In this document: in pieces, positions 1-64,000 of the stretch | Layout: each line of letters starts with the position of its first letter | How positions within the stretch are numbered: the first letter of the stretch is position 1 | Assembly: GCA_025362135.1 (NCBI GenBank) | Contig: JANYHZ010000020.1 | Coordinates: 38,013 to 102,012 of the forward strand | DNA from: Betaproteobacteria bacterium | GTDB taxonomy: Bacteria; Pseudomonadota; Gammaproteobacteria; Burkholderiales; Usitatibacteraceae | Direction: 5' to 3' | DNA length: 64,000 bases | The notes under the pieces: model-generated | What the model was told of the DNA's origin: nothing | Databases searched by the model: none | Seen by the model: only the letters and a program-made list of their open reading frames with translations | Made by a program: the position numbers and the translations under genes

Positions 1-194
1 GCAGCATATGGCGGCAATTTCGCAACCTGTGTTTCAACCCAGTGCACTGGCGGCAGCTTGCCGACCCAGGCCATGAGGGCCAGCATTTCATCCCAAACCC
101 ACTCCTCGAGAAAAATCCAGATTGCGAGGGGGATGCTGAAAAGACCACGAAATAAGCGGCGCAGGATGTTTTTGGGTGGCTCGTCGTTGCTCAT
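1..194 (-). CDS. Hypothetical membrane-associated protein, partial (runs off the left edge)
   Basis: Minus-strand reading from ATG at 194: MSNDEPPKNILRRLFRGLFSIPLAIWIFLEEWVWDEMLALMAWVGKLPPVHWVETQVAKLPPYA, open to the window edge; hydrophobic W-rich helix. Confidence 0.6.
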   Translation of the reverse strand, partial: MSNDEPPKNILRRLFRGLFSIPLAIWIFLEEWVWDEMLALMAWVGKLPPVHWVETQVAKLPPYA

Positions 195-339
195 GGGATC
201 GACCGGCGGATTACCCCAGGATCAAAAATACGCAAATTTCTTCGTACCAAGAAGCCCGACACTTGCGGTTCACCGATCACTTTGCTTTCTAGAAGCGCAT
301 GGATGTTGGGTTTATCGCATCGTTTGCAGGCTGCCAAAG

Positions 340-978
340 TCAGGCGCCCAACTCTATCTTTGCAATCCGCGCATCGAGCCGCGCAATGTCGTCGCGCAGG
401 GATTCATTTTGGCGAGCCAGTGATTCAAGCTCGCGCAAGGTGATGAATGCCTGACGCTCTTCGGTCAGGTATTCCGTCACATTTTCCGAGAGCCGTTGCC
501 CTGCTTGCTTTCGCCACGCGTCTGCGCGCCGTGCCGAATCAACCATACGATGGGCCGCGACATCCCCGACGACGCGGCTCAAGTCGGCCTCAACATCCCA
601 CTCAACGTTGCGCGCAATATCAGACAACGTTGCCGCCAATTCAGAATCACCCGTGAAGACGATTTGCGAAAGTGCAGTTGCGTCCTGTGTCGCGAGCCCG
701 GGCAGCAGTGACAATGGCAGCGACAAAGAGACGTCCGGTGTCGGCACCGTTGCTGCATTTCCCGTGTTGCCGACCAATTCCATCTCGCCATCGTGCGTAA
801 TCCGCATGCGCGTTGCGACGGGGCCAATCTGCACGGCAATCACTTTGCCCTGTTGCGCCTGCAAACGATCGCGTGCCGCCGGGTAGTCCGACAGCACGCG
901 GTTCAAAAACTTGATAACCGGAAAATGCAGGCTTTCTGCCAACATCAGGCCAACTGCTGAATTCCCGCCAGGAGCCAC
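340..978 (-). CDS. ubiJ: Ubiquinone biosynthesis accessory factor UbiJ (SCP2-like)
   Basis: 212-aa ORF with SCP2-like N-terminal half and C-terminal coiled coil; close to ubiE. Confidence 0.7.
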   Translation of the reverse strand: MAPGGNSAVGLMLAESLHFPVIKFLNRVLSDYPAARDRLQAQQGKVIAVQIGPVATRMRITHDGEMELVGNTGNAATVPTPDVSLSLPLSLLPGLATQDATALSQIVFTGDSELAATLSDIARNVEWDVEADLSRVVGDVAAHRMVDSARRADAWRKQAGQRLSENVTEYLTEERQAFITLRELESLARQNESLRDDIARLDARIAKIELGA

Positions 979-1880
979 GTCGATTTCGCGTCGTCGAGTC
1001 GCTTGACCACATGCCAGACTTCGTCGAACGCTTCAGCAGGCGCGCCAACGGTCTCGCGAATTTCCCCCGTGTAGCGCACGCTCGCGATGGCGCGCTGGCC
1101 TTCGGTGGTGACTTCGAGCACATTTACGTTCAGCGAGACAATTTCGGTCTTTTGCGGCGCATCACCGCGCTCCTGGATTTGCAAAGACAGCTCCGCGTAC
1201 ATTTCGGGCGTGGTGAAATCACGGATGTCGTTCACATCCTTGGTGTCATTTGCCGCTTGCAGCCGGATAAACGCAAAACGCGCCTGCCGCTCAAAGCCGT
1301 GGATATCGAAATCCGCCGGGATGCGCGGCTCGGATGCAACCACGGACGAAGTCACGGTGCCGGTATTGGTCATCAGCTTACTGCCAATTTCGGGCGCGCC
1401 TGAGGCGAGGCCGCCGGTCTGAAACGGTGTTGGCGCAACGGCGTAGGGGGCGTTGCCAGTGGCCGCGTATTGCAAGGGCGCTGTAGCGGCGGATCCGTTT
1501 TCCATCGCTTTCTTTCGCATAAACATGCGAAACAACATAAAGGCACCGAATGCCAGGCCTGCAAACAACAGAATGTCCATCATTTTGAGACCGCTAAAGC
1601 CACCGCCCATAAGCATCGACGCCAACAGTCCTCCTGCCGCGAGACCCGCAAGCGGCCCCAACCATCTGCTCATACCGGAAGGCGCAGCCGCCGTCGGCGC
1701 GACCGCCCCTGCCGGTGCCACTGCATTTTTGGCAGGCGGAGTGGGAGCCGTTTTCTGGATGCTTTCTTTTTGCATACCAGTGGATTTGCCGCCACCCAAA
1801 CGGCTCTTCGCTTCTGCGTCACCCACGGCAAATAACGTAGTGGATAACGCCAACAACACGATGATCAAAAAGTTCTTCAT
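945..1880 (-). CDS. Tim44-like domain membrane protein
   Basis: 311-aa ORF; signal peptide, Gly/Ala-rich TM segments, C-terminal Tim44-like domain (FDIHGFERQARFAFIRLQAANDTKDVNDIRDFTTPEMYAEL). Confidence 0.8.
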   Translation of the reverse strand: MKNFLIIVLLALSTTLFAVGDAEAKSRLGGGKSTGMQKESIQKTAPTPPAKNAVAPAGAVAPTAAAPSGMSRWLGPLAGLAAGGLLASMLMGGGFSGLKMMDILLFAGLAFGAFMLFRMFMRKKAMENGSAATAPLQYAATGNAPYAVAPTPFQTGGLASGAPEIGSKLMTNTGTVTSSVVASEPRIPADFDIHGFERQARFAFIRLQAANDTKDVNDIRDFTTPEMYAELSLQIQERGDAPQKTEIVSLNVNVLEVTTEGQRAIASVRYTGEIRETVGAPAEAFDEVWHVVKRLDDAKSTWLLAGIQQLA

Positions 1881-1957
1881 GGATTTTTCCTTTGATGATG
1901 TCCGGACGGCGACTTAAATTGGACGCTTGCCGGGGACTGCAACGTACACGTGCGGCA

Positions 1958-2299
1958 CTATTTCCCGATTCTTGCGCTGTAGGTGAGCTCGACATCCGCC
2001 CCCGTCTTGTTTTCCCACATGAGGCAATACGTTTCCTTTGCCCGGGCCTCATACAAGCCTGACTCAGCATTGGTACGATCAAGCTTGACCGGATAATAGA
2101 CCTGTTCACCCCGGTGATAGTGAAGATTAAAATTGAGCTTCGCCGCCGACTCAAAGCTGTACTCGATCTTCTGCGGCGGCGAGAGCGAGAGACATTTCTC
2201 AAAAATCTTGCCCGGCTTGATGATGACCGGCTTTGCCGCTTGTGAATATGCGCTGCCGGCCAGTACCGCGATTACCGTCGCCATAACGACACGCCTCAT
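1958..2299 (-). CDS. Hypothetical periplasmic protein
   Basis: 113-aa ORF with N-terminal signal peptide, adjacent to ubiE. Confidence 0.55.
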
Positions 2300-3030
2300 A
2301 GCTTTACTCCACGATGCAACGCCACAACACCGGCAGCGAGATTGAAGAATTCGACACGTTGCAACCCCGCCGTCTCCATCATGCTTTTGAGTGTTTCCTG
2401 GTCCGGATGCATGCGGATCGATTCGGCCAGATAACGGTAGCTCGCTTCATCCCGCGCCACATATTTTCCAAGTATCGGCAATATATTGAACGAGTATGCG
2501 TCATATAACTTGTTTAAGCTTGTGTGCACTTTTGAAAATTCAAGTACCAACAAGCGCCCTCCGGGCTTCAACACCCGTGCCATTTCAGCCAGCGCCACGT
2601 CCTTGTGCGTCATATTTCGTAAACCGAACGCGACTGACACGAGATCAAATGATTCGCTGGCGAATGGCAGCTTTTCCGCGTCACATAACGCCGCGGGTAG
2701 CGAATGCCCGCCATTGATCAGTCGGTCACGACCAATCTTCAACATCGCCGCGTTAATATCGGTTTGCCAGACCTGCCCCTGTGCACCCACCCGCTTCGCG
2801 AAGGCCAGCGCCAGATCACCTGAGCCTGAGGCAACATCCAGAACCTTCTCGCCAGGCTTTACGTTGGCCAAATCAACTGTGAAGCGCTTCCACAGCCGAT
2901 GCATGCCACCAGACATGAGATCGTTCATCACATCGTAAGAGGGTGCGACGGACTTGAAAACCTCGCGGACTTTGCCCGATTTTTCCCCCTCTGGCACCTG
3001 CTGGAAACCAAAATGCGTTGCGTTACTCAT
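2296..3030 (-). CDS. ubiE: Ubiquinone/menaquinone biosynthesis C-methyltransferase
   Basis: 244 aa; [43 protein letters not shown] and SAM-binding [12 protein letters not shown] are typical of UbiE. Confidence 0.95.
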
Positions 3031-3421
3031 TTTTCACCCACGTTCTGCGCTCTTCGTATGCCGTCACACAAAAGACCTTCCACGCACCCTCGCGCCGACG
3101 AAGCGCATAAGCGGTGTTGAAACACTGTGGCGCTTTATCTTTGCGGGTTATTTTCCACCCCAGATCAGCGACGCAAAAATCGTTGCCCTGCGGCATGAAT
3201 GACCGCTTCTCAAATTCCGCCCGCAGAAAACCGTCGCCTGCATATTGCGCGCAAAGCGCGACGTTGTTCGCGCTGAGCGCATCAACATCAAGAAATATTC
3301 CGCTGCCACCTGCATGTGCAATCATCGCAGGGATGGCGTAGTGCGCCGAAACGGCATGACCATCGAGGCGATTGAAGGCGTCGCGATACGTTTCAAAGAA
3401 ATGGTGTATTTCCTTCGGCAT
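3023..3421 (-). CDS. NTF2/SnoaL-like hypothetical protein
   Basis: 132-aa ORF; pattern resembles small SnoaL/DUF4440-type proteins. Confidence 0.5.
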
Positions 3422-3426
3422 TGCGT

Positions 3427-3798
3427 CTACTCCCGACTGGCACCGGCCTGCGTCATGCGTGCGAGATACGATTGCCAGTAATCATCCTGCCGCGTACCCA
3501 AGTCGTGAAAATAGTCCCAAGCGTAGAGCCCCGTATCGTGGCCATCCGAGAAGACCAGCTTGACCGCATACGTACCGGTCGGCTCGATCGCCTTTATTTC
3601 CACGTTTTTCTTGCCGACCTGTAAAACTTCCTGCCCTGGACCGTGGCCCCGCACTTCGGCCGAAGGCGAATAAACGCGCAGAAACTCGCAACTGAAACGG
3701 AAGGTATTGCCGTCGTCGAACACAATCTCGAGTTGGCGCGATTTCTGGTGCAACTTGATATCAGTCGGGCGCGGAGAATTGGGGGTTAAACCGGACAT
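3427..3798 (-). CDS. DUF971 (gamma-butyrobetaine hydroxylase-like N-terminal domain) protein
   Basis: PTDIKLHQKSRQLEIVFDDGNTFRFSCEFLRVYSPSAEVRGHG matches the DUF971 pattern. Confidence 0.85.
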   Translation of the reverse strand: MSGLTPNSPRPTDIKLHQKSRQLEIVFDDGNTFRFSCEFLRVYSPSAEVRGHGPGQEVLQVGKKNVEIKAIEPTGTYAVKLVFSDGHDTGLYAWDYFHDLGTRQDDYWQSYLARMTQAGASRE

Positions 3799-3882
3799 TT
3801 TTTCATCTGGAAGTGCTTGTCGAAATCCAATGATACCGCGCTGGCGGTCAGCCCCAACCTTTTGTATTCAGCGGTCACGAAA

Positions 3883-3900
3883 CTGTCATGCTGCTGAAAT
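3883..3900 (+). promoter_or_regulatory. Putative Pho box upstream of phoB
   Basis: CTGTCAT-GCTG-CTGAAAT fits the 7-4-7 Pho box layout (CTGTCAT-N4-CTGTCAT), 36 bp before the phoB ATG. Confidence 0.6.
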
Positions 3901-3936
3901 ATGCTCCAATTCGTTTTCACTAGAGAGCGCTCGATA

Positions 3937-4623
3937 ATGAACCCGACAATCATGGTCGTCGAAGACGAACCGGCCATCCAGGACTTAATCCAGATCAATC
4001 TTGAGATGGGCGGCTATCGCGTACTCATCCACGGCAATGGCGAGGACGCATTGAAACACATTCAGCACGAACTGCCTGACCTGGCCCTGCTCGACTGGAT
4101 GCTCCCCGGTATCAGCGGCATCGAATTGGCGAAGAAACTTCGCGGCGATTCGCGCACAAAATCGCTGCCGATCATTCTGCTGACGGCAAAGGGCGCGGAG
4201 GAAGACAAGATAAAAGGGCTCGGATCGGGTGCCGACGATTACATCACCAAGCCGTTTTCGCTGCGCGAACTGGAGGCGCGCATCAAGGCGGTGCTTCGCC
4301 GTCGCGCGCCGGAGCTCACGCAGGACGTCATTGAGTTTCATGGCCTGAAGCTGGACCCTGCCTCCCACAAGGTCTCGGGTTTCGGCAAGACCCTCAGCAT
4401 GGGTCCGACGGAATTTCGTCTGCTGCATTTCTTCATGACACATCAGGAGCGCGTGTATTCACGTACCCAGTTGCTCGATTTTGTGTGGGGAGACCACGTA
4501 TTCATTGAGGAACGCACGGTCGATGTGCACATCCGTCGCCTGCGTGCCGCACTGTCTCCTTCCAAACACGAGGCGTTGATACAAACTGTGCGGGGTAGCG
4601 GCTATCGGTTCGCGAAAGACTGA
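3937..4623 (+). CDS. phoB: Phosphate regulon response regulator PhoB
   Basis: Receiver plus winged-helix DNA-binding protein (MNPTIMVVEDEPAIQDLI...HIRRLRAALSPSKHEALIQTVRGSGYRFAKD); start placed at ATG 3937 rather than the longer ORF start. Confidence 0.92.
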   Translation: MNPTIMVVEDEPAIQDLIQINLEMGGYRVLIHGNGEDALKHIQHELPDLALLDWMLPGISGIELAKKLRGDSRTKSLPIILLTAKGAEEDKIKGLGSGADDYITKPFSLRELEARIKAVLRRRAPELTQDVIEFHGLKLDPASHKVSGFGKTLSMGPTEFRLLHFFMTHQERVYSRTQLLDFVWGDHVFIEERTVDVHIRRLRAALSPSKHEALIQTVRGSGYRFAKD

Positions 4624-4685
4624 TTGCACCGGCACTTTTCAACAGGACAACCCAACGCGGCAAGAAGCGTTAACATGAGGCCGAC

Positions 4686-6083
4686 ATGATTCTGCCCTCG
4701 CGCCTTCCGCCCGTTTCCCCCGCCACCAAATTTCTGCTGGTGTCGTTACTCCGCGTGGGCGCACTAGCAGCATTCGTTGGCGGCGTCGCCACCTTGGCTG
4801 GCGGTGTCGGCTATGGCGTGCTGGCCGGCGCACTGATTGTGTTCGCGGCCTTCGGCTATTACGCATGGAAATTGGCCCAGCTTTCCGACTGGCTGCGCGA
4901 GCCGACGGCAGCCACACTACCGGATGCGGATGGCCTCTGGGGCGACGTGCTCATACAGCTCTATCGCATGCTGCGTGATGAGCGGCTCAGCAGGCAGTCG
5001 CTCGCCGACACTTTGTCGCGCTTTCAGCAGGCTGCGTCCGCGCTGCCTGACGGCGCAGTCATGCTCGACAACGCGTACAACATTGTGTGGCTTAACCCCA
5101 CTGCCGAAACACACTGGGACATTTCGCGCCGAGATGACCGGATGCAGACCATTACCTATTTGATTCGCTACCCGGAATTCATCGAATACCTCAACGCGCG
5201 CCAATACGGCGTGCCGCTGACGATGAAGCTTACTCGTGCCGATGTCGGTGGTGCTCCCAAAGAGTTGGTCTTCACGGTGCAACTGGTGCCGTTTGGCGAT
5301 GAGCAGATGCTATTGCTTTCACGCGACATAACCGAATACGAGCGGCTCGAAACCATCCGACGCGACTTCGTGGCCAATGTCTCCCACGAACTTCGCACAC
5401 CCATCACGGTTTTGTCGGGTTTTCTGGAAACGATGACGACTGCTGCTACAGCGGGGACGGGCAGCCCGGTGCTGCTTGAAAAAGCGCTCGCACACATGAG
5501 TGCGCAGGCGGCGCGGATGCAGCGATTGGTCGAAGACTTGCTCACTCTTTCCAGACTGGAAGACGAAAGCCATCGCCTGGCGGAAGCGCCAATCAATGTG
5601 CCGGAACTGGTGCACGCACTCGCGGCTGAGGCCGAACAGTTGTCCAATGGCAGACACACGATTTCGGTAGGCGCGGCACCAATTTGGCTCATCGGCAATC
5701 GCGACGAAATAACCAGCGCGTTCAGCAACCTGATCACCAACGCTGTGCGTTACACCCCGCCCGGCGGAAAAATCGACGTCACCTGGGAATTGGAAGACGG
5801 CGCTCCCCTGTTTCGCGTCGCCGATAGCGGCGAAGGCATCGCGCCGGAGCATATTCCGCGACTCACGGAGCGCTTCTACCGTGTTGATCGCGGCCGCTCG
5901 CAGGCGACCGGCGGTACCGGACTGGGCCTGGCCATCGTGAAGCATGTATTGATGCGGCACGGAGGTCGCCTCGAAATCAAAAGCTCACGCGCCGTCAACG
6001 AACACGGCACGCAATTTACGGCCCGCTTCCCCATCGCGCGGGCATGCGCGTCGGAACCGAGACCGCAGGCGGTCGCGGCGTAA
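4686..6083 (+). CDS. phoR: Phosphate regulon sensor histidine kinase PhoR
   Basis: Two N-terminal TMs, PAS region, HisKA (RRDFVANVSHELRTPITVLSGFLETM) and HATPase; directly follows phoB. Confidence 0.92.
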   Translation: MILPSRLPPVSPATKFLLVSLLRVGALAAFVGGVATLAGGVGYGVLAGALIVFAAFGYYAWKLAQLSDWLREPTAATLPDADGLWGDVLIQLYRMLRDERLSRQSLADTLSRFQQAASALPDGAVMLDNAYNIVWLNPTAETHWDISRRDDRMQTITYLIRYPEFIEYLNARQYGVPLTMKLTRADVGGAPKELVFTVQLVPFGDEQMLLLSRDITEYERLETIRRDFVANVSHELRTPITVLSGFLETMTTAATAGTGSPVLLEKALAHMSAQAARMQRLVEDLLTLSRLEDESHRLAEAPINVPELVHALAAEAEQLSNGRHTISVGAAPIWLIGNRDEITSAFSNLITNAVRYTPPGGKIDVTWELEDGAPLFRVADSGEGIAPEHIPRLTERFYRVDRGRSQATGGTGLGLAIVKHVLMRHGGRLEIKSSRAVNEHGTQFTARFPIARACASEPRPQAVAA

Positions 6084-6127
6084 TGCCCATCGGATAGAAT
6101 GTCGCCATTGCCTTACTGATTTCCAAC

Positions 6128-6526
6128 ATGATCGGCATTCTGATCGTCGCCCACGGTACGCTGGGTGAAAGTTTGATTCACTGCGCCAGCCACGTGATGG
6201 GCAAACGCCCACTCTATCTGCGCCAGCTTGGGGTCACCGTGCACGATGACCCGGAGGCGCTTTTGCCGCAGGGTCGGGATTTGATACGATTCCTCGATCA
6301 GGGCCAGGGCGTGCTGGTAATGACAGATATTTTCGGCGCAACACCTTCGAACATCGCCTGCAATTTGCTGGTGCCGGACCGGGTGCAAGGCGTCTCCGGT
6401 ATCAATATGCCGATGCTCATCAAGGCCCTGACGTACCGCGAAAAGCCGATGGAAATACTGATTCAGAAAACGCTGGCGGCGGCACAGGAAGGCGTGATCC
6501 GCATGGCCGTTGTGGCGGAACCCTGA
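6128..6526 (+). CDS. PTS fructose/mannose-type EIIA component
   Basis: MIGILIVAHGTLGESLIHCASHVMG: EIIA-Man type active-site His motif; next to HPr. Confidence 0.88.
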   Translation: MIGILIVAHGTLGESLIHCASHVMGKRPLYLRQLGVTVHDDPEALLPQGRDLIRFLDQGQGVLVMTDIFGATPSNIACNLLVPDRVQGVSGINMPMLIKALTYREKPMEILIQKTLAAAQEGVIRMAVVAEP

Positions 6527-6528
6527 TC

Positions 6529-6798
6529 ATGCTGAAGCGCGAAATTGAGATCATCAACAAGCTGGGTCTGCACGCACGTGCCTCGGCCAGGCTTACCCAG
6601 ACGTCGGGACAATTCCAGTGCGCGGTGTTCGTTTCCAAGGCAGGCCGACGGGTGAACGCCAAATCGATTATGGGCGTCATGATGCTGGCAGCAGGCAAAG
6701 GCACGAAGCTGGAACTTGAAACCGACGGAATCGACGAGGCCGATGCAATGGCGGCAGTGGTGGCGCTGATCACCGACAAGTTCGGCGAGGGCGAATAA
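6529..6798 (+). CDS. ptsH: HPr family phosphocarrier protein
   Basis: IINKLGLHARASARLTQTSGQF matches the HPr active site. Confidence 0.93.
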   Translation: MLKREIEIINKLGLHARASARLTQTSGQFQCAVFVSKAGRRVNAKSIMGVMMLAAGKGTKLELETDGIDEADAMAAVVALITDKFGEGE

Positions 6799-6813
6799 TG
6801 GTCACAAATAGGA

Positions 6814-6881
6814 AAAACACAAGCATTGGTGCGGATCGCAGGGCATTTTATGTCTGCAAGCCGCACCAATGCTTGTGTTTT
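6814..6881 (+). repeat. Dispersed palindromic element, copy 1 (plus orientation)
   Basis: Perfect 21-bp inverted repeat AAAACACAAGCATTGGTGCGG / CCGCACCAATGCTTGTGTTTT with 26-nt loop ATCGCAGGGCATTTTATGTCTGCAAG; related copies elsewhere in the window. Confidence 0.9.
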
Positions 6882-6892
6882 GTTCGTGCGAC

Positions 6893-8632
6893 ATGAGTTT
6901 TACGCTGCACGGCCTTGGTGTCAGCGGCGGCATTGCCATTGGCCATGCGCACCTTCTTACCAGCGCATCGCTCGAAGTCGATCACTACTCGATTCCCGAA
7001 GAATTCATCGGACGCGAAGTACGGCGATTCGACAAGGGCGTGAAACAGGTGCGGGCCGAACTCGATGCGCTGGAGCGGAATCTGCAAACCTCGCAGCGTG
7101 GCGACGCGACCAGCGACATGGCCGCCTTCGTGACCGTGCATCGCATGATTCTCGATGATGCAACATTTTCTGATGCCCCGCGGGAGATCATCAAGCGCGA
7201 AGCCTGTAACGCGGAATGGGCGCTGAAGCTCCAGTTGGACGAGCTGCTCGCGCACTTTGCTGAAGTGCAGGACGAATATCTTCGCGAACGCAAAACCGAT
7301 GTTCGTCAGGTGGCCGAGCGTGTGGTCGCGGCGCTCACCGGGCAGGGTGGCGTGGTGCCGGAGAAATTGCGCGCGCGCGCTGAAGACACGATTCTCGTTG
7401 CGCGCGACCTTTCGCCCGCCGATGTCATTTTGTTCAAGGATCACAAGGTCGCCGCATTTGTGACGGACCTCGGCGGGCAAACCTCGCACACGGCCATACT
7501 CGCGCGCAGCCTGGCGATTCCGGCCATCGTCGCCTTGCACACCTCGCGCGAGCTGGTGCGCGAGGATGAGCTCATCATCATCGATGGTACGCAAGGCGTG
7601 CTGATCGTCGAGCCGGACGAAACGGTATTGGCCGAATACCGGCTCAAGCAAAGCCAATGGAAGCTTGAGCGCCAGAAGTTGTCGCGTATCAAGACCGCGG
7701 CAGCCGATACACTCGACGGCACACACGTCGAGTTGCATGCCAATATTGAATTGCCCGGCGATCTGGACAGCGTGAAAGCCTCCGGCGCATCCGGCGTCGG
7801 TCTTTTCCGCAGCGAGTTCCTGTTTATGAACCGCAAAGACCTGCCCCCGGAAGACGAGCAATTCGAAGCCTACAAGCATGTTGCCGAAGGCATGAAAGGC
7901 AAGCCCGTAGTGGTCCGCACGCTCGACATCGGCGCGGACAAATCGCTGGGCGGGCCGGATCAGGGGCCCGCACATTCCGCGCTGGGGTTGCGTGCCATTC
8001 GCTATTGCCTGGCCGAGCCGCAGATTTTCAATACCCAACTGCGCGCCATTCTGCGTGCTTCGCGTTTTGGTGATATTCGCATCCTGATCCCGATGCTGGT
8101 TTCGGCCAACGAAATCACGCAGACCTTTGCCGCCATCGCGCGCGCCAAGGAGCAACTGAAACAGGAAGGAAAGAAGTTCAACGACAACATACTGGTGGGC
8201 GGCATGATCGAGATTCCGGCCGCCGCGATTGCCCTGCCGATGTTCCTGAAGCATCTCGATTTCATCTCCATCGGTACCAACGACCTGATCCAGTACACTC
8301 TTGCCATTGATCGCACCGACGATACCGTTGCTCACCTGTACGATCCATTGCATCCGGCGGTATTGTTGCTGATTTCCAGCGTGATCCGGCAGGCAAACGA
8401 TGCCGGTGTGCCGGTGACGGTATGTGGCGAAATGGCAGGCGACGTTCAATTGACCCGCCTCCTGCTGGGATTCGGACTGCGCGATTTCTCGATGCATCCT
8501 GCCAATCTTCTGTTGGTAAAGCAGCGGGTGCTGATGTCGAACCTGCCCGACATCCTGCCGATCGCGAACAGGATTCTCAAAGCGGACGACCCCGACAAAC
8601 TGCGCGCGCTGGTTGCTAAATTGAACGTTTGA
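6893..8632 (+). CDS. ptsI: Phosphoenolpyruvate-protein phosphotransferase (PTS enzyme I)
   Basis: DLGGQTSHTAILARSLAIPAIV and LLGFGLRDFSMHPANLL are EI motifs; start at MSFTLHG (6893), since the longer ORF starts inside the palindrome. Confidence 0.93.
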   Translation: MSFTLHGLGVSGGIAIGHAHLLTSASLEVDHYSIPEEFIGREVRRFDKGVKQVRAELDALERNLQTSQRGDATSDMAAFVTVHRMILDDATFSDAPREIIKREACNAEWALKLQLDELLAHFAEVQDEYLRERKTDVRQVAERVVAALTGQGGVVPEKLRARAEDTILVARDLSPADVILFKDHKVAAFVTDLGGQTSHTAILARSLAIPAIVALHTSRELVREDELIIIDGTQGVLIVEPDETVLAEYRLKQSQWKLERQKLSRIKTAAADTLDGTHVELHANIELPGDLDSVKASGASGVGLFRSEFLFMNRKDLPPEDEQFEAYKHVAEGMKGKPVVVRTLDIGADKSLGGPDQGPAHSALGLRAIRYCLAEPQIFNTQLRAILRASRFGDIRILIPMLVSANEITQTFAAIARAKEQLKQEGKKFNDNILVGGMIEIPAAAIALPMFLKHLDFISIGTNDLIQYTLAIDRTDDTVAHLYDPLHPAVLLLISSVIRQANDAGVPVTVCGEMAGDVQLTRLLLGFGLRDFSMHPANLLLVKQRVLMSNLPDILPIANRILKADDPDKLRALVAKLNV

Positions 8633-8718
8633 TATAAAGGCATCGTCTCAGCGCTGTCATGTTATTCGCAGCGATCCCGAATTGAATCACCGACCCTGAC
8701 CATCTACCCAGTCACCCC

Positions 8719-9084
8719 ATGCTCAATGAAATCCAGGACGTTACCCAATATGAAACCGGCAAACATCGCCGCTGGTTTCACGATGACAATTTCGACCTCT
8801 ATACGTGGGAAACGCCCGACGGCGCGTTGCAGGGCTTTCAGCTTTGTTACGCCAAACTCGGCAAGGAGCGCGCGCTGCGCTGGTCACCCGAGGTCGGCTA
8901 TTCGCATGAAGGCGTTGATGCACCGGAAGACAAGCCCGGCCGCAGCATGAGTGCGCTGTTTGTGGCCGATGGCGTGTTTGACGCCAACAATGTTGAAACT
9001 ATTTTTGAAAACGCTGCGCTGGAAATGCCGGACAAGTTCCGCCGTTTTGTTCTGGACCGTATTCGCGCATACAGCCAGTTGTAG
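8719..9084 (+). CDS. Hypothetical protein
   Basis: Clean 121-aa ORF in codirectional context; no recognised domain. Confidence 0.6.
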   Translation: MLNEIQDVTQYETGKHRRWFHDDNFDLYTWETPDGALQGFQLCYAKLGKERALRWSPEVGYSHEGVDAPEDKPGRSMSALFVADGVFDANNVETIFENAALEMPDKFRRFVLDRIRAYSQL

Positions 9085-9125
9085 GGGCGCAGCGCACTGC
9101 TATTGCTGTCAACGGTAACGTATCC

Positions 9126-9662
9126 ATGCTTCGACTTCTCGTCTCATTGTCAGCCGCCCTGCTGCTTGCCGGATGTACCTCGGTTCCATTCCTCTCCGGC
9201 GAAATTCGCATGACGGCCGACGAGCTCACGCAGCGGATGGCGCGCCGTTTCCCCCTTGAGAAAAGTGTCGCGGGTTTGCTCGATGTGACGCTGGTGCGGG
9301 CACGGGTGGAATTGAACGCAGACGAACAGCGCATCGCCACCAGCGTGGATGTCATTGTCAAGCTGGCGCTGACGGGTCGCACCGTCACCGGGACATTGAA
9401 AGTTTCCGGGCGACCGGAATACAGTGCCGCATCCCGTTCGCTGTTTCTGCGCGATGCACGCGTCGAACAAATCCGCATGGATAACACGCCCGATGCGCTA
9501 TCGGCCGGGCTGGCGAAAGCGGCATCAAGCTTCGCCCGGGATGCATTCGAAGACAAGCCTCTATACACCTTCAGTGCAGAATATTTGACCAGATACGGCG
9601 TGCGCGTTGAACCCGAACGAATCGAGGTCAGGGCGGATGCGCTGGTACTGAAGGTGAAGTGA
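9126..9662 (+). CDS. DUF1439-like lipoprotein
   Basis: Lipobox (LLAGCTS) and YceB/DUF1439-like pattern. Confidence 0.65.
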   Translation: MLRLLVSLSAALLLAGCTSVPFLSGEIRMTADELTQRMARRFPLEKSVAGLLDVTLVRARVELNADEQRIATSVDVIVKLALTGRTVTGTLKVSGRPEYSAASRSLFLRDARVEQIRMDNTPDALSAGLAKAASSFARDAFEDKPLYTFSAEYLTRYGVRVEPERIEVRADALVLKVK

Positions 9663-9729
9663 CGGCAGATCGTTTCGCGCCACCTCCAACGGTAACGCGG
9701 AGTGCGCCGAACTTGAAACGCAATGTTGG

Positions 9730-11403
9730 CTACGCTTTGCGTAACGCAAACCTCACCTCCCCCGCGACATTGGCGGCCAGCGAAAGCGTGTACCCAGCCT
9801 GCTCTGCCTGTTTGAACGCCTGATACAGCCCGATGCCCAGCCCTCCCCCGCGCGAGTTTGCGACAGGCGCGCGAAATAGACTTTCCACCGCTGCGCCGGG
9901 AATGGCGCTTCCGGTGTCGATGACGGCCAACGTCGCTGCCCCGTCGCTCGATAGCTCCACCGACACGCGGATATCCGGCTCGCGCTGCTGCTTCTTGCGC
10001 GCATTTTCGAGACAGTTCTCAAGCACCGTATCGAACAGATTGACGGGTACTGCACCCGCCATGCTGCCACGCGCCGTGAATGACACCCCGCTTCCGGCGT
10101 GGCGCGCCAATGCATCGCGCCACCAATCTTCGGCGGACAGCACGATGCCGCCGCTGCCAAGCGCAGGGTTCTGCAACTTGTCGAGGGTGGTTTGCAAGCG
10201 CTTGGTGAGTTGCGGTAACTGCCGATCCAGCATCGCCTCGTAAGGCGTGGGGGTGCGGCGCTCGGTTTGTATTCCCACGCTTTTTGAGGTCAACGCATAG
10301 AGCGATTGCAACAAATTCTTTACGTCGTGGGTGAGCTTGGCGCCAGTTTCATGCACGGCTTGCATGTACGCGTTTTGCTTGAGCACCTGTTCGCGACGCT
10401 TGCCTTCATAGAATTCACCCACCACTTGTGCCAGCAAGCGCAGATGCAGGAATAACGCCGGCGAAAGCTGGCTCTCGGTGTGAAACGTCACGTTAAGCGC
10501 GTGATAGCGGAACTGCGACGCGTGGCGGGTTTGGCTGCCGAATTCTCCGCTGCCGTCGGGGGCGCTCCATTTGCACCCCAGAATCCACGGCATCGTGGCG
10601 ACTTCTGCCATCGCGGTCTCGAGGAATCGCGCGGAGCTCATATCGGCTTCGGAGAGTGCGGCGATGCGGCGCATCCACAATTCAAACGGCATGCCGACGC
10701 TCATCAGATAGCGGGAGAAATACGTTCGTAACCCGCCATAACCCGCACGTGGTGCCCACAGCGCCGCGAGGATCAGCAAGGCGCCTGAAAACGACAACAC
10801 CGTTAACAGCACTGCGCTGAAATACGAGTTATCCGTGACACGCATCGCAGCGATGCTGCCAAGCACGAGCACGACAACGAGCTGAAAAATAAACAGGCTG
10901 TAGAAAAAATCAAAAACCTGTGCGCTTGTTTCGTCCTCGGCGCGGTAGGGCAAAACCGCCATCGTCAATAACACGATCGGCAGCGAAATTTTTACCAGCG
11001 TGGACACGCCATCCGGCAATGTTTTGATATCGAGCAGCAGCACCGGCGTCGCCCACAGCAATAAAACGGTGAACAGATAAAACACGGCCACGAGATAAAA
11101 GCGACCGCGCCGCGCCGCCTGCAGTGTGAATACCTTGCCGCCCATGATGCCGATCAGGATTGTCACCCAGGTCATCACCATCCATCCGGACAAGCTGTAA
11201 ATGACGGCACCGGTAATGGCGAAGAACAAAAGCGTCGTCAATACGTTGAGCTCGCGCTCCGTGCGGATGAAGGGTTGCCAAAGTAAAAACAAGCCGAAAT
11301 GTACAGTGAGCCAAATCCGCTGGAAGTCACCGCCCTGCGGTGAAACCAGACCCGCGTGCAGCGAGAGCAGCATCGCGAGAATTACCCAGCGCCGCCAGCG
11401 CAT
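9730..11403 (-). CDS. Membrane-bound sensor histidine kinase
   Basis: Multiple TM helices, H-box-like ETGAKLTHDVKNLLQSL, HATPase G-box GGGLGIGLYQAFKQAEQAGY. Start moved to MRWRRW (11403) because the longer ORF N-terminus is translated repeat DNA. Confidence 0.75.
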   Translation of the reverse strand: MRWRRWVILAMLLSLHAGLVSPQGGDFQRIWLTVHFGLFLLWQPFIRTERELNVLTTLLFFAITGAVIYSLSGWMVMTWVTILIGIMGGKVFTLQAARRGRFYLVAVFYLFTVLLLWATPVLLLDIKTLPDGVSTLVKISLPIVLLTMAVLPYRAEDETSAQVFDFFYSLFIFQLVVVLVLGSIAAMRVTDNSYFSAVLLTVLSFSGALLILAALWAPRAGYGGLRTYFSRYLMSVGMPFELWMRRIAALSEADMSSARFLETAMAEVATMPWILGCKWSAPDGSGEFGSQTRHASQFRYHALNVTFHTESQLSPALFLHLRLLAQVVGEFYEGKRREQVLKQNAYMQAVHETGAKLTHDVKNLLQSLYALTSKSVGIQTERRTPTPYEAMLDRQLPQLTKRLQTTLDKLQNPALGSGGIVLSAEDWWRDALARHAGSGVSFTARGSMAGAVPVNLFDTVLENCLENARKKQQREPDIRVSVELSSDGAATLAVIDTGSAIPGAAVESLFRAPVANSRGGGLGIGLYQAFKQAEQAGYTLSLAANVAGEVRFALRKA

Positions 11404-11568
11404 CAGCGATGTCGTCAACGTTGCAGTTTTGGGTTGAAAAACGCTGGTCACAATGTGTACGAAGTGAGTGGTATCGGCAAGCACAAGCGTAGCCTGAATC
11501 GAAGCGTCGCGCCAACGCGCCCCGCCAACGGTGCGAGATGCAAAGTGATGTGCACACCATACAACCAC

Positions 11569-11649
11569 TGTCATTTCGACCGCAGGGAGAAATCTGCTGT
11601 GCTCCTTCCGCGGATGCAAAGCAGATTTCTCCGTCTGTTCAAAATGACA
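11569..11649. repeat. Intergenic palindromic element of the TGTCATTTCGACC...GAGAAATCTGC type
   Basis: Inverted repeat TGTCATTTCGACCGCAGGGAGAAATCTGCT ... AGCAGATTTCTCCGTCTGTTCAAAATGACA. Confidence 0.8.
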
Positions 11650-11834
11650 ATTTAGCACCCATGCCAACGCCGACAGGAGCGGAATCTGGGAAGCCATGCG
11701 CCACGTCTGGAAACCCCCATGAACCGTCGAGAATCTGGACAGGTGTCGGCTTCCTGAGCAGAAACGCCCGTCGTAAATCCAGTCACCCGCAAAGAAAACT
11801 ATTTATTTATCACAAAATCAATATGTTACGTTTT

Positions 11835-11850
11835 TGGCACGCCGATTGCT
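11835..11850 (+). promoter_or_regulatory. Putative sigma54 (-24/-12) promoter
   Basis: TGGCACG-CCGA-TTGCT matches the RpoN consensus TGGCACG-N4-TTGCW; 45 bp upstream of the 34-aa ORF, with the prepilin gene next. Confidence 0.8.
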
Positions 11851-11894
11851 GATATGTGCTCAGGCAAATGCCAATCTTCCACCAGGAGACCACC

Positions 11895-11999
11895 ATGAAA
11901 ACCAGATTGCAACAACTGAACATGCATGACTTCACCGTCTTGTTTCTGGCATTCGGGCTGCTGGTCGGCCTGGCAATCAAATTATCGTTTTCAATTTAG
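11895..11999 (+). CDS. Small single-TM protein (34 aa)
   Basis: ATG with SD (CCAGGAGACCACC): MKTRLQQLNMHDFTVLFLAFGLLVGLAIKLSFSI*; below the ORF-track size cut-off. Confidence 0.6.
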   Translation: MKTRLQQLNMHDFTVLFLAFGLLVGLAIKLSFSI

Positions 12000-12052
12000 T
12001 CGCAAGCGCATTCTCAATCGTTACCAAAAAATCGGAGCACAAACTGAAAAAC

Positions 12053-12727
12053 ATGAAAAGCATCAAAAGCCAGCAATCCGGCTTCACGCTTGTCGAGATC
12101 GCCATCGTACTGGTGATTATCGGCCTGCTGCTCGGTGGTATTTTGAAGGGGCAGGAATTGATTAATAGTGCGAAAACGAAGAGCTTTGCACAAGACTTCC
12201 GTACTATTCAAACATCGTTGTACGGTTATCAGGACAGGTTCAAAGCGCTGCCTGGTGACCATGCTGGTGTTGCGACTGCAATGGCTGGCCCACCCCCGGC
12301 TGATGTCGCCGGCGGTGCGGGCACGACACTGGGCAACGGTCAAATTAACGGCGCGTGGAACTCCGCCAACGCTACCGACGAGTCTTGTTTGGTTTGGCAA
12401 CATCTGCGTAAAGCCGGTTTTTCTGCAGGCCCCACCAGCGAGGGTGCAGTCGACTGTACGACTGGCGCGGCCTACGTACCGATCAACGCAGACGGTGGCC
12501 GCATTGGATTGAGCAGCATTATGAATATTACTGGCATGACGGGCTCATTCAATATTTGCTCGGCTGGTATTCTTGGAAAATTCGCGAAGCAGTTGGATAC
12601 GCAGTTGGATGACGGCACGACCAATACCGGTTCGGTACGTGTTGCACTGACATCCGCGCCGACGGTGGCGGTAGCAAATGCTGGTATCTTGGACGGCGAT
12701 TCGACTGTCGTGTGCTTATCGTTCTGA
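12053..12727 (+). CDS. Type IV prepilin-like protein (N-methylation motif)
   Basis: MKSIKSQQSGFTLVEIAIVLVIIGLLLGGILKG: canonical class III prepilin signal (G^FTLVE). Confidence 0.88.
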   Translation: MKSIKSQQSGFTLVEIAIVLVIIGLLLGGILKGQELINSAKTKSFAQDFRTIQTSLYGYQDRFKALPGDHAGVATAMAGPPPADVAGGAGTTLGNGQINGAWNSANATDESCLVWQHLRKAGFSAGPTSEGAVDCTTGAAYVPINADGGRIGLSSIMNITGMTGSFNICSAGILGKFAKQLDTQLDDGTTNTGSVRVALTSAPTVAVANAGILDGDSTVVCLSF

Positions 12728-12755
12728 TCGGTAACACGCCACCGCTAAAACAAAG

Positions 12756-12777
12756 AGCCCGCTTCGGCGGGCTTTTT
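12756..12777 (+). terminator. Rho-independent terminator after the prepilin gene
   Basis: AGCCCGC-TTCG-GCGGGCT followed by T-run. Confidence 0.9.
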
Positions 12778-12825
12778 ACTGTTCGCCACGAACGCCGCCG
12801 AGTTGAATAATTCCATAAGGGAATC

Positions 12826-12893
12826 ACAAACCCCAGCATCCGCGCTGTTCACCGGCACAAAATGCTCCGTGATCCGCACCAATGCTTGTGTTT
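12826..12893 (-). repeat. Dispersed palindromic element, copy 2 (inverted orientation, one degenerate arm)
   Basis: Reverse complement AAACACAAGCATTGGTGCGGATCACGGAGCATTTTGTGCCGG... aligns with copy 1 through arm and loop. Confidence 0.8.
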
Positions 12894-12899
12894 CACTTT

Positions 12900-14876
12900 T
12901 TATCCCTGCAACAATCGCATTTCCGCCCTCGCGAGCGCTTCTGGTGTGCCTGCCAACACCAGCACGTCACCAGACTGGAGCCGCATGCCCGGAAGCAGCT
13001 TCGTTTCGCGTACGCCTTTGCGACGCAGCGCGCTAAGCTGTATTCCCATCTCTTCCAACCGAAGCGTCTCCAACGTCTTTCCGACCGCCGCCGCACCTTC
13101 GTCGATCAGAATCGATTGCATGCGTGGCTGGTGCCCATCGAACTCAGCATCGGCAACGTCGGTGACACCGGGAAAAAACCCGCGCATGAGTTCGTATCGC
13201 TCACCGCGCACCTGCCGCAATCGGGCGAGCACTTTATTGAGCGGCAAGCCGAGTAGCAGCATCGTTTGCGTGGCCAGCATGAGCGAGCCTTCGACAACCT
13301 CAGCCACAATTTCGGCGGCCCCCGCGCCCTTCAATTTTTCAACATCGGTATCGTCAAACGTTCGCACAATGACGGGTACCTCGGGCCGCAGTGCGCGGAC
13401 GTGGGAAAGTATTTTCATCGCGGCGTGCGTGTCTGCGAAACTCACCACGACCGCAGCGGCGCGCGCCAGACCCGCCGCAGTCAACACCTCCTTTTTCGTG
13501 CCATCGCCGAACATGACCGAATCACCACCGGCTGCGGCCTGCTTGACGCGCGAAGGATCGGTGTCGAGCGCAATGAGCGGTATTTTCTCGTGCTCCAGAA
13601 AGCGCGCCAGACTCTGGCCCGAGCGCCCGTAACCGCAAATAATGACGTGCCCGCGTTTGGCCATGGACTGTATGGCCAACTGCTGCAGTTCCACCGCGCG
13701 CATTTCCCATTCGCCTGCCACCAGATACATGACGATTTTTTCGCTCTTGGCGAGAATGAACGGGGAAAGCAGCATCGAGATCAACATGGCGGCCAGTACC
13801 ACTTGCAAGGTGGCGGCAGGCACCGCGTTGATCTGCCCCGCGAGCGAGAGCAGCACGAAGCCGAATTCGCCGGCAGGTGCCAGCGCCAGCGCACAGCGCA
13901 GTGCTACCCCTTTGTCATTCTTGAAGAGTAGCGCCAACGCGATGACGATCAAAAATTTCGCCGTCAGCAACGCCGCGAGGACCAGCAACACGATCACCCA
14001 CCGATCCATCACCGCGTGCAAATCGAGCAACATGCCGATAGTGACGAAGAACAATCCGAGCAATACATCCCGAAACGGCCTGATGTCGTCTTCGACCTGA
14101 TAGCGATATTCGGTTTCGGAGATCAGCATCCCGCCCAGAAACGCGCCAAGCGCCAGCGATAGCCCCGCGACCTCGGTCACCCACGCCAATCCCAATGTCA
14201 CCAGCAATACCGTGAGCACAAAAAGCTCCGAGGACTTTTGTCGCGCGACCACACCAAACAATGCCCGTGTGACACGCTGGCCCACGGTGAGAATCAGGAA
14301 CAGCACGACGGCCGCCTTGGCCAGCGCCCAACCGACTTCGATCGCCAGTGCGCCACCGGAGAGGGCCAATGCCGGCACCAACACCAGCAACGGCACCACC
14401 GCTAAATCCTGAAACAACAAGACGCCGACGATCTGTTTGCCGTGTGCCGAATGAAGTTGCGCCTGATCCGATAACACCTTGATGCTGATCGCCGTGGATG
14501 ACATGGCAAGGATACCGCCAAGGATAAGGCCCACCTGCCAGCTGAGCCCCGCGAGCAAGGTGATCAGAATGACCACCACAATCGTTACCCCAACCTGCAA
14601 TCCACCGAAGCCAACGACCGTGCGTCGCATCGCTGTCAATTGCGGCAACGAGAACTCAAGCCCGATTGAGAACATCAGGAACACAACACCAAACTCGGCG
14701 AGGTACCGCGTTTGCGGTGTGTCGGGCACGATTCCCAACGCGTGCGGCCCGATCAACGCGCCGACCACCAGATAGCCCAGAATCGCGGGCATATTGACGC
14801 GCCGGAACACCACAACCGTGACGACGGCGGTGGCCAGAAGAATCAACACAATCGGCAGGGTGGAGTGCGTGGTCAC
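12900..14876 (-). CDS. Monovalent cation:proton antiporter-2 (Kef/CPA2) family transporter with RCK domains
   Basis: TM antiporter domain (NMPAILGYLVVGALIGPHALGIV), TrkA-N (GHVIICGYGRSGQSLARFLE), TrkA-C at the C-terminus. Start estimated at GTG 14876; the longer ORF includes repeat DNA. Confidence 0.88.
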   Translation of the reverse strand: MTTHSTLPIVLILLATAVVTVVVFRRVNMPAILGYLVVGALIGPHALGIVPDTPQTRYLAEFGVVFLMFSIGLEFSLPQLTAMRRTVVGFGGLQVGVTIVVVILITLLAGLSWQVGLILGGILAMSSTAISIKVLSDQAQLHSAHGKQIVGVLLFQDLAVVPLLVLVPALALSGGALAIEVGWALAKAAVVLFLILTVGQRVTRALFGVVARQKSSELFVLTVLLVTLGLAWVTEVAGLSLALGAFLGGMLISETEYRYQVEDDIRPFRDVLLGLFFVTIGMLLDLHAVMDRWVIVLLVLAALLTAKFLIVIALALLFKNDKGVALRCALALAPAGEFGFVLLSLAGQINAVPAATLQVVLAAMLISMLLSPFILAKSEKIVMYLVAGEWEMRAVELQQLAIQSMAKRGHVIICGYGRSGQSLARFLEHEKIPLIALDTDPSRVKQAAAGGDSVMFGDGTKKEVLTAAGLARAAAVVVSFADTHAAMKILSHVRALRPEVPVIVRTFDDTDVEKLKGAGAAEIVAEVVEGSLMLATQTMLLLGLPLNKVLARLRQVRGERYELMRGFFPGVTDVADAEFDGHQPRMQSILIDEGAAAVGKTLETLRLEEMGIQLSALRRKGVRETKLLPGMRLQSGDVLVLAGTPEALARAEMRLLQG

Positions 14877-14950
14877 TGGGGTAAATGCAATTGGCGGTTG
14901 CGCGAAAGGAACATCAATCGGGGCGGCAAGTGGACACGGAGATTCTCCAT

Positions 14951-15028
14951 GATCCCCCTCCCGCGAAGGGGAGAGGGTGCCACGTCTTCCGTCTCCCCTC
15001 GTGGGCGAGGGATCGAGGGAGAGGAGGG
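14951..15028. repeat. CCCTCTCC/GGGAGAGG-type palindromic intergenic repeat
   Basis: GATCCCCCTCCCGCGAAGGGGAGAGGG...GTCTCCCCTCGTGGGCGAGGGATCGAGGGAGAGGAGGG; nested inverted repeats. Confidence 0.65.
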
Positions 15029-15069
15029 CATCCAACGTTCTGCCTAATGAGTAACGGTACAATAGTCTC

Positions 15070-16086
15070 ATGGAAAGTTTATTACATCCCCGCTCTATCG
15101 CCGACACAAAACGCACGCTAAAGCTGGCAAGGGAGACGCTCGATATTGAAGCCGACGCCGTACGTGCGTTGGCGTTGCGACTCGGCGACGCATTCATCGC
15201 GGCACACAAACTTTTGTTCGAGGTGTCTGAGAAAAAAGGCCGGGTCGTGGTCACCGGCATGGGCAAGAGCGGCCACATCGGCGGGAAGATCGCGTCCACG
15301 CTCGCCTCGACCGGTACACCGGCATTTTTCATGCATCCGGGTGAAGCGAGCCACGGCGACCTGGGGATGATTACGAAAGATGATGTGGTGATCGCGATCT
15401 CCAATTCCGGTGAGACCGACGAAATATTGAAAATCCTGCCGCAGCTAAAACGTCGCGGTACACCGGTTATCGCAATAACCGGGCGGCCCAATTCCACGCT
15501 CGCAACCGCTGCGGCTGTGCATCTGGATGCAGCCGTTGAAAAAGAAGCTTGCCCGCTCAATCTTGCACCCACCGCGAGCACCACGGCCACACTGGCGCTC
15601 GGTGATGCGCTTGCCGTCACGTTGCTCGATGCGCGAGGCTTCGGCGAAGAGGATTACGCGATGCACCACCCAGGTGGTGCGCTCGGGCGGCGCCTGCTCA
15701 TGCATGTCAGCGATGTGATGGTGACGGGCGAGCGCGTTCCCGCCGTGACGGTGGACGCCTTGCTGCCGGCCGCCATCATGGAAATGACCAAGAAGGGTCT
15801 CGGGATGACGGCCGTGCTCGATGCAAACGGGGTGCTGGCGGGGGTATTCAGTGACGGTGACCTGCGTCGCACGCTTGAAACGCACGACAACATCAAATCG
15901 ATCCGGATCGCGGACATCATGACGCGCACGCCCAAGACCATCGGCGCGCAGCGTTTGGCAGTCGAGGCCGCCGAGCTGATTCAGCGTCACAAGATTGGCT
16001 CCAGCGGTTTGCTGGTCGTCGATGAGCAGAACAAATTGCTGGGCGCGGTGCATGTTCTGGACTTGATGCGCGCCGGGGTTCTGTAG
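15070..16086 (+). CDS. kdsD: Arabinose-5-phosphate isomerase
   Basis: SIS domain plus two CBS domains (KVVVTGMGKSGHIGGKIASTLASTGTPAFFMHPGEASHGDLGM-like), followed by kdsC. Confidence 0.93.
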   Translation: MESLLHPRSIADTKRTLKLARETLDIEADAVRALALRLGDAFIAAHKLLFEVSEKKGRVVVTGMGKSGHIGGKIASTLASTGTPAFFMHPGEASHGDLGMITKDDVVIAISNSGETDEILKILPQLKRRGTPVIAITGRPNSTLATAAAVHLDAAVEKEACPLNLAPTASTTATLALGDALAVTLLDARGFGEEDYAMHHPGGALGRRLLMHVSDVMVTGERVPAVTVDALLPAAIMEMTKKGLGMTAVLDANGVLAGVFSDGDLRRTLETHDNIKSIRIADIMTRTPKTIGAQRLAVEAAELIQRHKIGSSGLLVVDEQNKLLGAVHVLDLMRAGVL

Positions 16087-16619
16087 TGGCCCTGAACGAG
16101 ACACTGGTCGAACGCATTCGCAGTGTCAAGCTGGCTATTTTCGATGTTGATGGCGTGCTGACGGATGGATCCTTGCATTACGGCCCCGGCGGCGAGGAAT
16201 TGAAGGTGTTCAACACGCTCGATGGACATGGATTGAAAATGTTGCAGGCATCGGGTGTAGAGCTGGCGATCATTTCAGGTCGCGCGTCGAAGGCGCTGGA
16301 GCGTCGCGCAAAGGATTTGGGAATCGCGCAGCTCTTCATGGGCGTAGAAAACAAGCTGGACACGTTTGAATCGTTATTGAAAAGCCTTTCGCTATCCCAC
16401 GCGCAGAGCGCCGGACTGGGCGACGACGTGATCGATCTGCCGTTTCTGATGCGTTGCGGGTTCGCGGCTGTGGTCCCCGCTGCCCCAAGCTATGTGAAGC
16501 CGCACGTTCATTACGTGACGAGTGCGCAAGGCGGCCACGGCGCGGCGCGCGAATTTTGCGATTTGATCATGCAGGCCCAGGGAACCTGGGATGCGGTGAT
16601 GAAAAAATACTTGAGCTGA
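16086..16619 (+). CDS. kdsC: 3-deoxy-D-manno-octulosonate-8-phosphate phosphatase
   Basis: HAD motif (LAIFDVDGVLTDGSLHYGPGGEELKVFNTLDGHGLKML). Confidence 0.93.
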   Translation: MALNETLVERIRSVKLAIFDVDGVLTDGSLHYGPGGEELKVFNTLDGHGLKMLQASGVELAIISGRASKALERRAKDLGIAQLFMGVENKLDTFESLLKSLSLSHAQSAGLGDDVIDLPFLMRCGFAAVVPAAPSYVKPHVHYVTSAQGGHGAAREFCDLIMQAQGTWDAVMKKYLS

Positions 16620-16621
16620 CC

Positions 16622-17038
16622 ATGCTTTGGATTAAATCGTTTCACATTATCTTTATGGTGGCCTGGTTTGCCGGGCTGTTTTACCTGCCGCGTCTGTTCG
16701 TTTATCACGCGCAGGCGGAGGACAAAACTTCCATTGAGCGCTTCAAAATCATGGAGCGAAAGTTATACATCGGCATCATGACGCCGTGCATGGTCCTGAC
16801 GCTTGGCCTGGGGATGTGGTTATGGCTGGGCTACGGCTTTCGGGGCGGCTGGTTACACGCCAAACTCGCACTCGTGCTGGTGCTTGTCGCGCATCATTTT
16901 TATCTCGGCAAACTGATTCGCGATTTCAAAGACGACCGGAATGAACACGGGCATGTTTTTTATCGCTGGTTAAACGAAATACCGGTGCTGCCAGCGCTCA
17001 TTGGCATCGTGATTCTCGTTGTGGTGAAGCCATTCTGA
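16622..17038 (+). CDS. hemJ: CopD/HemJ-family membrane protein (protoporphyrinogen oxidase HemJ-like)
   Basis: MLWIKSFHIIFMVAWFAGLFYLPRLFVYHAQAED is a HemJ signature. Confidence 0.85.
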   Translation: MLWIKSFHIIFMVAWFAGLFYLPRLFVYHAQAEDKTSIERFKIMERKLYIGIMTPCMVLTLGLGMWLWLGYGFRGGWLHAKLALVLVLVAHHFYLGKLIRDFKDDRNEHGHVFYRWLNEIPVLPALIGIVILVVVKPF

Positions 17039-18210
17039 TGGAACATTATTTCGCTCCGTGTCCGCGCGGCCTCTCTGGCGTACTCGCCGATGAGCTCAAC
17101 GGCTTGGGTGCCGTCACGGTTCATGCGCAGGAGGCCGGGGTGGCTTTTGATGGCGACAAAGCACTCGGCTATCTGGCCAACCTGCATTCGCGCATGGCCA
17201 GCCGTGTTCTGCAGCGTGTGGCGCACTTTCCGTACGAGAACGAACAACAAATTTACGATGCTGCCGCGATGCAGGCGTGGCCGAGCTGGTTTGATGTTTC
17301 CCGCACAATCAAAGTTGAAATCAACGCCCATCGCTGCCCACTCAAAAGTCTCGACTTCATCACGTTGCGAATCAAGGACGCTGTCTGCGATAAATTCCGG
17401 GAACAGGTGGGCTCGCGGCCAAACGTTGATGCGAGAGAGCCGGACATCCGCATCCATGTGTTTCTCGATGCCACGCACGCGAGCCTCTATCTCGATTTAT
17501 CCGGAGAGCCCTTGTTTAAACGTGGCGTGCGTGACCATACCGGCGAGGCACCGCTGAAGAAAAATCTGGCCGCAGGCATCATTAAATTAAGCGGGTGGCA
17601 GCCCGGCGAGGCGTTTCTCGATCCCATGTGTGGCAGCGGCACATTTCTGATCGAGGCGGCTGAAATAGCCCTGGACATTGCGCCCGGACTATCGGGCGGA
17701 AAATTGCGCGATTTTGCACTCACCAAACTGAAGAATTTCGACAAACCAATGTGGGAGGCTCAAGTTTCGGCAGCGAGGCAACGAATCAAGCCCGGCACGC
17801 TATTGCCGATTTTTGGCACCGACAAATACGGCTACGCCGTTACCGATGCGCGCGAGAATCTCGCGGCGAATGGATTGCTCGATTTCGTGCACCTGAAGCA
17901 GGTGAGTATCCTTGAGGTCGCGGCACCCGCGTCCAGCGGGGTGCTGGTCACGAATCCGCCTTATGGTGAGCGCCTCGGCGACATCACCGATCTTGCCGAT
18001 CTTTATCCGAAACTTGGCGACTGGTTGAAGCAGAAATTCGCAGGATGGCGCGCCTATTTTTTCACCGGCGACCCACAACTGGCCAAGGGCGTCCGCTTGT
18101 CGGCGAGCAAACGAACGCCGCTATTCAACGGCAAGATTGAATGCCGGTTATTTGAATACAAAATAATCGCAGGCAGCAACCGCAAGGTGCCATCGGCTAG
18201 TGGTGAATGA
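17038..18210 (+). CDS. THUMP-domain class I SAM-dependent RNA methyltransferase (RlmL N-terminal/YcbY-like)
   Basis: YFAPCPRGLSGVLADEL, FLDPMCGSGTFLIEAAE and VTNPPYGERL motifs. Confidence 0.9.
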   Translation: MEHYFAPCPRGLSGVLADELNGLGAVTVHAQEAGVAFDGDKALGYLANLHSRMASRVLQRVAHFPYENEQQIYDAAAMQAWPSWFDVSRTIKVEINAHRCPLKSLDFITLRIKDAVCDKFREQVGSRPNVDAREPDIRIHVFLDATHASLYLDLSGEPLFKRGVRDHTGEAPLKKNLAAGIIKLSGWQPGEAFLDPMCGSGTFLIEAAEIALDIAPGLSGGKLRDFALTKLKNFDKPMWEAQVSAARQRIKPGTLLPIFGTDKYGYAVTDARENLAANGLLDFVHLKQVSILEVAAPASSGVLVTNPPYGERLGDITDLADLYPKLGDWLKQKFAGWRAYFFTGDPQLAKGVRLSASKRTPLFNGKIECRLFEYKIIAGSNRKVPSASGE

Positions 18211-18973
18211 TGAGCCGTTCGCGTTGGCGAAACAGAAACTCTGGCGCGATTCCCATCATCGCCCGAACGCTTCGCGACAAGTGAGCGGAATCGGCAAACC
18301 CGGCCGATAGTGCGGCCGTCGTCAATGAGTCGCCGGCGATGGCGAGATCCAAAGCGCGCCGCATTTTCAGCCAGAGTACATAACGACGCACCGGCACCCC
18401 CACCACTTTTTTGAACAAGTGGGCAAAACGCGAGGGGGATAGATGCACCCGCGCCGACAGTGCTTCGATGCTTTCATATGCGTGAGGCGAATCCCGCAAG
18501 AAAGCCAATGCGGAATTGATGCGGGCATCCACGTAGGCGGGTTGGCTGTCCTGAAGTTGCGCAAAACCGAAAATGCGGGCGAGCAATTCGTCAGCCTCCT
18601 CGCGTGTAGTGTCGAATTCGTAGAGTGTAATCAACTCGCCACGACCGGCCCGATTACAGGCAAAGGCACGCGGTACGTTTTCGAACTGTTCCAGCGCCCG
18701 CTGAAAACTTCTGCTTTCTGGTTCCCAGTACAAAGCAGCAATGCTCGATGATGCCAAGTCGGTGGCGTATTCAACTTCCGATGGCAGGTAGATGACCTGA
18801 TTTTCGAGCACCTCGCCCGACCCCAGGGTCACGCGCAATGTTCCCTCGCGGGCAATAAGCCAGGTGGCTGCGTGGTTGCGGTGTGGGGAGGTCTTTGTGC
18901 TTGGTCCAAGGTAGAGAAATCTCTCCGGCCACGCGTAGATATGGATTTTTGCGTCGATGCTGTTCATGACCAC
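18197..18973 (-). CDS. AraC family transcriptional regulator
   Basis: C-terminal AraC HTH (SPSRFAHLFKKVVGVPVRRYVLWLKMRRALDLAIAGDSLTTAALSAGFADSAHLSRSVRAMMGIAPEFL). Confidence 0.9.
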   Translation of the reverse strand: MVMNSIDAKIHIYAWPERFLYLGPSTKTSPHRNHAATWLIAREGTLRVTLGSGEVLENQVIYLPSEVEYATDLASSSIAALYWEPESRSFQRALEQFENVPRAFACNRAGRGELITLYEFDTTREEADELLARIFGFAQLQDSQPAYVDARINSALAFLRDSPHAYESIEALSARVHLSPSRFAHLFKKVVGVPVRRYVLWLKMRRALDLAIAGDSLTTAALSAGFADSAHLSRSVRAMMGIAPEFLFRQRERLIIHH

Positions 18974-18989
18974 GCCATCATCCGGGAAC

Positions 18990-19047
18990 AGCAGGTTTAT
19001 TCAAGTGAATAGCCAGTTTATTCAACAACACAGCAGGTTTCTACAAG
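18990..19047 (+). promoter_or_regulatory. Three direct repeats with 21-bp phasing (putative AraC-type operator)
   Basis: AGCAGGTTTATTCAA (18990), AGCCAGTTTATTCAA (19011), AGCAGGTTTCTACAA (19032), each 21 bp apart, between araC-like gene and small ORF. Confidence 0.75.
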
Positions 19048-19109
19048 AAATCGGTCGCCTCGGCTCCGATACTGTCTATGCGTTCAACAACCTTTGAAAG
19101 GAGCGCACC

Positions 19110-19226
19110 ATGAAACGCATTTTTGACAGGTCAAAAACACAAGGCACAGCACTTGCGGTCGTGTTGATAATTTTGGTGATGGGTAGCGGAGTGTCTTTGC
19201 TCCACGCATTCGTCCAGATGGCGTAG
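19110..19226 (+). CDS. Small single-TM protein (38 aa)
   Basis: SD GAAAGGAG then MKRIFDRSKTQGTALAVVLIILVMGSGVSLLHAFVQMA*; below the ORF-track cut-off. Confidence 0.65.
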   Translation: MKRIFDRSKTQGTALAVVLIILVMGSGVSLLHAFVQMA

Positions 19227-19237
19227 CACCCTAACGG

Positions 19238-20377
19238 CTATTTGACGATCTCCAGGTGTTCAAGTCCGGAAGCCAAGTCTTTCTCCTTGGCATTCTTGCC
19301 GTTCAATTTGATATTAAGCCTTAGGTCGTTGAGCGAATCAGCATTGCGCAATGCGTCTTCATAAGAAATGAAGTCGCCCTCATAAAGATCGAACAATGCT
19401 TGATCAAAGGTCTGCATGCCGATCTCGCGAGAGCGTTTCATTACTTCCTTGATCTCGTGCACTTCGCCCTTGAAGATCAAATCCTGGATGAGAGGCGAAT
19501 TAAGCAGAATCTCGATTGCCGCAACCCGGCCTTTGCCTTCTTTCTTGGGAATCAGGCGCTGGGATACGAATGATTTCAGATTCAAGGACAAGTCCATCAG
19601 CAACTGATGACGCCGTTCTTCAGGGAAAAAGTTGATGATGCGATCCAGCGCCTGATTGGTCGAATTCGCATGCAAGGTGGACATGCAGAGGTGCCCGGTT
19701 TCGGCAAACGCGATTGCGTAATCCATGGTTTCGCGATCACGAATCTCACCGATCAGGATTACATCCGGTGCCTGGCGCAACGTATTTTTCAATGCAGCGA
19801 ACCAGTTATCGGTATCGACCCCGATCTCTCGCTGGGTGATGACGCAATTTTTGTGTTCGTGAACGTATTCAACCGGATCTTCTATCGTGATGATGTGGCC
19901 GTAACTGTTCTCGTTGCGATAGCCAATCATCGCCGCGAGCGTGGTCGATTTGCCGGACCCGGTTCCGCCGACCAAAATCACCAATCCGCGCTTGGTCATC
20001 ACCACGTCCTTCAGTACGGGTGGTAAGTTCAAGTCTTCCATTTTCGGGATGGCGGTCGTGATCGTCCGCAGCACCATGCCGACGCGACCCATTTGCATGA
20101 ATGCATTTACACGGTAGCGACCGATACCCGCTGGCGCGATGGCGAAGTTGCACTCTTTCGTTGCTTCAAATTCCGCAGCCTGCTTGTCGGTCATGACTGA
20201 TCGGGCAATCTCACCTGTATGAACCGGTGAAAGACTCTGCGGCGTTACCGGCGTCATCTTGCCGTCGATTTTCATTGCCGCAGGGAAGCCCGCCGTGATG
20301 AACAAATCCGACGCGTTCTTTGCGAGCATCGCACGCAGCAGTTGATGGACAAATTTTAGGGCCTCTTCTCGTTCCAT
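19238..20377 (-). CDS. pilU: PilT/PilU-family type IV pilus ATPase (PilU)
   Basis: Walker A GGTGSGKSTTLAAMIGYRN, Asp and His boxes; paired with pilT. Confidence 0.92.
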   Translation of the reverse strand: MEREEALKFVHQLLRAMLAKNASDLFITAGFPAAMKIDGKMTPVTPQSLSPVHTGEIARSVMTDKQAAEFEATKECNFAIAPAGIGRYRVNAFMQMGRVGMVLRTITTAIPKMEDLNLPPVLKDVVMTKRGLVILVGGTGSGKSTTLAAMIGYRNENSYGHIITIEDPVEYVHEHKNCVITQREIGVDTDNWFAALKNTLRQAPDVILIGEIRDRETMDYAIAFAETGHLCMSTLHANSTNQALDRIINFFPEERRHQLLMDLSLNLKSFVSQRLIPKKEGKGRVAAIEILLNSPLIQDLIFKGEVHEIKEVMKRSREIGMQTFDQALFDLYEGDFISYEDALRNADSLNDLRLNIKLNGKNAKEKDLASGLEHLEIVK

Positions 20378-20483
20378 AGTTCACCTTACCTTAAGAATAC
20401 ATGGGCCGCAAAGCCGACGGCATCTAATTGAAAAGCAAGGCGCACGGCCCTGTTTCCGATGACGATTGAGAAGAGTACGCGCG

Positions 20484-21524
20484 TCAAGTGAAATTATCCT
20501 TGTTGGCGGCCTTGTTGCGTGCCTCGGCGATGCTAATGACATTGCGCTTCACCAATTCTGAAAGATTTTGGTCCATTGTTTGCATACCGATTCCCGCGCC
20601 AGTTTGAATCGCCGAATACATCTGAGCCACTTTCGCTTCGCGAATCAGGTTTCGGATTGCCGGTGTGCCAATCATGATTTCGTGCGCTGCAGCGCGTCCG
20701 GTACCGTCTTTGGTCTTGCAGAGTGTCTGTGAGATCACCGCACGCAGGGACTCAGACAACATCGCACGGATCATTTCTTTTTCCGCTGCGGGGAACACGT
20801 CAATTATCCGGTCGACCGTTTTCGCTGCTGAACTCGTGTGTAACGTGCCGAATACCAGATGGCCCGTTTCCGCAGCCGTCATCGCGAGCCGGATCGTCTC
20901 AAGGTCGCGCATTTCGCCTACCAGAATAATGTCCGGATCTTCCCGCAATGCAGATCTAAGCGCGTTGGCGAATGACAATGTGTGCGGCCCCACTTCGCGC
21001 TGATTGATCAGACATTTTTTTGATTCATGGACAAATTCGATCGGGTCTTCCACGGTCAATATGTGGCCAAACTCGTTTTCGTTGATGCTGTTCACCATCG
21101 CCGCCAGCGTGGTGGACTTGCCGGATCCGGTCGGCCCGGTGACTAGCACCATGCCGCGGGGCTGGTTGGCGATCTCGGCAAAAATCTTCGGCGCATTCAA
21201 ATCCTCCAGGGAGAGGATTTTGGAGGGGATGGTACGCATCACCGCACCTGCGCCGCGCTGGTGATTGAATGCATTGACGCGAAAGCGGGCAAGATTTGGG
21301 ATTTCGAAAGAAAAATCGCACTCCAGATTTTCCTCATATTGTTTGCGCTGCCCGTCATTCATGATGTCATAAATCATTCCATGAACATCATCGTGGGCCA
21401 GCGCCGGAACGTTGATACGGCGCACATCGCCGTGAACACGAATCATCGGCGGCAAGCCCGCAGAAAGGTGCAGATCGGAGGCTTTGTTTTTGACACCAAA
21501 GGCGAGGAGTTCGGCAATTTCCAT
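20484..21524 (-). CDS. pilT: Type IV pilus twitching motility ATPase PilT
   Basis: MEIAELLAFGVKNKASDLHLSAGLPPMIRVHGDVRRI and AIRNLIREAKVAQMYSAIQTGAGIGMQTMDQNL are PilT signatures. Confidence 0.95.
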   Translation of the reverse strand: MEIAELLAFGVKNKASDLHLSAGLPPMIRVHGDVRRINVPALAHDDVHGMIYDIMNDGQRKQYEENLECDFSFEIPNLARFRVNAFNHQRGAGAVMRTIPSKILSLEDLNAPKIFAEIANQPRGMVLVTGPTGSGKSTTLAAMVNSINENEFGHILTVEDPIEFVHESKKCLINQREVGPHTLSFANALRSALREDPDIILVGEMRDLETIRLAMTAAETGHLVFGTLHTSSAAKTVDRIIDVFPAAEKEMIRAMLSESLRAVISQTLCKTKDGTGRAAAHEIMIGTPAIRNLIREAKVAQMYSAIQTGAGIGMQTMDQNLSELVKRNVISIAEARNKAANKDNFT

Positions 21525-21675
21525 TTATACTTTTCCCTCTTTTTTCAGCTTGATAGGCGGTCAACACAAATTTGGTGATCGTCGCCTTGGGCAAGCGCAT
21601 GCATTTTCCGACCCATCGAATGGCCCGTCTGTTTAACCGCGATGCGGCTTTCAAACGCCTGATTGCCAAGAGATT

Positions 21676-22368
21676 ATGTCCCCAATCGAATCGAACTTGC
21701 AACACATCCGCAGCCAGATGAATGACGCCATCGCTGCACGGCCGTTGGCGTCTCGAACGCCGGTTGCGTTGATTGCGGTGTCCAAGACCAGGCTGGCGAA
21801 GGACGTGCGCGACGCGTTTGCTGCGGGCCAGCGAGAGTTCGGCGAAAACTACCTGCAGGAAGCCGCGACGAAAATTGATGCCCTCGGCGATTTGAGCGCG
21901 CGCGGTATCGTCTGGCATTTCATCGGGCCGTTGCAAAGCAACAAGCTCAAAATGATTGCGGCAAATTTCGATTGGGTACATGGTATTGACCGTCTCAAGT
22001 CCGCCGCCGCGTTGTCTCGTCACCGTGCGGGCCACGAAGCGTTGAACGTCTGTATACAGGTAAATGTGAGCGCGGAGACGAGCAAAAGTGGAGTCGCTCC
22101 GGAAGCGGCGCTGGCGCTGGCAATGCAGGTTTCCCAACTGCCCAACATAAAACTGCGCGGCCTGATGACGATCATTGAGCATACCGTCGACGAAACAACC
22201 CAACGCGCGCAATTTCGTAACATGCGTACACTGTTCGAGTCGATACAAAGGGACGGAATGGACGTGGATACGCTTTCCATGGGTATGTCGGAGGATTTTG
22301 TTGTCGCCATTGCCGAAGGCGCGACGATGGTGCGAATAGGCAGCGCAATTTTTGGGACTCGGGGATGA
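21676..22368 (+). CDS. yggS: YggS family pyridoxal phosphate homeostasis protein
   Basis: LIAVSKTRLAKDVRDAFAAGQREFGENYLQEA; C-terminal SMGMSEDFVVAIAEGATMVRIGSAIFG. Confidence 0.93.
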   Translation: MSPIESNLQHIRSQMNDAIAARPLASRTPVALIAVSKTRLAKDVRDAFAAGQREFGENYLQEAATKIDALGDLSARGIVWHFIGPLQSNKLKMIAANFDWVHGIDRLKSAAALSRHRAGHEALNVCIQVNVSAETSKSGVAPEAALALAMQVSQLPNIKLRGLMTIIEHTVDETTQRAQFRNMRTLFESIQRDGMDVDTLSMGMSEDFVVAIAEGATMVRIGSAIFGTRG

Positions 22369-23222
22369 AGATACTTTTTCTTGGTGGCGGGAATATGGCC
22401 CAGGCGATGCTTACGGGGCTGATTGCACAAAAAACCCCGCCGGGAAACATCTGTGTGGTTGAACCTCTGCAAGGAGCGCGCGATGCGGTTTCCCAGCTGG
22501 GCGTCGACGCATTTTCATCGCTCACGACCAATTTGCTGGGTTGTGATGCCATTGTCCTCGCGGTAAAACCGCAGATGATGAAAGAGGCAATCGCACCGCT
22601 CGCCGATGAGCTTGACGGCCAGGTCGTCATCAGTATTGCGGCCGGGGTGAACACATCCACTCTCGGTTTCTGGTTGGGCGGTGGCGTGAGCCCTTACGCC
22701 AATGTGGTCCGCGCCATGCCTAACACGCCGGCGCTAATTCGTGCGGGTATCACCGGCTTGTATGCGGCCGCCGCGGTAAGCGAAGCCGGACGTCAAATTG
22801 CCAACGTACTAATGGGTGCCGTTGGCAAGACCGTCTGGTTCGACGATGAGGCAATGCTTGATGCGGTTACGGCGGTTTCCGGCAGTGGGCCCGCCTACGT
22901 GTTTTATTTCATCGAGGCGCTCGAGCAGGCGGCGCTCGAGTTGGGCTTTGACAGCGACGGCGCACGTTTATTTGCGAATCAAACTTTTCTGGGCGGCGCG
23001 CAACTCGCGGTCTCCACCAACGAGTCGCCCAGTGCATTGCGCGCCCGCGTCACCTCAAAGCGTGGCACGACGGAATGCGCAATCGAGACCTTTGAGAAGC
23101 ACGCACTTAAACAAGCGATTATCGAAGGTGTCAAAGCCGCATGCACCCGCTCACGCGAACTCGGCAGGGAACTGAGTGCGTCATCCGCCTTGCCCGTTGG
23201 CCTTGCAGGAGGCCCGGTTTGA
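22365..23222 (+). CDS. proC: Pyrroline-5-carboxylate reductase
   Basis: FLGGGNMAQAMLTGLI; VSGSGPAYVFYFIEALEQAALELG. Confidence 0.95.
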   Translation: MKILFLGGGNMAQAMLTGLIAQKTPPGNICVVEPLQGARDAVSQLGVDAFSSLTTNLLGCDAIVLAVKPQMMKEAIAPLADELDGQVVISIAAGVNTSTLGFWLGGGVSPYANVVRAMPNTPALIRAGITGLYAAAAVSEAGRQIANVLMGAVGKTVWFDDEAMLDAVTAVSGSGPAYVFYFIEALEQAALELGFDSDGARLFANQTFLGGAQLAVSTNESPSALRARVTSKRGTTECAIETFEKHALKQAIIEGVKAACTRSRELGRELSASSALPVGLAGGPV

Positions 23223-23821
23223 TGACCCAGGCGCTGATATTTGTCATCGAAACCATCATCAATCTTTTTGTGCTCGCCGTATTGACGCGCTTCTATGCGC
23301 AGGCGCTGTGTGCACCATTTCGCGCCAGGGCCGGCAACCCGATCGTCGATTTTGTCGTGGCGCTGACCGATTTTGCGGTGAAACCGATGCGCAAGATCGT
23401 ACCCGGCATCCTGGGATTGGATTTCGCCTCACTGCTGATCGCATGGTTCGCGGAAGTTGTTTTGCTGCTCGTAAAGGCCGCAATCGTTGTCCCGACGGCC
23501 TTCTTGCATGCCGGGGTGTGGCCCGCCGTGGCGCTGCTCGCGATGGTCAGTATTTTGAAACTCTCAATCTACCTGTTGATTGGCGTAGTGATTGTGCAGG
23601 CGATTTTGTCCTGGGTAAGCCCGTACCATCCGGCGCGCCCTTTTTTCGATGCGTTGGTGGCACCGTTTCTCAGACCATTCCAACGCATCATTCCGTTGAT
23701 TGGCGGCGTGGATTTGTCCCCGTTTGCGCTACTAATCGTGCTGCAGGTCGTGTTGATGGTGCCAGTCGCCTACTTCGAGAAATCGGCTGGGGTCTTGCTA
23801 TGGCTTACGACTGGAGGATAA
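23222..23821 (+). CDS. YggT family membrane protein
   Basis: Two YGGT domains (LSWVSPYHPARPFFDALVAPFLRPFQRIIPLIGGVDLSPFALLIVLQV); start at MTQALIF. Confidence 0.92.
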   Translation: MTQALIFVIETIINLFVLAVLTRFYAQALCAPFRARAGNPIVDFVVALTDFAVKPMRKIVPGILGLDFASLLIAWFAEVVLLLVKAAIVVPTAFLHAGVWPAVALLAMVSILKLSIYLLIGVVIVQAILSWVSPYHPARPFFDALVAPFLRPFQRIIPLIGGVDLSPFALLIVLQVVLMVPVAYFEKSAGVLLWLTTGG

Positions 23822-23827
23822 TGCGCC

Positions 23828-25939
23828 ATGGACTTTAACGCCAATATCAACTCACGTTTCGAGAGCGAAATTGAACGCTACAACACGTGGCGCGAGAACC
23901 TGTCACGCTCGGTACACGAATACCACAGCTGGCTGGAGCGCACCAACCAGCTCGACGTACAACAGTCGATTCGTTTTTACGATTTGCTCGAGGCACTCAA
24001 TCGCGGCAGGCTGACGCTCGCGTTTCTCGCCGAATTCTCGCGCGGCAAGTCTGAGCTGATCAACGCGCTGTTTTTTTCGAGTTTCGAAGAACGGCTACTG
24101 CCATCCGATGTGGGCCGTACAACGATGTGCCCGACGGAGATCTTTCACGACCCGAACGAAGAGCCGTATCTGAAATTGTTGTCGATCGAGACCCGCTACC
24201 GGGATGAATCCATTTCCCAGCTCAAGAACATGCCTGTGGAGTGGTCCAAGATTCGCCTCAACATCGACAGCGCCAAAGAAATGAAACAGGCGCTGTCCGC
24301 ACTTGCCGATACCAAGCGGGTATATGCGCTTGATGCGCGCATGATGGGTCTGATCCCGATGTTTGACGATTCAGGGCAAGGCCCGAGCGAGGACGACATC
24401 GTCGAGGTGCCGGCCTGGCGCTATGCCGTTGTCAACTACCCGCACCCGTTACTTACAAATGGCCTGGCCATCCTCGACACACCCGGGTTAAACGCGCTTG
24501 GCCTTGAGCCCGAGCTGACGCTTTCGACTATTCCCAACGCACACGCAGTATTGTTCCTGCTGGGTATCGACACCGGCGTGACCAAGAGTGATCTTGAAAT
24601 TTGGGACCGTTATGTGAAGACCGGCGCGCCCGCCAAGATTGCCGTTCTGAACAAGATCGATCTCATGTGGGATGAGCTCAAAACCGAGCCGGAGATCAAA
24701 GCTGGCATGGAACGCATGATGGAAACCACCTGCGAGCAATTGGGGCTGCCGCCGGAGCAAGTGTTCGCGCTATCGGCGCAGAAGGCTTTGGTGGGCAGGA
24801 TCAAGGGTGACGACGAGATGGTGGAGCGCTCCGGCATCAAGCGCCTGGAGACTTACCTCGCCAACGAGATTATTCCGATCAAGCGGCAGTTGCTGGCGAA
24901 ATCAGTGACGAGCGAAATCGGTACGATGATGGTGAGCAGTCATCGCAGCTGCACGCAAAAGCTTGAATCCAATCGCACGCAGTTGACTGAACTGGCGCAG
25001 CTTCAAGGCAAAAGCCGGGAAGTAACGGTGAAGCTCTGGCAGCGGATCAGTCAGGAAAAGGATGCGTACAACGCGGCCCTGACAGAGTACAAAGTTCAGC
25101 GCGCGTCGTTTAACCAGAAGCGCAATGCCTTGCTGGATTTGTTCAATCCGACCAAGCTCGACGTACTGTGTGCACGCAGCTTGCAGGCGATGAATGATTC
25201 ATGGACAACGCCCGGGCTTACGCGCGGAATGCGCGAATTGATTCGGCTCATTCAAGAGGACTTCAAAGCGGTATGCCTCTCTGGCGAGGATATTCTGCGT
25301 CTGATGGAAGGCGTTTACAACACCTTCCAGCAACGATTCAAATTCGAAAAAATGGATTTCCCGCCGCTTGATCTTGAGGGTCCGCGCGCGCAACTGCAAA
25401 TCCTGATCAGCGAGACCGAAGCATTCTGCAGGGATCCGGTCAACATTGTCATGACCGAGAAGCGCTACATGGTGCGGCGGTTTTGGCGCATGCTGGTTGA
25501 TTCGGCGCGTCGGATTTTCAATGGTGCCCGCACCGATCTTGACCGATGGCTCACTGCCGTCCCGCTGCCATTGGAAACGCAGATCCGGGATCACAAAGCC
25601 CAACTGCAGGCGCGGCTGGATTCCCTGGCGAAGATCAACGACCGCGGTGGCGCAATAGATGAAGAGGTTGCGACACTGCAAAAGCAACGGCAGGGTCTGG
25701 AGGGCCAGATTGCCATGATTACCCAGCTAATTTTGCAGGTTCGCGATATTGGCCCCTCGCCTGATCTTGCTGCGAAAATACCTGTAGCCGTCGCCGTGAA
25801 AACCGATCCGGATATGCTAAAAACACAGAGACTGCCGACTGTGCAGACGGATTCTGAAATGACCAAGCGGCTCCCGTCCAAAGAAACCCCCATCGAATTT
25901 CTCACGACGCAGAAACTGAACCTGAACGCGAAACCCTGA
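23828..25939 (+). CDS. Dynamin-like GTPase
   Basis: P-loop AEFSRGKSELINALFF, G3 LDTPGLNA, G4 LNKIDLMWDEL, long helical C-terminus. Confidence 0.85.
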   Translation: MDFNANINSRFESEIERYNTWRENLSRSVHEYHSWLERTNQLDVQQSIRFYDLLEALNRGRLTLAFLAEFSRGKSELINALFFSSFEERLLPSDVGRTTMCPTEIFHDPNEEPYLKLLSIETRYRDESISQLKNMPVEWSKIRLNIDSAKEMKQALSALADTKRVYALDARMMGLIPMFDDSGQGPSEDDIVEVPAWRYAVVNYPHPLLTNGLAILDTPGLNALGLEPELTLSTIPNAHAVLFLLGIDTGVTKSDLEIWDRYVKTGAPAKIAVLNKIDLMWDELKTEPEIKAGMERMMETTCEQLGLPPEQVFALSAQKALVGRIKGDDEMVERSGIKRLETYLANEIIPIKRQLLAKSVTSEIGTMMVSSHRSCTQKLESNRTQLTELAQLQGKSREVTVKLWQRISQEKDAYNAALTEYKVQRASFNQKRNALLDLFNPTKLDVLCARSLQAMNDSWTTPGLTRGMRELIRLIQEDFKAVCLSGEDILRLMEGVYNTFQQRFKFEKMDFPPLDLEGPRAQLQILISETEAFCRDPVNIVMTEKRYMVRRFWRMLVDSARRIFNGARTDLDRWLTAVPLPLETQIRDHKAQLQARLDSLAKINDRGGAIDEEVATLQKQRQGLEGQIAMITQLILQVRDIGPSPDLAAKIPVAVAVKTDPDMLKTQRLPTVQTDSEMTKRLPSKETPIEFLTTQKLNLNAKP

Positions 25940-25979
25940 CCGGCGCGGTGCGGCACGCACTGCAGTGAGCCGCTACATT

Positions 25980-27431
25980 TCAGACCAGAATCACATCGAA
26001 TTGTTCCTGGGTATATGCCGTTTCAACCGATAGCGAAATCGGCTTCTTGATGAAGTCCTCCAGCATCGTCATGCCCTGCGACTCTTCGTCGAGAAAACGA
26101 TCAATTACTGTCTGCGAAGCGAGGATGCGAAATTCTTTCGCGTCAAACTGACGCGCGGAGCGCATGATTTCCCGCAGAATTTCATAGCACACGGTCTGCG
26201 CCGATTTAATTTCGCCGCGCCCGGTGCAGGTGGGGCACGGCTCGCACAAGATATGCGCCAGGCTCTCGCGCGTACGTTTTCTGGTCATTTCAACCAGACC
26301 GAGCTGGGTGAAGCCGTTTACCGTTACACGGGTACGGTCGCGCGAAAGCGCCTTGCGGAATTCGGCGAGGACGGCGTTCTTGTGTTCCTCGCTGTCCATG
26401 TCGATGAAGTCGACGATGATGATGCCGCCCAGATTGCGCAATCGCAGCTGCCGCGCGATTGCCTGTGTGGCCTCGAGATTGGTTTTAAAAATAGTGTCAT
26501 CGAAACTGCGGCCTGACACAAACGCGCCCGTGTTCACGTCGACCGTGACGAGCGCCTCGGTTTGGTCGATGATGACGTAGCCGCCGGATTTCAAGTCGAC
26601 GCGACGTTTCAGGCCACGTTCGATTTCGTCTTCGACGCCAAACAGGTCGAACAAGGGGCGTTCGCCGCCATATTGTTCAAGCACGGCCAGCGATTGCCTG
26701 GTGTAGCGTTCTGCGAAATCCAGCATTCGCGCGTGCGTTTCTCTCGAATCCACGACGATACGTTCCGTTTCGCGCGTGACGAGATCGCGTAACACCCGTA
26801 AGGACAAATCGAGATCCTGATACAACAGCATTTGCGGAGGTGCGGTCTTGGCTGCAGTCGAGATGCCGCGCCAGAGTTTGATCAGATACTCGATATCAGC
26901 CGTGAGCTCTTCATCCGTCGCGGACTCAGCCACAGTGCGTACGATAAATCCACCGGTCTCGCCCGCCGGCATCAATGCGTGTACTTTTTCACGCAAATGC
27001 TCCCGCTCGACCTCGTCTTCAATGCGTTGCGAAATACCGATGTGCTGGTCTCCTGGCAAATACACGAGCAAGCGGCCTGCGATGGAGACTTGCGTCGAGA
27101 GACGTGCGCCTTTACTGCCGATCGGGTCCTTGATGACCTGCACCAGCAGAGTCTGTCCTTCCTGCAAAAGTTTTTCAATCGGCTTTTGTTCAGCGCTTTT
27201 ATTGGAAGCCCAGATGTCGGCGACATGCAGAAACGCCGCACGTCCCAGCCCGACCTCGATAAATGCGGACTGCATACCGGGCAGCACGCGTCCGACACGT
27301 CCGAGATAAATGTTGCCAACCAGGCCGCGATTGGAGCCACGCTCAACGAGCAATTCCTGCACCGCGCCCTGCTCCATGATGGCAACACGCGTTTCCTGTG
27401 GAGACACGTTGATCAGTATTTGTTCGTTCAT
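25980..27431 (-). CDS. rng: Ribonuclease G
   Basis: MNEQILINVSPQETRVAIMEQGAVQELLVERGSNRGLVGNIYLGRVGRVLPGMQSAFIEVGLGRAAFLH. Confidence 0.96.
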   Translation of the reverse strand: MNEQILINVSPQETRVAIMEQGAVQELLVERGSNRGLVGNIYLGRVGRVLPGMQSAFIEVGLGRAAFLHVADIWASNKSAEQKPIEKLLQEGQTLLVQVIKDPIGSKGARLSTQVSIAGRLLVYLPGDQHIGISQRIEDEVEREHLREKVHALMPAGETGGFIVRTVAESATDEELTADIEYLIKLWRGISTAAKTAPPQMLLYQDLDLSLRVLRDLVTRETERIVVDSRETHARMLDFAERYTRQSLAVLEQYGGERPLFDLFGVEDEIERGLKRRVDLKSGGYVIIDQTEALVTVDVNTGAFVSGRSFDDTIFKTNLEATQAIARQLRLRNLGGIIIVDFIDMDSEEHKNAVLAEFRKALSRDRTRVTVNGFTQLGLVEMTRKRTRESLAHILCEPCPTCTGRGEIKSAQTVCYEILREIMRSARQFDAKEFRILASQTVIDRFLDEESQGMTMLEDFIKKPISLSVETAYTQEQFDVILV

Positions 27432-27492
27432 CTCGCACAGTCGTTGGGTTTTGTTACCAATTCAGCGGCACAGCAACGGCGACCGTGTCGCG

Positions 27493-28107
27493 CTAAATAT
27501 GCAGGCCGCATTGTCGCAGTAGCGCTGTTGTCTCGTAAAGTGGTAAGCCCATCACGCCCGAGTAACTGCCCGAGAGCTTCACGATGAACCTGGCGGCAAG
27601 ACCTTGCACGGCGTATCCGCCCGCCTTGTCCATCGGTTCACCGGAATCAACATAGCGCCTGATTTCTTCATCCGTTAGCGGCGCGAAAGCGACGAAACTC
27701 GTTGATAGCGCATGTTTCACTTCCCCATTGGCTACCACGGCGATGGCGGTGAGTACCTGGTGCGATTCGCCTGCAAGTCGTTTCAGCATGCGCACTGCGT
27801 CGCCGCGATCAACGGGCTTACCCAATACGTCGCCATCGATCGTGACCGTCGTGTCAGCAGTGAGAATCGGCCGAAGCGGCAGCCTGCGCTCGCGCATTGC
27901 TTTTGTGGCCATCGCCGCCTTCAGCAGCACGATGCGCTGAACGTACGCGTGAGCCGATTCGTCGCGCAAGGGCACTTCGTCGACATCGACACGGGGCGAT
28001 TGCTCACGCATCATCAGCAATTCAAACTGAACGCCGATCTGCTTTAGCAGTTCGCGGCGACGCGGGCTTTTTGATGCCAGATAAATGATGTTGGTCGGTT
28101 GTGCCAT
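27493..28107 (-). CDS. maf: Maf family nucleotide pyrophosphatase
   Basis: [20 protein letters not shown]; start at MAQPTN (28107). Confidence 0.92.
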
Positions 28108-28115
28108 ATCGATCA

Positions 28116-28583
28116 TCAATCGCGGTGGTATGGATGGTTTTGGGTGATCGACCACGCGCGGTATAACTGTTCTGCCAGCATCACCCGCACCAGTCCATGA
28201 GGCAGTGTACAGCCGGACAACGAAAATTGCCTCGAAGCCGACTGTTTGACTGAGACATGAAGTCCATCGGCGCTGCCGATGATGAAGCAAGGGCTGATGC
28301 CCTCGCGCATCCAGGTCGTCAACATCTGCGCCAGATCACGCGTGGTCATTGGTTCGCCGCGTTCGTCGAGCACGAGGCGCTCCGCCTGCCGTGGGATCGC
28401 CGCTTCAAGGCGAACGGCTTCGCTTTTCAGCAGGACATCAACCGATTTGCCAGTGCGGTCATCCGGTTTCAGCTCAAGCATTTCGATGCGCGCCTCAGTT
28501 GGCATGCGTTTGGTGTATTCCTCGAAGCCGGTCTGCACCCAGGCCGGCATTTTGTGGCCCAGGGCAACAATGGTGAGCTTCAA
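28116..28583 (-). CDS. rlmH: 23S rRNA (pseudouridine1915-N3)-methyltransferase RlmH
   Basis: [38 protein letters not shown]. Confidence 0.95.
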
Positions 28584-28604
28584 AATTCAGCACAGCAGCG
28601 TGGC

Positions 28605-28670
28605 AAAACACTAGCACTGGTGCGGACATCAAGGCATTTTTGCCTCAAACACCGCGCCAGTGCTAGTGTT
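28605..28670 (+). repeat. Dispersed palindromic element, copy 3 (plus orientation)
   Basis: AACACTAGCACTGGTGCGG ... GGCATTTTTGCCT ... CCGCGCCAGTGCTAGTGTT; one G.U-type position in the stem. Confidence 0.9.
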
Positions 28671-28710
28671 CTGATTTTTTTTGAGCCCACGCCAACAAGG
28701 GTTGCGGATA

Positions 28711-29469
28711 TCAATTCGTCGCCGCCTTCCGGCGGGTAACTGCGGGCTTCTTCGCGGCAGTCGCTTTTACGACGGACTTCTTGGCAACCGGCTTCTTCGA
28801 AGCAGGTTTCTTGGTGACCGGCTTTTTCGCGACCGGTTTTTTGATCGCCGGCTTTTTCAAAGTCAGCTTTGTTGTCTTCGGTGTTGTCGGCTTCTTCGCA
28901 ACTGTTTTCTTTACCGTAGTTTTTGTCGCGAGTGGTTTCTTGACGATCACGGTATTCGCCGCGACTTTTTTTGCGAGGGCACCCGACGCTTTTATCGCCA
29001 CAGTCTTCGTTGCAAGCGTTGTTTTTTTCCTGGCCGTAACTTTGGCCTTCACCGTCTTGGCGGTTTTAGTCTTGACGACAGTTTTCGGCGCGACCCTGGC
29101 AGTTGCCGTTGCGCGCGCGACGGGCTTTGGCTTGGGAAACTCCAGACTTCCTTCGCCCCATAACTCCTCCAGTTCGTAGAGTTCGCGCATGGCAGGCTGC
29201 ATGATATGAACGACGATGTCGCCACAATCGACCAGGACCCACTCACCGGATTGCTCACCCTCAATGCCGTAGATCCAGCCACCATATTCCTTTACTTTAT
29301 CCATCACGTTTTTCGCCAGCGCTTTGGTCTGCCGCGTCGAATCTGCGCTGGCCACGGCGATGTAGTCGAAAACAGAAGTAAGTTTGGAAACGTTAATCAG
29401 TTTGATGTCGCGCGCTTTAATGTCTTCAAGCGCATCGATGACGATGGTCGTCAGTTTTTTGGTAGCCAA
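28711..29469 (-). CDS. rsfS: Ribosomal silencing factor RsfS with long Lys/Ala/Pro-rich C-terminal extension
   Basis: N-terminal ~110 aa RsfS (IVIDALEDIKARDIKLINVSKLTSVFDYIAVASADSTRQTKALA...GEWVLVDCGDIVVHIMQPAMRELYELEELWG); tail of KKP(V/A/I)-type repeats. Confidence 0.92.
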   Translation of the reverse strand: MATKKLTTIVIDALEDIKARDIKLINVSKLTSVFDYIAVASADSTRQTKALAKNVMDKVKEYGGWIYGIEGEQSGEWVLVDCGDIVVHIMQPAMRELYELEELWGEGSLEFPKPKPVARATATARVAPKTVVKTKTAKTVKAKVTARKKTTLATKTVAIKASGALAKKVAANTVIVKKPLATKTTVKKTVAKKPTTPKTTKLTLKKPAIKKPVAKKPVTKKPASKKPVAKKSVVKATAAKKPAVTRRKAATN

Positions 29470-29476
29470 CTTATGC

Positions 29477-30139
29477 TCACTCCTTGATTAGATATAACTT
29501 GTGTCGTTCAATATAATCGCAAACGGCATCAGGCGTAAGACCGCGAATGGATTCGCCACGCGCGGTTCGTTCTCTGATCTCCGTCGATGACACCGGTGGT
29601 GGCGACGTCTCCAGAAAGACCACTGCGCCGCTCGGCGACATTTGCGTGTCGAGCAGCCCCGCAAACCGGGGTTCAACTTCTTGCAGAAATTCGCTTGAGC
29701 AATGGGCTGTCGCGAGCTTGTGGGTAGATCGGTCGATTACGGCGAAATGCGTCAAGCCGAACAACTCCCGCCAGCGATGCCAGGTATCGAGCCGTGAAAA
29801 TGCATCGCTGCCAATGAGCCACACCAGACTCGCATCCGCGCCAATTTCGGTGCGCAATTCGAACAGCGTGTCAAATGTGTAGGTGGCACCGGTACGCCAC
29901 AGCTCGCGTTCATCGACCAGAACTTGGAAGTCACCTTGAAAGGCGAGTCTAAGCATAATGCGGCGATGGTCCGCAGAGGCGAGCGGCAACCCGCCTTTTT
30001 GGTATGGATTGCCCGCCGGCAACACCAGTATCTTCTGCAATTCCAGTTGCGCGAAGGCTGTGCGCGCAAGGCCGAGGTGGCCGTAATGCACCGGATCGAA
30101 CGTGCCGCCGAATAACGCAATGGGCTTCAACCCGGGCAA
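29477..30139 (-). CDS. nadD: Nicotinate-nucleotide adenylyltransferase
   Basis: IALFGGTFDPVHYGHLGLA; SSTEIRERTARG. Confidence 0.94.
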   Translation of the reverse strand: MPGLKPIALFGGTFDPVHYGHLGLARTAFAQLELQKILVLPAGNPYQKGGLPLASADHRRIMLRLAFQGDFQVLVDERELWRTGATYTFDTLFELRTEIGADASLVWLIGSDAFSRLDTWHRWRELFGLTHFAVIDRSTHKLATAHCSSEFLQEVEPRFAGLLDTQMSPSGAVVFLETSPPPVSSTEIRERTARGESIRGLTPDAVCDYIERHKLYLIKE

Positions 30140-31438
30140 CTACTCACGGATCTGCCCGCTGCCGAGCACGATCCATTTTTGCGAAGTAAGGCCTTCGAGT
30201 CCGACCGGCCCGCGCGCGTGCAGCTTATCGGTCGAAATTCCGATCTCAGCACCGAGGCCGTACTCAAAGCCATCAGCAAAACGGGTAGAAGCATTGACAA
30301 GGACCGAGCTGGAATCAACTTCGCGCAAAAAGCGCATGGCCCGCGAGTGGTCTTCAGTAACGATGGCATCGGTATGCTGTGAGCCGTATTTTGCAATATG
30401 CGCGATGGCTTCGTCGATGCCCGCCACCGTTGAAATGGAAACGACAGGCGCGAGATACTCGGTATGAAAATCCTCCTCGGTGGCTTTTTTGAGACCCGTG
30501 AGGCCGATCGCCTCCAGAATTGAACGGCTTCGCGCGTTGCAACGCATCTCGACACCTTTGTCGGCATAGATTCGCCCGATCAGCGGCAACACTTTATCGG
30601 CAATCGCTTCGTCCACAAGCAACGTCTCCATCGTGTTGCAAGGTGAATAGCGTTGCGTCTTGGCGTTGTCAGCAATACGAACCGCTTTGTCGATATCAGC
30701 TGCATCGTCGATATAGACGTGGCAGATGCCGTCGAGGTGCTTGATGACCGGCACCCGCGATTCGTCGGCAATACGCGCCGTGAGGCTCTTGCCGCCACGC
30801 GGAATGATCACATCGATCACCCCTTTCATTTTCAGCATCTCGCCGACCGCCGCGCGATCCGTGGTGTCGATCAATTGCACGCCTGTCTCGGGGAGACCGG
30901 CTGCGCGCAGACCAGCTACAAGACAGCGGTGAATCGCGCGATTCGACTCGAGTGCTTCCGAGCCGCCGCGCAATATGCAGGCGTTACCCGATTTCAAACA
31001 AAGCGCCGCGGCGTCTGCCGTCACGTTTGGGCGCGACTCGTAAATCATGCCGATCACGCCGAGTGGCACGCGCATTTTTCCAACCTGAATACCGGAAGGG
31101 CGAAATTTGAGGTCGCTGATCTCGCCAATCGGGTCGGCGAGTGCTGCGACCTCGCGCAATCCTGCCGCCATCGCAGGAACAGATTTTTCTGTGAGAGTCA
31201 GGCGATCCACAAACGCCGCATCAAAGGCAGCCCGGCGTGCACGCGCAACATCGTTCGCATTGGCGGCAAGAATAGTAACGACGTTTTTCTCAATGTCATT
31301 GGCCGCCGCCAGCAGCGCCGCATTTTTTTCAGCAACACCTGCACGCGCAAGCACTCGCGCCGCAACCTGCGCCGCCGCGCCGAGGCCGTGCATATAGGCC
31401 GGAATATCGTTCAAAACCTTTGCCGCTAAATCATTCAT
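30140..31438 (-). CDS. proA: Glutamate-5-semialdehyde dehydrogenase
   Basis: [38 protein letters not shown]. Confidence 0.96.
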
Positions 31439-31451
31439 CTTTTCGTCCTGA

Positions 31452-32447
31452 CTACGCCGCTTTCATCAGCGCGGTGCCGGCAAGGCCGGCGGCCAACGTG
31501 CTGAGCGCATCCCACGGATCGCGTTGATCCAGCCCCTTGATCATGCGGTCAATTTTGGCCGCCTGCAAGAGCAGCGCGTAGATCGATTTCGCGCTATGCC
31601 GTCGCGCAATACGCTCCATCCCACGCGCCTTGGATGGCTGTGGCGGACGACCGGAACGCGTGACCCCCCGCACGCGCGCCAGCATCCTGATTTCGTTCGC
31701 CAGCACCCACAGAATCAACGGTGGCGCTTCACCCTCGGCCTTCAACCCATCGAGCATTCGCTGAATACGCGCAATGTCGCCGTCGTGGATCGCAGCCACA
31801 AGCTGAAATGGATTGAAGCGCGACACATTGGCCACACTATCTTCAAGTACCTTCAGCGAGATTTCGCCTGGTGGGCACAATAGCGCGAGTTTCTTAATCT
31901 CCTGTTGAGCCGCAAGCAAATTGCCCTCGACCCGATCCGCCAGAAATTCGAGCCCTTCCTCGTCTACAGATTGTTGCTGCCTGCCGAGCCGCGCCTTCAG
32001 CCATTGCGGCAGACGCGAACGGTCGATTGGAGCGGCTTCAATCATCGTCGCCGCCGCTTCAAGTGCCATGAACCATTTCGTCTGTTTTCCCTGCCAATCA
32101 ATCTCCGGAAGCAGTACCAATGTCACGGTGTCGTCGGGCAGTCGCTCGCAATATTGCGTGATCGCATCCGAGCCGTCCTTGCCGGGCTTACCCGTCGGGA
32201 TCCGCACCTCAAGCAAACGTTGCGTCGCAAACAACGAAAGTGCATTTCCCGCTGAGCGCAACTGTCCCCAATCAAATCCTGTCTGCGCGGTAAACACTTC
32301 GCGTTCGATAAAGCCGGTTTTCCGCGCAAGGTCGCGCAATGCGTCTGCAGCTTCCAGCGCTGCGAGTGGCTCAGCACCGTGAATTGCATAGAGCTTCGCG
32401 AGCGATTTTGGTGGGTGCTCAATAAATTGTTCGGCGGTAACGCGCAT
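31452..32447 (-). CDS. holA: DNA polymerase III subunit delta
   Basis: HolA-type pattern and position in the leuS-lptE-holA block. Confidence 0.93.
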
Positions 32448-32764
32448 CTTGCCTTCGCAATTGGAAATCGGATTGGGTCTGAGTCTGACCGCGAACCATC
32501 AGCGGGCGTCGCGGACACCAGCTTTGGTCATGCCAGCCGAAGGACTACAACGCATCGTGTACGCCCACCCAGGCGATGGGCACTTATTGTACCCGGACGG
32601 GTGTCGCACAGACGTACTTGGCTAACGGCAATGTGGCCGCAGGCCATGCGGGAACATTCGCGAGCGGTTCCTGCGCTGGCTCACAAGCGCGTACGCTTTC
32701 GGTCACCTATTGACCGTAGGGTGAAAACAAGCTCGGTGGAAACGCTCCGTGAACAGCCTGTGAC

Positions 32765-33331
32765 TCACATCGGGGCCAACGAAAATACCAGTGCCACCGG
32801 CCAGCGATAGTCTCCGCTACGCACCTGTGGAGCCAGGTGAAAGCGATAGTCGATTGGAACCAATTTGTTCGTTGCGAGCCCGGATCTGACGCGCATGCTG
32901 CCGGAGCCCATTGTTGCGTTTAGCTGTTGACTCGAAATTCGGACCTCGATGCGCGATAGCAGTCGGGAATCATAGCTCGCGTTAAGTTGGACGCCATCGC
33001 GATTGTTGCTGGTGAGCTTCACCGAGGTAGCACCCTCGACGTCGATGTAGCCTTGAGCGACGTGCCGTTCTTCGATAAAAAAGCGCTTGGGCTGCGTGAC
33101 GACCGTGACACGGATAACGGCGGGGATGACAATGCGAACCTGGACAGAGGCCGCAGCGCTGGAGACACCTGTCCTGCTATCCGCGAAACTACGCATGGGC
33201 ATTGCAAGGAGGGCGAAGCTTACGACGAATAAAGTCCGGGGCGCAGCCGCGAACGGGCGCGATTTTGCCACACCCCGCACGTCACACTGCATCGCACCCT
33301 GGAAGCTCTTTGGAAGATCACCCATGCCCAC
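32765..33331 (-). CDS. Hypothetical secreted protein, possibly fimbrial/pilus-related
   Basis: Signal peptide (RTLFVVSFALLAMPMRSFADS), beta-rich mature region; lies between lptE and holA. Confidence 0.5.
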   Translation of the reverse strand: MGMGDLPKSFQGAMQCDVRGVAKSRPFAAAPRTLFVVSFALLAMPMRSFADSRTGVSSAAASVQVRIVIPAVIRVTVVTQPKRFFIEERHVAQGYIDVEGATSVKLTSNNRDGVQLNASYDSRLLSRIEVRISSQQLNATMGSGSMRVRSGLATNKLVPIDYRFHLAPQVRSGDYRWPVALVFSLAPM

Positions 33332-33546
33332 TCTTAATTAACACATGTTAATACTTTACACCTGTTTTGTGAATTTAGGTGCTACATGTGCAGATGGGTT
33401 CGGTGCCTCGCTCCGCGTGTTATCGGCCGATATGCACCAGCGCAGACCGAATGCGCCTGATGAACTTGGTACTTCAGCCTCGACCGACCACCAACATCGC
33501 GTGAAACGACTTTTTGCGGCAAGTCCGGTTCATCAGAAGCCTTAGA

Positions 33547-34044
33547 CTAGGCCGGACGTTTAATGGCTGTCATCCGCCGTAATATTTGTGCGACCGCATC
33601 GCGCTCCATGTCCTGATAGAGCAACGCCTCCTCCTGCTGCTTGGCGATGATGCGTGAATCGTCGTAGCTGAGAATGCGCGAGAGTTGAATCTCGCTGGTA
33701 GGAATGACGACACCGTTCTTGGCGTCGATCAACTGGTAGACGACGCGAAGTTTCAGTTCGTACTCGCGCACCCGGCCCGCGCCAGATAGCGAAAGAATCT
33801 GACGGTCGCGTCTGTCCTCAATGATGTTCAATTGCGCGTCAGCATCTTTCGCGCTCGGCATCAATTTCGTGGGAATGTTGGCCAGTTCGCGTCGGAGTTC
33901 GGTAGCAACTACTGACCCGCCGGGGGCAGACACGAAAACGCTCGAAAAAGGCAGCATGTACTGGCCTCGCAGTTGAAAGCCGCATGCGGATAACTGTGCG
34001 ACCCAGAGCACGCCTGCTACCGAAAAGACGCGTCGAGAAATCAT
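33547..34044 (-). CDS. lptE: LPS assembly lipoprotein LptE
   Basis: Lipobox LSACGFQLRGQYMLPFSSVFV; directly downstream of leuS. Confidence 0.92.
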   Translation of the reverse strand: MISRRVFSVAGVLWVAQLSACGFQLRGQYMLPFSSVFVSAPGGSVVATELRRELANIPTKLMPSAKDADAQLNIIEDRRDRQILSLSGAGRVREYELKLRVVYQLIDAKNGVVIPTSEIQLSRILSYDDSRIIAKQQEEALLYQDMERDAVAQILRRMTAIKRPA

Positions 34045-36684
34045 TCAGACCACCACGTTGACAAGTTTGCCCGGCACGACGATCAGCCGTTTGATCGGTT
34101 TGCCTTCGGTGTGCCTAGCGACACCTGCATCGGCGGTCGCCATTTGTTCGATCATTTCCTTAGTCGCCGCCTTGGGTACGCGAATGCTGCCGCGCAGTTT
34201 GCCGTTGACTTGAACCACCATTTCGATTTCGTCCTGCTCCAGCGCAGCGGGATCGGGTTCTGGCCAGGCAGCATCGATGATGTCGCCGTACTGATTATTG
34301 AGAGCGAGTTCATTCCACAAATGCCACGTCATGTGCGGACAGGCAGGGTACAAAACACGTAACAGGATAGACACGCCCTCGCGCACAACAGCAGGTGCCG
34401 CATTGCGATTATCTTCGAGCACGTTGAGCATTTTCATGCACGCCGAGACCACCGTGTTGTATTGCATGCGAGAGTAATCGTAGCTGGCCTGCTTGAGCGT
34501 CGCGTGGATCTCATGACGCAAATTTTTAGTGTCAGCATCCCGCGCCGATATATCAACAGCATCAGCGCTGCGCACGGAATCGGAAATGGCGGAACAAAAG
34601 CCCCACAGGCGACGCAGGTAGCGATGCGTTCCCTCAACACCCGCACTCGACCATTCGATGGACTGCTCAGGCGGGCTGGCGAACATCACAAACAAGCGCG
34701 CCGCATCGGCACCATAGTGATCGATCATCTGCTGCGGATCGACGCCGTTCAGTTTTGATTTCGACATCGTGCCAACGCCGTCGTACACAACAGGCAGGCC
34801 ATCCGATTTTGATCGATACGATGCCGGTTTGCCCGATGCGTCCACCACCAACTCGACGTCATCGGGTGCAAAGTATTCAATGCCGCCCTTGTCGCTCTTG
34901 CGATAGTAAATGTGGTTGAGCACCATGCCCTGGCAAAGCAAGTTGGTAAATGGCTCATCGAATTTGAGCATGCCAAGATCGCGCATCACCTTGGTCCAGA
35001 AGCGTGCGTACAAAAGATGCAGCACCGCATGCGTGATGCCGCCGATGTACTGATCCATCGGCATCCAGTAATCGTTGTTTGATGCCACCATCTTGTCGTG
35101 ATAGCCCGGCGCGGTGTTGGGCGACGTATATCGCATGTAGTACCACGAGGAATCGACGAACGTATCCATCGTGTCGGTTTCGCGCTTGGCGGGCTTGCCG
35201 CATTTTGGGCAGGCGCAATTAACGAAGCGCTCGTCTTTTTTCAGCGGGCTTCCGGAGCCGTCGGGGATCAGGTCCTGCGGCAATACGACGGGTAAGTCTT
35301 TTTCAGGAACAGGTACGTCGCCGCAATCGGTGCAGTGGACGATGGGGATCGGTGTACCCCAGTAGCGCTGGCGGGAAATGCCCCAGTCGCGGAGACGGTA
35401 TTGGGTTTTCTTTTCGCCGCCGCAGTCTGCCGTTTGTGCCGCCACGAAATCGATGGCTTGATCGTAATTCATCCCCTCCATCGCGCTCGACGCAATACAG
35501 ATGCCAACGTCAGAGTAATGCGCTTGCCACGTATCGGTGGAGTAGGGTTTACCGGTATCGATGACCTGCTTTATGGGCAAGGCATATTTTTTCGCAAACG
35601 CAAAGTCGCGCTCGTCATGTCCCGGTACACCCATCACCGCACCGTCGCCATAGCTCATCAACACGTAGTTACCAACCCATACAGGAATCGATTCCCCGGT
35701 TATTGGATGAACGACCGAGAGACCCGTCGCGACACCCTTCTTTTCCATCGTCGCCATGTCGGCTTCCATTACAGTGCCACGCTTGGTCTCTTCGATGAAT
35801 TTGGCAACCTCAGCATCGCGCATCGCCGCGACCTCGGCGAGCGGATGCTCGGCTGCGACCGCACAAAACGTCACGCCCATGCTCGTGTCAGCACGCGTCG
35901 TGAAGACGAACAGTTTTCCATCCTGCACAAGCTTGCCCGACGAGTCTTTGACGTCGTGCGAAAAAGCAAACCGCACACCGACTGACTTGCCTATCCAGTT
36001 TTCCTGCATCGCCCGCACGCTTGCGGGCCACCCGGTCAATTTGTTGGCGACACAATCGAGCAGCTCTTCGGCGTATTTGGTGATGGCCATGTAATAGCCG
36101 GGTATCTCGCGCTTTTCCACCGGCGCACCCGAGCGCCAACCCTTGCCGTCGATAACCTGCTCATTGGCGAGCACAGTCTGATCGACCGGGTCCCAATTCA
36201 CGAGTTGCGTCTTTTTGTAAACGATGCCCTTTTCGAGCAACTTCAAGAAAAACCATTGATTCCATTTGTAATAATCGGGGTCGCAAGTTGCAAATTCGCG
36301 TGACCAGTCGATCGCCCAGCCCATCGCCTGGCATTGCTTCTTCATGTAGGCGATGTTCTCGTACGTCCATTTTGCGGGCGCAACATTGTTTTTCATTGCG
36401 GCATTTTCTGCCGGTAAACCGAAGGCATCCCACCCCATCGGCTGCAATACGTTATAGCCCTTCATGCGCAATTGCCGCGCCATCATGTCGTTGATGGTGT
36501 AATTGCGCACATGCCCCATGTGCAGCTTGCCGGACGGATAAGGCAGCATCGAGCAGGCATAAAATTTTGGCTTCGCCTTACCGCTTTTATCGACGGCATT
36601 TTCGGTCACGCGATAAACGTCTTTCGCGTTCCACTCGGCTTGTGCGGCGGCTTCGATTTGTTTGGGCTGGTACGCGGAATTCAT
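34045..36684 (-). CDS. leuS: Leucyl-tRNA synthetase
   Basis: [33 protein letters not shown]. Confidence 0.98.
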
Positions 36685-36808
36685 AGGGAAACGGGGCTTG
36701 AAAATTCGATTTTGTGTGAGTGGCGATTATACAGTGGGGGTCAGCGCGGACTTGTCAGTGGCAACGCATCGTGCCCTTATAATGTAAAGACATATTTGAT
36801 GGCACCGC

Positions 36809-39178
36809 ATGAATTCTTTCGCACCTGATCCAGCGCATTACCCACGCCTCCTTGAAAACCTCAATCCAGAGCAACTGAAAGCCGTTACCCTGCCGCGGGT
36901 GAGTGCGTTGGTGCTGGCAGGCGCAGGAAGCGGAAAGACACGCGTACTCACCACGCGCATCGCCTATCTCATCCAGACCGGGCAAGTCAGTCCTGCAGCA
37001 TTGCTCGCAGTCACGTTTACCAACAAAGCCGCAAAGGAAATGCTGACGCGCCTTTCGGCGATGATGCCGATCAATACGCGCGGAATGTGGATCGGCACGT
37101 TTCACGGCTTGTGTAACCGGCTGCTGCGTGCACACCACCGCGACGCCAATCTGCCGCAAACATTCCAGATTCTCGATTCGGCTGACCAGCAATCGGCCAT
37201 TAAGCGTCTGCTGAAGGTACTCAACGTCGATGACGAAAAATTCAAGCCGCGCGAGCTGGGCTGGTTTATCAACGGTGCCAAGGATCAGGGCCTGCGTCCG
37301 AACGCGGTTGAAGCGACCGACGATTTCACCCGCCGTCAGGTCGAATTTTATCAAGCGTATGAAGCGCAATGCCAGCGCGAAGGCGTAGTCGACTTTGCCG
37401 AGCTGCTATTGCGCTGTTACGAATTGCTGGCGAAAAATGCCGCTTTGCAGGAACACTATCGCGAGCGTTTCAAATTCATTCTGGTCGATGAGTTTCAGGA
37501 TACCAATCGGCTGCAATACCAATGGATAAAATTGCTGGCAGGACGCGAGAACGCGGTCTTTGCGGTCGGAGACGACGACCAATCGATCTATGGTTTTCGT
37601 GGTGCGGAAGCGGCCAACATGCGCGAATTCCAGCGCGATTTTGCCGATGGTAACGTCATCAAGCTCGAACAGAATTATCGTTCGCAGGGCAATATCCTTG
37701 ATGCCGCAAACGCGGTCATCCAGCACAATAAAGACCGGCTGGGCAAAAACCTCTGGACCGACGCGGGCAAGGGCGAGCCCATCCGCATCTACGCCGCAGC
37801 CTCGGACAACGACGAAGCGCAATTCATCGTCAATGAGATCAAGGCGCTGGAGCGCACCGGTATGTCGCTCATCGATATGGCATTGTTGTATCGCTCGAAC
37901 GCGCAATCGCGGGTGCTGGAGCATGCGCTGTTTCGCGCCGGGCTGGCGTATCGCGTTTACGGAGGTTTGCGATTCTTTGAGCGCCAGGAGATCAAGCACG
38001 CGCTCGCCTATCTCAGGCTCGCCGGTAACCCGGACGACGATGGCGCGTTTTCGCGCGTCGTCAATTTTCCGCCGCGTGGCATCGGTGCGCGCTCGGTCGA
38101 GCAAGTGCAGGATTTGGCGCAACGCTACAACAGCTCTTTCCATGCGGCAGCAGCTTCAGGTATCGCCAACGCGGAAATCGTCGGTCGTGCTGCAACAATG
38201 ATCGGTGCGTTCCTGAAAATCATTGATGGGCTCAAAGTGTCGGCTGGCGTGATTGCCTTGCAGGAGTTGACAGAAGAGTGCGTGGAGAAAAGCGGCCTGC
38301 GAGCGCATTATCTGAATGAGCGCGAAGGCGCGGACCGGCTGGAAAATCTGGCCGAACTGGTGAACGCGACGGCGCAGTTTCAGGAAGAATACGAAGGCGA
38401 AGATACATCGCTGATCGGTTTTCTCACGCACGCGAGCCTGGAAGCTGGCGAGCATGAGGCCGGCGTGAATGACGACGCATTGCAACTGATGACGGTGCAT
38501 GCCGCCAAGGGGCTCGAATTCAAAGCAGTCTTTCTAAGTGGTCTTGAAGAGGGCCTGTTCCCGCACGACAACTCTGTGAACGATCTCGATGGCGTCGAGG
38601 AAGAGCGGCGGCTCATGTACGTCGCGGTGACGCGCGCACGCGAGCGACTTTATCTTTCCTACGCCGGCCAGCGCATGCTCCACGGGCAGATTCGCTACGG
38701 CATCGTGTCGCGGTTTGTCGATGAGATTCCGGCACCGCTATGCAAATGGATCGTTGTGCCGGAAAGGCAACAAGGCTATCCGGGGGGCGCACAGATGTAT
38801 CCGGCATCGCGCACCGGTGGCAATTTCAAGGCAGAGCAATCGTGGGGAGGCGGCAAAAGCGATGCGTCGAGTCGTGGCGCATGGGTCGAAGGCCGTGACA
38901 GCACCGACCGAGCGTATTCTCCGAGTCAACAAAGCAACAACACCGATGCCGGTTACGGCCGCGAAGGTGCGCCGGACACGTCGCGCGCGCGATTCGAAAC
39001 CGCGCGCGCCGATGCGTATCCTTTCGGCGTTGGCCAAAACGTGCAACACGCCAAATTTGGCGAAGGTGTGGTGCTCAATTTCGAGGGGCGAGGGATCGAC
39101 GCGCGGGTACAGGTGAAATTTCGCAGCGACGGCGTGAAATGGCTTGCCCTGCAGTACGCAAAGCTTTCTGCTGCCTGA
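36809..39178 (+). CDS. uvrD: UvrD/PcrA-type DNA helicase
   Basis: NPEQLKAVTLPRVSALVLAGAGSGKTRVLTTRIAYLI and further SF1 helicase motifs. Confidence 0.94.
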   Translation: MNSFAPDPAHYPRLLENLNPEQLKAVTLPRVSALVLAGAGSGKTRVLTTRIAYLIQTGQVSPAALLAVTFTNKAAKEMLTRLSAMMPINTRGMWIGTFHGLCNRLLRAHHRDANLPQTFQILDSADQQSAIKRLLKVLNVDDEKFKPRELGWFINGAKDQGLRPNAVEATDDFTRRQVEFYQAYEAQCQREGVVDFAELLLRCYELLAKNAALQEHYRERFKFILVDEFQDTNRLQYQWIKLLAGRENAVFAVGDDDQSIYGFRGAEAANMREFQRDFADGNVIKLEQNYRSQGNILDAANAVIQHNKDRLGKNLWTDAGKGEPIRIYAAASDNDEAQFIVNEIKALERTGMSLIDMALLYRSNAQSRVLEHALFRAGLAYRVYGGLRFFERQEIKHALAYLRLAGNPDDDGAFSRVVNFPPRGIGARSVEQVQDLAQRYNSSFHAAAASGIANAEIVGRAATMIGAFLKIIDGLKVSAGVIALQELTEECVEKSGLRAHYLNEREGADRLENLAELVNATAQFQEEYEGEDTSLIGFLTHASLEAGEHEAGVNDDALQLMTVHAAKGLEFKAVFLSGLEEGLFPHDNSVNDLDGVEEERRLMYVAVTRARERLYLSYAGQRMLHGQIRYGIVSRFVDEIPAPLCKWIVVPERQQGYPGGAQMYPASRTGGNFKAEQSWGGGKSDASSRGAWVEGRDSTDRAYSPSQQSNNTDAGYGREGAPDTSRARFETARADAYPFGVGQNVQHAKFGEGVVLNFEGRGIDARVQVKFRSDGVKWLALQYAKLSAA

Positions 39179-39217
39179 GTTAAGTATCGTCCCAAATCGC
39201 CCATCGAAAAATAGGTA

Positions 39218-39291
39218 AAGAATAAGCACTGGCGCGCGTTTCAAGCATTTTTACCTGTGTAAGCCGCACCAATGCTGGATGTACGCGTTTT
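39218..39291 (+). repeat. Dispersed palindromic element, copy 4 (plus orientation, degenerate)
   Basis: AAAGAATAAGCACTGGCGCG ... AGCATTTTTACCTGTGTAAG CCGCACCAATGCTGGATG; shares upstream AAATAGG with copy 1. Confidence 0.75.
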
Positions 39292-39370
39292 ATCATGGGG
39301 GGAATTGTGCGAACACGTCCGCTTTACTTGCGTGATGTTCGCGGGCATGCCCACCCTGCAATTCAGGCCG

Positions 39371-40477
39371 TTAGCTGCGCAGTTCTCCGTTGGGGAGAAT
39401 GACCGCGATATCCACGAATTTTCCCCCGTGATGGAAGCCTGGCTTGAACTCGACCACGTACCCGCCTACGTCAACACGGCCCAGTGCAGCCAGCGCGCGC
39501 TGCAAACTCGCGCGCGTGACGTCTTTGCCCGCCTTGCGAATCCCTTCCACCAGTACTTTTGCAGCGATGCAGGCTTCGATCGCAGTGACGGACATGGTTT
39601 CTTTCTGGCCCAGCACGGTCCACGCCTCCACGCATTCCTTGATGACGGGCACGTTTGTGGATTTGGCTGTCGGCACGGTTAGTGCCACAGAGATTCCCGC
39701 AGCCTCGGGCCCCAATGCTTTGGCCAACTGACTTGCACCGACGAACGAAAGACTGGTCACGAGATAAGGCAAGTTGGCGGCCCGCAGTTTCTTAACCAAC
39801 TGCGCGGCTGGCGAGTATAAAGTCGTGACGACGATAATCTGCGGGTTGGAGTCAATGACGCTCTTGACAATATCATCGGGCAAATCAACATTTCGCTTGA
39901 TGGAAATGCTGGTTGGCTGCTTGTTGAATTTTTGCAGTGTCTTGGCCACCGTCTCAAAATTCTGTGTGCCGACAGCGTCGTCATAGTGCAATACGGTTAC
40001 CCGCGTGGTTCCGAGGTTGCCCCAGAAATTGATGATTTTTTCGATTTCATCGTTATACGTGACGCGGACGGTGTAGACGAACTCATTTTGTTTGCGAATC
40101 GTATCGGCACCAGTGAACGGCGCGAAGAAAGGCACGCGGCTTTCTTTTACAAACGGCATCGCCGGAATGCTCAGTGTTGCGGACGCATAACCAAACAGCG
40201 CCACGGAATTATTTTCACTCAGCAGTTTTTTGGTATTTTCGGCCGCGAGTTTCGTATCGTTCTTGTCGTTGAGCGAAACGAAAGTGATCTTGTTGCCGTT
40301 GACACCGCCCGCCGCATTCACTTTCTCAAAATACGCCAGTGCGCCATTGCGGATATCGTTGCCCAAATCCGCGTTTGCCCCGGTCAGCGGAGTCGACTGG
40401 CCGATGATGATGTCAGCCGCACCCGCGGTGGTCGCGACTATTGAGAAAAACGCAAGACAGTGAATCCAGTGTTTCAT
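39371..40477 (-). CDS. Branched-chain amino acid-type ABC transporter substrate-binding protein
   Basis: Signal peptide then DIIIGQSTPLTGANADLGNDIRNGALAYFEKVNAAGGVNG. Confidence 0.9.
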   Translation of the reverse strand: MKHWIHCLAFFSIVATTAGAADIIIGQSTPLTGANADLGNDIRNGALAYFEKVNAAGGVNGNKITFVSLNDKNDTKLAAENTKKLLSENNSVALFGYASATLSIPAMPFVKESRVPFFAPFTGADTIRKQNEFVYTVRVTYNDEIEKIINFWGNLGTTRVTVLHYDDAVGTQNFETVAKTLQKFNKQPTSISIKRNVDLPDDIVKSVIDSNPQIIVVTTLYSPAAQLVKKLRAANLPYLVTSLSFVGASQLAKALGPEAAGISVALTVPTAKSTNVPVIKECVEAWTVLGQKETMSVTAIEACIAAKVLVEGIRKAGKDVTRASLQRALAALGRVDVGGYVVEFKPGFHHGGKFVDIAVILPNGELRS

Positions 40478-40554
40478 TTCTCATTCCCCGTAGAGTATTG
40501 CAACCGTTAGTTTTGCCCACACCACCCACCAGTGTCCGGATTGGTTAACGGAAG

Positions 40555-41283
40555 TCAAGTATCGGCAGGCGTGCGGAACAAGTCGCGATAACTTACATAG
40601 TGCGCAATGGCGAAAATTGGCATCGCGACCAGCAGTCCCAGCATGAAGGGCAATATTGCCAAAACGAAAATCACGGTCATTACCGCGCCGAAGACGAATA
40701 TCGGAAAGAAATTGGCGATCAGCGCGTAACAACTCCAGCGTATCGCGTGGGTGGCGGGCATTTGGTTCAACGCTAGAATGGCGGCGGTAAACCACAATGC
40801 GCCTTTGATCGACATCGACAGTGCGATGCCCAACCACAGCATCCATTCCTTGCCCTCGAGCGCGCGCGCGTAGGCGCGTATATCCGGCACACCATCACCA
40901 TCTTGCGTAATGTTGAGCGGCAAACCCAGAAGCCCGAGAATGCCCACGACCATCAAGTTCGCAAGTAGCGTAATCGAACCGATGGTCACCAACGCTCGCC
41001 CGTTGCCCCGAAACGCGGCGAGTAGCTGGTGGGCGCCAACGGGTTGGCCTGCCTCTTGATCGCGTGCGGCAATGACAAATCCGCCAAAAAATCCGGGCTG
41101 CAAAATGCCGGCAATGGCGGCACCGATAAGCGGAACCAACGACAACCCAAGCGACGCCAGCAACCAAGCTGACACGAGTGAAATCCATCCGACTGGCTGA
41201 GCACGAAAAAGATGGAAAGACATTTTGATCCAGGCAAGACCGGCACTGGCGGGTACATCAATAACGCGCATGGAAGAGGGCAT
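40555..41283 (-). CDS. BPSS1780-family membrane protein
   Basis: MKMSFHLFRAQPVGWISLVSAWLLASLG-type start, internal TM repeats; start placed at MPSSMRV (41283). Confidence 0.8.
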   Translation of the reverse strand: MPSSMRVIDVPASAGLAWIKMSFHLFRAQPVGWISLVSAWLLASLGLSLVPLIGAAIAGILQPGFFGGFVIAARDQEAGQPVGAHQLLAAFRGNGRALVTIGSITLLANLMVVGILGLLGLPLNITQDGDGVPDIRAYARALEGKEWMLWLGIALSMSIKGALWFTAAILALNQMPATHAIRWSCYALIANFFPIFVFGAVMTVIFVLAILPFMLGLLVAMPIFAIAHYVSYRDLFRTPADT

Positions 41284-41309
41284 TTGTGGGTGTGATCGCG
41301 CGGTTACGG

Positions 41310-42290
41310 TCAGGATTGCGTTGGCATCAGCGCGCGATTGTCGGATTCGTGTGTGGCATGAAAGTGCAGCAATCTTGCGGAAAAAGGATGATCTTTGGGA
41401 TGCGTGAGTTCCGAATCGCGCGGAAAGTGATGATAACCCAGGCGCCCAAGCCAGGTGCGCAACGCGGCACCCCTCAGCATCTGTGGCCACGCAGCAATTT
41501 CGGTGTCCGTGAAGGCGCGCACGCTGGCGTAGCCTGACAGCAACGCACGCGCGTTGGCAGTATGCAGCCGCGCCTCCGGGTACGCGGAAAAATCGAGGCA
41601 CCAGTCATTGGCCGTGACCGCGACATCAAACAGCAACTGTTCGTTACAGGCAAAATAAAAATCGATCATCTGTGGCGTGTGATGGCTGCCGTGATCGTCC
41701 CAGAGGATATTGTCGCGAAACAGATCGCCATGGATTACACCGCGCGGCAGATCAAGTTGATCGAAGTGCTCCTGATGAACAATTTCGGCTGCGATTTGTG
41801 CATTCTCAATTACCGACAAGTGTTTCCGCAGTTCGATGGCGTAGCTGCGCCACCATGCAAGCCCCCGCCAATTGGGCATCTCGAGGTGAAATGTTTGTGC
41901 GACCGCGTGCATGCGGGACAGCGCCACACCAACAGCGTGACAATCGTGCGTTGTGGGATGGGCAATGTCATTGCCCGAAAGCCGTGTCACCAGTGCGGCA
42001 GGCTTGCCTTTCAATTCCCGGATGACGGTTTTGTCCTTTGTTGCAAGGGGCGCTGCACAAGCAACATCGTTGCCATGCAAATGCAACATTAATCCCATAT
42101 AAAAATCGAGATCCAGCCGTGGGATTTTTTCGAAAATAGTCAGGACGTATCGTCCTTCGGTGGTGGTAACGAAGAAGTTCGAGTTTTCCACACCCGCAGC
42201 GATATTCTGGAAATCGATGATCTCGCCAACGCGATAGGGTGCAATAAACGCGCGCGCTTCAGCGGTGGTAATGGGGGTAAATACGCTCAC
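41310..42290 (-). CDS. thrB: Homoserine kinase (ThrB type II)
   Basis: MSVFTPITTAEARAFIAPYRVGEIIDFQNIAAGVENSNFFVTT; VIHGDLFRDNILWD. Confidence 0.94.
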   Translation of the reverse strand: MSVFTPITTAEARAFIAPYRVGEIIDFQNIAAGVENSNFFVTTTEGRYVLTIFEKIPRLDLDFYMGLMLHLHGNDVACAAPLATKDKTVIRELKGKPAALVTRLSGNDIAHPTTHDCHAVGVALSRMHAVAQTFHLEMPNWRGLAWWRSYAIELRKHLSVIENAQIAAEIVHQEHFDQLDLPRGVIHGDLFRDNILWDDHGSHHTPQMIDFYFACNEQLLFDVAVTANDWCLDFSAYPEARLHTANARALLSGYASVRAFTDTEIAAWPQMLRGAALRTWLGRLGYHHFPRDSELTHPKDHPFSARLLHFHATHESDNRALMPTQS

Positions 42291-42320
42291 AGCATCAGCA
42301 TCGCTGCATTTGCTGCCACG

Positions 42321-42683
42321 TCACTTCCATGTGAACAACACCCAAGTCGGCACCGCGATTTTCAAATCAGGCCCATCCACACGCGTGAACTTGCCCTCGC
42401 CTTTTTCGTCAACCAGATAATACGCCGGGCCGGAAGCAGGTTGTATGCGCTGCTTGTATAGCCTGCCGCCTAATCTGTATTCCTCGATTGTGTCGGTTCC
42501 TGACTGGCGCGTCGTCACCTTGATGTCTTTTGAAGGGTCGATTTCCTTTACATCCGGTGGCGCGGGTACATCCTCGACAGTTTGCACGTCCTTTGGTTTC
42601 GGTCGCGCCTGGCTTTGTGCCAACGCGGGAAGAGTCAACGTGGTGATCATCAAAAGTGAAAACAGGCGGGCTATGCTGCGCAT
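42321..42683 (-). CDS. DUF2782 domain-containing periplasmic protein
   Basis: PPPDVKEIDPSKDIKVTTRQSGTDTIEEYRLGGRLYKQRIQPASGPAYYLVDEKGEGKF. Confidence 0.85.
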   Translation of the reverse strand: MRSIARLFSLLMITTLTLPALAQSQARPKPKDVQTVEDVPAPPDVKEIDPSKDIKVTTRQSGTDTIEEYRLGGRLYKQRIQPASGPAYYLVDEKGEGKFTRVDGPDLKIAVPTWVLFTWK

Positions 42684-42721
42684 GGCGGACTCCGGTTGAT
42701 TAGTTGCGGTGCGAAGAAATG

Positions 42722-43525
42722 CTAGAGCGTCATTTCCAGCGCGCGTTCATCTGGCGAAGGCATAAATCCACGATCCGCATAATGATCAAAGATAGCAGCC
42801 ACCACCTGATCCGGATCGTCGATCAGTTTGAACAAATCGATATCACCGGGATTGATTACTTTTTCCGTGACCATGGTGTCTTTCATCCAATCGATCAAGC
42901 CGCGCCAAAATTCAGTGCCAACCAAAATGACGGGGAAGCGTCGAATCTTTCCTGTTTGTATGAGCGTCAATGCTTCAGAGAGTTCATCAAGTGTGCCGAA
43001 TCCACCGGGCATCACCACATAAGCTGCCGCGTGTTTAACGAACATCGTTTTACGCGCGAAGAAATGCTGGAACATCATCGACACGTCCTGGTAGCCGTTC
43101 CCGCCTTGCTCGAATGGCAGCACGATATTAAGGCCCACGCTTGGGCTCTTGCCCGCAACCGCGCCCTTGTTGGCCGCCTCCATGAGGCCGGGACCGCCGC
43201 CGGATAGCACGCTAAAACCCGCATCGGATAATTTACGCGCGATGATTTCGGTGGTTGCGTAAAAAGGATTGTCTGCCTTTAGCCTTGCGCTGCCGAAAAT
43301 AGCGACTGCCGGCGACACCCCGGCCAGCCGTTCGGACGCTGTAACCATTTCGGCGATAATATTAAACATCCACCAGGATTCACGCGCAGCGACCAGCGAT
43401 TGGTGTTTCATGTCCGGATCGGACGGCTTCGGAACCTTCCCGCCGTGTTTCGTACCGCTTTGAGATTGTTTCAACTTCGCATACTCCAATGACCGCCATG
43501 AGCGCATCTGAAAAACCACGCCCAC
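42722..43525 (-). CDS. LOG family / TIGR00730 protein
   Basis: FSVLSGGGPGLMEAANKGA and MPGGFGTLDEL (PGGxGTxxE); true start probably downstream. Confidence 0.9.
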   Translation of the reverse strand: MGVVFQMRSWRSLEYAKLKQSQSGTKHGGKVPKPSDPDMKHQSLVAARESWWMFNIIAEMVTASERLAGVSPAVAIFGSARLKADNPFYATTEIIARKLSDAGFSVLSGGGPGLMEAANKGAVAGKSPSVGLNIVLPFEQGGNGYQDVSMMFQHFFARKTMFVKHAAAYVVMPGGFGTLDELSEALTLIQTGKIRRFPVILVGTEFWRGLIDWMKDTMVTEKVINPGDIDLFKLIDDPDQVVAAIFDHYADRGFMPSPDERALEMTL

Positions 43526-46341
43526 GTTTGCTGCTCGTCGATATTTCGAGCTTTTTCTACCGCGCTTTCCACGCCATGCCCGACTTTCGTTCGCCGGCCG
43601 GCGAGCCCACCGGCGCGATCTTCGGTGTGGCCAATATGCTCAATAAACTTCGCATGGATTATCCTGCTGATTATAGCGCCTGCGTGTTTGACCCCAGAGG
43701 CAAAACCTTTCGCGACGACATCTATTCCGAGTACAAAGCCAATCGCGCCTCGATGCCAGAAGACCTCGCGCACCAGATTGGGCATATCCGCGAAGTCGCG
43801 GAAGCGCTCGGCTGGCCATGCGTCGTGGTCGACGGCATGGAGGCCGACGACATCATCGGTACGCTTTCCAAGCACGCCACTGCGCGCGGCGTCGAAACCA
43901 TCATCGGCACTGGTGACAAAGATCTCGCGCAACTGGTGGATGAAAGCGTAGTGCTGGTGAACACGATGTCCAACGAAACGCTGGACATCGTGGGTGTTAA
44001 AACCAAATTCGGCGTGCCTCCGGACAGAATTATCGATTACCTGACACTGATGGGTGACTCCGTTGACAACGTCCCTGGCGTGGAAAAAGTCGGCCCCAAA
44101 ACGGCTGCGAAATGGATTGCCGAATATGGCTCGCTCGATGGCGTAATCGCAAATGCCGCCAACATCAAAGGCGTGGTCGGCGAGAATTTGCGCAAAGCGC
44201 TCACCTGGCTGCCTACTGGGCGAGTGCTGGTGACGGTGAAATGCGATGTGCCGCTGTCGTTTGATTTCGACACGATCGACCACAAAAAACCGGACATTGA
44301 AAAGCTCGACAAGCTCTATGAGCAGTTTGGGTTCAAGGGAATGCGGGCGGCGCTACATAAGGGAGAAACGAAACCCATGACAAACTCCCCTCTCCTGTTC
44401 ACGGGAGAGGCGCATTTGGGTAACCAGGAAGGCGGGAGAGGGGAAGGCACAGTCTTCAAACAAGCCGACAAAGATGCCAGCGCGTCCCGCTGGTCCTCCG
44501 GCGAGCCTGCCGCGCAGCAGGCCGTTTTTGTCGACACGCGCAACTACGAATGCATCCTCACCGATGAGCAACTCGACGCGTGGATAGCAAAACTCAGCAC
44601 TGCAGAACTGGCTTGCGTCGATACCGAAACCACCAGTCTCGACCAAATGCAAGCACAAATTGTTGGTCTGTCCTTCGCGTGTGTCGCGGGCGAAGGTGCA
44701 TACCTGCCCCTGAGGCACACTTATCCCGGCGCGCCCGACCAGCTCGATTTCGATCAATCCATCGCCAAGCTGCGTCCGTGGTTGGAAGACGCAACCAAAC
44801 GCAAGCTCGGCCAGAACATCAAATACGATCTGCATGTATTCGCCAATCACGGCATCCATGTGAAGGGCTACGTACACGACACGCTCCTGCAATCGTACGT
44901 GCTGGAAAGCCATCAGCGACACGATATGGATTCACTGGCCACGCGACATCTCAACGCAAAAACGATTTCGTTTGAAGAAGTCGCCGGCAAAGGCGCGTCG
45001 CAGATTGGCTTTGAACAAGTTTCCATTGAAACCGCCACCAATTATTCGGCGGAAGACTCGGATGTCACGTTGCAACTGCATTTGGCGATGTATCCGCAGG
45101 TGGCAAATGATCCGCAACTCAATTTTGTCTACGAAACCATCGAGATGCCTACCTCGCATGTGTTGCTCACGATCGAGCGCAATGGTGTACTGATCGATGG
45201 TGCCTTGCTCGACAAACAAAGCGGTGAACTCGGCATCAAGATGCTGGCGCTGGAAGCCAAGGCGTTTGAAGAAGCAGGCCAGCCCTTCAATCTCAGCTCG
45301 CCAAAACAGCTCGGTGAAATTCTCTTCGACAAAAAAGGCATCAAGCCGCTTAAGAAAACGCCCGGTGGCGCGCCCTCGACCGACGAAGAAACGTTGGCGA
45401 AGCTCGCTGAAGATCATCCGCTACCGAAAATCATTCTTGAATATCGCAGCGTCGCCAAACTTAAAAGCACCTACACCGACAAACTGCCGCGCATGGTCAA
45501 CGCCAAAACCGGCCGCGTGCACACCAACTATGGGCAGGCGACTGCGGTCACGGGGCGCTTGTCATCGAACGATCCCAATCTGCAAAATATTCCCGTGCGC
45601 ACGGCAGAGGGCCGTCGTATTCGCGAAGCCTTCATCGCACCACATGGCAGCAAGATTTTGTCCGCCGACTATTCGCAGATCGAGCTACGCATCATGGCGC
45701 ATTTGTCCAGCGATCCGGGCCTGCTGGATGCCTTCGCCAAAGACGAGGACGTACATCGCGCCACGGCGTCGGAAGTATTCAGCGTGCCGCGCGATCAGGT
45801 TTCAAGCGAACAACGCCGTTACGCCAAGGTCATCAACTTCGGTTTGATTTACGGCATGAGTGCGTATGGACTCGCCAGCAATCTTGGAATAGAAAACTCG
45901 GCGGCGAAGCTCTACATCGACAAATATTTCGCGCGCTATCCCGGCGTGAAAGCGTACATGGATCGCACCCGCAATGAAGCGCATGAGCGTGGCTATGTGG
46001 AAACGGTGTTTGGTCGACGTTTGTGGTTGCCTGATATTCGCAGTGGTAATCAGGGGCGCCGCCAAGGTGCCGAACGCGCCGCGATCAACGCACCGATGCA
46101 GGGAACTGCCGCGGATTTGATCAAGCTGGCAATGATTGCGGTACAGGGTTGGCTGGAAACAGAAAAGCTTGAGACGCGCATGATCATGCAGGTGCATGAT
46201 GAGTTGGTGCTGGAAGTGCCGGATTCAGAACTGGAGCGCGTGAAAGCGAAAGTGCCGGAGCTGATGAGTGGCGTGGCGAAGCTGGATGTGCCGCTGGTGG
46301 CGGAGCCGGGGGTGGGGATGAACTGGGAGGAGGCGCATTAA
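43489..46341 (+). CDS. polA: DNA polymerase I
   Basis: 5'-3' exo, 3'-5' exo and polymerase domains (DYSQIELRIMAHLS, MIMQVHDELVLEV). Confidence 0.97.
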   Translation: MTAMSASEKPRPRLLLVDISSFFYRAFHAMPDFRSPAGEPTGAIFGVANMLNKLRMDYPADYSACVFDPRGKTFRDDIYSEYKANRASMPEDLAHQIGHIREVAEALGWPCVVVDGMEADDIIGTLSKHATARGVETIIGTGDKDLAQLVDESVVLVNTMSNETLDIVGVKTKFGVPPDRIIDYLTLMGDSVDNVPGVEKVGPKTAAKWIAEYGSLDGVIANAANIKGVVGENLRKALTWLPTGRVLVTVKCDVPLSFDFDTIDHKKPDIEKLDKLYEQFGFKGMRAALHKGETKPMTNSPLLFTGEAHLGNQEGGRGEGTVFKQADKDASASRWSSGEPAAQQAVFVDTRNYECILTDEQLDAWIAKLSTAELACVDTETTSLDQMQAQIVGLSFACVAGEGAYLPLRHTYPGAPDQLDFDQSIAKLRPWLEDATKRKLGQNIKYDLHVFANHGIHVKGYVHDTLLQSYVLESHQRHDMDSLATRHLNAKTISFEEVAGKGASQIGFEQVSIETATNYSAEDSDVTLQLHLAMYPQVANDPQLNFVYETIEMPTSHVLLTIERNGVLIDGALLDKQSGELGIKMLALEAKAFEEAGQPFNLSSPKQLGEILFDKKGIKPLKKTPGGAPSTDEETLAKLAEDHPLPKIILEYRSVAKLKSTYTDKLPRMVNAKTGRVHTNYGQATAVTGRLSSNDPNLQNIPVRTAEGRRIREAFIAPHGSKILSADYSQIELRIMAHLSSDPGLLDAFAKDEDVHRATASEVFSVPRDQVSSEQRRYAKVINFGLIYGMSAYGLASNLGIENSAAKLYIDKYFARYPGVKAYMDRTRNEAHERGYVETVFGRRLWLPDIRSGNQGRRQGAERAAINAPMQGTAADLIKLAMIAVQGWLETEKLETRMIMQVHDELVLEVPDSELERVKAKVPELMSGVAKLDVPLVAEPGVGMNWEEAH
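44383..44446 (+). repeat. In-frame palindromic repeat inside polA linker
   Basis: AACTCCCCTCTCCTGTTCACGGGAGAGGCGCATTTGGGTAACCAGGAAGGCGGGAGAGGGGAAG: inverted repeat ends, similar core to 14951-15028. Confidence 0.65.
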
Positions 46342-46360
46342 CAAAGAAGAGCCGAAACGA

Positions 46361-46384
46361 CAAACCCCGCTAATGCGGGGTTTG
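46361..46384 (+). terminator. Rho-independent terminator after polA
   Basis: CAAACCCCGC-TAAT-GCGGGGTTTG. Confidence 0.85.
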
Positions 46385-46505
46385 TTTGAATGAAATTGGC
46401 CACGGCAGGATTGGGTTCTAGCGACCTTCTTCTTGACTCCACCTTTTGCGAATACCGCCAAAATTCTCGCCAATCCTAGACTTTGCGGTACGCTGGCGGA
46501 CTTGT

Positions 46506-46527
46506 TATGCATACGATAATATGCATA
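46506..46527. promoter_or_regulatory. Twin TATGCATA palindromes (putative BrnA operator)
   Basis: TATGCATA-CGATAA-TATGCATA, 10 bp before the brnT ATG. Confidence 0.65.
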
Positions 46528-46537
46528 TATTGCGCCG

Positions 46538-46816
46538 ATGCGATTTGTTTGGGTCGAGGCAAAACGGAAATCGAATTTCGCCAAACACGGCTTGGATTTT
46601 GCCGATGCGCATCACGTGTTTGCGAGGATTGTCGTTGAGCAGTTGGATACGTGGTTCGATTACGACGAACAACGAATAATTGCGGTGGGGATGCTCGATG
46701 CCGTTGTCGTGCTTATCGTTCATGTGGAGCGCGGCGACCGCGTTCGCATTATTTCAATAAGACAAGCGAACAAAAGTGAAACGAACTTCTACTTTGAAAA
46801 CATCGCCACCCGTTGA
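46538..46816 (+). CDS. brnT: BrnT-family toxin
   Basis: MRFVWVEAKRKSNFAKHGLDFADAHHVFA...RVRIISIRQANKSETNFYFE is the BrnT pattern. Confidence 0.9.
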   Translation: MRFVWVEAKRKSNFAKHGLDFADAHHVFARIVVEQLDTWFDYDEQRIIAVGMLDAVVVLIVHVERGDRVRIISIRQANKSETNFYFENIATR

Positions 46817-47132
46817 CCCGGACGCGGCACCACCGCTTACGCGCGAATTTTTCAAGAATGCCAAGTATCGCGTCGCCGGCAAAGAAGTCAGCAAAGCTGA
46901 ATGGCAAAAAGCCGCGCGCGCGCAGCTTGGTGAAATGCGGGGCAAGAAGCGCATCAGTATCATGCTTGATAGCGCGATCATCGAGTACTTCAAATCCGCA
47001 ACGGGCGATCGCGGCTATCAAACGCTCATCAACGAGACGCTCAAGAAAGCGATGTCGGGTCAGGCTATGGCAGCGGAGGTGCGGGTGGTGGTTCGCGAGG
47101 AATTGGCAGCGTACAAGATTCGCCGGGAATGA
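46776..47132 (+). CDS. brnA: BrnA-family antitoxin
   Basis: KRISIMLDSAIIEYFKSATGDRGYQTLINETLKKAM (BrnA RHH-like); overlaps brnT. Confidence 0.88.
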   Translation: MKRTSTLKTSPPVDPDAAPPLTREFFKNAKYRVAGKEVSKAEWQKAARAQLGEMRGKKRISIMLDSAIIEYFKSATGDRGYQTLINETLKKAMSGQAMAAEVRVVVREELAAYKIRRE

Positions 47133-47356
47133 TGAAAATCATTTCGCCAAAATCCAAAACTAAGACTGCGTCGAACCTTACGGGGCTGAAGAGTGTCATT
47201 CGACATGCTGACAAAGCGGTGAGCACTAAGGGGATGGATCAAGCTGCTAAACAGCGCATCGTGGCAAAACATGCGAATGAAGTGTTGAAAGCGCGTGCGC
47301 AAGATCGTATGTCCAGTTTGGATTTGGCGAAGAATATCGCGCTAGACGATTTGTGA
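47129..47356 (+). CDS. Hypothetical 75-aa basic protein, translationally coupled to brnA
   Basis: ATGA overlap with the brnA stop. Confidence 0.55.
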   Translation: MMKIISPKSKTKTASNLTGLKSVIRHADKAVSTKGMDQAAKQRIVAKHANEVLKARAQDRMSSLDLAKNIALDDL

Positions 47357-47490
47357 TGGAACGGCGGTATCCAGACGCAATAATGGCGCGCGCCATAAAC
47401 CTCCCCCCACAGATTTCAAGAACTGTTGCATACGCACCGGACAGTTTGACGGCTCCGACCGTGACGATTTCTTTCAGGGATTGATGGGCT

Positions 47491-47530
47491 AAAAACAAAA
47501 CGGCGGACCGAAGTCCGCCGTTTTGTTTTT
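47491..47530. terminator. Bidirectional terminator, unit A
   Basis: Perfect 18-bp stem AAAAACAAAACGGCGGAC-CGAA-GTCCGCCGTTTTGTTTTT. Confidence 0.9.
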
Positions 47531-47604
47531 TACCCAGCGCAAGGTATCCTCCTGCGCGACCTGCACTCACTTCACCGTTGTATCCGACCCTGCAGGATGT
47601 GTCT

Positions 47605-47835
47605 TTACGCGCGATCAATCTTGCGTGAAGCGGTTACAACGATGGTATCGAGCCTGACATCGGGTGCGCGCGATGCGGTGACGACGATGGTATCGAATTT
47701 CTGCACAGCTACTGCCTGGCTGGCTACAGCAGCGTTGTTGCTGAAAAATCCAATTGCCACTACAAAAAAGCCGACAGCGATAAGTGTGGTGATGGCGATG
47801 TTGTCTTTGTTGTTGCTGGTAAATGCTGTTTTCAT
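47605..47835 (-). CDS. Small exported protein with two TonB-box-like motifs, copy A
   Basis: SD AAGGAG; MKTAFTSNNKDNIAITTLIAVGFFVVAIGFFSNNAAVASQAVAVQKFDTIVVTASRAPDVRLDTIVVTASRKIDRA; paralogue at 49781-50011. Confidence 0.85.
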   Translation of the reverse strand: MKTAFTSNNKDNIAITTLIAVGFFVVAIGFFSNNAAVASQAVAVQKFDTIVVTASRAPDVRLDTIVVTASRKIDRA

Positions 47836-47861
47836 GTTTGGCTCCTTGGGGTCGGTGGTGA

Positions 47862-47951
47862 TTGTTCCGTTGTTGATGACCGAACTTTAGCGACGTGGGC
47901 CCAGAGTCTCAAACGGATTGCGACCAATCGCGCAAAATGGCGTGCGAAACG
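47862..47951 (-). promoter_or_regulatory. Conserved promoter region of unit A
   Basis: Minus strand GTTTCGCACGCCATTTTGCGCGATTGGTCGCAATCCGTTTGAGA-N17-TAAAGT, conserved in units A-C. Confidence 0.7.
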
Positions 47952-48087
47952 CAAAATGCGCGGATGACCCTCATCTTCTGCCGTCAAGCAACCTCTTGCA
48001 ATGCATGCGCCAACAACCTTGCAGCCGTCGCTTGGCAGCCAAGTTCCAGTTCGCATAGACTGATTCATCCACTGATGGAGGTATCCG

Positions 48088-49551
48088 ATGAAGTATCGCC
48101 ACGATCCCGAAGGCTTGCGTCTGCCAATCAAGCTTGATACGTCATCCAATGGTGAATACGAGCCGATTCCGCTAGAAGCTGTGCATCACCACGCCAATTT
48201 TCTCGCGCACGCGACCGCGAGTACCAACGCAAAAAGACTCGGGTTAAATCGCCGCAGCTTCCTGGTTTCGGCATGTGGTGTCGCAGGATCATTGCTCGGG
48301 ATGAATGCGGCCTACGCGCAACAAGGCAAGCGAGGCGGATACTTTGAGTTGGAAAAAACTGCTGCGCTTGACCTTGTTGCTGCGCGCTCCGCAGTCGATG
48401 GCAATGAATTCATCTTCGACGTGCAGGGACATTTCGTGAATCCGACCGGTGCGTGGACCAAGCGCCTGCCACCCGGTGTGCGTCCACTGCGCATGCCCAA
48501 GACGCAATCCTGCGGCCCCTCCAAAGGCACAGGCGAAACCGATTACCTGCAGTGCATCGGTCAAGACGAATTTATCAAAGACGTTTTCATGGATTCGGAC
48601 ACCGACTTAATGGTGCTTTCGTTTGTGCCTTCCACACGCCTCGATGAACCACTCACCATCGAGGAGGCGGCTGCCACATCAAGCATCGTTGAAAAACTCA
48701 ATGGTACGCACCGTCTCTATATACACGGTCGCGTCAACCCGAATTCGCCCGGCGATTTGGAAGCGATGGACGAGATGGCCGCACGGCACAAGATCGCCGC
48801 ATGGAAGACGTACACGCAATGGGGGCCGGACGGCAAAGGCTTCTTCCTTGATGACGAGATCGGTCTCAAGTTCATCGATAAAGCCGTCAAGCTTGGTATC
48901 CGCAATATCGCGATACACAAAGGCCTGGCCTTCAGCCAGCACTCGTACGAGCATTCGACCTGTGTTGATGTAGGTCGCGTGGCCAAGCGCTACCCAAACG
49001 TGAATTTCCTGATTTATCACTCAGGCTATGTGGCCAATAGCCTGGAGGGACCATACGACGAAAAACGCACAGATGGTATCGACGCGCTGGTCACCAGCCT
49101 CGTGAGGAACGGAATCTCGCCAGGCTCAAATGTGTACGCAGAACTCGGCTCGACCTGGCGCCTGTTGATGCGCGATCCCGATTCAGCCGCACATGCACTT
49201 GGCAAGCTGTTCAAGTACTGCGGCGAGAAGAATGTACTTTGGGGAACCGACTCCATCTGGTACGGCTCACCACAAGACCAGATACAGGCGTTTCGGACAT
49301 TCCAGATCTCGGCTGCATTCAGAGATAAATATGGCTATCCCCAGATCACCAAAGAACTGCGTGCAAATGTGTTCGGCCTCAATGCACTCCAGATATATCC
49401 GGTGCCCGCGGAGGTATTGAAAAAGCACATCAGCGGTGACAGGGTAGCGCTGGAACGCGAGGCATATCGCGAACAGCCAGACCCGCATTTCGTTACATAT
49501 GGGCCGAAGACGCGGCGCGAATTCTTAAATCTCAAGCGCTGGGAAGCGTGA
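48088..49551 (+). CDS. Amidohydrolase-family protein with Tat-like signal
   Basis: 487 aa; NRRSFLVSACGVAGSLLGMNAAYA; metal-site-like FDVQGHFV, IAIHKGL, NVLWGTDSIWYG motifs of amidohydrolase-2. Confidence 0.85.
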   Translation: MKYRHDPEGLRLPIKLDTSSNGEYEPIPLEAVHHHANFLAHATASTNAKRLGLNRRSFLVSACGVAGSLLGMNAAYAQQGKRGGYFELEKTAALDLVAARSAVDGNEFIFDVQGHFVNPTGAWTKRLPPGVRPLRMPKTQSCGPSKGTGETDYLQCIGQDEFIKDVFMDSDTDLMVLSFVPSTRLDEPLTIEEAAATSSIVEKLNGTHRLYIHGRVNPNSPGDLEAMDEMAARHKIAAWKTYTQWGPDGKGFFLDDEIGLKFIDKAVKLGIRNIAIHKGLAFSQHSYEHSTCVDVGRVAKRYPNVNFLIYHSGYVANSLEGPYDEKRTDGIDALVTSLVRNGISPGSNVYAELGSTWRLLMRDPDSAAHALGKLFKYCGEKNVLWGTDSIWYGSPQDQIQAFRTFQISAAFRDKYGYPQITKELRANVFGLNALQIYPVPAEVLKKHISGDRVALEREAYREQPDPHFVTYGPKTRREFLNLKRWEA

Positions 49552-49687
49552 AGACTGTCTGGCGCGATGGTCGCGGCTGGGGCATTCATCAATCTTTGCC
49601 AAGCCCGAAAGCGATGAAATTGTTGAAGCCGTAAAAAAGCGCGTGCGCCGACGGACCACGTGGCGTTTGCCAATTGGCGACGAATGT

Positions 49688-49715
49688 AAAACGGCGGACC
49701 AAAGTCCGCCGTTCT
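49688..49715. terminator. Terminator hairpin, unit B (paralogous to 47491-47530)
   Basis: AAAACGGCGGAC-CAAA-GTCCGCCGTTCT. Confidence 0.8.
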
Positions 49716-49780
49716 GCTTTTGTTGCCTTACGCTTACTCCACTCGCTTCACCGTTCTATCCGAACCCTAAGGATAGGTGT

Positions 49781-50011
49781 TTACGCACGGTTGATTTTGC
49801 GCGAGGCCGCCACTACGATGGTGTCGAGTATTGCGTCGGGTGCGCGAAACGCAGTGACAGCGATGGTGTCAAATTTTTGCACGGCCACTGTTTGTTGGGC
49901 GACAGCCTGGTTGCTGTTGAACAATCCGCATGCCAACGCGAACAGGCTGGCGGCGATGAGGATGGAAATGGCGATGTTGTCTTTGTTGTTGCTGGTGAGT
50001 GCTGTTTTCAT
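49781..50011 (-). CDS. Small exported protein with two TonB-box-like motifs, copy B
   Basis: MKTALTSNNKDNIAISILIAASLFALACGLFNSNQAVAQQTVAVQKFDTIAVTAFRAPDAILDTIVVAASRKINRA; same length and layout as copy A. Confidence 0.85.
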   Translation of the reverse strand: MKTALTSNNKDNIAISILIAASLFALACGLFNSNQAVAQQTVAVQKFDTIAVTAFRAPDAILDTIVVAASRKINRA

Positions 50012-50039
50012 GTTTTGGTCCTTGGGGTCGGTAGTGAGT

Positions 50040-50125
50040 GCTGTGTTGTTGATGACCGAACTTTAGCGACGCGAGCACACGGCCTCAAACGGATTCCGAC
50101 GAGATGGCAAAAACGTGTTGCGAAA
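50040..50125 (-). promoter_or_regulatory. Conserved promoter region of unit B
   Basis: Minus strand ATTTCGCAACACGTTTTTGCCATCTCGTCGGAATCCGTTTGAGG-N17-TAAAGT. Confidence 0.7.
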
Positions 50126-50254
50126 TGCCTGATTGCTGTACTTTTTTGGTGTCGCGCCGCACAAACGCTGAATGTGCCAGTCCTACAGACTGCGATGGCG
50201 GATGAGGCATACAATCTTTTTGCCCACACGGGTTTCCCAAAAAAGGAGTGAGTC

Positions 50255-50713
50255 ATGAATAAGTTTGCAGTTGCGATACTGTTGTCAGCCGGAGCACTCA
50301 TCGGCATACAAGCTCACGCTTCGGATCGCGCGGTCATCGGTGCGGTGAATGGCGCACTGGTCGGCAGCTATTTTGGCGGCGCGCACGGCGCGGTCGCTGG
50401 AGCGATCATAGGTGCTTCCATCGGTGGCTCCTCGGAAGGTTACAACGATCATCGTGGGCAGGTACGCTACGAGCGCGATTACGTCCGCTATGAGCGCGCC
50501 CCTGTGTACTATGCGCCTCCCGCTTATGAGCCTTACTACGAGCCGCGCTACGAACCACGGAGAGTCGTATATGTACAGGCCCCCGTGTACGAAAGCTATC
50601 CGGTGTATTACTCAGGGTACCGCGCGCCGGTCTACATGGAGCGTTACGCTTCGCCACGCCGTGTCCACAACGTATCGCGGCATGGGTATTACGATCATCA
50701 CCGCAGGTATTGA
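50255..50713 (+). CDS. Glycine-zipper (2TM/YMGG-like) protein with Tyr/Pro/Arg-rich C-terminus
   Basis: Signal peptide, AVIGAVNGALVGSYFGGAHGAVAGAIIGASIGGSS, then YEPYYEPRYEPRRVVYVQAPVYESYPVYYSGYRAPVY. Confidence 0.8.
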   Translation: MNKFAVAILLSAGALIGIQAHASDRAVIGAVNGALVGSYFGGAHGAVAGAIIGASIGGSSEGYNDHRGQVRYERDYVRYERAPVYYAPPAYEPYYEPRYEPRRVVYVQAPVYESYPVYYSGYRAPVYMERYASPRRVHNVSRHGYYDHHRRY

Positions 50714-50771
50714 CCGATAACGTTTACGACGTTCCACTGACCCGCGGTTTCGGCGCGCTTCGTGGCCGAAA

Positions 50772-51134
50772 TCAAGGGTTCAGGGCAATATCAGCAAGGC
50801 ATTCGTGGCCCTTTGGGGTGACCTCGAATTGCCCCGGCACCGCAGTCGCGATGATGTGACCCTTTCGGCCAAGAAAGCTCGCCACGGTATTGTCCAGCTT
50901 GGTGTCCGAATCAGACGCGAGGGCACGCAGGCCTGCAATGCAGTTTTTGATGAATAGCGCTTCTGACCCTTTTTCGGTCAAAACATAGCTGCCATCTTTT
51001 TTGGAACCCAGAAATTTGATGCCGACCAGATGCTTTGCATTTCTGGCGATGCAGGCGCTCGGCTTGGCAGATTTCGGCGTTGTTTTTACCTGTTCGAGCG
51101 CGTCATATTCGTCTCGCGTCAAATGTTGGCTCAT
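50772..51134 (-). CDS. Hypothetical protein
   Basis: 120-aa ORF from MSQHLTRDEYDALEQVKTTPKSAK; possible winged-helix-like pattern (YVLTEKGSEALF), unconfirmed. Confidence 0.6.
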   Translation of the reverse strand: MSQHLTRDEYDALEQVKTTPKSAKPSACIARNAKHLVGIKFLGSKKDGSYVLTEKGSEALFIKNCIAGLRALASDSDTKLDNTVASFLGRKGHIIATAVPGQFEVTPKGHECLADIALNP

Positions 51135-51263
51135 GATATTTTCCTGTGAGTGCGCTTCAATCCTGCTGTCGGCCCCAATGGTACGGACAGTGTTAGATCG
51201 TCGCAAGCGCCAGACAAAAGACAAACGACGGTCCCTGGTCCGTCGCTTGTATTGTGCATATTT

Positions 51264-51330
51264 AAAACCCTAGTACTGGCGGGGATTGTAGCGACATTTC
51301 TGCCTGCAAACCGCGCCAGTGCTAGAGTCT
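51264..51330 (+). repeat. Dispersed palindromic element, copy 5 (plus orientation)
   Basis: AAAACCCTAGTACTGGCGGGGATTGTAGCGACATTTCTGCCTGCAAACCGCGCCAGTGCTAGAGTCT. Confidence 0.85.
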
Positions 51331-51425
51331 CAGGCTTTTTTCTTCTGTGTTTCCTGATGAAGCGTCATTTCTGTCGTTTCGATTGCGTACGTCGCGCGGT
51401 GAACATGTCGCACGCATTTGAGTGA

Positions 51426-51704
51426 TCATTTCGACGCGACCAGGAATTTCGGCGTCACTTCAGTGTGACGCGATTCGGTGACAACCATGGTTTCCATCAT
51501 CGTGATTTGTTGTATGCGTGGCGCGGTGATGAACATCGTTTCCAATCTCTGCACTTCCATTTGCTGCACTGGCGTCGGCGATGTTCTGTCAGCGCGCGCG
51601 TCGTTGCTGGTAACGATGCTACCCATGATCGCGATAAAAGTGGCTGTCAAAACTGTTGCGGCTGCCACGTTGTCCTTCAGGTTTGTATTGAATGCGGCTT
51701 TCAT
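51426..51704 (-). CDS. Small exported protein with two TonB-box-like motifs, copy C (divergent)
   Basis: SD then MKAAFNTNLKDNVAAATVLTATFIAIMGSIVTSNDARADRTSPTPVQQMEVQRLETMFITAPRIQQITMMETMVVTESRHTEVTPKFLVASK. Confidence 0.8.
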   Translation of the reverse strand: MKAAFNTNLKDNVAAATVLTATFIAIMGSIVTSNDARADRTSPTPVQQMEVQRLETMFITAPRIQQITMMETMVVTESRHTEVTPKFLVASK

Positions 51705-51732
51705 GATGCTTCTCCTTGGTGTTGCGTGGTTA

Positions 51733-51823
51733 GGTTGGTTGCGTTCGATATCGTCACTGTATTGAGAGGGCACCATGCGCTCAAATGGATTGCGACGAAA
51801 TGAACAAAATGGCGACCGAACCG
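51733..51823 (-). promoter_or_regulatory. Conserved promoter region of unit C
   Basis: Minus strand GGTTCGGTCGCCATTTTGTTCATTTCGTCGCAATCCATTTGAGC-N17-TACAGT. Confidence 0.7.
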
Positions 51824-51972
51824 GCTTAAACCCGGATGTTTCGGTTGGCTGCGGTTACATTTCGCGAGGCAAGGCGCTGGTTTTATCGCGCGCCACACGA
51901 TTTTCTCTGATGTGCCATGCGCGATTCGCGCTGCTACAATCGACAGCGACGCATTACTTCGAAAGCACGCAA

Positions 51973-52800
51973 ATGGAAACCCCGAACGACCCGAAATTCA
52001 ATCCTTATCAAGCGCCTGCGGTGATAGCGAAACCGGATGACGCGGACAACGGCAGCGGGAGGTACGTGCCAGGTGGCCGCACGGCTGACGCGGGCGAGGG
52101 GCTTGCATGGATTTCGTCAGCGTGGAAGCTGTTTGTTTCCGCACCGATGATGTGGATTGTGATGATCGTGCTCTACGCGGTGTTCTACGTTGTGCTCGCG
52201 TTCTTGCCGGTAATCGGCTCGTTGCTCGGTTACCTGCTGTATGGCGTCATCGGCGCAGGCTGGCTGGCAGCGGCACATGCGGTCGCGAAAGGCGAAAAAC
52301 TTGAAATTGACCACTTGTTCGTCGGTTTCAAAATCAGGACCAGCCCCCTCTTCGTGCTCGGTGCGTATTACGCCGGCGGACTGATTGCGATTCTCGTTTT
52401 AATGGCAACTCTTCTGGCGATCGGCCTCGGCGCGAGCGGCGCAGTAGGTGCCATATTGTCTGGTGACTCATCCCAGTTGGCCTCAATTGCGGGCGCGTCG
52501 ATCATGACGTTCCTGTTTGCAGTCCTGGTCGGTCTGGCGCTGCTGGCACCCCTGCTGATGGCGTTGTGGTTCTCCCCCGCGCTCGTGTATTTTCACAACG
52601 AACCTCCGCTGGAGGCACTCAAAATGAGTTTCATGGCCTGCCTTAGAAATTGGCTACCATTTCTCGTCTACGGCGTTTTGATGTTAATCCTCGTCGTTAT
52701 CGCAGCGATCCCCTTGATGCTCGGCTTTCTTGTGGTGGGGCCGCTGGCGCTTATTTCGGTGTACACCAGCTATAGCGCATTGTTCATTGAGGCTTCATAG
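51973..52800 (+). CDS. BPSS1780-family membrane protein
   Basis: Second member of the family in the window; start at METPNDPKFNPYQAP (51973). Confidence 0.82.
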   Translation: METPNDPKFNPYQAPAVIAKPDDADNGSGRYVPGGRTADAGEGLAWISSAWKLFVSAPMMWIVMIVLYAVFYVVLAFLPVIGSLLGYLLYGVIGAGWLAAAHAVAKGEKLEIDHLFVGFKIRTSPLFVLGAYYAGGLIAILVLMATLLAIGLGASGAVGAILSGDSSQLASIAGASIMTFLFAVLVGLALLAPLLMALWFSPALVYFHNEPPLEALKMSFMACLRNWLPFLVYGVLMLILVVIAAIPLMLGFLVVGPLALISVYTSYSALFIEAS

Positions 52801-52847
52801 GATTTTCTGCGCCGCCCGCTGCCGAACGACGACCTCTTTTTTCGGCT

Positions 52848-53339
52848 TTATTGCGCTTCCTTCATCACTGTCTTGAACCATTCGTCCAGCATTCTTTTTT
52901 CGTATCGAAGCGGCTCATTGACGGAATACCGATTCAGATGATCGAGGTAAGACTTGTCGTCAACGCGCACTTCGCCACCTCGCAATACCTTGCCTTGCGA
53001 TTCAATGCGGTAGCGCAACTGGATCGCCGGCCAATCCGCGCGCCCTTTCAGGACGCGAATGTCGTGGCCAAAACGTAACTGTGGTTCAATTCTGCCTGCC
53101 AGATCGATGTCGAGCACCTCGACCTTGAGATCCTGGCCTTGCGGCAATTGGGCACCCAGTTTGTCGAAATGCCTTTGCAGATCCTTCATGACCCGTTCCT
53201 TGTCCGAGGGCGCAAAGGGCATATCCACATACGCTTCAGGCTGGGTAAACGTGACGATGACCGCCGCCTCGGCCGTCATCGCACCCTGTGCCATTACGGC
53301 AGCAGTCGCAACCAGCATGGAATGCAAAAGTTGTTTCAT
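52848..53339 (-). CDS. DUF3016 domain-containing protein
   Basis: Signal peptide; VTFTQPEAYVDMPFAPSDKERVMKDLQRHFDKLGAQLPQGQDLKVEVLDIDLAG. Confidence 0.85.
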   Translation of the reverse strand: MKQLLHSMLVATAAVMAQGAMTAEAAVIVTFTQPEAYVDMPFAPSDKERVMKDLQRHFDKLGAQLPQGQDLKVEVLDIDLAGRIEPQLRFGHDIRVLKGRADWPAIQLRYRIESQGKVLRGGEVRVDDKSYLDHLNRYSVNEPLRYEKRMLDEWFKTVMKEAQ

Positions 53340-53470
53340 GGTGACTCCTCTCAACGAATGGACAAACCGGCTAATGATGTTACGCCCCTTCATATGGATT
53401 CACAGCGGACCACAAGGTTCCGCGTCGGCGCGTCGAAAAGGTAGTCGCGAATCTGCGACCGAGAATAAAA

Positions 53471-53499
53471 AGCCCCCTTGACCAAGGGTCAAAAGGGCT
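53471..53499 (-). terminator. Putative terminator
   Basis: AGCCCccTTGACC-aa-GGGTCAAaaGGGCT; T-run on the minus strand. Confidence 0.6.
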
Positions 53500-53544
53500 G
53501 GAATCCACGCCTTGAGGGCGCGGAGGAGGAGACGATTCGGAAGC

Positions 53545-53787
53545 TCAGTGGGAGGTCGCCACTCGGCGTGGGATCTCGTGGGGCTGGCGTGACGCAGACA
53601 AGCGCTTCAACGCAGCGTAACGCGTGGCCATTGTGACTTCAAGCGCAACGCCCAAACGCTGAGCGCTCCACCACGCCTGGACTAGCCCATTGCCAATTGC
53701 TTCGCCTATAACGGCACTCTGCGTCAGTCGCGCATTCCGAATTTGCTTTTCAAATCCGCGGAACGCAACCGTTCTAAGTTCATTCAT
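53545..53787 (-). CDS. Hypothetical protein
   Basis: ORF from MNELRTVAFRGFEKQIRNARLTQSAV with an SD (CAAGGAGCACAG). Confidence 0.5.
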   Translation of the reverse strand: MNELRTVAFRGFEKQIRNARLTQSAVIGEAIGNGLVQAWWSAQRLGVALEVTMATRYAALKRLSASRQPHEIPRRVATSH

Positions 53788-53856
53788 CTGTGCTCCTTGA
53801 GGAAAAAATACCAAGCGACGCAGCGCTAAGTGCGCGCAGATTGGCGTGCTGCGAGT

Positions 53857-54021
53857 TCATCGGCCCAGTGAAATCATGAGAACAGCAACAAATAAAACCG
53901 CGCCAATCACTAGCGATGCCGTTTTGAACCCTTCAGCATCAAATCCTTCCTTCCGGCCTGCGCGTCCACTTGCCAATTCGGCATCAAAGTAATCGCGCTC
54001 CACTTGATCGGTCATTTTCAT
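53857..54021 (-). CDS. Small membrane protein
   Basis: MKMTDQVERDYFDAELASGRAGRKEGFDAEGFKTASLVIGAVLFVAVLMISLGR; C-terminal TM helix. Confidence 0.5.
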   Translation of the reverse strand: MKMTDQVERDYFDAELASGRAGRKEGFDAEGFKTASLVIGAVLFVAVLMISLGR

Positions 54022-54219
54022 TGGACACCTAACTTTCACTTGGTGCAACTCAGCGTTTGCTGCATTGCACAAACGTAAAGATAAGGTCCCGGCATGGAAT
54101 TATCCAATCGTATGTTTGGATGTGTGCCATTGAATTTTCTTATGTCGCCCACAAGTATTTGTTGCATCGCAACATTTGGGCATAGAATGAGTTTTAGACA
54201 CCATCACAGATCGGATTCG

Positions 54220-55071
54220 ATGGAGCTTTACCAGTTGCGCAGCTTCGCTGCCATCGTGGAACTTGGGCAGCTCACCCGCGCAGCCGAAAGGCTGCACGTC
54301 AGCCAACCCGCGGTTTCCGCACAGCTCAAGGCGCTGGAAGAAAAACTCGGCCTGGCGCTGTTCGAGCGAATGGCCACCGGCATGGTGCTGACACCGCTTG
54401 GCGCACGCTTGCTAAAGGAGGCGGAAAAGGTATTAGCAGCGGCGCGCGATATGCAGAACGTCGCGCTCTCGTTCAAAGGTGAACTCGCGGGCAAGGCAAG
54501 CATCGGTACGCTGAGCGACCCGAATCTGACCCGGATCGGTGAATTCATGAATGTCGCGCTCGCGCGCCATCCTTTGCTGGAAATGGAGTTGCATCAGGGA
54601 GTGACCGGCACCGCGCTCGATCAGGTTCGCGATGGCTCGCTGGACGCCAGTTTCTATTACGGCGAGCTCCGATATCCAAGCGTCGTTGGGCTGCCGCTCC
54701 GCCGTCTGTTGTTCAGGGTCGTTGCACCAGCCGCGTGGGCGGATCGTCTGCGCCTTTCCGGCTGGGAACAGGTCGCGGCGATGCCGTGGATCATTCCCCC
54801 ACCCATCAGCAGCCACCACCAGCTTGCACACGCACTGCTTCAACAATATGGCGTCTCACCAGGCCGCGTGGTCGAAGCCGATCAAGAAGCGGTCATCGCG
54901 TCGCTCGTGGTGTCCGGCGTCGGCATTGCACTTATGCGCGAAGAGGTTGCTTTTGAGAAAGCCGCGGCAGGTGAGGTCTGCATCTGGAACGACGAAAAAA
55001 TCGAGACCATGCTTTGGTTTGTCACGCCGCGGCACCGTGAAAATGACCCCCGTCATCAGCGCCTTGAATGA
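54220..55071 (+). CDS. LysR family transcriptional regulator
   Basis: MELYQLRSFAAIVELGQLTRAAERLHVSQPAVSAQLKALEEKLGLALFER. Confidence 0.93.
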   Translation: MELYQLRSFAAIVELGQLTRAAERLHVSQPAVSAQLKALEEKLGLALFERMATGMVLTPLGARLLKEAEKVLAAARDMQNVALSFKGELAGKASIGTLSDPNLTRIGEFMNVALARHPLLEMELHQGVTGTALDQVRDGSLDASFYYGELRYPSVVGLPLRRLLFRVVAPAAWADRLRLSGWEQVAAMPWIIPPPISSHHQLAHALLQQYGVSPGRVVEADQEAVIASLVVSGVGIALMREEVAFEKAAAGEVCIWNDEKIETMLWFVTPRHRENDPRHQRLE

Positions 55072-55142
55072 AATACAGCGTGATCTTTGGGCGCAGCCCG
55101 GATGTTCGGATCCAGCTTCGTTCGACTCGGCTTACCGCAGCC

Positions 55143-56336
55143 TCAATCCAGCGTTTCGCGATAGCGCAATAGTGCAATCGTCGCCACGACGAACATAAAC
55201 AGGGCGATCGGCCAAAGATGCGGCCAGATTTCAATGAAGCCGTTGCCTTTGAGCAAAATGCCGCGAATCACCCGCAGAAAATGCGTGACCGGCAGCACCT
55301 CGCCGATCATTTGCGCCCACTCCGGCATGCCACGAAACGGGAACATGAATCCGGAAAGGAGTATTGACGGCAGCAAAAAAAAGAACGACATCTGCATCGC
55401 CTGCAACTGGTTTTTTGCCACGGTTGAAAACGTGAAACCCAATGCCAGGTTGGCGGCAATGAACAGCAGTAGCACCGATGACAGCAGTACCAGGCTACCG
55501 ACCATTGGCACAGCAAACAATAGCCTCGCTGCCAGCAAAATAACGCTCACCTGAATGTAGCCGATGATAATGTACGGCGCGATTTTACCAATCATGACCT
55601 CGATTGGTCGCACCGGCGTGGCCAACAGATTTTCCATCGTGCCGCGCTCGCGCTCGCGGGTGATGGCGAAGGCCGTCATCATCACCATCGTCATCGTGAG
55701 GATCGTGCCGATCAGGCCCGGTACGATGTTGTAGCGGGACAGCCCTTCCGGGTTGTAGCGGCGGTGTATCCGCAGATCGATCGGGTCCGGACGCGCCGCC
55801 AGACTTTGCAGCGGCCCAATGAGGTCTCGTTGCAACGCCAATCGTGGCAGCGCCTGGAGTGCGGCAATGGCGTTGCCGGTAGCAGATGGATCGGTCGCGT
55901 CGGCCTCAATCAAGAGGCTTGGCCGCTCACCGCGTACCAGCTTCCGCGCGAAGTCGACCGGGATGGTCACGACGAACTGTACATCGCCCATTTCCAGCAA
56001 ATGATTTGCCTCAGCTTCGGACTCAGCCACCTTGACGACCGTAAAGTATTTCGTATTCTCCATTGCGCTGATCAGGCTGCGCGAATAGACGCTGTTGTCG
56101 GCGGAGACAACAGCAATCGGCAAATACTTCGGATCCGCATTGATGGCGAAACCGAACATGATCAGTTGCACCACCGGAATGCCAACGATCATGCCGAAGG
56201 TCATGCGGTCGCGCTTCATTTGTATGAATTCCTTGACCATCACGCCGCCAAGGCGTGTCAGAGAAAGGTGACCGCCAAGGCGTTTCAGGGAAAGGTGGCC
56301 AGCCAGGCGTGTGAGGGATCGCGACGGGACGCTCAT
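55143..56336 (-). CDS. ABC-2 type transporter permease
   Basis: ABC-2 membrane domain (GLIGTILTMTMVMMTAFAITRERERGTMENLLATPVRPIEVMIGKIAPY). Confidence 0.93.
   Translation of the reverse strand: MSVPSRSLTRLAGHLSLKRLGGHLSLTRLGGVMVKEFIQMKRDRMTFGMIVGIPVVQLIMFGFAINADPKYLPIAVVSADNSVYSRSLISAMENTKYFTVVKVAESEAEANHLLEMGDVQFVVTIPVDFARKLVRGERPSLLIEADATDPSATGNAIAALQALPRLALQRDLIGPLQSLAARPDPIDLRIHRRYNPEGLSRYNIVPGLIGTILTMTMVMMTAFAITRERERGTMENLLATPVRPIEVMIGKIAPYIIIGYIQVSVILLAARLLFAVPMVGSLVLLSSVLLLFIAANLALGFTFSTVAKNQLQAMQMSFFFLLPSILLSGFMFPFRGMPEWAQMIGEVLPVTHFLRVIRGILLKGNGFIEIWPHLWPIALFMFVVATIALLRYRETLD
56245..56325 (-). repeat. Three tandem 27-bp repeats at the 5' end of the permease gene
   Basis: Encodes LTRLAGHLSLKRLGGHLSLTRLGG; period 27 bp. 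Confidence 0.8.
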
Positions 56337-57271
56337 TGAAAATTGTCTTCCGCTTGACCCATCAAATGGATAAACACATCTTCTAGTGCGGTTGCAGCCT
56401 CTTCCAGGTGATAACGCTCGCCAGGGTCAAGCGTGCGCAAGGATTCGGCGAGCTTCTGTGCATCGGGACCGGTGACATGCAAGGTGTTACCGAAAGCAGT
56501 GACCTGCGAGACACCGGGGAGCAGACGTAACTTTTCGGCCAGCACGGCCAGCTCGGGCCCACGGACGATCCAGGTTGCAAGGTGCTGATGCGCGATCACT
56601 TCTTGAATGGTTCCCGTCGTGAGCAATCGCCCATATGCGATATAACCCAAACGTGTGCAGCGTTCCGCCTCGTCCATATAGTGCGTGGTCACCAGGATGG
56701 TGACACCAGCACCGGCCAGACGATGAATTTCGTCCCAGAAATCACGCCGCGCTTTTGGATCGACGCCGGCAGTCGGTTCATCGAGCAGCAGCAGGCGCGG
56801 TCGATGCAGCATGCACGCCGCCAACGAGAGGCGCTGTTTCCAGCCGCCTGAGAGCGAACCGGCGAGCTGGTTTTGGCGACTCGACAGGCCCAATTTTTCG
56901 AGTGCATCCGCAACGTGCGTGACCCGGTCGGGCATGCCATACATGCGCGCGACAAAATCGAGGTTCTCTCGAATCGTGAGGTCCTCCCAGAGCGAAAAAC
57001 GCTGAGTCATGTAACCCACTTCGCGTTTGATCGCAGCCGATTGCTTGAGCACATCAAACCCCATCACAGTGCCGCTCCCGCTGTCGGCTTTCAATAATCC
57101 GCAGATCAGGCGGATGGAAGTGGTTTTTCCGCTGCCGTTGGGTCCAAGAAAGCCGAAGATTTCGCCGCGCTGCACTTTGAGCGAAAAGTCGCGAACGACG
57201 TGCTTGTCGCCATAACTCTTGTTTAACGCAGTGACGTCGATGACGAGTTGGTCCGGCACCACAGGGCTCAA
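56333..57271 (-). CDS. ABC transporter ATP-binding protein
   Basis: Walker A GPNGSGKTTSIRL, signature SLSGGWKQRL, Walker B LLLLDEPTAGVD. Confidence 0.95.
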   Translation of the reverse strand: MSPVVPDQLVIDVTALNKSYGDKHVVRDFSLKVQRGEIFGFLGPNGSGKTTSIRLICGLLKADSGSGTVMGFDVLKQSAAIKREVGYMTQRFSLWEDLTIRENLDFVARMYGMPDRVTHVADALEKLGLSSRQNQLAGSLSGGWKQRLSLAACMLHRPRLLLLDEPTAGVDPKARRDFWDEIHRLAGAGVTILVTTHYMDEAERCTRLGYIAYGRLLTTGTIQEVIAHQHLATWIVRGPELAVLAEKLRLLPGVSQVTAFGNTLHVTGPDAQKLAESLRTLDPGERYHLEEAATALEDVFIHLMGQAEDNFQ

Positions 57272-58266
57272 TTGAGCGTAACCGCCACAGGTTGACCAGG
57301 ATGCAACAGGGCCGCCTGCTCGATCGGTGGTTTCGCCTCAACGTAGAACACCAGTTTGGCGTGCGATTCCTTGCTGTAAATAACAGGCGGCGTGAATTCC
57401 GGCTGGTTGGCGACGAAACTGATGGTGGCCTTGATTGACGTGCCGCAACCGGCACACGTCAGCGACACGCCTTGTCCAATTTTAATGCTACCGAGTACGT
57501 TTTCGGGCACAAAAAAACGCACCTTGATTTTGTCAGTCGGGAGCAGAGTCAGGATCGGCTGCCCGGCCGGTACCCACTCACCACGCGAAAAATAGGTGTT
57601 CTCGACGAGCGCTGCAACCGGGGCGACCATGGATTTTTGCGCGACCTTCCAGTCGCTCTGCGCCAGTACCGCCCTGGCAGCTTCAACGTCCCGCGTCGCC
57701 GCCGCAATTTCTTCCTCGCGACCCACGCTGACCGTGGCTGTTCTGGTTTGCGCATCGAGTTCGATAACACGCGCCAAATCGCGTTGAAAAAGCGTGCGGG
57801 CTTCGTCCAGTTTCGCCTGCGAAATGAATCCCTGTTTAAAGAGTTTTTCCTGTTGTGCCAGCTGTGAAGCTGAAAGCTCACGCACGGCCTTTGCCTGTTG
57901 ACCTTGCGCGCGCACGGTATCGACTTCGCTTGCGCGGCGACCGGTTTGCAGATTGGCACGCCTTGCCGTCGCGGCAGCAACGCGCGCCTGCGCCTCCTGG
58001 CGCTGGGCGGCCTCGTTTACTTGTTCAAGCACAAACAGGGGCGCGTTGGCGGCGATGCGCTCCCCGCGCGTAACATGGAGCTGCTCCAGAGTTCCGGCAA
58101 AAGGCGCGGCGATATGCACGGACTCACCCTCCGCGTAACCTTGAAAACTCGTCGCCGGTTTTTCGCTGCAACCAACGAGACTGAAGGCACTTAGCAAGCA
58201 CGCGAAAACGACGGCCATGGGCCGAAAATCAAAATCACACACGGACGTTGCCCACAGAAATATCAT
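57268..58266 (-). CDS. HlyD-family periplasmic adaptor
   Basis: Lipoprotein-like signal (SLVGCSEKP), HlyD coiled coil, adjacent to ABC genes. Confidence 0.92.
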   Translation of the reverse strand: MIFLWATSVCDFDFRPMAVVFACLLSAFSLVGCSEKPATSFQGYAEGESVHIAAPFAGTLEQLHVTRGERIAANAPLFVLEQVNEAAQRQEAQARVAAATARRANLQTGRRASEVDTVRAQGQQAKAVRELSASQLAQQEKLFKQGFISQAKLDEARTLFQRDLARVIELDAQTRTATVSVGREEEIAAATRDVEAARAVLAQSDWKVAQKSMVAPVAALVENTYFSRGEWVPAGQPILTLLPTDKIKVRFFVPENVLGSIKIGQGVSLTCAGCGTSIKATISFVANQPEFTPPVIYSKESHAKLVFYVEAKPPIEQAALLHPGQPVAVTLN

Positions 58267-58269
58267 CGA

Positions 58270-61071
58270 CTAATTGATATCGAGGAACTGCGCCTCGAAC
58301 TCGGCCGGTGGCAGCGGCTTGGAGAAAAAGTATCCCTGATACTCATCGCATTCCAGATCGCGCAGCACGCGATACTGATCCTCGGTCTCAACACCTTCTG
58401 CAATCACGTTGAGCTTCAGACTATGCGTCATCGCAACAATGGCGCGAACGATCGCTTCATCGTTCGGATCGGTGCCGATATCGCGGACGAAGGAAGAATC
58501 CACTTTGATCGAATCCACAGGCAGTTGTTTCAGATAGGATAAAGACGAATAGCCGGTACCGAAGTCGTCGATCGAGAGGCCCAACCCCATGTCACCAAGC
58601 TGTTTCAACAACACTGCGGTGTCGTCAATTCGCTTTAGTAGCATGCTTTCAGTCAGCTCCAGCTCGACCGTGCGCAGGTCAAGCGTCGCCGCCTTCGCCA
58701 TCTGCTCCAGCGCGCGCACCAAACGATTGCCATCAAACATTTGCCTCACTGACATGTTCACTGCTAGCCGAATATCGCGACCGCTTTTCTTCTGCCACTG
58801 CGCCACTTGCAGAAATGCGTGTTCGATCACCCATTCCCCCATTGGCACGATGAGCCCCGAGTCTTCGGCGACGGCGATGAATTTGTCCGGTGCCAGCAGG
58901 CCGTGGCGCGGATGTTGCCAGCGCAACAGTGCCTCCACACCGGTGACCTGCCCTGTCTTGAACGATACCCGGGGCTGGTAATGCAACACCAATTCGTCCC
59001 GACGCAACGCCAGCCGCAGATAGTTTTCGATCGACAATCGTTCCTGCGCCTTGGCGTTTAGCTCGTGGGAGAAGAACTGGTAGTTGTTTCTACCCTTGGC
59101 TTTGGCATCGTACATGGCCACATCGGCATGCTTCATCAATGTTTTCGGATCCGGTCCGTCGGTGGGATAAATACCGATGCCGATGGAACACGAGGTGGTG
59201 AGGTGATGGGTATTGATCATGATCGGTGAGGCCAGCGCTGCAATCATTTTTTCCGCCACCTGCTGCGCTCCCTCATGTACGTCGTGATTTTCACTGCCGG
59301 GCAGATTTTCCAGAATCACCGCAAATTCATCGCCGCCCAGACGCGCCACGGTATCGCTGGCGCGCACGCAGGCGGATAATCTTGCAGCGACGCGTTTGAG
59401 CAGTTCGTCGCCAACATCGTGGCCGAGCGAATCGTTGATGGTTTTAAAGCGGTCAAGATCGATAAACATAAACGCCAGGCCAGTGCGTTTTCGCGCGGCA
59501 TTGGCGACGCCCTGCTCAAGCCGGTCATTGACCAGCATCCGATTGGGCAAACCCGTCAGTGGGTCGCGCGTGGCCAGGAATTCGACGCGTTCTTCGGCGC
59601 GTTTGCGTTTGGCGATGTTGGCCGTGGTGCCGGTCATGCGCAGCGCACGTCCATTGGCGTCGCGTTCGGTGACCTTGCCTTTAGAGTGCAACCACACCCA
59701 CTCCTCGGTCTCGCCCGGCGCACGATACTCACATTGGAAATCTTCGTTTGTTCCCTTCACAGCGGCGATCAGCCCCGCCTGGAAGCGTTCCCGGTCGTCA
59801 GGATGGTTCCATGCCAGAACTTCTTCGCTGTGATAAACGATGTCATCACGGTCAACCGGTCGCCTATCGAGCAAGGCCCGCCAGTTTTCACTGAAAACGA
59901 CTTGATTGTTGGCGAGATCCCAATCCCAGATCGCAAGGCCCGAGCCGACAAGGGCCAAGTCGAGCCGCTCTTTGGCAATGGATACTTCGCGCGCCGCAAG
60001 CTTTCGCTCGGTAATATCGCGACCGACCCCAATACAATATCGCCGCCCTTCAATATCGAGTGCCCGCGCGTAAAACGAAGATGGAAATGTTGCGCCGCCA
60101 TTGCGCTGCATTTCGGCTTCAATCGCGATTTCTTCGCCGTGTTCAAAAATACGACGAATCGCATCTGCCACGAGCGCGCGATCCGCTTCGCCGATGAAAT
60201 CAAGCGCGTGCATTTGTGCCAGGTCGTCGGGCGAGTGACCGGTGTTGGCGGCAAATCGCTCGTTCCATCGCACTAAGCCGCCGTTTTGTCCAAACATGAA
60301 AAAAGCCCCCGGCAGGCTCTCAATGGCGGCGTCGGAGAAGTCTTTTTCGTAGCGGACTCTTGCCTCTGTCGCTTTGCGTGTGGCTATTTCGTCTTCGAGC
60401 AATTGTTCTAGCTTGGTAAATTCCAGCATGAGCAGCGCCAACCGCTGCTCCGCAGGCGCTACGGCTCCCGCACCTGCTGGCCACGACGGGTGCACAGTAC
60501 GCCGCTCACGACGCGCTTCATGGCGTGCCTCCAGTCGCGCGCGTGCAAGCTCCGCCAGATTTTTTAGAGCCTCTAGTTCGCGCGCGACCACTTCCCGCGA
60601 AACGGTATCAAATACCGATAAAACACCGAGTAACTCCCCATCACCCGAGAAAATGCCGCTCCCTGCATAAAAACAAATATGCGGCGATCCCGCGACGAGA
60701 GGATGATCGCGAAACCGTTTGTCCGCCAACGCGTCGGGAATGACAAATACGATGGGACGGTGCGGCGTATCCGTAAACGCCGGCAGATAAAAACAATGCT
60801 CTTGCACGAGAGATGTAAACGGCAGCCCGGTATGCGCCTTGAACCATTCCCGCGCAATAGGCTCGGACACACCGCCATTTTTGCTCGGGGTGGCACCGTC
60901 AACAGCGGTTTTTGCACGCTCAAAGAAGGAAATTGCCGCCATCCTCGTGCCAAATGCCGCGCCCGCCCGACGTGCCAGATCGTCAAACGCAGGCTCAGGC
61001 GGCGTATCGAGAATGTCGTAACGAGCCAGACCACTGTCGTTAGAACTCATCAGGTAATCGGGAGCGTTCAT
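58270..61071 (-). CDS. GAF-PAS-GGDEF-EAL signalling protein
   Basis: GGDEF (RLGGDEFAVILE) and EAL (TGVEALLRWQHPRHG) motifs; N-terminal GAF; start at MNAPDYL (61071). Confidence 0.92.
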   Translation of the reverse strand: MNAPDYLMSSNDSGLARYDILDTPPEPAFDDLARRAGAAFGTRMAAISFFERAKTAVDGATPSKNGGVSEPIAREWFKAHTGLPFTSLVQEHCFYLPAFTDTPHRPIVFVIPDALADKRFRDHPLVAGSPHICFYAGSGIFSGDGELLGVLSVFDTVSREVVARELEALKNLAELARARLEARHEARRERRTVHPSWPAGAGAVAPAEQRLALLMLEFTKLEQLLEDEIATRKATEARVRYEKDFSDAAIESLPGAFFMFGQNGGLVRWNERFAANTGHSPDDLAQMHALDFIGEADRALVADAIRRIFEHGEEIAIEAEMQRNGGATFPSSFYARALDIEGRRYCIGVGRDITERKLAAREVSIAKERLDLALVGSGLAIWDWDLANNQVVFSENWRALLDRRPVDRDDIVYHSEEVLAWNHPDDRERFQAGLIAAVKGTNEDFQCEYRAPGETEEWVWLHSKGKVTERDANGRALRMTGTTANIAKRKRAEERVEFLATRDPLTGLPNRMLVNDRLEQGVANAARKRTGLAFMFIDLDRFKTINDSLGHDVGDELLKRVAARLSACVRASDTVARLGGDEFAVILENLPGSENHDVHEGAQQVAEKMIAALASPIMINTHHLTTSCSIGIGIYPTDGPDPKTLMKHADVAMYDAKAKGRNNYQFFSHELNAKAQERLSIENYLRLALRRDELVLHYQPRVSFKTGQVTGVEALLRWQHPRHGLLAPDKFIAVAEDSGLIVPMGEWVIEHAFLQVAQWQKKSGRDIRLAVNMSVRQMFDGNRLVRALEQMAKAATLDLRTVELELTESMLLKRIDDTAVLLKQLGDMGLGLSIDDFGTGYSSLSYLKQLPVDSIKVDSSFVRDIGTDPNDEAIVRAIVAMTHSLKLNVIAEGVETEDQYRVLRDLECDEYQGYFFSKPLPPAEFEAQFLDIN

Positions 61072-61147
61072 CTGGAAAACGTTGCTTGTCGTGATTGCTG
61101 ATGCCCAGCCAGGCAAGCGGGCAAATCGGCAAATTGTAGCGTGAGCC

Positions 61148-61912
61148 TTAGCGAATGTCGGCAACTACCGGCGCGTGATCTGACGGACGGTCCAGTTTGC
61201 GGGGTTCAACGTCGATTGTGCTGGCAGCACAGCGTGCGGCAAGGCTCGTGGTCAGCAGAATATGGTCAATTCGCATCCCAAGACCGCGCTTGAACCCGTT
61301 CATCCGGTAATCCCACCAACTAAAGCTTTTTTCGGGTTGATCGAACAGCCGAAAACTGTCACTAAGCCCCAGACCGACGAGCGCACGAAAGGCGTCGCGC
61401 TCCGGGACCGAGCAAAGCACCTGACCTTCCCAGGCCTTGGGGTCGTACACATCGCGGTCATCCGGGGCAATGTTGTAGTCACCCAGCAGCGCGACATCGC
61501 CGTACGCAGAAATTGCGTCACGCATATAAGTTTGCAATGCGGCAAGCCACTGCAACTTGTATTGGTATTTTTCAGACTCCACTGTCTGCCCGTTTGGGAT
61601 GTACGCACAAACCAGGCGTACACCGTTGACGGTGGCTGCAATCACGCGTTTTTGGTGATCCTCATAGCCAACAATATCCTTGTGTACATCTTCCGGCCTG
61701 GCGCGAGAAATGATAGCCACACCGTTGTATGTTTTTTGACCGTTAAAAACGGCCTGGTAACCAATCTCGTCAAAAGCGGCGGTCGGAAATTTCACGTCCT
61801 CCATTTTTAACTCTTGCAGGCACAAGGCGTCCGGCTGGTGGGTCTTGAGCCACTCGATCACGTGCGGCAGTCGCACGTTGAGCGAATTGACGTTCCAGGC
61901 CGCGAGCTTCAA
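61148..61912 (-). CDS. xth: Exodeoxyribonuclease III
   Basis: MKLAAWNVNSLNVRLPHVIEWLKTHQPDALCLQELKMED; LDRPSDHAPV. Confidence 0.95.
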   Translation of the reverse strand: MKLAAWNVNSLNVRLPHVIEWLKTHQPDALCLQELKMEDVKFPTAAFDEIGYQAVFNGQKTYNGVAIISRARPEDVHKDIVGYEDHQKRVIAATVNGVRLVCAYIPNGQTVESEKYQYKLQWLAALQTYMRDAISAYGDVALLGDYNIAPDDRDVYDPKAWEGQVLCSVPERDAFRALVGLGLSDSFRLFDQPEKSFSWWDYRMNGFKRGLGMRIDHILLTTSLAARCAASTIDVEPRKLDRPSDHAPVVADIR

Positions 61913-61924
61913 GTGGTCGCCGAC

Positions 61925-62539
61925 TTATTTGGCCGGTGCAGTTGGCGCGGGCGACGCCGTCTTCGGGCCAGCCTTCGCCGCGCCCTGCCGCAAATTTGGA
62001 TTATTGCGCGGGTAACCCGCGGCGTTGAGCGCAGCATTCCAGCCTTCTTCTTCATAGCCGGAAAGGCTGTTCGTTCCGATCACGATGGTGGGCACTTGTA
62101 GTGCGCCAACCTTCTCCTTCAATATGGCTGCTGCTGCTTCGTCGGACTCGGGATTTTTTTCGGTGAACGGAATGCCGCGCCTGGCCAGTAACGCCTTAGC
62201 GCTCGAACATGCCTCGCCGCAACTATTGGCATAGAGCGTGACCGGATTGTTTTTCATTGCCGTCGCGACGCCAAACGGAATGTCTTCTTGCTCGATCACG
62301 CTATCGCGCAGTCTCTTTGTCTGGACGTTCTTGGCCTCCGCAGGCGGTGGCAGCATGTCGCCGTAATGCACCTTGCCGTCTTTGTCGACCCAGCGAAAAA
62401 CTTCCTGGGCATAGGTGGCTGTCGCGAGTAGTGCGAAGCAGGATAGAGTCAGGAATAAGAGGCCGGGTCCGATTATCCGCCGGGGTGCAATGCTGCCCGC
62501 ACTGCTGGCTGTGACGGGCATTTCCAGAACGATTTCCAT
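61925..62539 (-). CDS. DUF4124 plus glutaredoxin-like domain protein
   Basis: QEVFRWVDKDGKVHYGDMLPP (DUF4124) then VTLYANSCGEACSSAKALLARRGIPFTEKN. Confidence 0.88.
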   Translation of the reverse strand: MEIVLEMPVTASSAGSIAPRRIIGPGLLFLTLSCFALLATATYAQEVFRWVDKDGKVHYGDMLPPPAEAKNVQTKRLRDSVIEQEDIPFGVATAMKNNPVTLYANSCGEACSSAKALLARRGIPFTEKNPESDEAAAAILKEKVGALQVPTIVIGTNSLSGYEEEGWNAALNAAGYPRNNPNLRQGAAKAGPKTASPAPTAPAK

Positions 62540-62583
62540 TGAATTTCCTCCATCATCCGGTATGCCGGCGGCGGCTTGTAGTT

Positions 62584-64000
62584 TCATGCTGCCAGCTTCA
62601 TCCCATTATGCCGCAACAGCGCCTCCATCTCTGGTGTGCGTCCACGAAATGCGGTGAACGATGCCAAGGCGGTGCGGCTACCGCCGCGACCGAGTACCTC
62701 GCGTCGAAAGCGTGCCCCGGTTTCAGGATTAAGAACGCCGGTTTCTTCAAAGGCGGCAAAAGCGTCGGCGGACAGTACCTCCGCCCATTTGTAGCTGTAG
62801 TAGCCTGCCGCGTAGCCACCGCCAAAAATATGGCCAAAGGCGTACGTCGAACGATTAAAGGGTGGATATTTCACCACCGCCACCTGCTCGCGAACGCTTT
62901 CGATAACGGCCTGCATTTTGTCTTTTTTCGCATCGAAGCTTGCGTGCAGGCGCATGTCGAGCAAGCTGAATTCCAACTGACGCACGAACTGCATTCCGGC
63001 CTGAAAATTCTTGGCAGCAATCATCTTGTCGAATAGCGCTCTGGGCAGGGTGGCACCGGTATCGACGTGCTGCGTCATGTGCATCAGCACCTCCCATTCC
63101 CAGCAAAAATTTTCCATAAACTGACTCGGCAATTCCACCGCGTCCCACTCCACGCCGTTGATGCCCGAGACCGACAGCTCATCGACTTCGGTCAGCAATT
63201 GATGCAAACCGTGGCCGAATTCATGGAACAGGGTGATGACATCATCAAACGTGAAGAGCGCAGGTTTGTCGCCCACAGGCGCGGCAAAATTACACGTGAG
63301 AAAAGCCACCGGACGCTGCACGCCATCGACGCCATCATGCTTACGGCGGCGATTGATGGCATCGTCCATCCACGCGCCGCCACGTTTGGCGTCGCGGGCG
63401 TAAAAGTCGAGATAAAACTGTCCAACCAAAGCGCCCGCCGGATCGACGAGATCGAAGAAACGCACATCCTTGTGCCAGCTCTGGGCCAATGCCGCTTTCA
63501 CTTTCAATCCGTAGAGTGTTTCAATGACCCGAAACAACCCGGCAAGCACTTTTCCCTCGGGGAAGTACTGCTTTACTTCGTTGTCCGAAAATGCGTAACG
63601 CTGCTCGCGCAATTTTTCCGAAATATAGGCCACATCCCAAGCCTCTACCTCGCTCATGTTCAGCGACACCCGTGCGTAGTCGAGGAGCTCCTGCCAATCC
63701 CGCTTGGCAAACGGCCTGGTTTTTTTGACCATATCTTCGATGAAGGCGATGACTTCATCCGGTGTGTTGGCCATCTTGGTGGCGAGTGAAACCTCCGCGT
63801 AATTTCTGCAACCCAAAAGCGAAGCCGTCTCGGCACGCAGTTGCAGGATCTTTGCAATTACATCGCCGTTATTCCATTCCCGCTTGGCACCGAGGTCAGA
63901 TGCGCGCGTAACGTAAGCGCGGTAGAGGCGCTCGCGCAGCGGGCGAAAATCGGCGTATTGCATCACCGGTCCATAGCAGGGCTGGTGCAACGTAATCTTC
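62584..64000 (-). CDS. prlC: M3 family metallopeptidase (oligopeptidase A), partial
   Basis: HEFGHGLHQLL zinc motif; GGGYAAGYYSYKWAEVLSADAF; continues past the window end. Confidence 0.93.
   Translation of the reverse strand, partial: KITLHQPCYGPVMQYADFRPLRERLYRAYVTRASDLGAKREWNNGDVIAKILQLRAETASLLGCRNYAEVSLATKMANTPDEVIAFIEDMVKKTRPFAKRDWQELLDYARVSLNMSEVEAWDVAYISEKLREQRYAFSDNEVKQYFPEGKVLAGLFRVIETLYGLKVKAALAQSWHKDVRFFDLVDPAGALVGQFYLDFYARDAKRGGAWMDDAINRRRKHDGVDGVQRPVAFLTCNFAAPVGDKPALFTFDDVITLFHEFGHGLHQLLTEVDELSVSGINGVEWDAVELPSQFMENFCWEWEVLMHMTQHVDTGATLPRALFDKMIAAKNFQAGMQFVRQLEFSLLDMRLHASFDAKKDKMQAVIESVREQVAVVKYPPFNRSTYAFGHIFGGGYAAGYYSYKWAEVLSADAFAAFEETGVLNPETGARFRREVLGRGGSRTALASFTAFRGRTPEMEALLRHNGMKLAA

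Follow-up and report, generated by a model that had tools for sequence, protein, structure and literature searches.

What might a 34-residue membrane peptide do on a transcript whose other product is a prepilin? The question is raised by the window, the whole stretch of DNA analysed (64,000 nucleotides), which forms part of a 3.26 Mb draft genome belonging to the little-studied family of Betaproteobacteria bacterium UKL13-2; this genome encodes rpoN and four full-length sigma-54 activators. The original prediction had placed a small membrane peptide and a prepilin-like gene behind an RpoN promoter; this part of it is supported, and the open reading frame (ORF) of the micro-protein is conserved. 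The features concerned are listed below.

9730–11403, minus strand: membrane sensor histidine kinase with a PrsK-like C-terminus, probable start MRWRRWVIL at 11403 (HATPase_c; transmembrane (TM) scan)
11725–11741, no strand assigned: activator palindrome 1, CGTCGAGAATCTGGACA (TGTC-N9-GACA with 1 mismatch), with intact copies in relatives at about −112
11744–11760, no strand assigned: activator palindrome 2, TGTCGGCTTCCTGAGCA (2 mismatches), with intact copies in relatives at about −91
11816–11828, plus strand: IHF-like site AATCAATATGTTA (0 mismatches to WATCAANNNNTTR), enriched across loci
11835–11850, plus strand: sigma-54 (RpoN) promoter TGGCACGCCGATTGCT, of perfect consensus and conserved in orthologues, with rpoN in the genome
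11884–11888, plus strand: Shine-Dalgarno sequence AGGAG of the micro-protein gene, kept before most micro-protein genes
11895–11999, plus strand: 34-residue single-helix membrane micro-protein, a mimic of the pilin N-helix (D5, G14, G18, K22 register), supported by purifying selection, alignment, profile tests and a position table
12034–12037, plus strand: prepilin Shine-Dalgarno sequence GGAG, followed by an in-frame CTG (12044–12046) that replaces the ATG of close relatives
12053–12727, plus strand: prepilin of 224 residues with a predicted type IVb-like head (N_methyl, family alignments, AF2, Foldseek)
12756–12777, no strand assigned: hairpin terminator common to the prepilin and the convergent KefC-like gene

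The promoter had been described as near-perfect; its position stands, but the match to TGGCACG-N4-TTGCW, with GG at −24 and GC at −12, is in fact perfect. The exact consensus occurs once in the window and three times in the genome (reversed control, 0), the second of the three being the pilA promoter. Sites with up to two mismatches are at chance level in the window (36 found against 38 expected), so that conservation of the promoter is what counts. Orthologues of the prepilin were identified in 45 of the 61 relatives, as well as at 80 named loci of Betaproteobacteria that span Rhodocyclaceae, Methylophilaceae, Gallionellaceae, Thiobacillus and others; a sigma-54-like site lies 5′ of most, usually 45–115 nt before the start, and at ∼170–226 nt in most of genus g1 and in g2 and g3. 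Exact palindromes in 79 loci number 29 for TGTC-N8-GACA and 17 for TGTC-N9-GACA (0.1 expected for each from shuffles), the latter mostly placed at about −91 and −112, and the IHF-like site is exact in 7 of these loci against 0.6 expected from shuffles (25 against 6.1 with up to one mismatch). When palindrome and sigma-54 site were combined into a single pattern, 28 family genomes yielded 19 matches and the reversed pattern none; all 19 represent the prepilin locus, a second assembly copy (G008), or a kinase-side contig (G021) on which the match adjoins the same kinase and the prepilin part is missing. Candidate NtrC-type enhancer sites are present upstream across the loci, the window's own copies being degenerate, and the architecture is a mark of the prepilin orthologues throughout Betaproteobacteria, most of which adjoin a divergently transcribed membrane histidine kinase. 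Gene order is kept well outside the UKL13-2 family: kinase (divergent), prepilin, KefC-like transporter, kdsD, kdsC. Between kinase and pilin promoter the window also contains a REP-like, 34-bp imperfect inverted repeat (TGTCATTTCGACCGCAGGGAGAAATCTGC..., 11569–11649), found as a single copy within the window.

The small ORF MKTRLQQLNMHDFTVLFLAFGLLVGLAIKLSFSI was found where it had been placed, preceded by its Shine-Dalgarno sequence; a longer in-frame reading is possible from GTG 11856, and the conserved Shine-Dalgarno sequence and protein start are at ATG 11895. Genome searches with the 34-residue sequence alone were too weak, returning three close matches besides the window, and leaders were therefore inspected individually. 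Conservation of the ORF, on which the original prediction had been staked, was found within the family: it occupies the space between promoter and prepilin at 15 of the 25 UKL13-2 family loci, comprising 8 of 13 in genus g1, all 6 with the locus in g2, the single locus of g3 and, on inspection of the leaders, none in g4. A profile scan of betaproteobacterial leaders outside the family found no micro-protein (best score 7.7, against at least 29.7 inside), and its presence in the leaders of other families was rejected on that score. Mapped onto a tree of the KefC-like protein, the pattern requires three changes, which could reflect a single gain with a few losses, or presence from early on with later losses. 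Between the window and its nearest relative the micro-protein gene has accumulated 10 synonymous changes and 1 non-synonymous change (binomial P 3.6e-6), and dN/dS over ten pairs runs from 0.02 to 0.66, with most close pairs at 0.02–0.22 and three pairs, of small counts, at 0.3–0.7. The sequences diverge fast and the reading frame stays open; the 34-residue ORF is, on these comparisons, a real gene.

With the small ORF in the 5′ leader and its stop 28–70 nt ahead of the prepilin start, its translation, rather than its product, might control prepilin translation or transcript stability. Such a cis-acting role is improbable, as selection acts on the amino-acid sequence, the gap exceeds the distance of stop–start coupling, and the leader is ordinary in structure (z +1.2) and has no attenuator. 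An Rfam search of the leader returned no family above threshold, and RNA leader control was rejected on these last two counts, z and Rfam.

The prepilin itself was confirmed (Pfam N_methyl, E 3e-7), with a class III signal, G/FTLVE, and an N-methylation motif. Its AF2 model (pLDDT 88) consists of a long N-terminal helix and a beta-sheet head; the PDB structures nearest to this model in Foldseek are the type IVb pilins CofA and TcpA, at modest TM-scores below 0.5. Three close relatives (G010, G005 and G001) begin the prepilin 6–9 nt 5′ of the equivalent ATG, at a position where the window has CTG; as CTG 12044 is better spaced from the GGAG at 12034–12037, it may be the true start, and the change is possibly either a rare CTG start or a real shift in initiation strength. 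The terminator that had been assigned to the prepilin as its own is present, but the same hairpin serves the convergent KefC-like gene, on whose strand only it was scored by a consensus terminator scan.

What the micro-protein gene encodes is best seen against the helix of the pilin that follows it. The co-encoded pilin helix, EIAIVLVIIGLLLGGILK, spans E5 to K22, and the residues of the micro-protein match it in identical register. Only G14 and G18 (pilin numbering) are invariant among micro-proteins, accompanied by D/E/N5 (D or E in 12 of 16, N in 4), A/T7, L/M15 and K/R22 (one Q). The pattern [DEN]x8Gx3Gx3[KRQ] fits 14 of 14 micro-proteins, against 5 of 2063 TM segments drawn from 879 other proteins of these loci; on the same control set the micro-protein profile ranks highest the cognate prepilin family, four members of which the pilin filter had missed, and it aligns every one of the 110 cognate prepilins in the F1 register. 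PilA of this genome, by contrast, is no match to the profile and scores like an average helix. Individual micro-proteins outscore 92–99.8% of control helices against the pilin helix, although, the register having been seen in the data before testing, such scores and P values are descriptive and not proof. No micro-protein carries the prepilin-peptidase site (G at −1, F at +1), and processing by that enzyme is therefore not expected. By its sequence, then, the micro-protein resembles the membrane anchor of a pilin deprived of its head.

Resemblance of this kind could be left over from a second prepilin copy that once stood in tandem upstream and now does little or nothing. Tandem prepilin copies do exist in relatives, and in 13 of 14 genomes the in-register nucleotide identity to the prepilin helix exceeds that of codon-order shuffles, an excess that would also follow from the protein similarity itself. 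Strong purifying selection, the conserved Shine-Dalgarno sequence and the undecayed state of the gene in most members of two genera and in a third lineage make a remnant highly improbable; origin by truncation is possible, present functionlessness unlikely. Least probable of all is a membrane-active small toxin or stress peptide within the pilin operon. A short hydrophobic peptide of ∼30 residues has the size of type I toxins, but here no antisense RNA family was found in Rfam, the gene is bound to one pilin promoter, and its conserved acidic residue and glycines match the pilin.

Divergence along the locus is uneven. Between the window and G010, the nearest relative for the micro-protein, DNA identity is 80–92% from the promoter through the micro-protein and 85–95% over the pilin N-helix, falling to 40–55% over most of the head, and in its head the window is nearer to G014, which belongs to another genus (71%). 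Pilin heads thus appear to have been exchanged between genera, with promoter, micro-protein and N-helix kept vertically, as would be expected if the micro-protein acts with the constant helix and not with the head. As a separate observation on pilin heads, locus L132 (G014:C11 126500–128800, minus strand) encodes a prepilin-family head behind a lipobox-like signal (...IVVAGC) in place of the pilin helix, a pilin head on a putative lipoprotein.

In the divergent kinase, which adjoins the prepilin across Betaproteobacteria, a simple scan of hydropathy resolves six clear TM segments, and there are probably more. Membership of the XrtA/PEP-CTERM PrsK family was rejected, the match to NCBIfam TIGR02916 reaching 39.9 bits over the C-terminal part only, far under the 300-bit cutoff. 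A regulator gene beside the kinase was sought in the 80 named loci and, bar a weak GlrR-like match, none was found; the regulator emerged by co-occurrence. Kinase and an NtrC-type regulator are both present in 40 of 61 genomes and both absent in 19, the two discordant genomes being incomplete drafts (Fisher P 1e-13, with shared ancestry left uncorrected). This sigma-54 regulator is encoded beside MshM/MshL-like genes, and a single 25-kb stretch of G037 brings together the regulator, the msh biogenesis genes, the kinase, prepilins and KefC. Downstream of the regulator, relatives encode a secretin, an AAA ATPase, a TPR protein, an MshEN/T2SSE ATPase and a T2SSF platform protein. The genome's own contig stops inside the secretin gene, and the remainder of the cluster is taken from G002 (secretin, MshEN/T2SSE ATPase, T2SSF platform protein and one recognised prepilin); in G007, too, one prepilin is recognised. 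From this linkage of kinase, regulator and msh genes, the prepilin of the window is the probable major subunit of an MSHA-type pilus.

Control by RpoN and PilR had been suggested by analogy with other type IV pilin genes. The RpoN part is supported by the conserved sigma-54 site; PilR was rejected as activator, as the pilA promoter of this genome has no intact TGTC-N8/9-GACA palindrome (best site, 1 mismatch). With a sigma-54 activator that co-occurs with the kinase encoded at the MSHA-type cluster, the activator of the prepilin promoter is probably not PilR.

The promoter architecture, the gene, the helix register and the kinase–activator linkage are read from sequence; translation of the micro-protein, its topology, binding to the kinase and the direction of its effect are steps that we infer from them. 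Our tentative interpretation, held at somewhat short of even confidence, is a non-assembling mimic of the pilin helix that is co-expressed with the pilin and targets membrane partners able to read this helix, among which the divergent kinase is favoured. The locus would be the sigma-54- and two-component-controlled pilin gene of an MSHA-type pilus, whose transcript in the UKL13-2 family would also encode a single-helix protein of the inner membrane, presumably lying N-in. Partners that recognise the pilin helix would bind it, foremost among them the divergently encoded multi-TM histidine kinase, at which the micro-protein would stand in for unassembled pilin; the outcome would be negative feedback on, or threshold setting for, the kinase–activator pair that would drive the same promoter. 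The specific form of this proposal, in which a stand-alone, uncleavable helix is read by the sensor kinase as a proxy for unassembled pilin and feedback becomes independent of pilus assembly, is put forward with less confidence, as one possibility. Lacking a cleavage site, a free N-terminal phenylalanine and a head, the micro-protein cannot be processed or polymerised, and with the helix kept (acidic or amide residue 5, the pilin's charge at 22) and made from the promoter that the linked kinase would control, the feedback proxy fits best. In Pseudomonas, the kinase PilS is reported to bind PilA in the membrane (PMC6528607, PMC6058289), and PilA residues 5 and 22 are stated to be required for that interaction (PMC6528607 citing Kilmury and Burrows 2016). 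By this analogy the kinase is favoured as the partner, any kinship to PilS being hypothetical; the analogy is partial, since position 22 is K/R and not the P22 of PilA. In most Betaproteobacteria, as in several members of the UKL13-2 family, the kinase works in the absence of a micro-protein, which makes the peptide at most a modifier.

Helix mimicry would be equally in keeping with a peptide that binds the pilin itself or the assembly platform. As an assembly chaperone or adaptor, the micro-protein would pair with unassembled pilin or a platform protein, holding or handing over subunits in the manner of TfpY, a pilin-locus accessory protein described as aiding assembly (PMC11841053). Co-transcription upstream of the pilin, a GxxxG helix-packing motif and the exact match to the pilin helix all suit such pairing, which fits nearly as well as the feedback proxy; against it, the pilins of genus g4 and most other betaproteobacterial orthologues do without a micro-protein, and TfpY-type proteins are larger and encoded 3′ of the pilin. 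A chaperone is the main rival, a doubtful but serious candidate; the likeness to the pilin helix at positions 5 and 22 tips the balance slightly towards feedback or sensing and away from the accessory or quality-control role that had been suggested. The cis-acting leader, dead remnant and toxin are less likely than either.

Comparable components are described in several known systems, to the extent that the available texts cover them. PilS-PilR/PilA of Pseudomonas and Nps-Npa/pilE of commensal Neisseria share with this locus a sigma-54 pilin promoter, activator sites, an IHF-like site, and a multi-TM kinase with an NtrC-family regulator, and sensing there involves positions 5 and 22 of the pilin helix. 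Here, unlike in those systems, the kinase is divergent to the pilin, the regulator lies at the MSHA-type cluster, and the operon includes an additional helix-only micro-protein, no counterpart of which was found in the accessible literature on them. Azoarcus BH72 pilAB and Geobacter PilA-N are short single-helix pilins like the micro-protein (the Geobacter pilin is also a weak profile match of the window prepilin), and Azoarcus likewise has a sigma-54 promoter with pilA ahead of pilB. These short pilins are, however, reported as prepilins needed for the pilus, whereas the micro-protein has no G−1/F1 site and precedes a full-length prepilin with its own helix. TfpY, TfpZ and FimB are small membrane proteins encoded with the major pilin that aid assembly, yet they are described as larger, with more than one TM segment, and as encoded 3′ of the pilin, beyond a terminator; none of the texts available claims that they look like the pilin helix. 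The MSHA pilus (mshL/M/N/E/G with pilins) resembles the biogenesis genes 3′ of the sigma-54 regulator in relatives, but here the gene of the probable major pilin is found at another place, next to the kinase, and the predicted head is like those of type IVb CofA and TcpA. RpoN-controlled pilin genes and short processed pilins are already on record; the literature searched, which lay mostly outside subscription journals, yielded no report of an uncleavable, helix-only micro-protein encoded in the leader of a pilin gene.

Pilin synthesis must match assembly, and very few kinases are known to sense the pilin helix within the membrane. A head-less copy of the helix that occurs naturally and does not polymerise would allow the sensing surface to be studied separately from assembly, and the micro-protein may let the cell gauge its own pilin production; if so, a helix proxy read by a kinase would be a new class of regulatory micro-protein. 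The analysis also ties together, in one putative MSHA-type pilus circuit, a prepilin that looks orphaned, a divergent kinase and a regulator encoded at a distance; the circuit is widespread in Betaproteobacteria, and the literature searched, as far as accessible, yielded no description of it.

The third perfect sigma-54 site of this genome, at G000:C3 33456–33625 (L001 1501–1670), directly follows a GlrR-like regulator gene and has a TGTC-N10-GACA-like palindrome upstream. Downstream of the site comes an RNA of 146 nt and very high stability (z −4.8) that ends in a strong hairpin and T-run; an Rfam search of this RNA gave no family above threshold, and it resembles a GlrR/RpoN-driven small RNA, perhaps a betaproteobacterial counterpart of GlmY/GlmZ.
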